Shown: positions 1 through 32,564 of the stretch, in pieces
How positions within the stretch are numbered: position 1 is the stretch's first letter
Layout of the letters: each line of letters opens with the position of its first letter
Notes under the pieces: generated by a model
What the model was told of the DNA's origin: nothing
Databases searched by the model: none
Seen by the model: only the letters and a program-made list of their open reading frames with translations
Assembly: GCA_029879645.1 (NCBI GenBank)
Contig: JAOUPX010000023.1
Coordinates: 1-32,564, forward strand
DNA length: 32,564 nt
DNA from: Nitrospinota bacterium
GTDB taxonomy: Bacteria; Nitrospinota; Nitrospinia; Nitrospinales; Nitrospinaceae
Reading direction: 5' to 3'
Translations under genes and position numbers: made by a program

Positions 1-107
1 GCAAAGGCATCAACCCGTTTACCGGCGAAGAAACCGTATTCAAAGCCAAGCCCGCCCGCAAGGTGGTCAAAGTCCAGCCGCTCAAAGCTCTCAAAGACAT
101 GGTGTGA
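1..107 (+). CDS. HU-like DNA-binding protein, C-terminal end (partial)
   Basis: The reading frame is open from base 3 and ends at a TGA at 105-107; the 5' part lies outside the window and this fragment is not in the ORF track. The visible tail reads KGINPFTGEE, then FKAKPARKVVK and PLKALKDMV. The NP-TGE beta-arm sequence and the basic stretch after it resemble the C-terminal half of HU/IHF-family DNA-binding proteins, in which this arm inserts into the DNA minor groove. A strong hairpin terminator follows about 40 bases after the stop, so this gene ends its transcript. The family call rests on only 34 residues and could be a divergent HU-like relative. Confidence 0.6.
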   Translation, partial: KGINPFTGEETVFKAKPARKVVKVQPLKALKDMV

Positions 108-148
108 CCCGAGTCGCCCATTCAAAACAGATACAAGTAAAAACAAAT

Positions 149-187
149 CAAGCCCAAGACGAGTTATCGTCTTGGGCTTGTTATTTG
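149..187. terminator. Strong intrinsic terminator between convergent genes
   Basis: A perfect 14-base-pair stem (CAAGCCCAAGACGA paired with TCGTCTTGGGCTTG) closes a 4-base loop and is followed by TTATTTG. On the opposite strand the stem is followed by a T-rich TTTGTTTTTAC stretch. It sits between the HU-like gene (plus) and the patatin gene (minus), so it probably terminates both. Confidence 0.85.
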
Positions 188-196
188 CCATTCAAT

Positions 197-2674
197 CTAT
201 CGAAACAGATCGTAAATATCCTTGTGGTTATTCTTAAGGTCTTCAACCATTTTATCCCCTATAAAATGACCGAGCATTCGGTAAGCTTCAAATTGTTTTT
301 CGTCGAAGAATTGATCGGAAGTAGGCTGGTCTGGGAACAACGGGTTCAGGTTTTTATAAGCAACCACATCTTTGGGCAAGCCCTCCATATAAGTGGTCTT
401 TATATAGATTAAATTCCCATGGAATTTTTCCGTTTCAATTGAGGCGTTGTTGGGATGATTATCCGGTAGTTTAGGGTAAGAGATGGTTCCCACCACAAAA
501 CCGGATGAGGCGTGAGGAGAGGCGTTGGTCGGGGCACTAGATTTTTTGTTGGGAGGGACCAGTTTGTCGAGGTCTTTCAGTTCGACTGTGATCCCAAAAT
601 CTACCCGCGCTTTTTCCAGCGCATTCCCCAAGTCCTCAAATGTATAGGTTGAATCCATTCCGGCATCGATGATGAAGATGGTTTTCAGGCGCCTCCGAAA
701 CAGTTCGTAAAGAGCCAGATTTTCAAAATGTCCGCCATCGGAGAGTTCGATGAGATTGTTTCGCTCATCATGATTAAAGAAAAACGATATAGGCCGGAGG
801 AAATTAGGATAAATTTTTTGATTATCATTGAACTTTGGATCCAAGTTGGGAGCCCAATACCCCAAGCGCAAGTTCAATAAATTTAGAACGATAGATAGCA
901 TGCGGTTGCGAGTCATCCCATTTCCTCCGACACCCGTGTTGGGATTCAATGCGGCTCCGGAAATGGCCATGGCTGTGGGTAAAGTCATTTTATCATTCAT
1001 GAAGGTTTTGGTACTTCGCCAGCCGGTAGCATTGCTTCCGCAGTAATAGGGAGACAAGATAAAATTATCACCTCCCCGGCCTTTGAATTTAGGAATCCAT
1101 GAATCCACCAGGACCACGTTGGTATTGATAAGGTGATAGGGGAGTTGATATTGGCATAAATGGCTAATAGCCGTATTGTTGGCCTCCATACCCAGCCATT
1201 TTTCATTCCAACCTCCCTTGAAGAGTTCGCTTAGGTCGGGCATGTACGCTTCCATTAACCGATCCCGGTAGTATCGGTGGACGGATAGGAAATTTAAATT
1301 CGTAACCCATCCCAATATAATGCTGGCCACGAGCCAAAGAGTAAAAAGAATCCAGGGCCAGTTTGCTTGGATAACGTGAAATTGATCCCAGTAAGGTTTT
1401 AGGAATAAAGTAGTAGAGATAATAATTAGTAGGGTTAGCAGGGTTTTAATAAAAACTTTTATTCTGAATATAAAAGTCAGCAGAATGAAAAAAACCATCC
1501 ATGCTGAACATAGGATCAATTTGGAAATTTCAAACTCGTAAGACTCCAAATGCAGATGATATTGATAACTTAAGAGCAAAAGCCCGAATAATAGAAATAT
1601 AGATCCAAAAATAACCCAAAGGCCTCCGCCGCCTGATTTTTGTTCTCCGGATTTCAAGAAGCCCTTCAATGCCGATAATAATCCTGCCAAGGCGGAAACT
1701 AAACCGGTGACCTGCTTCCACAAATCGCCCTTGCCTTGGGCCAGATTTTTCAATCCGTGATCGGTGATTTCAATAAGGCCCAATATCCCCAATATCAATA
1801 TTAGAATTAATAAATAGCGAATTCCTTTTGAAAACTGTGTTCTGTTAATATAAGCGGCGCTTTGCTCATCGCATACAAAGGTACCCACAGCGTACACGAT
1901 ACAAGAAATGATAAAGACCAATGATAATCCCGCACTTCCTAAAAACATTCCAGACCATGTTGTTAATCCAGCAGGAAGAAAGTCACTAATACTTTCCTTG
2001 AAGGATTCAGTCAGAAGAAACAATGTCACGAGAGCCAGAGTAAGCCAGGGAAAATAAACCACAAAATTCATAACAAAGCCGCGGAGATAAGCCGCGACAA
2101 AAGATAAAAATGTCAGCCCGCGACCGGGAAACAAATAGTTGCCGTGTTGCCTCAAAAAACGCAACAAACCAGCTTTGCGAGGGGATTTCTCCAAGGGTTG
2201 TTCTTCGTAACCAAAAGGAAAATGGTCTTTAGCAGTGTTCAGTTTGCCGCTTTCAATATCATGTCCGCTGGAGGGTTTTTCCTTTGAAGCTGGAGGGTTT
2301 TGGTCTTCATCCCCGTTTGTGGTTTTCGGTGTTGCGGCTGAAGTAGGAGATGGCGATGTTCGGGGACCTTTTAACAGAAAAGAAAGGGAAGAACCCAGGT
2401 AACCGCCGCCGGAGACGGTGGATAGATAATCGAAACGTTTTAGAAAATCATTTTTGGCAAGGGCCTGAAGGACTCCCAGTGAAAAGGTGGCCGACCGAAT
2501 TCCCCCACCGGAAATAGCCAGTCCGATACAATCTTGGGTGTTTTTATTTTTCTTGCCACCGATTTCATTGATTTTCTTCAATTCCCATTCAATTACCTTG
2601 TTAGCGGGGTTGCTAGAATTATCGAGGTTGTATTTTATAAATTCATCCGGTTTAGGCTTATTAGTTTCAGTCAT
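197..2674 (-). CDS. Patatin-like phospholipase with a central multi-pass membrane region
   Basis: This 825-residue protein is a predicted lipid acyl hydrolase with a Ser-Asp dyad, anchored in the membrane. The oxyanion-hole motif SGGGIRSA is at residues 55-62, the nucleophile Ser88 lies in STVSGGGYLG, and the catalytic Asp646 lies in LSDGGHFENLALYELF. Between the two halves are a low-complexity Ser/Pro/Lys linker (about 103-150), a GNYLFPGRG element near 178, and about six or seven hydrophobic segments between roughly 200 and 470. Bacterial patatins with such a membrane insert are known, but their substrates are mostly not. The ATG is preceded by AAAGGGGGA, a good ribosome-binding site. It follows the barrel-protein gene by 170 bases on the same strand and is probably co-transcribed. 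Base composition is clearly more AT-rich than in the genes from 4291 onward. The fold and catalytic call are firm; the physiological role is unknown. Confidence 0.9.
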   Translation of the reverse strand: MTETNKPKPDEFIKYNLDNSSNPANKVIEWELKKINEIGGKKNKNTQDCIGLAISGGGIRSATFSLGVLQALAKNDFLKRFDYLSTVSGGGYLGSSLSFLLKGPRTSPSPTSAATPKTTNGDEDQNPPASKEKPSSGHDIESGKLNTAKDHFPFGYEEQPLEKSPRKAGLLRFLRQHGNYLFPGRGLTFLSFVAAYLRGFVMNFVVYFPWLTLALVTLFLLTESFKESISDFLPAGLTTWSGMFLGSAGLSLVFIISCIVYAVGTFVCDEQSAAYINRTQFSKGIRYLLILILILGILGLIEITDHGLKNLAQGKGDLWKQVTGLVSALAGLLSALKGFLKSGEQKSGGGGLWVIFGSIFLLFGLLLLSYQYHLHLESYEFEISKLILCSAWMVFFILLTFIFRIKVFIKTLLTLLIIISTTLFLKPYWDQFHVIQANWPWILFTLWLVASIILGWVTNLNFLSVHRYYRDRLMEAYMPDLSELFKGGWNEKWLGMEANNTAISHLCQYQLPYHLINTNVVLVDSWIPKFKGRGGDNFILSPYYCGSNATGWRSTKTFMNDKMTLPTAMAISGAALNPNTGVGGNGMTRNRMLSIVLNLLNLRLGYWAPNLDPKFNDNQKIYPNFLRPISFFFNHDERNNLIELSDGGHFENLALYELFRRRLKTIFIIDAGMDSTYTFEDLGNALEKARVDFGITVELKDLDKLVPPNKKSSAPTNASPHASSGFVVGTISYPKLPDNHPNNASIETEKFHGNLIYIKTTYMEGLPKDVVAYKNLNPLFPDQPTSDQFFDEKQFEAYRMLGHFIGDKMVEDLKNNHKDIYDLFR

Positions 2675-2844
2675 AGCAGGTCCCCCTTTGAAATCAATTT
2701 AACTTTACGCCTGTTTATAAAATCAACGGATGCTTTTCAGTTTCTCTTTTCAGGGGTCAGAGTTTAATTTTTTTAATCCTCCGAAAAATCTCTCGGTAGA
2801 TTGATTTTGCCTACGGTTAATCCAGTTTCTTGTTATCCTTCAAT

Positions 2845-4089
2845 TTAGAAAAAATCGCCTATCCATCCAAAAAATTGTTCTGGAGCTACAGTCATGCCTA
2901 CGATTAGTTTGGTTTCATCGGGAGTATCTTTGAAATCCGAGTCGATTTCCAGCATGGTTACTATTTTGAATTGAGTTTTGGTAAAAACCAAAATGGGCAG
3001 ATATCCACGCACCTTGAAGCGTTTGGATTCGTTTTCCGCAAAGTTTTCACTGATGCCCCAGCCTATATCCGCGTAGGCGCCATTAAACCTGTTTGTGCCC
3101 CGGTGGTAAACGCGAATCCCCGCAAAATGGTGCTGGAACAGGTCGGAGGGACCGTCAATAGTTGCTCCCGAACCGGCGGGTAATTCTTCAACACTATCAA
3201 AACCGATATCCGCCATTAGCGCTATGGTGTTAGTGGCAGTATATTTTTGGTATCCGGTGTACTCCGATGTTGGATTAAACAGGTCCAACATAAAACCCAT
3301 GCGGCCTTCCAGAGCTTTGGCGCCCTTCGTTTCGAAAATAGAAGTGTTGTTGGGATCTTGATTCGTTTGAACCACTCTGGAAGTTAAAGCAAGGTCCACC
3401 ATGAAATTAAAGCGATGTTGGGTCCACCACTCCCATTCCCATAGGGTAGACCTCAGCTGAACTCCACTCCGGAGAAAGGACTCGGCAAATTCGTTACTGC
3501 CGATGAATTCCGAAGCAGTGTAAAAATGCATATAAAAAGGACATTCCGTTTCCGCCTGAAACAGGTGGTCCTCAATGCAGGATCTGTCTGGAGCGACATT
3601 TTTGAGAAGGCTTTCCAAGGATCTGATCCTCTGACGGGCAGTATTTATGTTGGTAGCGGGTTTCCTGTTTTCCGGTAATAGAGTTAACTCTCTATCAATT
3701 TGATCTTTTGATTTTTGCTTAATATTTGGATCGGTTTTTAACTTTTCTAATTCAGCTTCGAGCTTTTTTATTTCTAGATTGGTTTCTTTTAGGGTTTTTA
3801 TATTTTCTGCAATATTAGGGTTAACTTCCTTGAGCAGATTTTCCAGAGACTTTATCCATTCGTAGGCGACGTGGATATTAGTGCTGGTTTGGCTAGCTGT
3901 GTTTAATAATTGATTTGCTGAATCGTCAAATTCGCCTATAAAATCTGGGTGGACCTTCAGGCCATTCAATATTTCTATGAGCTTTGTTATTTCTAGATTG
4001 GCTTTATCAAGCTCTTCGTCAGCAAACCCCGTACTCGCCGTCAGAAGTAAGCACAGGAATGTGGCCCCAATGAATTTTATAAATTTCAT
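2845..4089 (-). CDS. Exported coiled-coil protein with predicted outer-membrane beta-barrel domain
   Basis: The track ORF starts at 4242, but the ATG at 4087-4089 is preferred. It follows GAGGGGGGATT and begins a clear signal peptide (MKFIKFIGATFLCLLLTAS, cleavage near GFA-DEE), giving 414 residues. After the signal come two Lys/Glu/Leu-rich helical stretches with a repeated pattern (SLENLLKEV and SLESLLKNV, each after a TxTNI/INTAR element), suggesting an internally duplicated coiled coil in the periplasm. From about residue 175 the protein becomes alternating aromatic/polar and ends in ...FGWIGDFF, as outer-membrane barrel strands do. I do not recognise a named family. It is the first gene of a two-gene unit with the patatin-like lipase and has its own strong promoter. 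The composition is AT-rich like its partner. The barrel call is an inference from pattern and the C-terminal Phe. Confidence 0.75.
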   Translation of the reverse strand: MKFIKFIGATFLCLLLTASTGFADEELDKANLEITKLIEILNGLKVHPDFIGEFDDSANQLLNTASQTSTNIHVAYEWIKSLENLLKEVNPNIAENIKTLKETNLEIKKLEAELEKLKTDPNIKQKSKDQIDRELTLLPENRKPATNINTARQRIRSLESLLKNVAPDRSCIEDHLFQAETECPFYMHFYTASEFIGSNEFAESFLRSGVQLRSTLWEWEWWTQHRFNFMVDLALTSRVVQTNQDPNNTSIFETKGAKALEGRMGFMLDLFNPTSEYTGYQKYTATNTIALMADIGFDSVEELPAGSGATIDGPSDLFQHHFAGIRVYHRGTNRFNGAYADIGWGISENFAENESKRFKVRGYLPILVFTKTQFKIVTMLEIDSDFKDTPDETKLIVGMTVAPEQFFGWIGDFF

Positions 4090-4126
4090 AATCCCCCCTC
4101 TATTAATTGCAGGTAATCGGATACCG

Positions 4127-4145
4127 GGAGAGCAGAGAGCTCTCC
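4127..4145 (-). other. Leader hairpin upstream of the barrel-protein gene
   Basis: GGAGAGC and GCTCTCC form a perfect 7-base-pair stem with a 5-base loop. It lies in the predicted 5' untranslated leader, between the promoter at 4199-4226 and the ribosome-binding site at 4090-4100. There is no T-run after it, so it is not a standard terminator; it may stabilise the transcript or serve as a binding site. Confidence 0.5.
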
Positions 4146-4198
4146 AAATACACCTAAAATTGTTGAGATTCCGATTGGTAAATATACGGATTGGAGAA

Positions 4199-4226
4199 AT
4201 TATAGTATCTTTATATCGGGAGTCAA
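4199..4226 (-). promoter_or_regulatory. Near-consensus sigma70-type promoter for the barrel/patatin unit
   Basis: Read on the minus strand, TTGACT (4226-4221) is followed by a 16-base spacer and a perfect TATAAT (4204-4199). The predicted start of transcription is near 4192, giving a leader of about 100 bases before the ATG at 4089. Confidence 0.75.
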
Positions 4227-4241
4227 TGATAAATGAGTCCA

Positions 4242-4264
4242 TTCAGGACAGTTACCTGCCTGAA
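4242..4264 (-). terminator. Possible terminator hairpin after the disulfide reductase gene
   Basis: On the minus strand TTCAGGCAG, a GTAA tetraloop, then CTG-T-CCTGAA form a 9-base-pair stem with one bulged T, just after the stop of the gene at 4291. The sequence that follows is only moderately T-rich, so efficient intrinsic termination is uncertain. It lies directly upstream of the -35 element of the next gene. Confidence 0.4.
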
Positions 4265-4290
4265 AGGGGTGCTTCTGGAAATAATGAGAA

Positions 4291-5670
4291 TTACTTGAGG
4301 ATGATTTTTTGGGCTAATTCCTCGGCGGGGTAGGTGAGGATTTCGGAGAGGGTGGGGTGGTAGTGCGGCATGGTGAGCAGGTCGCGCACGGTGCCTTTGT
4401 AGTACATGATGGCGATCAGTTGGTGAATCAGCTCGCCGGCTTCGGGACCGGTGATATGGCCGCCGATGATTTCTCCGCTCGTAGGATCGCACAGCAGTTT
4501 CACGTGGCCGTGGGTCTCCCCCAGGCATAACGATTTCCCGTGGTCATCGAACGGATACGACGCGGCAAGGTACTCAATTTTTTTCTTACGACAATCTTTT
4601 TCGGTGAGGCCGACGCTGGCCACCTGCGGATCGGTGAACACCACGTTGGCCGTGAGGCGCTCATCGACTTCCCGTGCTGTTTGATCCGGATGAGTGGCGT
4701 TCCAGCCGGCGATTTCTCCCTGCTGGATGGCGATATGCACCACCTCGTGCAGGCCGTTGACGTCGCCTACTGCATAGATGTGCGGCTGGCTGGTGCGCAT
4801 CGAGCAATCGACGCCGATGCCCCATTCGCCCATCTTCACCCCCGCCGCGTCGAGGTTCAGCCCGTCGGTGTTGGGACGTCGCCCCAGTGCATCGAACAAA
4901 CTTTGCGCGGAAACGGTTTTTTCTTTTCCTTCATGCTGGAACCGCACAGTTTTGGATTTCCCATCGGCGGACACCTCCTGCAATCGGGTGCCGGTGAAAA
5001 GGGTCATGCCTTCTTCCCGCAACCTGTCTTCGACCGGGCGAGCGAGGTCTTCATCGGTGAACGACAGGATGTGCGGGCTCCGCTGGATAAGCGTCACCTG
5101 TGTGCCGATACGCTGGTAAAACTGCGCCAGCTCCACAGCCACCGGTCCCGCACCCAGCACGATCATCGATTCCGGCTGATCTTTCAGCTCGAGCACGTCG
5201 TCGCTGGTCAGGTATCCGGATTTTGCCAGACCGGGAATGGGAATCTGATCGATCACCGAGCCGGTAGCAATGATGAAGGACTTGGCGGACAGTCGTTGGC
5301 CGGACACTTCGATTTCGGTCGGCGACACAAAAGCGGCTTTGTCTTGAATCAGGGTGAAGCGCGGATTTTTGAGTTGGCCGATGCGGTAATCGGCGAACTC
5401 GCGGATGAGTCTGTTTTTTCGGTCAATGATGGCTGAAAGGTCGGCCTTCAGGTCCGATGCGGCCAGGCCGAACTCCCCGGCGCGTTGCATGAGCGCCATG
5501 ATATCGGACGAGCGCAGGATGGTTTTAGTGGGCATGCATCCGCGCAGGATGCACAGGCCGCCCAGCGGACCCGGGTCGACGATGGCCACTCGGGCTCCGG
5601 CCGATTGCGCGGTGTCCGCCGCGGCGTAACCACCGGAGCCGCCGCCGATGACGATGACATCGTAGTTCAT
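4291..5670 (-). CDS. Class I pyridine nucleotide-disulfide oxidoreductase (dihydrolipoyl dehydrogenase/mercuric reductase-like)
   Basis: A 459-residue FAD flavoprotein predicted to move electrons between NAD(P)H and a disulfide substrate. The FAD-binding GGGSGGYAAA is at residues 9-18, the redox-active pair C40/C45 in LGGLCILRGCMPTKT, an NAD(P)-binding VLGAGPVAVELAQ in the middle, the second FAD contact IYAVGDVNG, and the C-terminal HYHPTLSE (His438, Glu443) that acts as the catalytic acid-base pair from the partner subunit. Length and order of elements are standard for the family. No lipoyl-complex genes (E1, E2) are nearby, so a role in pyruvate dehydrogenase is not supported; the physiological disulfide is unknown. 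A TPR-protein gene lies 134 bases upstream on the same strand. The ATG has only a weak ribosome-binding site. Confidence 0.9.
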   Translation of the reverse strand: MNYDVIVIGGGSGGYAAADTAQSAGARVAIVDPGPLGGLCILRGCMPTKTILRSSDIMALMQRAGEFGLAASDLKADLSAIIDRKNRLIREFADYRIGQLKNPRFTLIQDKAAFVSPTEIEVSGQRLSAKSFIIATGSVIDQIPIPGLAKSGYLTSDDVLELKDQPESMIVLGAGPVAVELAQFYQRIGTQVTLIQRSPHILSFTDEDLARPVEDRLREEGMTLFTGTRLQEVSADGKSKTVRFQHEGKEKTVSAQSLFDALGRRPNTDGLNLDAAGVKMGEWGIGVDCSMRTSQPHIYAVGDVNGLHEVVHIAIQQGEIAGWNATHPDQTAREVDERLTANVVFTDPQVASVGLTEKDCRKKKIEYLAASYPFDDHGKSLCLGETHGHVKLLCDPTSGEIIGGHITGPEAGELIHQLIAIMYYKGTVRDLLTMPHYHPTLSEILTYPAEELAQKIILK

Positions 5671-5804
5671 GAAACAGATTCGGGTGAGGGTTGGTTAAGA
5701 TCCGGGTGGCGAACCGCCGCGGGTAAGTTCAAAAGTTTGAATTGCACCCAGCAATGTCCTTTTGTCATGAACGTTCAGCCAGTTTCCCCTCCCCGTCACG
5801 GGAG

Positions 5805-6329
5805 TTATTCGAAATCTTCCGGCGACAGTTTGAACTCCGTGTAGCATTCATCCAGCAGGCTGTTGGCGGTTTCCACCATGTGTAGTTCGCCCTGCTCTTC
5901 AAATAATTTCTTGGCGATGCGCAGATGGTGAATGGCTTCTTTGCCCTGTTTAACGGAATAATGCACCGTTGCCAGATTGCTGTGCGCCCTGGCAAAATTC
6001 GGGTTGAGCCGGATCGCCTCCTGGTAATGCCTGACCGAGTCCTCGATCATATTCAGCAGGTTGCAGATCAAGCCCAGGCTGTAATGGGCCATCACGTCGT
6101 CGGGTTTCAGTTCCACCGCCTTCTTAAAGCAGGGCAGGGCCTTGGCGTTTTGCAGAAGTTTGCCGTAACGGCTTCCCAGATTGAACCACGCCCGGAAGTG
6201 ATCGGGATCCAGACTCACAGATTGCTCGTACGCTTCAATAGCGCCTTGATTATCCCCCGCACGGCCCAGCGTCAGCCCTTTTTGGAACCAGCCCTCAGCG
6301 CTTTGGGGTGTTGTCGACTCGGTAGTCAT
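5805..6329 (-). CDS. TPR-repeat protein, probably cytoplasmic
   Basis: A 174-residue protein made almost wholly of four tetratricopeptide repeats, with units beginning near AEGWFQKGLTLG, HFRAWFNLGSRYG, DVMAHYSLGLIC and FARAHSNLATVHY and each ending in a D/N-P-type turn such as LDPD, LKPD or LNPN. There is no signal peptide or membrane segment, so it should be a cytoplasmic protein-protein interaction scaffold. The ATG follows GAAGGA at a good distance. It lies upstream of the disulfide reductase on the same strand and diverges from the gene at 6547. No partner can be named from the sequence. Confidence 0.85.
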   Translation of the reverse strand: MTTESTTPQSAEGWFQKGLTLGRAGDNQGAIEAYEQSVSLDPDHFRAWFNLGSRYGKLLQNAKALPCFKKAVELKPDDVMAHYSLGLICNLLNMIEDSVRHYQEAIRLNPNFARAHSNLATVHYSVKQGKEAIHHLRIAKKLFEEQGELHMVETANSLLDECYTEFKLSPEDFE

Positions 6330-6472
6330 CGGTCATCCTTCTATAAAAATAAAGATTCAAAATAACGAATTTATGTAGTTCAGAATGGACCATATGCTAC
6401 CCAGTTCAATGGCCAAATGCAACCTCGGAGGATCATAATTCCCTCAAAGATCCGGAATTTGTGGGTGACCCC

Positions 6473-6501
6473 TTGACCCCAGAGGAAAAATGATTTTAAA
6501 T
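6473..6501 (+). promoter_or_regulatory. Possible promoter for the 91-residue/Rieske-like pair
   Basis: TTGACC is followed by a 17-base spacer and TTAAAT (4 of 6 to the -10 consensus). The nearby TACAAT at 6512-6517 is a better -10 but lacks a matching -35. The element lies in the divergent gap 6330-6546. Confidence 0.3.
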
Positions 6502-6546
6502 GGCATACTTATACAATAACCCTGTAGCACAGAGGAAAAGAGAAGT

Positions 6547-6822
6547 ATGGCCGTTATCGAACCGGGAACCGAAGAAGAGCAAATGCTTTTGGCCCGCTGG
6601 ATCAAGCGAGGGAGGGATTTGATTGTGGGCACTTCCGCTATGGGGGAGTCTTATCTCGACCCCAATATCAAGCGCGAGGATGAAGTGCAGAAACTGACCG
6701 AGGATTATGTGAAATTTGACCACGAGGTGGCTAAAGAACTGCCTCATTTAAAGGGACGGTTCCGGTGGGATCTGGAAAAGTACTACCGCGACCATTACGG
6801 TCCCTACCTCCCCAAAGAATGA
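6547..6822 (+). CDS. Small acidic/basic hypothetical protein (91 aa)
   Basis: A 91-residue soluble protein with no recognised family, no signal peptide and no cysteine. It is rich in charged residues and predicted mainly helical, with the landmarks EEEQMLLARWIKRGRDL near the start and RWDLEKYYRDHYGPYLP at the end. It is first of two plus-strand genes; the Rieske-like gene starts 16 bases after its stop, so the two are probably one transcript and may work together. AGAGGAAAAGAGAAGT precedes the ATG as a rather distant ribosome-binding site. It is accepted as real because the codon use looks normal and it fits the gap between divergent and downstream genes. Confidence 0.7.
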   Translation: MAVIEPGTEEEQMLLARWIKRGRDLIVGTSAMGESYLDPNIKREDEVQKLTEDYVKFDHEVAKELPHLKGRFRWDLEKYYRDHYGPYLPKE

Positions 6823-6838
6823 ATTCCTGGAAACTGAG

Positions 6839-7162
6839 ATGTCTGAAGTCCGTATATTAGATCTGGCCGATGCCCCGGTAGAAGGGGAGGCCAAAAGGGT
6901 GGAGTTCGACCACCCGTTTACCGAAATCCGTTACGCGCTTGGGGTGTTTTTCGCCAAGGAGCGCTATTGGGCCATCACCGACCAGTGCAAAAAATGCGAA
7001 TCCAGCCTGGGAAAGGGGAAAGTCAACGGAATGTACGTTCAGTGCTCCCGCGAACAGCACGCCTGGCACATCAAAACCGGTCTGTATAAATTCGACCGCT
7101 CCATGAGTACCCCCATCTACCGCGTCACCGTCAAGGACGAAGGCCTGTATATCGAGATATAG
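6839..7162 (+). CDS. Rieske-like ferredoxin-fold protein without the canonical [2Fe-2S] ligands
   Basis: The 107-residue sequence follows the pattern of a small Rieske ferredoxin, with a variable N-terminal half, a YWAITDQC segment, a GKGKVNG turn, a second cysteine region, and HIKTG where Rieske proteins often have a D-x-x-TG turn. Rieske centres need C-x-H and C-x-x-H; here the first box is CKKC and the second is CSREQHAWH, so both histidines are missing at the expected spacing. It may be a ligand-less relative (as in the NirD-type small subunit of nitrite reductase), or bind metal through CxxC and other residues. It has no signal peptide, so it should be cytoplasmic. It is the second gene after the 91-residue protein. 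The fold assignment is inference from spacing. Confidence 0.65.
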   Translation: MSEVRILDLADAPVEGEAKRVEFDHPFTEIRYALGVFFAKERYWAITDQCKKCESSLGKGKVNGMYVQCSREQHAWHIKTGLYKFDRSMSTPIYRVTVKDEGLYIEI

Positions 7163-7335
7163 TTTGCTTAAATCAGCCCACAACCGGATTTGAAAAAACA
7201 GGGTGGTTTTGTTTTGCGAATCCAACCCAAAGCCGATGAAATGAGCGGTTTTTAGAAGCGATATTAGAGGTTTGGGGTTTGAAAAGGATTGTCCTACTGC
7301 AAACCAGGGGGGGGGAAGTCAGGTTTTCGGGTTTA

Positions 7336-7611
7336 CTAAGCCGCCCAGGGTTCCAACTCAAGAGTATTTCCTTCGGCATTATAAACCTTTTTACCCTGAA
7401 GGCAGATTTCCACGAACTTGAGCGCCAGCTCTTTGGTCTGGCTTCCGTTCTCCCCATACACATTAAATTCTTTGCCCAGCAATTCCGGGGATTCGATGCG
7501 GCAATAAAACTCATTACTCTCCGCGGTTTCAAAGGGACCTTCAATTCTCAAGCTGAAGGGGCGGCGCTGACCATGGTCTTCAATAAATGCAGTCACATAA
7601 TAATTATTCAT
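7336..7611 (-). CDS. Small hypothetical protein (91 aa)
   Basis: The track ORF begins at 7674, but the ATG at 7609-7611 is preferred because CAGGAGAAAAC lies just before it. The 91-residue product begins MNNYYVTAFIEDHGQRRPFSLRIEGPF and is predicted to be a mixed alpha/beta soluble protein. There is no signal peptide and I do not recognise a family. It converges with the Rieske-like gene (173-base gap) and has the second disulfide reductase 380 bases upstream on the same strand. The good ribosome-binding site supports it being real. Confidence 0.65.
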   Translation of the reverse strand: MNNYYVTAFIEDHGQRRPFSLRIEGPFETAESNEFYCRIESPELLGKEFNVYGENGSQTKELALKFVEICLQGKKVYNAEGNTLELEPWAA

Positions 7612-7991
7612 GTTTTCTCCTGAAACTATATGGTGACAGCTATGCTTAAAAATTACATCCACAGTTTTTGTCAACGGATGATCCCAAATATTCGCTGGAA
7701 CTTCAAGCTTAAAAGGTGTCCCAAGGCCCCCCTATCTTCTCATGAAGATGTGGAAAAAATGTTGAAGTTGCGTGAAGATTTTGTAACAAAGTGCCTATAT
7801 CCCATTATATTTTAAATTCTCGGGAAATGATCGGTTAGCCGATATCGTTATCCACGGCTGTGGATAACTTTTTTGATTTATTTTTAAAACCTCAATGAAA
7901 TATTGTCAGGTTTGGCGAATTCCAGGGGGTCCTGCTTCCTCCTTCGGGAGCGCGTTGCGGTTGGTCGACCGTTATTTCAGGGGAGGGTGCC
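7612..7991. other. 380-base stretch without a convincing gene; holds a DnaA-box-like palindrome
   Basis: The stretch lies between two minus-strand genes. A 61-codon plus-strand ORF (7630-7815) has no ribosome-binding site and no recognisable product. The clearest element is the inverted repeat at 7847-7868 followed by a T-run. A shorter inverted repeat, TCGGTTAGCCGA, lies just before it. The stretch is AT-rich in its middle. Confidence 0.5.
7847..7874 (+). terminator. Intrinsic terminator-like hairpin that doubles as an inverted pair of DnaA-like boxes
   Basis: GTTATCCAC and GTGGATAAC form a perfect 9-base-pair stem with a GGCT loop, followed by TTTTTT on the plus strand. The right arm contains TGTGGATAA, the exact complement of the DnaA box TTATCCACA; the left arm gives TTATCCACG, one mismatch. 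No certain plus-strand gene ends here, so its role as a terminator is unexplained. Confidence 0.55.
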
Positions 7992-9431
7992 TCAGCGCCG
8001 CCAGGCGTGAAATTTCTGGATGAAATTCAGCAGGCCTGCCGGGGCATGATTTTTCTTCCAGATGCCGGCGGCGTATTTGTTGGCCTCCGCCATGGTGGGA
8101 TAAATGTGGATCGTGCCCAATATCTGGTTCAGGCCGAGTCCGTGTTTCATGGCCAGGACGTATTCAGCGATCAAGTCTCCCGCGTGGTAGCCGACTATGG
8201 TGACGCCCAGAATCTTGTCCTTGCCGGGTGGGGTCAATACCTTCACATAGCCCTTGTCCTCGCTGTCGGCGATGGCGCGGTCGAGGTCGTCGATACCATA
8301 AGTCGCCACGTCGTATGGGATACCCTGCTCCTTTGCCTCTTTTTCGTTGAGGCCGACCCGCGCGACTTCCGGATCGGTGAACGTCGCCCAGGGGATGACG
8401 CGGTAATCTACTTTGAATTTCTTGAACGGGCTGAACAGCGCGTTGACCGCACAGTACCAGGCCTGGTGCGCGGCGGTGTGGGTGAATTGATAAGGACCCG
8501 CCACGTCGCCGCAGGCGTAAATGTTCTTATGTGTGGTGGTGCGCAGGTATTGATCGACTTCCACCGTACCGCGCGGTCCCAGCTTCACGCCGATGTTTTC
8601 CAGCCCGAACCCCTTGGCATTGGCGGCGCGGCCCACCGCAACCAGCAGTTGATCGAATTCCACCCAGTCGGTGCCCCCGTCTTTTTCCACCAGCATGTAA
8701 TTTTTGCCGTCCTGCACCACCACTTCCTTGCAGGTGGATTGGATACGAACGTCAATCCCTTCGGCGATGAATTTCTGGCGCACCAGGCGGCTGGCTTCTT
8801 CGTCTTCGCGAATTAAAATATCCGGCAGCATTTCGACTACGGTCACTTCGCTTCCCAGCCGCGCGAAACATTGCGCCAGTTCGCATCCGATAGGACCGCC
8901 GCCCATCACGACCAGCCTCTCTGGCAGTTCGCGCAGGTTCCAGATCGTGTCCGTGGTCAGGTAGTCCACCTGATCGAGGCCGGGAATCGGTGGTATTGCC
9001 GGGCGCGCGCCGGTGGCGATGATGATGTTCTTCGTAGTCAGCGTTTTGCCGTTCACTTCCACCTCGTGAGGCGAGAGAATCTTTGCCGACCCGGTATAAC
9101 AATCGACACCGAGTTGGGTGTATCGTTCAATGCTGTCGTGGGGCTCCACTTTTTTGATGACGTTCTGCACGCGCTCCATCACATCGCCGAACTGAAAATC
9201 CACCTGTGCCGATTTCAGGCCGAAATCCTGCGAGCGTTTGATGTAAGAGAGGATTTTCCCGGTGCGGATCAGCGCTTTGCTGGGCACGCAACCGGTGTTC
9301 AGACAGTCGCCGCCCATCTTGTGTTTTTCGATCAGTGCGACCCTGGCTTTGACGACCGAACCGATATACGCCGAGACCAGTCCCGCTGATCCCCCGCCGA
9401 TTGCAATGATGTTGTAATCCTTCTTTGCCAT
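7992..9431 (-). CDS. Mercuric reductase-like FAD-dependent disulfide oxidoreductase
   Basis: A 479-residue class I flavoprotein disulfide reductase. FAD-binding GGGSAGLVSAY is at residues 12-22, the redox pair C43/C48 in GGDCLNTGCVPSK, the NAD(P)-binding VMGGGPIGCELAQ in the middle, IYACGDVAG before the interface domain, and HIYPTMAE (His442, Glu449) near the C-terminus. The HIYPTMAEANKYAAG ending matches the MerA-like subgroup better than dihydrolipoyl dehydrogenase. It has neither the N-terminal metal-binding domain nor the C-terminal vicinal cysteines of true mercuric reductase, so mercury reduction is unlikely; the substrate is unknown. No mer genes are present. It stands alone, with 93 bases to the MsrP-like stop upstream. 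The ribosome-binding site (AAAGG) is distant. Confidence 0.9.
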   Translation of the reverse strand: MAKKDYNIIAIGGGSAGLVSAYIGSVVKARVALIEKHKMGGDCLNTGCVPSKALIRTGKILSYIKRSQDFGLKSAQVDFQFGDVMERVQNVIKKVEPHDSIERYTQLGVDCYTGSAKILSPHEVEVNGKTLTTKNIIIATGARPAIPPIPGLDQVDYLTTDTIWNLRELPERLVVMGGGPIGCELAQCFARLGSEVTVVEMLPDILIREDEEASRLVRQKFIAEGIDVRIQSTCKEVVVQDGKNYMLVEKDGGTDWVEFDQLLVAVGRAANAKGFGLENIGVKLGPRGTVEVDQYLRTTTHKNIYACGDVAGPYQFTHTAAHQAWYCAVNALFSPFKKFKVDYRVIPWATFTDPEVARVGLNEKEAKEQGIPYDVATYGIDDLDRAIADSEDKGYVKVLTPPGKDKILGVTIVGYHAGDLIAEYVLAMKHGLGLNQILGTIHIYPTMAEANKYAAGIWKKNHAPAGLLNFIQKFHAWRR

Positions 9432-9524
9432 ACGAATAGATTAACCTTTATAATTTTTTAATCAACCATAGCAGAGATTGGTCGCACTTGCTCTCGATAC
9501 CTTACACCGCAGGAATATGATGAT

Positions 9525-10265
9525 TCAATAGTCGGTGATTTCGGCGCCGGGGATGCGGCGGGGAGTTTTACTGAAATCTAGAGGATGGTCGGTGCCGGGG
9601 AGGATGGTGCCGTCGGGCGAGTACGGGCCGATTTTGCTCCAGGTGCCGTATTGTGATTCGCTCACGTATTCGATCTTTATAATCGCCTTGGGATTTTTGT
9701 AGCCATATTTGAACGGCACGATCACGCGCAGGGGGAAGCCATGCTCATCGGACAAGGGTGCGCCATCCATTTCAGTGACCAACAGGGTGCGGGGATGGTT
9801 CAGGTCTTCCAGTGACAGATGCTCGGTATAAACGTCACCGCAGTGAAACACCACGCCGGTGACTTCCGGTTTGGGCGGGCAGAGTTTCATCAACTCGGAG
9901 AAATGAAAGCCAGTCCACTCGGCTTTAGCCGACCAGCACTCGACGCATTTCAGACGCGAGATTTGCGTGCGCGTGGGCAGGTGTTTCAATTGATCGAGTG
10001 TGAAGGTTTGGGAATTCTCGCACAGGCCGCCGACAGCCAGCGACCAGTCCTCGGCCTTGATGCGTCGGAGCGGTTTCCAGTAATTGATGTAGAACTGTTT
10101 GAAAGGTCCAGCGCGGGTTTTACCGACGAAGTCGGTGCCCGTGAAATAATCCGCCTCCGCCCGCGCCGCGCCCGGCCGCGTCCACCAGCCTTGTACGAAG
10201 GCCGCGCAGAAAGTGAGTACGCGGACCAGAAATGATCGTCTGCTTATTCCAAAGAACGTACGCAT
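9525..10265 (-). CDS. Tat-exported molybdopterin oxidoreductase, MsrP/YedY-like
   Basis: The track start at 10403 is rejected for the ATG at 10263-10265, which gives 246 residues and a twin-arginine signal (ISRRSFLVRVLTFCAAF, then a cut near ARAEA). The mature part is a sulfite-oxidase-fold molybdopterin domain. C107 in SRLKCVECWSAKAEW is the expected molybdenum ligand, and the typical YGYKNPKAIIKIEYV and GTWSKIGPYSPDG segments follow. MsrP proteins reduce methionine sulfoxide on periplasmic proteins, taking electrons from the haem membrane protein MsrQ. No MsrQ gene is in the window. The start overlaps the end of the FGE-like gene by 22 bases, implying coupled translation. It could also be a related sulfoxide or other periplasmic oxidoreductase. 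Confidence 0.85.
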   Translation of the reverse strand: MRTFFGISRRSFLVRVLTFCAAFVQGWWTRPGAARAEADYFTGTDFVGKTRAGPFKQFYINYWKPLRRIKAEDWSLAVGGLCENSQTFTLDQLKHLPTRTQISRLKCVECWSAKAEWTGFHFSELMKLCPPKPEVTGVVFHCGDVYTEHLSLEDLNHPRTLLVTEMDGAPLSDEHGFPLRVIVPFKYGYKNPKAIIKIEYVSESQYGTWSKIGPYSPDGTILPGTDHPLDFSKTPRRIPGAEITDY

Positions 10266-10897
10266 CGGAATCCCAGAAAGCTGAGCCGTTCCCCCGGCGG
10301 GATCGCGGTCTTTTCGTAAGCCTTGCTGTAGTCGAAATCGAGGTGCAGGTTCCACAAACCGCCGCGAATGATTTTGCTTTCGCCCTGGGCGTCGCCGGTC
10401 CATTCCCAGACCGATCCTGCCATATCGTGGATGCCGTAGGATGACACATCCTGCTTATTCGAGCCTGAATTTTTTTTAACCACACCGGAGTAAAACGGGT
10501 GCGGCCGTTTTCTCGGCTTGTAGTCGCCCCATGGATAGTTAAAGCCGTTTTCACCCCGCGCCGCTTTTTCCCATTCCGGATCCGTGGGCAGGCGGCCTCC
10601 GATTTTTGCGCAGTACTCACTGGCCTGGTGCCAGGTGACTTTCGTCACCGGATGGCGAGCCGCGCCTTTGCGGAATCGATGATTGGGAAACTGCTGTTGA
10701 AATTCCTCGTTGGTGACTTCGTTCTGGTCGATCAGGAAAGGTTTGAGAAACAAGCGCCGTTCGGGACCGTGGGGCGGCTTACTTCCCTTTCCCATGGTGA
10801 ACGGTCCCTCCGGAATCATCACCATCGAAGCGGCGGCGTTTATTGGAAGGAACAGGTACAACAGTATGGAAATGTAAACTATCCGATTAAGAATCAT
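10244..10897 (-). CDS. Exported FGE-sulfatase (SUMF1)-domain protein
   Basis: This 217-residue protein has an N-terminal signal peptide (MILNRIVYISILLYLFLPINAAAS) and then a complete formylglycine-generating-enzyme-like domain. Family landmarks are MVMIPEGPFTMG, IDQNEVTNEEF, GGRLPTDPEWEKAARG, YPWGD, GIHDMAGSVWEWTGD, IIRGGLW and LSFLGFRCVRS. The two cysteines that bind copper and form the active site in true FGE lie just after the RGGS element; here that segment (RGGLWNLHLDFDYSK) has none, so enzymatic formylglycine formation is unlikely. It probably binds a partner or ligand. Its 3' end overlaps the MsrP-like gene by 22 bases, suggesting joint periplasmic work. The ribosome-binding site is poor. 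Confidence 0.88.
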   Translation of the reverse strand: MILNRIVYISILLYLFLPINAAASMVMIPEGPFTMGKGSKPPHGPERRLFLKPFLIDQNEVTNEEFQQQFPNHRFRKGAARHPVTKVTWHQASEYCAKIGGRLPTDPEWEKAARGENGFNYPWGDYKPRKRPHPFYSGVVKKNSGSNKQDVSSYGIHDMAGSVWEWTGDAQGESKIIRGGLWNLHLDFDYSKAYEKTAIPPGERLSFLGFRCVRSLE

Positions 10898-11052
10898 AAT
10901 AGAAAGCTTACCAATATTCGGAAGGGGGGATCAAGTCCCTATCAAAACAGTCTGATAAACCCTTTGGTAGAGGGGCGATCAATTGGATGATATCTTAATG
11001 ATTTTAATTTTAAATATGGAAAGACGGTTTCTAATACTTTGGGGTGATTTGT

Positions 11053-12609
11053 CTATTCCCACTCGATGGTGCCGGGGGGTTTGGAGCTGATGTCGTAGAC
11101 GACGCGGTTGACGCCTTTGACTTCGTTGATGATGCGGTTGGAAATTCTACCCAGCAGGTCGTAGGGCAGGGGCACCCAGTCGGCGGTCATGCCGTCGGTG
11201 CTGGTCACTGCGCGTAGGGCGACAACGTTTTCATACGTGCGGGCGTCACCCATCACGCCTACGGTTTTAACCGGCAGGAGCACTCCGAACGACTGCCAGA
11301 TTTTCTTGTACAGTCCCGCCGCCTTGATTTCTTCCAGAATAATTTTATCCGCCTCCTGCACTATGATGATCCGTTCCGGCGTCACGTCGTCGATGATGCG
11401 GATGGCCAGTCCCGGTCCGGGAAACGGTTGGCGAGAAATGATCTCGTCGGGCATTCCCATTTCGCGTCCCAGAGCGCGTACCTCGTCCTTGAACAATTCG
11501 CGGAGCGGTTCCACCAGTTCCATTTTCATATCTTCCGGCAGACCACCGACGTTGTGATGGGATTTGATCACCGCCGAGGGTCCTTTGAAGGAAACCGACT
11601 CGATCACATCCGGGTACAGGGTGCCCTGCGCGAGGAACTTGAAGTCGCCCGCCTTTTTCGCTTCCTCCTCGAACACGTGGATAAATGTATTGCCGATGAT
11701 TTTGCGTTTCTGTTCGGGATCGGTCACGCCCTTCAGTTTATCCAGGAATCGCTCTGACGCGTCGACGACTTTCAAGTTCATCTGAAAGTGTTCGCGAAAT
11801 GTTTCTTCAACTTTCAGGCGTTCCCCGAAGCGCAATAAACCGTTGTCGATGAAGATACAGATCAGCCGGTCGCCGATGGCCTTGTGCAGAAGCACGGCGA
11901 CGACGGAGGAATCGACCCCGCCGCTCAGCCCCAGCAGGACCTTTCCGTTTCCTACCTGATCCTGGATATTTTTAATCGCGTAGTCGGCGAACGACTCCAC
12001 CTTCCACAGCGGTTTGCATTTGCAGATATTGAACAGGAAATTCCGGATGATTTTGATTCCTTCCTGCGTGTGAACCACTTCCGGATGAAACTGCAGGCCG
12101 TAAATTTTATCAATGGAGTTTTCCATTGCCGCAACCGGGGAGTTGTCAGTGAACGCGGTGGTCTTGAATCCTTTCGGAAGTTTCGCAATGCGGTCGCCAT
12201 GGCTCATCCACACCACCGATTTACTGTGCACGTCCTTGAAGAGATGGGAGAATGTTTTCACCATTAACTCGGCGCGGCCGAATTCGCGTTCCTTAGCCGG
12301 ATTGACTTCTCCTTCCAAAAGGTGTGTGATCAACTGCATTCCGTAGCAGATTCCCAGTACCGGTACCCCCAATTGGAAGATTTTAGGGTCGACCAGCGGC
12401 GAATCGTCTTCCATCACGCTGGCGGGTCCGCCGGACAGGATGATGCCTTTAGGTCCGAAAGCCTCAATCGTCTGGAAATCGACCGTGCAGGGATGGATTT
12501 CGCAGTACACCTCGCATTCGCGCACTTTGCGGGCGATGTTCTGCGTATACTGCGATCCGAAATCAAGGATCAGGACTTTTTGCTCGTGGATATCGTTCGT
12601 GGTGGTCAT
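11053..12609 (-). CDS. guaA: GMP synthase (glutamine-hydrolysing)
   Basis: A 518-residue enzyme that converts XMP, ATP and glutamine to GMP, the last step of guanine nucleotide synthesis in the cytoplasm. The class I glutaminase domain has the nucleophile C88 in VLGICYGMQ and the H175/E177 pair in LQFHPEVVH. The ATP pyrophosphatase P-loop LSGGVDSS is at about 228-235, and the dimerisation domain ends in the family-typical [10 protein letters not shown]. Length is normal for the family. It lies 161 bases downstream of guaB on the same strand, with a repeat/terminator-like element between them. There is no strong ribosome-binding site. Confidence 0.98.
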
Positions 12610-12670
12610 AGGAAAATTATTTTTCTGTTAAATTAAAGCAATTCTGCAGGTTTGTTTGAGGACGAGAAGA

Positions 12671-12710
12671 AAATAAAAAAAGAGATCCTTCATCTCGTTC
12701 AGGATGACAT
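12671..12710 (-). repeat. Palindromic intergenic repeat with terminator-like hairpin between guaB and guaA
   Basis: On the minus strand the sequence reads GTCATCCTGAACGAGATGAAGG, then ATCTC and TTTTTTTATTT. GAGAT-GAAGG-ATCTC forms a short stem followed by seven T residues, as an intrinsic terminator would. The wider sequence resembles the dispersed GTCATYCTGAGCGAAGCGAAGRATCTC-type palindromic repeat found between genes in many bacteria. Here it could reduce guaA expression relative to guaB. Only one copy was seen in this window. Confidence 0.5.
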
Positions 12711-12770
12711 GGCGATGATTACCTTGCAGACGCCTGAACGTTTCAGCGAAATTGGCCCTGCGCCCGGCAG

Positions 12771-14234
12771 TTATTCGATATTGTAATTAGGAGCTTCCTT
12801 GGTCACGATCACGTCATGCACGTGGCTTTCTCTCAGGCCGGACGGTGTAATTTTGATGAACTGAGCCTTGGTACGCAGTTCCTGAATATTTTCGCATCCG
12901 CAATAACCCATGCCGGCCCGCAGTCCTCCCAACAGCTGGTGCACGGTGAACTCCACCGATCCCCGGTAAGGAATGCGTGCCTCGACGCCTTCGGGAACCA
13001 GTTTGCTTTCGTTCAGGCCCCGTTCCTGAAAATAACGGTCGCTACTGCCGTCGGACATGGCCCCGATCGAGCCCATGCCGCGATACTCTTTATAGCTTCG
13101 GCCCTGATACAGAATTTTTTCTCCCGGACTTTCCTCGGTTCCAGCGAATAGAGAACCGATCATCACGCTCGACGCTCCGGCGGCGATGGCCTTGGTGATA
13201 TCTCCCGAATGACGAATACCGCCGTCTGAAATGATGGGGATGCCCTTGGCTTCCGCGGCCGCGACGCATTTTTTTACAGCCGTGATCTGTGGAACACCCA
13301 CACCGGAGACCACCCGCGTGGTGCAGATCGATCCCGGACCGATACCGACTTTCACCGCGTCGGCCCCGGCTTTGATCAGGGCGGTGGTCCCCTCAGCGGT
13401 GGCGACATTGCCGCCGATCAGTTGCAGTTTCGGGAACGCCTTTTTAATTTCTTTGATGGTTTTCAGTACTTTTTCCGAATGGCCGTGGGCGCTGTCGATT
13501 ACCAGAACGTCCAGCCCCACCTCAACCATATCCCCGATGTGGTCCATATAACCGGAAGAAACACCCAGCGCCGCGCCTACCAGCAGTCGGCCTTTATCGT
13601 CCTTGGCAGAATTCGGGTACTCGGTCGATTTCAAAATATCCTTGAGGGTGAGCAAACCTTTCAAATTGCCTTTGCCATCAACGATCGGCAGCTTTTCGAT
13701 ACGGTGATCGTGAAGCAGTTTTTTGGATTGATCGAGGGAAATACCTTCCTTGATGGTGACCAGTTTATCTTTGGTCATCAGCGTGGACAGTTTTTTGGTC
13801 TTCTGGGTTTCAAAACGGATATCCCGGTTGGTGAGAATGCCCACCAGTTTTTTGCCCTGGGTAATCGGGATGCCGGTGATGTTGTATTTATCCATAATCT
13901 CCAGGGCTTCTCCCAATGTCTGGTCCGGCTGCAGGGTGATGGGGTCGTCAATGACCACACTGACGGCGCGCTTGACGCGGTCAATCATCTTGCGTTGTTG
14001 ATTGGGAGTCAGATTGCGGTGGATGATGCCAATGCCGCCCTCTTGCGCCAGAGCGATTGCCATGCCGGCTTCGGTAACCGTGTCCATGGGAGCGCTCAGC
14101 AGGGGACAGTTCAATAGAATATTTTTAGTCAGCCGGGTGGACAGGTCTACATCTGCTGGAAGTACCTTGGAATAGGCCGGCAAAAGGAGTACGTCATCAA
14201 ATGTGAGATAGGTTTCTGGTTCTTTCGTTGTCAT
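12771..14234 (-). CDS. guaB: Inosine-5'-monophosphate dehydrogenase
   Basis: IMP dehydrogenase oxidises IMP to XMP with NAD+, the first committed step to GMP. The ATG at 14232-14234 ([19 protein letters not shown]) is preferred to the track start at 14315 because it gives 487 residues, the usual length, and starts at the conserved N-terminus. Two CBS domains occupy about residues 95-205 and are inserted in the TIM barrel. The catalytic loop [14 protein letters not shown] places the nucleophile at C304, and [17 protein letters not shown] and the mobile-flap region with [11 protein letters not shown] follow. guaA lies downstream on the same strand. Neither possible start has a good ribosome-binding site. 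Confidence 0.97.
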
Positions 14235-14531
14235 GGATGTGTGGGAAGGAGGGGCGAATCCGGTACAAACCGTCCGCGCCGGTTCACAAAAAGTAATCTT
14301 ATCACGCCTCTTCATTCGTTTACATATTATTTTTTTTGTCTCCTGCTCCAGGGGGAATATTCAGGCTTTTATCCCCTCCGGGAAGCTTTTCTCATGGGAA
14401 AGACCAGGGGGCGATGGGTCGAGCGTTATTCTGGCGCGGCTAAGGGAGCCGATATCATCGAGTTTTATCAGTGGGCATCCGGGGTTAATTTTGAGTCCAG
14501 AGTATCGCAGGGATGTGTTAACCTGACAATT

Positions 14532-15977
14532 ATGAAGATAAAACGTTTGTTCGCCATTTTAGTGATTGGAGTATCCCTGCTTTGGGCCGGTGGGGTTTTC
14601 GCGGTGCCGATTACGGATTCGGACGATTGGTCCGGGACCTATTTCAACGGCAGTAAGATAGGGTTCAACCATGCCGGGGTCAAGGTGCGAAAGGGCAGGG
14701 TCGACGTCCATACCAAAATGTATTTCCGGCTGCAATCAGGCGAGGACGACCAATCCACGATATTGACCCAGGACACCACGCTGACTCCGGATTTGCGCCT
14801 TAAAGATTTTGTGATGCTCCAGGAAATCATGGGCAAACGGCAGGAAATTACCGGGCGCGTTCAAGGAAACCAACTGATTCTGGAGATCAGCGGTCGCGGT
14901 TTCCACAAACAGCAGACGCTGGATTTCCCGGCGGACACCTATCCCTCCTCAACCGTCTGGCTCAATATCATGAAAGAAGGATTTGAAGTCGGCAAGAAGG
15001 GCAAGTTCAACCTGTTCATTGAGGCGTTTCGGATGGTCATGCCCATGACCTATGAGATTTTGAGAAAAGAGACGATCAAGTTTGACGGGAAAAACGTAGA
15101 CACCTACGTGGTTCAGCAAAAGTTTGTTGGAATGACCACCACCCTGTGGGCCAATGCAGAGGGCGATGTGTATCGTGAACTTTCGCTCAATGGATTCGAG
15201 TCGGTCAAGGAAACAAAAGAGGTGGCGACCCGGCTGGGAGACAAGCCGATGTCGGTCAGCAGTTTTATTACCCTCAGCCTGGTCACTATCAAGAAACCCA
15301 TCGCCTCGCCGGACGATCAGGGAAGGCTGAAGCTGAAACTGATCAATGTGCATGGACCCGAATCCATCCCGCAGGACCACCGGCAAAAGGTCCTTAAAAC
15401 CGAGAAAAATGGCGAGGAGTCCTATACCACCACCCTGTTGATTCAACGGGAATCCAAGGCGCCGATCAAGAGGATGTCTCTGCCGATTTCCACCAAGGGG
15501 TATGAAGAATATCTGCAAGATGCCCCTGAGATCCAGGTTCAGCATCCTTTAATTCGTACTCTGGCGAAGGACCTGGTGGAAGGCGAAACAGATGCCTGGC
15601 AGGCGGCCAAGGTCATCAGTACCTGGGTCCATGACAACCTCGATAAGGTACTTGTGGATTCATTCACTGCACTGGATGCCCTGCATGACCGGCGCGGCGA
15701 ATGCCAGTCCCACACCAATCTGTTCACCGCGCTGGCCCGGGCTGCGGGAATACCTACCAAGGTTGTCAATGGCTTGGTGTACTCGCGCGAATTTAAAGGA
15801 TTTCTTTATCACGCCTGGCCCGAAGTCTGGGTTGGCGAATGGCGTGCTTTGGACCCCACCCTGGGGCAGCACCACGTCGATGCCACCCACATCAAGCTTT
15901 CAGAGGGAAATTATGAGGGCGCTTTGAAGCTGATGGAATTCATCGGTCAGGTCAATATTGAGCTGTTAGAGCAGTAA
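14532..15977 (+). CDS. Exported transglutaminase-like (papain-fold) protein
   Basis: The track ORF opens at 14241, but the ATG at 14532 begins a clear signal peptide (MKIKRLFAILVIGVSLLWAGGVFA) and gives 481 residues. The first 300 residues or so are beta-rich with no recognised family (DDWSGTYFNGSKIGF and onward). A transglutaminase-core domain follows, with a full triad: C391 in RRGECQSHTNLFTALARAAGIPT, H427 in YHAWPEVW and D441 in ALDPTLGQHH. Bacterial members act as periplasmic proteases or peptide-modifying enzymes, and the true substrate is rarely known. It diverges from guaB and is followed by the long nrdJ regulatory region, so it appears to be a single-gene unit. The ribosome-binding site is weak. 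Confidence 0.88.
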   Translation: MKIKRLFAILVIGVSLLWAGGVFAVPITDSDDWSGTYFNGSKIGFNHAGVKVRKGRVDVHTKMYFRLQSGEDDQSTILTQDTTLTPDLRLKDFVMLQEIMGKRQEITGRVQGNQLILEISGRGFHKQQTLDFPADTYPSSTVWLNIMKEGFEVGKKGKFNLFIEAFRMVMPMTYEILRKETIKFDGKNVDTYVVQQKFVGMTTTLWANAEGDVYRELSLNGFESVKETKEVATRLGDKPMSVSSFITLSLVTIKKPIASPDDQGRLKLKLINVHGPESIPQDHRQKVLKTEKNGEESYTTTLLIQRESKAPIKRMSLPISTKGYEEYLQDAPEIQVQHPLIRTLAKDLVEGETDAWQAAKVISTWVHDNLDKVLVDSFTALDALHDRRGECQSHTNLFTALARAAGIPTKVVNGLVYSREFKGFLYHAWPEVWVGEWRALDPTLGQHHVDATHIKLSEGNYEGALKLMEFIGQVNIELLEQ

Positions 15978-16330
15978 AATTCCTACAAATCCTGAGAATT
16001 TCTTTCCTTTTCCAAGTTTCTGATAACCAAACGTTTATTTTCCCGCCAAATTTGTCCACAGGCTTCCAAGGCTTGTTTTAGGGGTTTTAAAAGGGGCACA
16101 GGTGTATTCTCCCAATCTTTTGGGGGATTAAAGGGCAAGCAGGCCTATCAACCCTGTTTTATGGGCCAAAAATGATTGACACCCTTTTACGGCCTCATTT
16201 TTCCTGTGAATTGCGCCCCTCCCGCGGGATATCTTATTTTTCCTATCTATCAGATTTAAAAGGGGTTGTTTTGTAACTCCTTATAACCAAACGGATTGAA
16301 AAATTGAAAAATAATTTAGAGAGAAACCGG

Positions 16331-16358
16331 TTGACAACCCTATATATGGTGCTATTGT
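16331..16358 (+). promoter_or_regulatory. nrdJ promoter
   Basis: A perfect -35 TTGACA (16331-16336), a 16-base spacer and a -10 TATTGT (16353-16358, 4 of 6). Transcription should begin near 16365, leaving a leader of about 170 bases. The spacer is exactly the upstream NrdR box. Confidence 0.75.
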
Positions 16359-16384
16359 GGACTGCCAGCTACTAGATGTAGTGA
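16337..16384 (+). promoter_or_regulatory. Tandem NrdR boxes over the nrdJ promoter
   Basis: Two 16-base sites, ACCCTATATATGGTGC (16337-16352) and CTACTAGATGTAGTGA (16369-16384), each match most of the NrdR consensus acaCwAtATaTwGtgt. Their starts are 32 bases apart, close to three helical turns, which is the usual spacing of NrdR box pairs. The first fills the promoter spacer and the second covers the start of transcription, as expected for repression by the ATP/dATP-sensing regulator NrdR. Confidence 0.8.
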
Positions 16385-16538
16385 TTGGTAATTTTATTGG
16401 CTATCCCTACATTTATAGTAAGGAGAGGTTTGTAATTTGAAATTTAAAGTGAGTTGTCACTTAAATAGATAAAAAATATTTCTCGATTCAAGATGGATCG
16501 GGGAGTGAAAATTTTAATGTAAGTTTTTGGAGAGAATC

Positions 16539-19500
16539 ATGCACATTCACCGCACATTCACCCAGGGTTTGGACGACGCATACAGCGGCCTGACATTTGT
16601 AGAACGGATTTCGAAAATCATCAATGCCGATGGTTCGGTGGTTTCCGAGATTGATAAGGTTGGTGTGCCCAGTACGTGGTCCCAGGTGGCGGTGGATATC
16701 ATGGCCCAGAAATATTTCCGCAAAGCCGGGGTGCCGGCCCGCACCAAAAAGCGCTATGAGCATGATATTCCCGAATGGCTGTGTCCCTCCGAGCCGGATC
16801 TGGAAGCGCTTTCGCAATTGCCTGAAGAGGAGCGATACGGACGCGAAACCGATTCGCGTCAGGTGTTTCGCCGTCTGGCAGGGTGCTGGACGTATTGGGG
16901 CTGGAAAGAGGGATGCTTCAGCAACGAAGAAGCCGCCCGTTCATATTATGACGATATGCGTTACATGCTGGCCCGCCAGTATGCCGCCCCCAATTCCCCG
17001 CAATGGTTCAACACAGGGTTGAACTGGGCTTACGGCATTGAAGGACCGGCGCAGGGCCACTACTTCACTAATCCGGAAACCGGGCTTCCCGAAAAATCCA
17101 AATCCGCTTACGAGCGTCCGCAGCCACATGCCTGCTTCATTCTTTCAGTGAATGATGACTTGGTGAACGAAGGCGGCATCATGGACCTGTGGAACCAGGA
17201 AGCGCGTCTGTTCAAATACGGATCCGGTACCGGCACCAACTTTTCGAAACTGCGTGGATCGGGAGAGTCTCTTTCCGGCGGCGGCCAGTCGTCCGGCCTG
17301 ATGAGTTTTCTGAAGATCGGTGACCGCGCGGCGGGCGCCATCAAATCCGGAGGCACCACACGCCGCGCCGCCAAGATGGTCACTCTCGATATCGACCATC
17401 CCGACATCGAAGAATTCATCGAATGGAAAGTGAAAGAAGAGCGCAAAGTCGCCGCCCTGGCCGTGGGAAGCAAATTGTGCCGCAAGCATCTTAAGAACGT
17501 TTTACAGTCTTGCTGGGACTGGGACGACGAAGAGAACCGATTTAATATTCACTCCAACAAGAAACTGCGCAAAGCCGTACGCGAAGCGGTGCGCGATTTC
17601 ATTCCTGAAAACTACCTGTACCGCATTATCCAGCTGGGAGAACAGGGTGTGCGCGATATCGTGTTCGAGGAATACGACACCAACTGGACATCGGAGGCCT
17701 ACCAAACCGTTTCGGGGCAGAATTCCAACAACTCGGTGCGCCTGACCAACGATTTTCTGAAAGCGGTCGAAAACGACGGGGACTGGAACCTTACGTCCCG
17801 CACCAGCGGTAAGGCGGTGAAAACCGTAAAGGCCCGCGACTTGTGGGAGAAGGTCAACGAATCTTCCTGGTCCTCCGCCGATCCCGGTGTGCAGTTCGAC
17901 ACCACGGTCAACGAGTGGCATACCTGTCCGGAAGGCGGACGCATCAATGCATCGAATCCCTGTTCGGAATACATGTTTCTGGATGATACGGCGTGTAACC
18001 TGGCCTCCATCAACCTGATCAAATTTTATGATGAAGAGAGCGGGCAATTCGAGGTGGCGCGGTTTATCGATGCCTGCCGGTTGTGGACCCTGACTCTCGA
18101 AATCTCAGTAGCCATGGCGCAGTTTCCGAATAAGTCCATCGCCCAGAAAAGTTTTGAGTACCGCACCCTGGGTCTCGGCTATGCCAATCTCGGAACCCTG
18201 TTGATGGTTCAGGGTATTGCCTACGATTCGAAAGAAGCGTTGGCGATTACCGGTGCCATTACCGCGTTGATGACCGGCACCTCCTACGCCATGTCCGCTG
18301 AAATGGCCGCGGAACTTGGGCCGTTTAAACATTATGAAGCGAATAAGAAGCACATGTTGCGGGTGATCCGCAATCACCGCCGTGCGGCCTACAATTGTGA
18401 TTCGTATGAGTACGAAGGCCTCACCATTTTCCCGCAGGGCATCAATGCTGCGTATTGTCCCGAATACCTGCGGACGGCGGCAGTTGAATCGTGGGATCAT
18501 GCGCTGGAATTGGGCGTGCGCTACGGTTATCGCAACGCGCAGACCACTTGCATCGCTCCAACCGGCACCATCGGTTTGCTGATGGATTGCGACACCACCG
18601 GTATCGAACCCGACTTTGCCCTGGTCAAGTATAAAAAACTGGCGGGCGGCGGGTACTTCAAGATAATCAATCAGTCGGTGCCCATGGCGCTTAAGAGACT
18701 GGGTTACGCGGAACCGGAGATTCACGATATCGTCAGTTACTGTGTGGGTTCAGGCAGTCTGGTTGCCTCGCCGATCATCAACCACAAATCGCTGAAGGCC
18801 AAGGGCTTCACGGACGAAATTCTGGCTCAGGTGGAAAAGGAATTGCCGAAAGCGTTCGACATCACCTTTGCTTTCAACAAACACGTTCTGGGTGAAGCAT
18901 TTTGTCGGGAAATGCTCGGCATTTCCGATGAAATGTTGAATGATTTCAGCTTCAATCTGTTGAAGCACCTGGGTTTCACCGATGAAGATATCTGCAAGGC
19001 CAATGATGCCGTGTGCGGCACCATGACCATCGAAGGGGCGCCTCATCTCAAGGAAGAGCATTATTCCGTTTTCGACTGCGCCAATAAATGCGGCAAGTAC
19101 GGCAAGCGCTTTATCCGCCATGAAGCACACATCCATAAAATGGCGGCGGCTCAACCGTTTATCTCCGGGGCGATTTCCAAGACCATCAACATGCCGAACT
19201 CATCCACCGTCAAGGAAGTGGAAACGGCTCACATGATGTCCTGGAAACTGATGCTCAAGGGAACCGCAGTGTATCGGGACGGTTCCAAGCTCAGCCAGCC
19301 GCTCAACAGCGTGGCGGCAGACGACTTCAAGCTGTCCGAGCTTGAGGATGAAGAGGAGCGAACGCCTCTGAAAGTGGCCGAGCAGATGGTACAGGTGATC
19401 AAGAAACGCCATACCCTTCCGCATCGCCGGAAGGGTTACACTCAGAAAGCCGTGGTCGGCGGTCACAAAGTGTATCTGCGCACCGGAGAATACAAGGACG

Positions 19501-20156
19501 GAACGTTGGGTGAAATTTTTATCGACATGCACAAGGAAGGCGCCGCTTACAGAAGCCTGATGAACTGCTTCGCCATTTCCATTTCCCTCGGTCTGCAACA
19601 CGGCGTTCCCCTTGAGGAATTTGTCGACGCCTTCGTCTTTACCCGGTTCGAGCCCAACGGCATCGTTATCGGCAATGACCGAATTTCCATGTCTACTTCG
19701 ACTATTGATTATATTTTCCGGGAGCTTGCCATCAATTACCTGGGCCGGAACGATCTGGCCCAGGTAACTCCTGACGATTTGCGTTCCGACGCGCTTCAGA
19801 AAAATGAAGAAGTGTCATCGGAAGATGATGAGGAAGCAGGCGAAGGCACGATTATCGACTTGGATCTGGGGATTGACGAGGATACTCCGCCCACGGACGC
19901 CCCTCCTCAAACTTCAGAAGCGGATTCGCGCCCGGTTGCCGGTAACGGTAATGGAACCTCTAATGGTGGTAATGTAACGTCGACGGCCATGGGGACACTG
20001 GTTTTAAACCAACGAGGTTTGAAAAACGGATCCGCGCTGGCCAAATTAAAAGGGTATGAGGGTGACCCGTGCGGCGAGTGCGGACAACTCACTCTGGTTC
20101 GAAACGGCACCTGCCTGAAATGTTTGTCCTGCGGTGCAACATCCGGGTGTTCATGA
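16539..20156 (+). CDS. nrdJ: Vitamin B12-dependent (class II) ribonucleoside-diphosphate reductase
   Basis: This adenosylcobalamin-dependent enzyme reduces ribonucleotides to deoxyribonucleotides, with or without oxygen. The ATG at 16539 follows GGAGAG closely; the track start at 16527 is a TTG. The 1205-residue protein is of the long class II type. The catalytic-barrel landmarks are [18 protein letters not shown] near 199, [14 protein letters not shown] near 227, [21 protein letters not shown] from 473, and [21 protein letters not shown]-type domain follows ([22 protein letters not shown]...). After an acidic, Gly/Asn-rich linker comes a C-terminal zinc-ribbon-like tail, [22 protein letters not shown], which should include the cysteines that re-reduce the active site. 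It is a single-gene unit, bounded by the NrdR-controlled promoter and a strong terminator. Confidence 0.97.
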
Positions 20157-20194
20157 TTTAACCCTCCGAATCGTCCGGAGCATCGTGGCTTAAG

Positions 20195-20242
20195 GGCCAG
20201 ATCCTTATTTACCCTGCCAAAGTAAGGATCTGGCCTTTTCTT
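20195..20242 (+). terminator. nrdJ terminator
   Basis: A perfect 13-base-pair stem, GGCCAGATCCTTA with TAAGGATCTGGCC, closes a 15-base loop and is followed by TTTTCTT. It starts 38 bases after the nrdJ stop. Confidence 0.9.
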
Positions 20243-20256
20243 ATAAAATGATTATT

Positions 20257-21258
20257 TTAAAATCCGCTTTCGTTCTGAAGCGGATTTTTTATTGGGGCGT
20301 TGCTTTCGGTCAGCGCCGATTTGGCGCACCGAAAACCGAAGGTGGGATTGCTCAAATTGAAGTTCACCAGATTACGATAGGAGATGGTGGCCATGTGCGG
20401 CGGGCTCCGCCAGCTCCCTCCCTTCACCAGATAGCGAGAGTTTCCCGCCGGTTCCGCCTGCGATTCAGTCAGCGGCGAAAGCGCCACCGTGGTGCTGACC
20501 CATTCCCACACGTTACCGATCATGTCCAAAGCCCCGAGGGGGCTGGCTCCATGGGGAAACGAACCAGAGGGTGCGGCATTGACAAAACCATCCCCGCCGC
20601 CCTGAAGGTTTCCGGACCTCTCCAGAGGTTGATTGCCCCAGGGGAATTTATTTTCCGTGGAGCCGCGGGCGGCAGCTTCCCATTCCGTTTCCGTGGGCAG
20701 GCGTTTCCCTGCCCACTGGCAATATTGTTGCGCCTGGGTCCAGGTGATCCCCATGGCCGGACATTGTGGGCATTCCATGCCATCGGTATAAATCAATTCG
20801 ACATAGTCCGGCTGGAATTGTTTGAATTGAAAAACCGTAATTTCCGTCCGGTCGATAAAAAATTCGCGGAGACTTTTACGGGCAAGCCGGTTGTTTTGCC
20901 CTACCACCAGAGCCGAAACGTTATCTGACGGAACCCAGTAAACCCCGGCAGGAACACGAACCATCACTGATTGATCCTTATGATGAATCACTTCAGGAAG
21001 AGCAAACGTTCTTGGGGTTCTTGGGGGAGAGGGAGATTTGACAGCCGGTCGGCTGTAACGAACCGGGGGGCTGGGTGGGGGTTGTTGCGGAACCGGTTCG
21101 GGAGGAGAAGCGGGAAGGGTTTTCCCAGGTTCATGTGTGGCTTCGGGAAACAGGGTTCCAGGCCGGGTTCTTTTGTGGGCGCGTGTTTGTGGTTCTGGGG
21201 GCGTCGTACAGCCGAAAACGAAAAGAACCGTCAACAGCAGGATTCCCGCAACTCTCAC
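20257..21258 (-). CDS. FGE-sulfatase (SUMF1)-domain lipoprotein
   Basis: A 333-residue protein with a lipoprotein signal (MRVAGILLLTVLFVFGC, C17 as the lipidated residue). A Pro-rich linker of about 70 residues, with runs such as PVPQQPPPSPP, is followed by a formylglycine-generating-enzyme-like domain (MVRVPAGVYWVPSD, IDRTEITVFQFKQF, GKRLPTETEWEAAARG, FPWGN, DMIGNVWEWVS, LVKGGSW, FGFRCAKS). As in the other FGE-like protein of the window, the segment after KGGSW has no catalytic cysteines, so it is probably non-enzymatic. The linker could let the domain reach away from the membrane. The gene overlaps the upstream TPR gene by ATGA and shares its transcript. Confidence 0.88.
   Translation of the reverse strand: MRVAGILLLTVLFVFGCTTPPEPQTRAHKRTRPGTLFPEATHEPGKTLPASPPEPVPQQPPPSPPVRYSRPAVKSPSPPRTPRTFALPEVIHHKDQSVMVRVPAGVYWVPSDNVSALVVGQNNRLARKSLREFFIDRTEITVFQFKQFQPDYVELIYTDGMECPQCPAMGITWTQAQQYCQWAGKRLPTETEWEAAARGSTENKFPWGNQPLERSGNLQGGGDGFVNAAPSGSFPHGASPLGALDMIGNVWEWVSTTVALSPLTESQAEPAGNSRYLVKGGSWRSPPHMATISYRNLVNFNLSNPTFGFRCAKSALTESNAPIKNPLQNESGF
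20259..20290. terminator. Terminator hairpin at the 3' end of the FGE-like lipoprotein gene
   Basis: AAAATCCGCTT and AAGCGGATTTT pair over 11 bases around an 8-base loop. The stem begins inside the last codons of the minus-strand gene, and each side is flanked by T-rich sequence in its own direction, so it may back up nrdJ termination as well. Confidence 0.7.
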
Positions 21259-21677
21259 TGCGATTCTTTCTCCTCTTTCATGTATTGATCCATTTTCTTT
21301 TTCAGTCGGCGGTAGGTTGTGAATTCTTTCTCCGCTTTTTCCTTTTGGCCCATCTGCTCGTAAGTGTATCCCAGGCTGTAATGGGCATCCACGAAGGTGG
21401 GGTCTAATTGAAGTGTCTTTAAGAAAACTTTTTCCGCAAGGTCATACTTCTTGCGGAAATTATGGATGCCGCCCAGTCCGTAATAGCCTTTCGGATTTTT
21501 TGGGTTTTTGTCGATGGCATTCTGGAACGCGCGTTCCGCTCCTTCGTAGTCCTGCTCCTCCACTTTGGACAGCCCTTCCCGGTAGTAATCCTCACTGCTT
21601 TTATCCGAGCATTGCGGTAAAATCAGAACCAGTACGCTGAGTAGGCAGAAGGAAAAGAGAATTCGGATAGGGGGCAC
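21255..21677 (-). CDS. TPR-repeat membrane-anchored or lipoprotein
   Basis: The track ORF starts at 21809, but a GTG at 21675-21677 after AAGGCCTCCC gives a typical export signal (MPPIRILFSFCLLSVLVLILPQC) and a 140-residue product; this start also leaves room for promoters in the divergent gap. The mature part has three TPR units, beginning near SEDYYREGLSKVEEQDY, NPKGYYGLGGIHNFRKKY and FVDAHYSLGYTYEQMGQ, and a basic C-terminal tail. The lipobox-like LPQC is imperfect, so lipidation is uncertain and it may stay anchored by the signal. The stop overlaps the FGE-like lipoprotein start (ATGA), so the two are made together and probably act in the envelope. The start choice is the main doubt. Confidence 0.8.
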   Translation of the reverse strand: MPPIRILFSFCLLSVLVLILPQCSDKSSEDYYREGLSKVEEQDYEGAERAFQNAIDKNPKNPKGYYGLGGIHNFRKKYDLAEKVFLKTLQLDPTFVDAHYSLGYTYEQMGQKEKAEKEFTTYRRLKKKMDQYMKEEKESQ

Positions 21678-21836
21678 GGGAGGCCTTAATGTATATGGTT
21701 TTCCGGAAAGAGAGTCGCCTGGTGGGGCATCCGGATTGTCAAATAGACTATCAAAAATAATAACACCATTATTGGGTTTCCGCCAGAACAACCCCTCCGC
21801 GTGTTCCAACGGATTGGTTAAGGGTGCATCACATAA

Positions 21837-23120
21837 ATGGAATTTAATTTATATTGGATAGCCTTTGGCATCGGAGTGTTGTTGGTTGGCCTGTTGGCGG
21901 TATTGACCGTCAAAGGCTATGGCATTCTGCAGGTGCGATGGCTGAATATCTCTCGCTTGCGTGTTCTGCAGCAACGCGAGTCCACTGCATCTGATCCCAA
22001 AGAGCGGGAGGCTTTGCAGATGGTGATCGGGCGCTGTCAGAGTTTGCGTGCCCGGTGGGTCCTGGGCGAAGCGGATTTGTCCCTGATAGAAAGCACGCGC
22101 AGCCTGGTGCACGACATCGCCGAGGTCTATTATCCTCAGTCCTCCCAGCCACTTGCCGAAGCCCGCATTGATAAAGTCCTCGATGCTTTTCTCGAAATGA
22201 AAACGCATATCGTGCAGTTGACCCGGTTGAAGGGCATACGCGAATGGACCCGTTTTCGCCTGCGTCATCTGGTCTGGCTGTCGGAAGCCTGGGCGCGAAA
22301 AACGCAGTGGGAACAAACACCCACCGTAAAGACCGTGCGCCGCCTCAAAATGGTTCCCATCGTTAAATGGATATATACGGCCTTCCGCTCACTGGATCTG
22401 GTTTTCTGGTCGCTGAAAATGACGGTGTATTTTTTATATGACATCGTGTTTAAAATTTTTCTCATTCGATGGACTCTGCTGGTGGGTGAGACCGCCATCC
22501 GGGTGTACAGCGACCGGGAGCCGGGAGAGGATATTTCCCCGGAAGAACTGTTGGAGGAAATGGATACCCTGCCGGATCAGAAGGAATTTAAAGAGGAGGG
22601 ATTGAGGCCGGATGTGAAGGAACGGGTGGACGCTTCACGCAAAGCCATATTATTTCATCTGGGGGTGATGCGCTGGCCGGCAGCGCGTCAGCGCTACAAT
22701 TTACTGGTGAAGGATATCGCGGGCATCCATCATCCGCAGGCGGATCAACCGTTGTATGAAGCCAGGCTATATGATCTTTTAATCGGTTTTTCGCGGCTCG
22801 CGGAGGATATTGTGAATTTGAAAACCAAACCGGTGATCCATAAAATGCTTCGACTACGTTTGTCCCACCTTCTTAAAGTGAAGGACGCTACGGATTGGGC
22901 GTTGGAAAACCAGCTGGTAGACCTGGCAAGAAAATACAAGCTGGGTACAGCAGTGAAGTATTCAGCCCTCATTTACAAGGCCTTCAAAAAGGGGCATCCG
23001 GGAATTTTATTCAGGGATGTGGCGCTGACGCTCACCCGGGAAGCCGGCAAGCGGTGGGTGCTGGTTTACCTCCACGACAAGATCGCCGTGGAAGCGGACT
23101 GGATTTTCAAGCCGAAATAA
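21837..23120 (+). CDS. Membrane protein made of two 200-residue copies of an unrecognised domain
   Basis: This 427-residue protein has an N-terminal membrane helix (about 7-25) and another hydrophobic stretch near 187-217. It is internally duplicated with an exact 200-residue offset: LVHDIAEVYYPQSSQPLAEAR (90-110) matches LVKDIAGIHHPQADQPLYEAR (290-310), RLRHL (141-145) matches RLSHL (341-345), and IYTAF (179-183) matches IYKAF (379-383). An acidic linker (about 226-260) joins the copies. The second copy has lost the strongly hydrophobic segment of the first. The conserved D-I-A-x5-PQ-x2-QPL-x-EAR block suggests a functional surface. I do not recognise the family. It diverges from the TPR gene and has a weak ribosome-binding site (AAGGG, distant). 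Confidence 0.85.
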   Translation: MEFNLYWIAFGIGVLLVGLLAVLTVKGYGILQVRWLNISRLRVLQQRESTASDPKEREALQMVIGRCQSLRARWVLGEADLSLIESTRSLVHDIAEVYYPQSSQPLAEARIDKVLDAFLEMKTHIVQLTRLKGIREWTRFRLRHLVWLSEAWARKTQWEQTPTVKTVRRLKMVPIVKWIYTAFRSLDLVFWSLKMTVYFLYDIVFKIFLIRWTLLVGETAIRVYSDREPGEDISPEELLEEMDTLPDQKEFKEEGLRPDVKERVDASRKAILFHLGVMRWPAARQRYNLLVKDIAGIHHPQADQPLYEARLYDLLIGFSRLAEDIVNLKTKPVIHKMLRLRLSHLLKVKDATDWALENQLVDLARKYKLGTAVKYSALIYKAFKKGHPGILFRDVALTLTREAGKRWVLVYLHDKIAVEADWIFKPK

Positions 23121-23141
23121 ATATTTTCGTTGGGTATGGAG

Positions 23142-24197
23142 TTACCGCTTTGAGGAACTCATTGTTTTTCCCAGGTTAGAAATCTGCGCCACCAATTGAA
23201 TCCTGTCTGACTGCAGGTTCATTCGCTTGTCAATGAGGGTATCGATCTGGACGTTGACGGTTTCAAAGCTTTCATCACCGGGGTATTCGTTCAGCAAGGT
23301 CTGGAAGGCATTGTTGATTTGAAGTTCCACCTTGAAACTGTTATCGAACGACAGGATCAGGGACTGAAAAATTTTCTTGAAGTCCTGAGAAATATTAAAT
23401 TTGAACTTGTTGGTTTCCGCCCAGCTATTTAAAGTATCGGCGCCCTGTTCTACAGCCTTTTTGGAGGAGTCCAGTTCCATGCTGGCAATTTTGACGAACG
23501 ATGCGCCGTCTTCCGGAACGTAGTTGGAAACACCTGTTACTTCGGGAACTTCTATCTCGGCGATCCGCGCCTTGATGAGATAAACCAGACTCTGGTTGGA
23601 ATGAACGATGGATTTGAATAAATGATACGATGGGTTGTTTTGTTCCAGTTGTGCCATCCGAAGTTTTAGCAGGGCGTTTTCACCTTCCAGGGCCCGAATG
23701 ATGGTTCGGCGGGACCGCAAATCGAATTGATTCACCACCGATAAATCCCGGGTCAGGCTGGCCTCAAAGAGATTGTAGGAATCGTCAATCGATTGCCGGA
23801 TCGTCTGGCTGTATTCTTCCAGATAGTTGTTGAATTCATCCACCTGTCCGTTGAACCTCTGTGTTTTAAAGTTGGGCTGGTAGAGAGCGCCCAGCTTTCC
23901 GCTGGCTGATTTGAATTTTTCTTCAATGAGGATTCCCAGTTTACGTTTTCTTTCCAGAGCGTCGGTTTCATTAATGGACTCCATCAATACTGCCTGGCTA
24001 AGGTCGTCGATGGAAGAAGCCTGAGTGAAAATTTCGGTTAATTCGTTATACAGGCCCGTGGAGCCTTCAAGATAGTGGGTATATTCCTGCAGATCATGAA
24101 ATAATTCTGCACTTGGCCTGGGGGCGGCGAAAAGATTATTGCTGAATAAAAGAATGCAGAATATAACGATGCTGACACGGGCATTTCGACGCTTCAT
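23142..24197 (-). CDS. Exported helical hypothetical protein
   Basis: The track ORF begins at 24287; the ATG at 24195-24197 is preferred because it starts a signal peptide (MKRRNARVSIVIFCILLFSNNLFA, cut before APRPS) and has AAGGA upstream. The 351-residue product is predicted almost all helical and Gln/Asn/Glu/Leu-rich. Recurrent segments such as ELFHDLQEYTHYLEG, VDEFNNYLEEYSQTIRQSIDDSYNLFEASL and ALLKLRMAQLEQN suggest long coiled coils in the periplasm. No family is recognised. It converges with the duplicated membrane-protein gene, with only 21 bases between their ends. Confidence 0.75.
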   Translation of the reverse strand: MKRRNARVSIVIFCILLFSNNLFAAPRPSAELFHDLQEYTHYLEGSTGLYNELTEIFTQASSIDDLSQAVLMESINETDALERKRKLGILIEEKFKSASGKLGALYQPNFKTQRFNGQVDEFNNYLEEYSQTIRQSIDDSYNLFEASLTRDLSVVNQFDLRSRRTIIRALEGENALLKLRMAQLEQNNPSYHLFKSIVHSNQSLVYLIKARIAEIEVPEVTGVSNYVPEDGASFVKIASMELDSSKKAVEQGADTLNSWAETNKFKFNISQDFKKIFQSLILSFDNSFKVELQINNAFQTLLNEYPGDESFETVNVQIDTLIDKRMNLQSDRIQLVAQISNLGKTMSSSKR

Positions 24198-24445
24198 AAC
24201 CTGTTTTCCTTGGACGGGGGAAACATCCGGAAGTTTGAATCTTTGAGGACTCTGTGGTCCGGTGCAGGGTGACTTGTATCCAAACAATATTCTGTTTCCC
24301 GTTTTTATTGAACGATTCCATTAGGATAAGTAAGGAGAGAACGCTTGGCAAACATTATTTTGGAATGTAATTGTAAATATGATAGCGTTGGTCGGTAACT
24401 TATTGATATGATGTATGCAGTTTTTTTTGTGGGCAAAAAAAAAGT

Positions 24446-25300
24446 TTATTCTAATCGACTGCCGGAGGGGGGACGTAAACAATACGAAACGCGTACTTCA
24501 CTGGCATAGACATCCGCCCAGTGGGAGGCTTTTTTTTGTTCGGGGGTCCACAGGTCTCTCCAGTCACAGGGTTTCAGGACATATTTGTCCCATCCCAGAA
24601 TTTTGTACTCCAAGCCTAGAACCTGAAACCAGATTTCCAGCAGAGCGCGGCTCGGGAAGGTGGTCAGGGAGAGTTCCTTGCCTTTATAAGGAAAGGCGTT
24701 GGGAAGCCGATAATCTTTTTTCTCAGATTGCGTCAATGAAGTCAGCAGGATCGGAAGGTTCAGTGCTTCATCGCTGATATTGGGATAATACTGGAGAGCG
24801 TCCTTGCCTTGCAGGGCGGCATAGCGGGCGGTAAAGGTATCGAGGAGAATACATCGTCGGGCCACTCGCGCCATCAATTTCAGAAGACGCAGGGGCTCCA
24901 CTACGTAATACAGGAGACCGAAACAGAATACGGTATCGAAGCTATCCGGTTCGCAAGCTTCTAAAAACTCAAAAGCATCTTTCACTTCAAACCGGTAAGA
25001 ATCATTGGGAACCTGCATTCGTTGGAACAAATCCACCCCCTTGCGGACCATGGACTCTTCGGTATCCACACCGTAAACATGGCGGGCACCGAGTTGCAGA
25101 GCGGCATAAGCGAAGGTACCCATATGCGAGGCCAGGTCCAGAACCCGGCAATCGCGGAGGTCGCCGGTATGACTGGCCAGCAGAGTGTCTACCCGGCCAT
25201 TGAGGCACTCGTAATGATACGGGATAGCCCAGCGCTGGCTTCGGCTGTCCTCTTTTAAAAAAGGTGACTCTTCGGTAAAAAGAGGTTGCTGTTGGCTCAA
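24446..25300 (-). CDS. Class I SAM-dependent methyltransferase
   Basis: A 284-residue methyltransferase. Motif I is VLDLASHMGTFAYAAL (53-68), the acidic residue binding the SAM ribose is D80 in VYGVDTEESM, and a motif-IV-like FDTVFCFGLLYYVVEPLRLLKLM follows. The C-terminal region after CILLDTF may shape the acceptor site. The layout is like tRNA-wobble or small-molecule methyltransferases of the DUF1698 type, but the substrate cannot be set from the sequence. It starts with TTG (25298-25300), placed 7 bases after AAGGA; no ATG fits better. It appears to be a single gene. A T-rich run follows the stop on the minus strand without a clear hairpin. Confidence 0.85.
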   Translation of the reverse strand: MSQQQPLFTEESPFLKEDSRSQRWAIPYHYECLNGRVDTLLASHTGDLRDCRVLDLASHMGTFAYAALQLGARHVYGVDTEESMVRKGVDLFQRMQVPNDSYRFEVKDAFEFLEACEPDSFDTVFCFGLLYYVVEPLRLLKLMARVARRCILLDTFTARYAALQGKDALQYYPNISDEALNLPILLTSLTQSEKKDYRLPNAFPYKGKELSLTTFPSRALLEIWFQVLGLEYKILGWDKYVLKPCDWRDLWTPEQKKASHWADVYASEVRVSYCLRPPSGSRLE

Positions 25301-25534
25301 TCGTAAGTCCTTGAAATTGGCAAAGTTATGCTTTTGATCATGCTTGTGGCAAACCGCAGTCTCACACGGGCCAATATTATAGCCGAATTAATCGGGAAAT
25401 CAGGTATTCCTTGCAAAAGTCTTGCCTAAGCGATCAACTGGCTTGATAATAAAAGTATAATCCTATTTCACTAAAAACACTTAAATGTCCGGGGTGGACC
25501 TCACTGGACACTCCATTTTCATTTACAGCCTTTT

Positions 25535-26314
25535 ATGAAGTCTATTGCCCGGTCCGATGGACCCAATCAGGAAGAAATCGATCGCAAAAAACTCGAACTG
25601 GAAGAGATGGAGCAGGAACTGGCGGAAAAGGAGCTGGACCTGTCCACTGCCCGGCGGGCGTTGCACCTGTTTGAAACCCGTTACCAGCAAATCGTGGGCG
25701 GAAAGTATGCTGAGTTGGACCGTCTGAAAGCCTCGGTGCTTGATATGGCGACACGCATCCATCCGGAATCCAAGGATTTTCATTCGCAGGCGGAAGCCGC
25801 GCGGGAAAAGGCAGAACAATCCACTCACAACTGGGAAGTGCATCAGGAATTACCCGATACGGAGTTGCCTGAACCCAGCGAGGAATTAAAAAAAATGTTC
25901 CGCGATGCCGCTAAAAAAATCCATCCGGACCTCACTACCGATCCGGAAGAGCGGGAGCGGCGGCATGCACTGATGGCAAGGCTCAATCAGGCTTATGAAT
26001 CGGGAGATATGGAACAGGTTCAGGCTATTCTGAACGACTGGGAAATCAACAGCGACTGGGAAAAGCTGACACCCGGTAAACGGTTGTCCCGCCTGCTGAA
26101 GCAGATAGGCCAGGTGCGTCACCGCTTCAATCAGATTCACACCGAATTGGAGCAACTCAAACTTTCGGAAATGTTTCGTCTCAAGGATTTTGTCGAGAAA
26201 AGTGAAAAGCAGGGAGAGGATGTTCTCTCTGCCATGGTGAAGGATGTCGAAGAAAAAATTCGGAACCTGCGTACTCGAGTAAAAAACCTGGCCATGGACT
26301 GCGCCGAGCTTTAG
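25535..26314 (+). CDS. Coiled-coil protein with a central J-domain-like HPD segment
   Basis: This 259-residue protein begins with a Glu/Lys/Leu-rich coiled coil (about 11-100). A short J-domain-like region lies at about 115-165, SEELKKMFRDAAKKIHPDLTTDPEERERRHALMARLNQAYESGD, with the HPD motif at 130-132 between two helices. A second helical part (about 185-259) with HRFNQIHTELEQL and VEEKIRNLRTRVKNL follows. J-domains stimulate the ATPase of DnaK-type chaperones; helix I looks short or missing here. It is probably cytoplasmic, with no export signal. The Sel1-repeat gene starts 8 bases after the stop, so the two are co-transcribed. No ribosome-binding site is seen before the ATG; a 17-codon upstream ORF (25485-25538) overlaps it as ATGA and might couple translation. 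Confidence 0.8.
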   Translation: MKSIARSDGPNQEEIDRKKLELEEMEQELAEKELDLSTARRALHLFETRYQQIVGGKYAELDRLKASVLDMATRIHPESKDFHSQAEAAREKAEQSTHNWEVHQELPDTELPEPSEELKKMFRDAAKKIHPDLTTDPEERERRHALMARLNQAYESGDMEQVQAILNDWEINSDWEKLTPGKRLSRLLKQIGQVRHRFNQIHTELEQLKLSEMFRLKDFVEKSEKQGEDVLSAMVKDVEEKIRNLRTRVKNLAMDCAEL

Positions 26315-26322
26315 AGAAACGT

Positions 26323-28830
26323 ATGCCTAAACAATCCAAATCCAACCGCCACCTTCCGACCATTGTTCCGCCGAGACTTCCCGGTGCGGCACGTCGCTCC
26401 CTGGCCCTGTCTCACCGGGGACTGGACTTCCTGCATAAAAGCGACGGCGGCCAGAACCTGGATGTGGTGGTGCGCCCGGCCAGCGGTCAACTGCCATCCA
26501 TTGAGCGCCGGAACGTGGCCTTCTGGATACGGGAAGCGGAGAGGGGAGAACCACAGGCTCAATACAATGTCGGTGTCATGTTTTTCAAGGCCATCGGGGT
26601 GGACCGGGATTACGAAGAAGCGCACCGATGGTTCCTGAAGTCGGCCAATCAGGGATTCGCCAACAGCCAGGGGTTTCTGGGAATTTTGTACGAACAGGGT
26701 CTGGGCGTTGAGCGGGATATGGAGAAGAGCCTGGAATGGTATACCCGGGCCGCGCGTCAGGGCAATCTGGAGGCACAATATAATCTTGGGCGCATGTACT
26801 ACCTGGGGAATGGAGTGGAAAAAAACTTAAAGGAAGCATTTCGCTGGTTCCGGAAAGTGGCCGAGTGCAACCACGCTCCGGCATTGAATCAACTCGGTGT
26901 CATGTATGAAAAGGGAGAAGGGGTATCTCAGGATATCGAACGGGCCTTGAAATGCTATCGGCAATCCGCGGAACAGGGTAATGAGGAGGCCAAGTACAAC
27001 CTCGGAGATTTGTATGAACGGGGAATAGGCGTCACGAAGGATCAGGATCAGGCGATCTATTGGTTCACCCGGGCGGCGGAAGATGGGTTGGATTTGGCGC
27101 AATATAAACTGGGAACGCTGTTCTACTCTGGAGAAGGAGTAGATGTCAGCCCCGGTAAGGGGCTCTACTGGTTGTGCAAAGCGGGCGAGCAGGGCCACGA
27201 GGAAGCCCAGAAGTTTCTTGAAAAAACCGGAGCCGAAGTAGCTTCCACTCCAGAAGAACTGTTGGAAAAAGGTTTGCATTATTTGCAGATCGGTGATTTT
27301 GAAGAAGCCGCCCAGTGGCTGGAAAAAGCCGCGGACCAGAATCACCCGGAGGCGCAAAATTTAATGGGCACCCTCTACGATTTCGGCAAAGGGGTTCCGC
27401 AGGATTCCGAAATGGCCGGACTCTGGTTTCGAAAAGCGGCCGAGCAGAATCATCCCGAAGCGCAATACAATTTGGCGGTCATGTATTTTTTGGGCGAAGG
27501 TTCACGGCGTCATTATCCCTCGGCGTTTGCCTGGTTTGAAAGAGCCATGAGCCAGAACGTTGATCAGGCCGCCATCTTTCTCGGAATTTTATGTGAAAAC
27601 GGCTTGGGAACGGATAAGGACGAGGCTCAGGCGGTCCATTGGTACCGCCAGGCGGCGGAGCAGGGCGATGGGTTTGGCCAGTATCATCTGGCCCGGATGT
27701 TTTATCACGGTAAGGGTGTGGGACAGGATTTTGAGAAATCTCGGTATTGGTATGAGCGGTCCGCCCGGTCAGGGAATGAATACGGCCAATACAATATGGG
27801 CCGCATGTATTACAACGGTCACGGAGTGGAACAAAACCGCTCCAAAGCTCGAGACTGGTTTCGGAAAGCCGCTGAGCAGGGACACGATTTCGCACAATTT
27901 GCTCTCGGTAAAATGTATCGTCAGGGTGATTTGGGATCTCCCGACAAAGTCAAGGCATTGGAATGGATTGAAAAATCCGCCAGCCAGGGAAATGTCTTCG
28001 CGCAGAACCAACTGGGCAAAATGTATGAAAACGGTGAGGGGTGCGAGCAGGATTATGAAAAAGCGTTTCAGTGGTTTCGCAAGGCGGCGGAGCAGGGATC
28101 GGAGCAGGCACAGGACAATCTCGGTATGATGTATTTTGTCGGAAAGGGGGTGCCGCGAGATTTCGACCAGGCCGCGAAATGGTACCGTCGCGCCTCGGGT
28201 CAAAAATCTTCTCTGGCGGCCAGGAACTCTGCGGAACGGCCTGGTATGAAGCCCTTAAAATCCCCGGAGGAAAACCTCGATTGGTTTCTCAAGCTGGCCA
28301 TCTCCGGAGCGCCGGATGCACAGAACCAGGTGGGAATGATTTATGAATCGGATCAGGGAGTTACCCCCAACCTGGAAGCCAGCCTCCACTGGTACGGAAA
28401 GGCCGCCGAGCAGGGACACGAAGGCGCCCAGTATAATATTGGACGCCTGTTGTTTTATGGATTGGGTACCCAGCAGGATCGCGACCGGGGACTGGAATGG
28501 ATTCGTAAGTCAGCGGCGCAGGGATACGCCGATGCCCAGTTGTTTCTCGGGATATCTTATGAAGAAGGTAAAGTGGTTCCCCAGTGCTTTGCCGACGCCG
28601 CAGAATGGTATAGAAAAGCCGCCGAGCAGGGGAAAGAAGTCGCCCAGTACCATCTGGCCAATCTCTATAAAAAAGGCCTGGGAGTGGAAAAAAATATCGA
28701 TGAGGCCTTGAAGTGGTTCCGCCGGGCGGCGGAGCGCGAATTTCTTCCCGCCGTCGGGTCCCTCAAGAAAATCATTCACCAGCAATCCATGTTTCCCCAT
28801 TCGAAGGACAGCACTTCTCCGCAAAACTGA
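26323..28830 (+). CDS. Large Sel1-like repeat protein
   Basis: An 835-residue protein with a basic, Pro-containing N-terminus (about 60 residues, no signal peptide) followed by about 18-20 Sel1-like repeats of 36 residues, of the form W[FY]RKAAEQGxxxAQYNLGxMYxxGxGVxxDxxxAxx. Two units are degenerate, one near residue 300 (EKTGAEVASTPEELLEKG) and one near 630 (RNSAERPGMKPLKSPEEN), and they may split the solenoid into three segments. Such proteins are scaffolds for protein complexes. It lies 8 bases after the J-domain-like gene and has only a poor ribosome-binding site, so translation may depend on that of the gene before. The repeats also show at the DNA level as 108-base periodicity. The partner is unknown. 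Confidence 0.93.
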   Translation: MPKQSKSNRHLPTIVPPRLPGAARRSLALSHRGLDFLHKSDGGQNLDVVVRPASGQLPSIERRNVAFWIREAERGEPQAQYNVGVMFFKAIGVDRDYEEAHRWFLKSANQGFANSQGFLGILYEQGLGVERDMEKSLEWYTRAARQGNLEAQYNLGRMYYLGNGVEKNLKEAFRWFRKVAECNHAPALNQLGVMYEKGEGVSQDIERALKCYRQSAEQGNEEAKYNLGDLYERGIGVTKDQDQAIYWFTRAAEDGLDLAQYKLGTLFYSGEGVDVSPGKGLYWLCKAGEQGHEEAQKFLEKTGAEVASTPEELLEKGLHYLQIGDFEEAAQWLEKAADQNHPEAQNLMGTLYDFGKGVPQDSEMAGLWFRKAAEQNHPEAQYNLAVMYFLGEGSRRHYPSAFAWFERAMSQNVDQAAIFLGILCENGLGTDKDEAQAVHWYRQAAEQGDGFGQYHLARMFYHGKGVGQDFEKSRYWYERSARSGNEYGQYNMGRMYYNGHGVEQNRSKARDWFRKAAEQGHDFAQFALGKMYRQGDLGSPDKVKALEWIEKSASQGNVFAQNQLGKMYENGEGCEQDYEKAFQWFRKAAEQGSEQAQDNLGMMYFVGKGVPRDFDQAAKWYRRASGQKSSLAARNSAERPGMKPLKSPEENLDWFLKLAISGAPDAQNQVGMIYESDQGVTPNLEASLHWYGKAAEQGHEGAQYNIGRLLFYGLGTQQDRDRGLEWIRKSAAQGYADAQLFLGISYEEGKVVPQCFADAAEWYRKAAEQGKEVAQYHLANLYKKGLGVEKNIDEALKWFRRAAEREFLPAVGSLKKIIHQQSMFPHSKDSTSPQN

Positions 28831-28966
28831 CAGCCCATTGTTGTCTGGATATTTTCTCTCCGTATTTCGTAAGGTCAACCCCATTCGCCCGACATATACC
28901 AGTTGCATTTATATATCTATATAGGTCAATATGTTCTGGGAAAGGCTTTATTTGGGGATGATTTCA

Positions 28967-29884
28967 ATGTCACGACAAAATTCAGGAAAGATAATTCTGG
29001 GGATGCTCCTGGTTCTTTTTGGAACCGGAGCTTGGGTGCTACCGGGGTTGTCAGGTTGGGTTCAGGTATTCGCACAGGGTTCAACAGTGATTCGGATCGC
29101 CGGGTCGACCACGGTATTACCCATCGTGTCTCGTGCGGCGGAGCGGTTTCAGTCTCGCCACCCATCGATTAAAATTACTGTCAATGCCGGCGGTTCCGGG
29201 GTGGGCATCCACGGAGCGGGCACGGGGCGGTTTGATATCGGTCTCGCTTCCCGAGAAATAACGCCCAATGAAAATCAGCGTTACGCTTCCCTTCATACGA
29301 CCGTTATCGGGCGCGATGCGGTGGCGTGTGTGGTGTCCTCGGAAATCTTTCACGCCGGGGTGCGCACGCTTTCCAAACGACAGATCGGCTATATTTATCT
29401 CGGCAAAATTACCAATTGGAAGCAAGTTGGGGGTCCCGACCGGCCCATCGTTGTGATTGATAAAGAAACCCACCGCGGTACCCGCCATGTGTTCATGCAC
29501 TACCTGTTCGGAAACTCCAAAGCACGCGCGCCGGGGGCGAGGCTGGTTACGGGATCGAATAATGAAGAGCAGGCCAAGATCGCACAAAGCGATTCGGCCA
29601 TCGGCATGTTGTCCATCGCCTGGATGAATGAGGATGTTGCAGGCATCGGCATCCACGAAGGCGGTCAGGTGATTCAGCCGACTCTGGACAACGTGCGCAA
29701 CGGACGTTTCCCCATCGCCCGCAACCTGAATTTGATCACCGCAGGTCAACCGGCAGGAGCCGTCAAACTATTCATCGATTACCTGCTGAGTGAAGAAGGT
29801 CAGCGATTGGTGGCCGAGAGCGGCTATATCCCCATTCACTCTCCACACGCCGTTTCCAGGGTGGCGGGTTCCCATTCCAAATGA
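28967..29884 (+). CDS. pstS: Phosphate ABC transporter, periplasmic phosphate-binding protein
   Basis: PstS binds phosphate in the periplasm and delivers it to PstCA. Three in-frame ATGs exist (28931, 28958, 28967). The last is chosen because GGGGATG lies at a good distance and it gives a clean signal peptide (MSRQNSGKIILGMLLVLFGTGAWVLPG..., cut near VFA-QGS), leaving 305 residues. Family landmarks are IRIAGSTTVLPIVSRAAERF, NAGGSGVGIHGAGTGRFDIGLASREI, LGKITNWKQVGG, and SAIGMLSIAWMN. It is of the short PstS type. The stop overlaps the pstC start (ATGA). The 136-base gap upstream is AT-rich, and I saw no clear Pho box there. Confidence 0.92.
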   Translation: MSRQNSGKIILGMLLVLFGTGAWVLPGLSGWVQVFAQGSTVIRIAGSTTVLPIVSRAAERFQSRHPSIKITVNAGGSGVGIHGAGTGRFDIGLASREITPNENQRYASLHTTVIGRDAVACVVSSEIFHAGVRTLSKRQIGYIYLGKITNWKQVGGPDRPIVVIDKETHRGTRHVFMHYLFGNSKARAPGARLVTGSNNEEQAKIAQSDSAIGMLSIAWMNEDVAGIGIHEGGQVIQPTLDNVRNGRFPIARNLNLITAGQPAGAVKLFIDYLLSEEGQRLVAESGYIPIHSPHAVSRVAGSHSK

Positions 29885-30753
29885 TTCAGCATTCCATGTT
29901 TCACGAAAAAGGACCGGTATTCTGGTGGACCGGTCTGGCCGGTGTCATGGCCGCCGGAACGATTGTGATCCTGTTCGCCAGTCTGGTGATCGAGAGCGTT
30001 CCTGTTTTTAAAGCGGAAGGGATATCCTTTCTCTGGGGAGTGGATTGGTTCGCGGGCGAAAACTATGGAGCCCTGCCGATGATCTTCGGGTCGCTGGCGG
30101 TTACCGGTCTGGCGGTGGTGATGGTCTTGCCGTTTGCCCTGGCGAGCGCCATACTCACCTCGGAGTTTCTTTCTGGGCGGGCGCGGTTGATGGTCAAAGC
30201 GGCCATGGAATTACTGGCGGGGGTGCCCGGCATCATCTATGGATTGATGGGCATTTCTCTTTTAACGATTTGGGTGCGCGACGTGTTCGGGCTCATCGAC
30301 GGCAACACGCTGTTTACTGCCGGACTTTTACTGGCAGTTATGATTCTGCCGACCATCATGACGCTTTCCGAAGATGCCCTGAGTTCGGTGCCCGGCGAAC
30401 TCCGCGACACGGCGTTGAGCCTGGGGCTGACTCGCATGGAAACCGTGACGAAGGTGGTGGTGCCGCAGGCGTTACCCGGTCTGGCCGGAGCGGTGTTCCT
30501 CGGAATAGGCCGCGCCATGGGGGAGACCATCGCGGTCATGCTGGTGATCGGCGGGATCGACCGCCTCCCGCAACCCTGGTTCAACCTGTTTGCGCCCGGT
30601 CAGAGCATTCCCTCCAAGATCGGACGCGAAGCGGCGGAAGCGCTCGGTTTTGACGTGCAATGGAGCGCGCTCATTGCTCTGGGCCTTGTGCTGTTCGTGA
30701 TGGTGATGACGCTCACGTTTGCCGGAAATGTTCTTTTGAGGAAAGCGCGATGA
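29881..30753 (+). CDS. pstC: Phosphate ABC transporter permease PstC
   Basis: A 290-residue inner-membrane permease with about six hydrophobic segments, from WWTGLAGVMAAGTIVILFASLVI to LIALGLVLFVMVMTLTFAG. The signature loop LSLGLTRMETVTKVVVPQALPGLAGAVFLGIGRAMGETIAVMLVIGG couples to the ATPase and is typical of the PstC/PstA family. The GPS-type periplasmic section ENYGALPMIFGSLAVTGLAVVM precedes the core. It starts within the pstS stop (ATGA) and ends within the pstA start (ATGA), so expression should be coupled through the unit. Confidence 0.93.
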   Translation: MIQHSMFHEKGPVFWWTGLAGVMAAGTIVILFASLVIESVPVFKAEGISFLWGVDWFAGENYGALPMIFGSLAVTGLAVVMVLPFALASAILTSEFLSGRARLMVKAAMELLAGVPGIIYGLMGISLLTIWVRDVFGLIDGNTLFTAGLLLAVMILPTIMTLSEDALSSVPGELRDTALSLGLTRMETVTKVVVPQALPGLAGAVFLGIGRAMGETIAVMLVIGGIDRLPQPWFNLFAPGQSIPSKIGREAAEALGFDVQWSALIALGLVLFVMVMTLTFAGNVLLRKAR

Positions 30754-31601
30754 ACCGGCGTCTTCTGAAAGAAAGGCTTTCGATGTTCGCTCTTTATGGC
30801 CTCACGGCCGGCGGAGGTCTGATTTTAGCGGTCATTTTAATCACGGTATTCACCAAAGGCGCGCCTGCGCTCAGCGTGTCCTTCCTGTTTGAGGCGTCGC
30901 GCAATTTCGGCCTGGAGGGTGGGATTTTCTACCAGACGCTGGGTACTCTGATTTTAATGGCCGGGGCGGCTCTCGTGTGTCTGCCCGTCGCTTTGGGATC
31001 GGTGTTGTTTCAAACTGAGTTCCTCCACTCTCCGCAACTCAAAAAAATATTTCGTTTGCTGATCTATTCGCTCAATGCCGTGCCCACCATCATTTTCGGT
31101 TTAATCGGCTATCTGTTCTTCGGCGTATTTCTGGAGGCCGGGGTGTCGTGGGTGACCGGGGTTTTGATTCTGGCGGTGATGATTCTGCCGACTCTCCACG
31201 TCAGTATTCACGAAGCGGTGGAGACGATTCCCAAACATTACCGCGAGGCGGGGCTGGCGTTGGGGCTTTCGCCGGGACAACAGATGCGCGCCGTTATTCT
31301 GCCGCAGAGCCTGCATGGCATCGTGACGGGAACCCTGTTGGGACTGGCTCGGGCGGCGGGGGAGACGGCGGCCATCATGTTCACGGCCACCGCGTTTTCC
31401 GGAGTCGATCTGCCGCAGTCGTGGACCGATCCGGTGACCACCTTACAAACACATATTCTGGTGCTGGCGCAGGAAGCGGCCAATCCCGAAGCGCTCACCA
31501 ATGCCTGGGGCGCGGGGCTGGTGCTCCTGGCCATCGTGTTTATTTTGATTACGGCGACTCTCTGGATTCGATCCGGTTTGGAAATGGAGGCGGAACGATG
31601 A
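30750..31601 (+). CDS. pstA: Phosphate ABC transporter permease PstA
   Basis: The track ORF opens at 30660 inside pstC; the ATG at 30750, which overlaps the pstC stop and follows GAGGAAAG, is the real start, giving 283 residues. Six hydrophobic segments are visible, and the coupling loop reads GLALGLSPGQQMRAVILPQSLHGIVTGTLLGLARAAGETAAIMFTATAF. FLFEASRNFGLEGGIFYQTLGTLILM matches the PstA N-terminal periplasmic element. It pairs with PstC to form the phosphate channel. Its stop overlaps the pstB start (ATGA). Confidence 0.93.
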   Translation: MNRRLLKERLSMFALYGLTAGGGLILAVILITVFTKGAPALSVSFLFEASRNFGLEGGIFYQTLGTLILMAGAALVCLPVALGSVLFQTEFLHSPQLKKIFRLLIYSLNAVPTIIFGLIGYLFFGVFLEAGVSWVTGVLILAVMILPTLHVSIHEAVETIPKHYREAGLALGLSPGQQMRAVILPQSLHGIVTGTLLGLARAAGETAAIMFTATAFSGVDLPQSWTDPVTTLQTHILVLAQEAANPEALTNAWGAGLVLLAIVFILITATLWIRSGLEMEAER

Positions 31602-32305
31602 CCCAAAACTCGTATGCCATTGAGCTGGAACGGGTACGCCTCAGCTATTCCGGTGAGGCGGTGATCGAAACCGCATCCTGCACGGTCCGCAAAAATGCGG
31701 TGACGGCGGTGGTGGGTCCGTCGGGAAGCGGTAAATCCACTTTACTGAGAACCTTGTGCCGCATGAACGACCGCGTACCCGGTTTTCAGGTTGAGGGAAG
31801 CGTGCGGGTTCTGGGCCGCGATATCCATGACCCGGCTCTCAACGTGTATGAACTGCGCAAGCGGGTGGGTATGGTGTTTCAGAAACCCTGTGTGTTTCCG
31901 AAATCGATTGAGGAGAACGTCATCTTTGGATTGAAATTTCACGATTCCCGAACTGGCAGGGATTTCTCCGAAAAATCCGAGCAGGCCCTGCGCGATGCGT
32001 TTTTGTGGGACGAAGTGAAGAACCGTTTGGGTGATCCGGCACATACCCTGTCGCAGGGCCAGCAACAGCGGCTGGCCATGGCGCGCACCCTGGCAGTCGA
32101 TCCCGAAATCCTGCTTATGGACGAACCCACCTCCGCGCTCGATCCCAAATCCTCGAAGGCCATTGAAGATTTGATTCTGTCCCTGAAAGACCGCCACACT
32201 ATCGTGCTGGTGACGCACAACGTCGATCAGGCCGAACGCGTTGCCGACGACCTCATCTGCGTCGACGACAAAACCGTCTGCCACAAACCCTGCCAACGTC
32301 CTTAA
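31598..32305 (+). CDS. pstB: Phosphate ABC transporter ATP-binding protein
   Basis: The track ORF opens at 31148, but the ATG at 31598 overlapping the pstA stop is the true start. The 235-residue ATPase has Walker A GPSGSGKST (40-48), the Q-loop VFQKPCVFPKSIEENVIFGLK, ABC signature LSQGQQQRLAMARTLA (151-166), Walker B ILLMDEPTSALD (171-182), and the switch H207 in LVTHN. It is a little shorter than most PstB (about 250), mainly at the C-terminus, which ends in a Cys-containing tail. It powers phosphate import. No phoU follows before the window ends. Confidence 0.93.
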   Translation: MTQNSYAIELERVRLSYSGEAVIETASCTVRKNAVTAVVGPSGSGKSTLLRTLCRMNDRVPGFQVEGSVRVLGRDIHDPALNVYELRKRVGMVFQKPCVFPKSIEENVIFGLKFHDSRTGRDFSEKSEQALRDAFLWDEVKNRLGDPAHTLSQGQQQRLAMARTLAVDPEILLMDEPTSALDPKSSKAIEDLILSLKDRHTIVLVTHNVDQAERVADDLICVDDKTVCHKPCQRP

Positions 32306-32357
32306 CCACCCAGGAATCCGTTGTTTTTATTTATATAGAAAAGTGGCCATAAACCCC

Positions 32358-32386
32358 TTTAAAAGGTTTGTGGAACCACATATAAT
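32358..32386 (+). promoter_or_regulatory. Possible promoter of the gene at 32424, with a palindrome in the spacer
   Basis: TTTAAA (4 of 6 to -35), a 17-base spacer and a perfect TATAAT (32381-32386). The spacer ends in TGTGGAACCACA (32369-32380), an inverted repeat that could be an operator. It suggests the next gene is transcribed independently of pstB. Confidence 0.5.
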
Positions 32387-32423
32387 TCCGGTTATAGCTG
32401 TTAAACAACTTCCGGATTTAGGG

Positions 32424-32564
32424 ATGAAACGACGTAAGGACGAAAACAGTCAGTTTGTATTTTCGACGGGTGATGAGGCGTTGTCGACTCTGGGGGAGGA
32501 GATCCGCCAGAAGTACCCGGAGATGATGGAGAAATTCGCGCGCCTGCAAACGTCCGATCCGGTG
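32424..32564 (+). CDS. Hypothetical protein, N-terminal part (runs off the window)
   Basis: This frame is open from the ATG at 32424 to the last base (47 codons) and is absent from the ORF track because it has no stop. It reads MKRRKDENSQFVFSTGDEALSTLGEEIRQKYPEMMEKF and onward. The N-terminus is basic and then helical, with no signal peptide or membrane segment, so a cytoplasmic protein is likely. AGGG lies just before the ATG, rather close for a ribosome-binding site. The promoter-like sequence upstream supports it. The family is not recognised; phoU would be a natural neighbour of pstB but the sequence does not resemble it. Confidence 0.6.
   Translation, partial: MKRRKDENSQFVFSTGDEALSTLGEEIRQKYPEMMEKFARLQTSDPV

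Follow-up and report, generated by a model that had tools for sequence, protein, structure and literature searches.

NrdR control of class II RNR genes through a pair of boxes that overlaps the promoter is already known from Streptomyces and Pseudomonas. In Streptomyces coelicolor, such 16-base box pairs occur at the nrdRJ (class II) and nrdAB promoters, and the class II promoter resembles the one described here in this respect (PMC9110341). The nrdJ promoter of Pseudomonas aeruginosa likewise carries two boxes, the first of which overlaps the -10 element (PMC4409342), and the NrdR sites of Escherichia coli and Listeria are, as here, pairs that overlap the RNA polymerase site, with the boxes 15-16 bases apart (PMC12176259, PMC12051234). 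In the NrdR proteins that have been studied, a tetramer loaded with dATP and ATP binds both boxes (PMC12051234, PMC9110341, PMC12176259). Box gaps of 14-17 bp were bound well by four of the studied proteins (PMC12051234), a range that includes the gap of 16 found here.

The window analysed in this study is a stretch of 32,564 nucleotides, contig C144 of a 3.2-Mb Nitrospinota MAG with an estimated completeness of 94%. By nrdJ, the nearest named relatives are Nitrospinaceae MAGs with about 90% identity. We read the site upstream of nrdJ as the NrdR operator of this gene, at which dATP-loaded NrdR would repress transcription by barring RNA polymerase, and we place the probability of this whole explanation at roughly 0.93. 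Judged by its sequence, the site would be an ordinary NrdR operator, in a phylum for which we found no earlier description.

The box pair at the nrdJ promoter

The initial annotation had placed TTGACA, a first box, TATTGT and a second box in this region, with the two boxes 32 bases apart from start to start. Direct reading confirmed these positions and the spacing, which corresponds to a 16-base gap (Table 1). The pair lies about 155 bases upstream of nrdJ, and the -35 and -10 hexamers combined match the consensus at 10 of 12 positions. Transcription would be expected to start near 16365, which would place box 2 within the first transcribed bases.

Table 1. Features of the nrdJ region, in window coordinates.
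Feature	Position	Strand	Remarks
TTGACA, -35 hexamer of the sigma-70 promoter predicted for nrdJ	16331..16336	+	Read directly
NrdR box 1, ACCCTATATATGGTGC	16337..16352	+	Exactly 16 bases; fills the -35/-10 spacer
-10 hexamer TATTGT	16353..16358	+	Predicted; TGC directly before it (extended -10)
NrdR box 2, CTACTAGATGTAGTGA	16369..16384	+	Ten bases after TATTGT
9-pair hairpin in the nrdJ 5' leader	16478..16506	+	All 63 cells paired in 7 genus members
nrdJ ribosome binding site GGAGAG	16529..16534	+	Conserved in the genus
nrdJ, adenosylcobalamin-dependent class II RNR	16539..20156	+	1205 aa; ATG at 16539; NF005736

In its general build, the site has the features of NrdR operators. It consists of two 16-bp palindromes like acaCwAtATaTwGtgt, it overlaps the predicted promoter of an RNR gene, and its gap falls within the 14-17 bp class (the other class being 24-27 bp; PMC12051234). 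Box 1 departs from the strict consensus at 3 positions; box 2, which is degenerate by this measure and fits the Nitrospinota matrix, departs from it at about 5. A plain consensus search recovered box 1 only, and an equally good match occurred in 18 of 100 shuffles, so a single box is not significant alone.

Scored as a pair, the boxes stand out. The initial annotation had called for a matrix scan, and with a two-box matrix built solely from 41 promoters of other Nitrospinota genera, the nrdJ site scored 26.4. In 60 Markov-simulated windows, searched on both strands, the median was 2.4 and the highest score 9.5. None of 2000 simulated intergenic regions reached the score of the nrdJ site. With a symmetric matrix, the nrdJ pair scored 31.5; six simulated 3.2-Mb genomes gave at most 21.4, and the maximum under an AT-rich composition was 22.8 (twelve simulated 3.2-Mb genomes in all). 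A genome-wide sequence profile built without this genus also ranked the nrdJ site first, at a modest E of 0.04.

Upstream of the promoter, the gene preceding nrdJ (14241-15977) encodes a protein with a transglutaminase-like core (PF01841), and the 561-base gap from 15977 to nrdJ is mostly unexplained. The genes guaA and guaB (GMP synthase and IMP dehydrogenase) lie nearby on the other strand, at 11053-14315 of the window.

Conservation of the arrangement in Nitrospinota and other phyla

The initial annotation had made its proposal depend on the boxes being conserved in related nrdJ promoters. All 49 distinct nrdJ promoters read from this order of Nitrospinota carry the pair, with a box 1 to box 2 distance of 31-33 bases in each (a gap of 15-17 bp). 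Invariant across these promoters are C at position 4, A-T at 8-9 and G at 13 of box 1, and C at 4, A at 6 and T at 9 of box 2. Within the genus, few parts of the region are as well conserved as the segment that runs from TTGACA to slightly beyond box 2.

The promoter itself is conserved relative to the boxes. Two promoter-like sites were found in the nrdJ upstream region, no excess over shuffles, and the promoter call therefore rests on conservation. TTGACA directly abuts box 1 in 36 of the 49 distinct promoters. When the best sigma-70 promoter was picked freely over a 140-base range, it started 5-9 bases ahead of box 1 in 45 of the 49, with box 1 between the -35 and -10 elements; the position of box 1 in the spacer is thus a conserved arrangement. 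The coincidence of box 1, base for base, with a 16-base spacer, as first annotated, holds in the present genome and fails as a general rule. By automatic choice, the exact fit was recovered in 6 of 7 genus members and in three other promoters, with spacings elsewhere mostly of 15 or 17; it belongs mainly to this genus.

Several Nitrospinota genomes carry further box pairs. One (G025) has an additional pair (L175:1983-2027) that lies about 750 bases further upstream than the pair at nrdJ, and another (G050) has two nrdJ copies (L017, L053), each with its own pair. In genus g9, pairs precede small genes at L173:1978-2015, L189:2015-2053 and L171:1971-2015, the first of them with TTGACA in front. 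The small genes (89-aa MATPKYIEFLNSTGADID...) have no Pfam or NCBIfam match. A link between their proteins and NrdJ was considered and rejected, as the two show no similarity.

Beyond Nitrospinota, nrdJ upstream regions from other phyla were scored against their own shuffles, and nrdR was searched for in the same genomes. Each of the 11 genomes with an unambiguous nrdR had the box pair, which none of 100 shuffles equalled, and none of the 16 genomes without nrdR had it. These counts form a phylogenetic profile and not a set of independent trials, given that the genomes were picked after box scoring and that presence follows phyla. One Ignavibacteria genome combined weak nrdR-like fragments with a weak pair (4 of 100 shuffles). 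Promoter-like hexamers adjoin the boxes in various ways in these phyla. A TTGACG-like hexamer forms the end of box 2 in Bradyrhizobium and Microvirga; in an Acidobacteria MAG (L110), TTGACA is followed by box 2; and in Myxococcota MAGs (L082, L091), TTGCGT or TTGATG is followed by box 1.

These results bear on the suggestion that the boxes arose by chance in AT-rich DNA, or that they serve an unrelated regulator. Chance matches to single boxes are indeed fairly frequent. The pair, however, is significant in simulated windows and simulated genomes and is conserved throughout the phylum, and nrdR presence tracks box presence across phyla. We consider either form of this suggestion extremely improbable.

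NrdR, NrdJ and the mode of control

A search for nrdR, which the initial annotation had proposed as a check, found one canonical gene in the present genome, on contig C165 behind a glyA-like gene; it encodes 153 aa. Its product scores 189.9 bits against TIGR00244 (cut-off 124.65), has the four-cysteine Zn-ribbon (PF22811) and ATP-cone (PF03477) of an NrdR protein (about 150 aa), and is homologous to solved NrdR proteins, with which it aligns over 145 residues. From the translation, it carries C3, C6, C31, C34, D15, R17 and R26-R29. In Streptomyces NrdR, D15 and R17 are reported to matter for DNA specificity, and R26-29 to touch the DNA backbone (PMC9110341). Within the order, 27 of 28 genomes of good quality yielded an nrdR, the present one included. 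The two-box matrix gave no box pair near nrdR that would point to autoregulation.

The presumed target appears to be the cell's sole RNR. NrdJ scores 1974.6 bits against the class II family profile NF005736 (cut-off 1737), and no other RNR large subunit was found in the genome. No NrdB or NrdD partner was found in 31 genomes including the present one, in a search that detected its positive controls. A Pfam search detected no ATP-cone in NrdJ itself, which would leave dATP control of the enzyme to NrdR. For Nitrospinota such as these, which rely on one B12-dependent RNR, NrdR would then be the main dATP brake.

By analogy with the studied proteins, we infer that NrdR binds at nrdJ, that binding depends on nucleotides, and that it represses the gene. 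With dATP plentiful, an NrdR tetramer carrying dATP and ATP (or ADP) would bind both boxes, the centres of which are separated by about three helical turns. The sequence most naturally suggests competition with RNA polymerase, because box 1 lies in the -35/-10 spacer; with box 2 at about +4 to +20, NrdR and RNA polymerase would be mutually exclusive and nrdJ would be repressed. A fall in dNTPs would release NrdR and allow the cell's only RNR to be made.

NrdR may also bind here and act in a different way, mainly through DNA bending or a block to promoter escape, or as an activator in some conditions. Each box is sharply kinked by NrdR in the Streptomyces complex (PMC12051234, PMC9110341), and the NrdR of Pseudomonas aeruginosa activates topA from a single box (PMC4409342). 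In Alphaproteobacteria and in one Acidobacteria relative, moreover, the boxes lie elsewhere relative to promoter-like hexamers, which indicates that occupancy of the spacer is not generally needed. The conserved position of box 1 in 45 of 49 Nitrospinota promoters argues against such a mode of action, as does the rise in nrd expression on nrdR deletion in several bacteria (PMC12176259), and we regard it as unlikely. Simple exclusion of RNA polymerase remains our preferred reading.

We also considered whether nrdJ could be under B12 control through a riboswitch or another leader RNA, with the boxes being secondary. The gene has a leader of about 170 bases that includes the conserved hairpin (Table 1), and B12 riboswitches do occur in this genome, which carries two RF00174 cobalamin riboswitches, one beside cobS/cobU and the other beside a btuB-like receptor gene. 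Their occurrence elsewhere makes absence at nrdJ meaningful. In agreement with the initial annotation, which had predicted control by nucleotide sensing rather than by a B12 riboswitch, the window contains no Rfam match, and the leader gave none, RF00174 included, even at E up to 1. The hairpin shows no two-sided compensatory change among the 7 genus members, and much of the leader varies among relatives, whereas the box region does not. B12 control through a leader RNA, with the boxes in a secondary role, is thus very improbable, though a hidden second layer of control may exist.

A second candidate site and comparison with described systems

A genome-wide profile search of 61 genomes suggested that the NrdR regulon of Nitrospinota may extend beyond nrdJ. 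In 17 genomes, matches other than nrdJ fell at one shared place, the intergenic gap that separates mrp/apbC from a divergently oriented parC-parE operon; its location was checked by reference to the coordinates of mrp and to parC in L182. The only other profile matches in the present genome fall in the same gap and are weak (E 2.6-4.2). They correspond to a pair, ATACAAGATATGGGGG and ATACTACATATGGTCG, 32 bases apart and outside the window, at about 40203-40250 of G000:C92 (around 2004-2051 of L183), which scores 28.2 with the symmetric matrix, above every simulated genome. The ParC protein exceeds the TIGR01062 cut-off, and there is a separate gyrA-like gene on C193.

Of the parCE-mrp intergenic regions, 36 of 51 (some of them duplicates) contain a pair for which no more than 2 of 200 shuffles were as good. 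Toward parC, box 1 is in most regions immediately preceded by CTTGCTTTATA or a similar sequence, and its end overlaps a TATA-like hexamer. The parC promoter predicted in most of them is TTGCTT, 17 bases, and TATATA or TATAAA, an arrangement that resembles nrdJ. In the genus studied here, a clear pair is kept in only 2 of 6 genomes. No good parC -35 is visible in the present genome, and the target gene is accordingly uncertain in this species.

We lean slightly toward the view that the NrdR of Nitrospinota also governs topoisomerase IV, through a pair 31-32 bases apart from start to start that overlaps the predicted parC promoter in most genera. Nucleotide status would then set decatenation capacity (or the supply of an Fe-S carrier) together with dNTP synthesis. 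We found no report of parCE control in the literature on NrdR with topoisomerase IV, parC, parE or gyrA (Rodionov and Gelfand, 2005, was outside the scope of this search). If true, the parCE site would tie chromosome decatenation to nucleotide sensing, more broadly than the single topA precedent in Pseudomonas.

Among described systems, Streptomyces coelicolor offers a regulator of the same family, with D15, R17 and R26-29 present in both proteins (PMC9110341). Its nrdR is co-transcribed with nrdJ, whereas the present nrdR lies behind glyA on a different contig from nrdJ and has no box pair nearby; and Streptomyces has a class I RNR as well, whereas nrdJ is the only RNR found here (PMC9110341). 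In Pseudomonas aeruginosa, NrdR targets nrdJ, nrdA, nrdD and topA, so that a class II nrdJ target is common to both organisms (PMC4409342). Three RNR classes coexist there, as compared to one here, and its topoisomerase target, topA, has one box and is activated, while the candidate here is parCE with a box pair (PMC4409342). The Escherichia coli and Listeria sites, in turn, serve class I and class III RNRs (PMC12176259, PMC12051234), in contrast to the class II enzyme of this genome. Set beside these systems, the nrdJ site would extend a widespread bacterial switch for dNTP control to the little-studied Nitrospinota.

Follow-up and report, generated by a model that had tools for sequence, protein, structure and literature searches.

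YcjF, of the DUF697 family (PF05128), is an inner-membrane helical protein of a GTPase-linked family. The protein studied here is likewise predicted to be helical and to sit in the inner membrane, but it differs in having no DUF697 match, and no protein of its 3.2-Mb source genome matched PF05128 above the cut-off. TIGR01620 was touched by only two of its 45 homologs, at E 0.11 or weaker. YcjF of E. coli was tried as a relative and rejected, as it scored 0.6 bits against the domain described below. The gene lies at 21837..23120 on the forward strand of a contig of 32,564 nucleotides (the whole stretch analysed, hereafter the window) from a marine Nitrospinaceae bacterium of the Nitrospinales, an order with marine nitrite oxidisers among its members. 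No RNA family or tRNA was found in the window.

The ORF starts with ATG and encodes 427 residues, and its architecture, an anchor followed by two units, is well supported. One N-terminal transmembrane helix (residues 7-25; 21855..21911) has a Kyte-Doolittle (KD) value of 2.55 and a basic flank after it. The first unit spans residues about 54-225 (21996..22511), as delimited by comparison of the halves and by predicted helices, and ends in a hydrophobic but charge-bearing C-terminal helix (residues 186-224; 22392..22508; KD 1.61). An acidic linker (residues 225-257; 22509..22607), with a mean net charge of -8.7 over the 45 homologs, leads to the second unit (residues about 258-425; 22608..23111). 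All these parts are on the forward strand. The unit comprises about 170 residues, is predicted to be all-helical, and occurs as two tandem copies, each with the signature IAxxYHPxSxxPLxEA near its start and (G)xEAxxxY at its end; one membrane helix and two such copies define the two-copy family.

The initial annotation had proposed an exact 200-residue repeat that arose by whole-domain duplication, and both statements hold. Residues 90-151 and 290-351 are identical at 25 of 62 positions at an offset of exactly 200, while the best window of 62 residues at any other offset has 13 identities. Three blocks share this offset (LVxDIAx4PQxxQPLxEAR, IVxL...RxRLxHL and IYxAF), and the gaps between the second and the third cancel out. 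When the halves of the protein were compared with each other, BLASTP gave E = 2e-13, and the local alignment score was 128, whereas 1000 shuffles reached at most 64. As family profiles of 45 aligned members, the halves matched in hhalign with a probability of 98.8 and E 5.9e-17 over 131 columns. The repeat is indeed present in residues 80-185 and 280-385, to which it had been assigned, but it is larger than this and takes in the preceding helix and the long C-terminal helix.

The full-length AlphaFold2 model (pLDDT 76, pTM 0.73) is consistent with this extent. Its predicted helices in copy 1 (54-72, 83-98, 105-108, 111-129, 134-137, 142-159, 162-169 and 173-225) pair one to one with those in copy 2 (258-272, 280-298, 305-308, 311-330, 332-337, 342-366, 372-382 and 389-424), though residues 349-393 are of low confidence. 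Copy 2 modelled alone with a deeper alignment (residues 250-427) reached a pLDDT of 86.7. Foldseek searches with the full-length and domain models found no similar solved structure, none falling below E 0.001.

The most conserved part of the repeat had been described as unlike any nameable family. With regard to curated collections this was right: the protein and its family have no significant match in Pfam, NCBIfam, PADLOC or the PDB sequences, none of the PADLOC anti-phage defence models match it, and nothing relevant on the domain or its EcsC and GTPase combinations was found in the literature. Searches of plasmids and phages by tblastn found no copy either; two of these searches and one viral-contig scan used a GTPase-like consensus solely as a probe, on which none of the claims depends. 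Two weak BLAST matches were rejected, as they were read from their sequences as a ScpA-like ORF (G011:C213) and an M3-peptidase-like ORF (G081:C150). On the other hand, the domain turned out to be shared with GTPase, EcsC and PH-like proteins, so it is not confined to this protein.

A profile of the halves gave matches in another phylum and was rebuilt with these before 395 genomes of that phylum were counted. The rebuilt profile was positive in 33 of the 395. Single-copy versions, for which a search in other genomes had been suggested, were found in 29 of them (ORFs of 224-454 aa), built as an N-terminal membrane segment, a linker helix, the domain and a short tail. Two-copy ORFs of 423-468 aa occurred in the other four genomes (L115/L128, L116/L129, L200 and L201). 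RpoB of this phylum is 54-59% identical to that of E. coli, and our guess is that the phylum is Desulfobacterota-like. In one locus (L129:4646-9706), the neighbours of the two-copy relative are MoxR-like and DUF58-like genes, both identified by reading the sequence, and a transglutaminase-like gene that resembles the transglutaminase gene found in the window (E 1.2e-5).

The last profile, built on the whole unit (A4) and run over a broad genome sample, located the unit in further phyla inside larger proteins. It was matched at E 9e-48 and 2e-42 in proteins of 625 and 629 aa (L190 and L191), at about 2e-28 in proteins of 554 and 599 aa (L192 and L193), at 1.5e-8 and 1e-6 in proteins of 647 and 659 aa (L195 and L196), and at 0.005 in a protein of 527 aa (L198). 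Pfam identified EcsC in L192 and L193 (1e-36 and 1e-34) and MMR_HSR1 and Dynamin_N in L195, L196 and L198 (E to 1e-15), and the C-terminus of L190 and L191 has a weak bPH_3 match (2e-4) just under the cut-off. The EcsC part of L192 is also matched by the PADLOC candidate models PDC-S29 and PDC-S30. Because the GTPase match was the weakest, the N-termini of the GTPases were tested against decoys: their hhalign scores against the unit were 50.7, 40.5 and 37.3 (probability 82-95%), while 220 unrelated protein pieces scored at most 20.9 and reversed sequences 12-15. The domain was found in none of the 291 genomes of the phylum of G080, so that the profile does not match helical proteins at random, and no copy was detected in the small phyla to which G099 and G089 belong.

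These relationships could be illusory, if the family were isolated and its likeness to the GTPase, EcsC and PH-like proteins reflected a shared helical composition instead of common descent. Identities are indeed low (about 15-20%), the GTPase forms are matched over only a part of the unit, and L117, L118, L194 and L198 sit on very long branches. However, the matches of the PH-like (E down to 9e-48) and EcsC forms (about 2e-28) extend over the whole unit, the decoy and reversed controls fall far below the GTPase scores, the domain follows a membrane helix at the N-terminus in all forms, and the YHPxSxxP and xEAxxxY motifs are common to them. An isolated family is largely contradicted by this evidence and appears highly improbable. 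Judged from profiles, motifs and position, membrane proteins of other phyla that contain a GTPase, EcsC or a PH-like part carry this unit as their predicted juxtamembrane domain.

Maximum-likelihood analysis of 80 units placed copy 1 of the Nitrospinota proteins together with copy 1 of those from the other phylum (support 99/93) and likewise joined their second copies (99/97), which indicates one duplication older than the separation of the two-copy proteins of the two phyla. When the tree is midpoint-rooted, copy 1 shares its side with the single-copy, PH-like, EcsC and GTPase forms; given the arbitrary root and the long branches of some rows, the position of the GTPase rows is uncertain. Only four of the 395 genomes of the other phylum have two-copy forms, which might speak for separate duplications in each phylum, but the grouping of the copies by position argues against it, as does the hydrophobicity of the last helix, which follows the same pattern in both phyla (1.67 for first and 0.87 for second copies in the other phylum); we hold separate duplications to be very unlikely. 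As read from the tree, the two-copy form is an ancient paralog line that goes back to a single old duplication, and copy 2 has diverged more than copy 1.

Of 64 Nitrospinales genomes, many of which are incomplete, 50 have the gene, the window's own included; the 13 genomes from elsewhere in the class have none. The nearest named relatives, 79-80% identical, come from Nitrospinaceae MAGs and from one deposited under the name Nitrospirae SZUA-226. Members of genera g4 and g14 (L078, L079, L083 and others) have a copy 1 whose second half is about 30 residues shorter, with the last helix kept. Divergently transcribed from the two-copy gene are a TPR lipoprotein-like gene (21258..21809, reverse strand), with TPR Pfam matches and a signal followed by an LPQC lipobox as read from the sequence, and an FGE/sulfatase-modifying-factor lipoprotein-like gene (20260..21258, reverse strand; PF03781, E 9e-41; FGC lipobox). 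This divergent pair adjoins the two-copy gene in 17 of 20 extended loci and lies about 4 kb from it in L074. The FGE-type gene travels with the TPR gene across loci, and the trio is kept where other neighbours differ (L075-L077). The two-copy gene is probably co-regulated with the two lipoprotein-like genes as one envelope-related module in Nitrospinales. The link is specific to this lineage, since the two-copy relatives in the other phylum have no such pair beside them.

Several other features of the region were recorded. Just 3' of the two-copy gene is a gene for a 381-aa protein without Pfam match (23145-24287, reverse strand), which among the 20 extended loci occurs only in the same genus (L064). 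A class II (B12) ribonucleotide reductase of 1209 aa with a TSCPD domain (16527-20153, forward strand) adjoins a transglutaminase-core gene, an order kept in many relatives. A second FGE-type gene stands beside a molybdopterin-binding oxidoreductase gene (PF00174) at 10247-10897 and 9528-10403 on the reverse strand, and this pair recurs in L079 and L071. An 835-aa protein with 18 Sel1 repeats (26323-28827, forward strand) comes immediately after a 259-aa protein whose DnaJ-like match is below threshold, and the two stay paired in many relatives.

The only strong membrane helix of the two-copy protein, residues 7-25, lies outside the repeat. The segment after it is basic (mean net +3.1), which suggests an N-out/C-in orientation and a cytoplasmic location of the rest, as the GTPase fusions require. 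The initial annotation had further stated that the first copy keeps a hydrophobic segment lost from the second. The difference is real, as the last helix has a mean maximum 19-residue KD value of 1.55 in copy 1 against 0.62 in copy 2, but a loss in copy 2 does not follow: single-copy relatives are intermediate (mean 1.02), so a gain of hydrophobicity in copy 1 is no less likely. The two copies may plausibly have taken on divergent roles.

If the hydrophobic helix of copy 1 were a true second span, copy 2 would be periplasmic and could work directly with the TPR and FGE-like lipoproteins. This is the main rival to a cytoplasmic protein: the helix reaches KD values of up to 1.9, the basic segment before it and the very acidic linker after it fit an in-to-out insertion, and the lipoprotein neighbours are conserved. 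However, charged residues are conserved inside the helix (D187, K194, D202, K/R206, R/Q211 and E218), which argues against a spanning anchor. Moreover, the GTPase forms, whose GTPase must remain in the cytoplasm, show no hydrophobic character in the corresponding helix (0.25-0.87), and copy 2 is strongly basic (net +9.9). A periplasmic copy 2 is thus unlikely in our estimation. The last helix of copy 1 fits an amphipathic or packing helix better than a span, and it probably does not serve as a second anchor.

As to function, we infer a role for the two-copy protein from sequence comparison. Elsewhere the domain is found once, after a membrane segment and before a GTPase, EcsC, a weak PH-like C-terminus or a short tail only. 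It may lie in the cytoplasm against the inner membrane and couple the anchor to what follows, by self-association or membrane contact; oligomerisation or binding by the domain is our proposal. Two-copy proteins would have their second, more soluble copy in place of the effector domain, so that a scaffold or oligomerisation hub is the most likely role. Copy 1 would be kept at the membrane by the anchor and its own hydrophobic last helix, and copy 2 would extend on the acidic linker to bind a putative partner. An inner-membrane scaffold or adaptor with two cytoplasmic juxtamembrane domains and no effector is, on balance, the reading that we favour as somewhat probable. Against it, the neighbours are predicted periplasmic lipoproteins, which are awkward for a purely cytoplasmic partner role.

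Since the domain is common to membrane GTPases, the two-copy protein might also offer its domain copies in trans and in this way act as partner or regulator to a GTPase of that domain class. The same profile found no GTPase form in the 64 Nitrospinales genomes searched, which makes such a partnership quite unlikely. A broader form of the scaffold reading can be put forward only tentatively, as possible rather than probable: the unit may be a cytoplasmic juxtamembrane domain, widespread but uncatalogued, which builds membrane-bound assemblies for dynamin-like or Era-like GTPases, EcsC and PH-like proteins, and the Nitrospinales protein may be a doubled, effector-less scaffold of the same system, coupled to the periplasmic TPR/FGE lipoprotein pair.

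The analysis defines a juxtamembrane domain missing from Pfam and NCBIfam, and this one shared part joins otherwise separate groups of bacterial membrane proteins, namely those with GTPase, EcsC and PH-like domains. The small, effector-less two-copy protein could allow the function of the domain to be studied alone, and a three-gene envelope module conserved across Nitrospinales has been marked.

Compared with known systems, the window protein is a two-copy, effector-less variant of a domain absent from the curated libraries searched. The two-copy proteins of the other phylum have the same anchor, the same copy order and copies that are orthologous in the tree, but unlike those of Nitrospinales they have no TPR/FGE lipoprotein neighbours. 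Like the window protein, the membrane GTPases (L195, L196 and L198) have one or more N-terminal membrane helices and, after these, the same domain; theirs is a single copy combined with a P-loop GTPase, whereas the window protein has the homologous juxtamembrane domain twice and no P-loop GTPase domain, and neither it nor any of its 45 homologs matches MMR_HSR1 or Dynamin_N. The EcsC proteins (PF12787; L192 and L193) share the anchor and the domain, but end in EcsC, a domain not found in the window protein or the 45 homologs, where the window protein has its second copy. Finally, the proteins with a bacterial-PH-like C-terminus (L190 and L191) also begin with the same anchor and domain and, unlike the window protein, continue from a single copy into about 390 further residues with a PH-like end.
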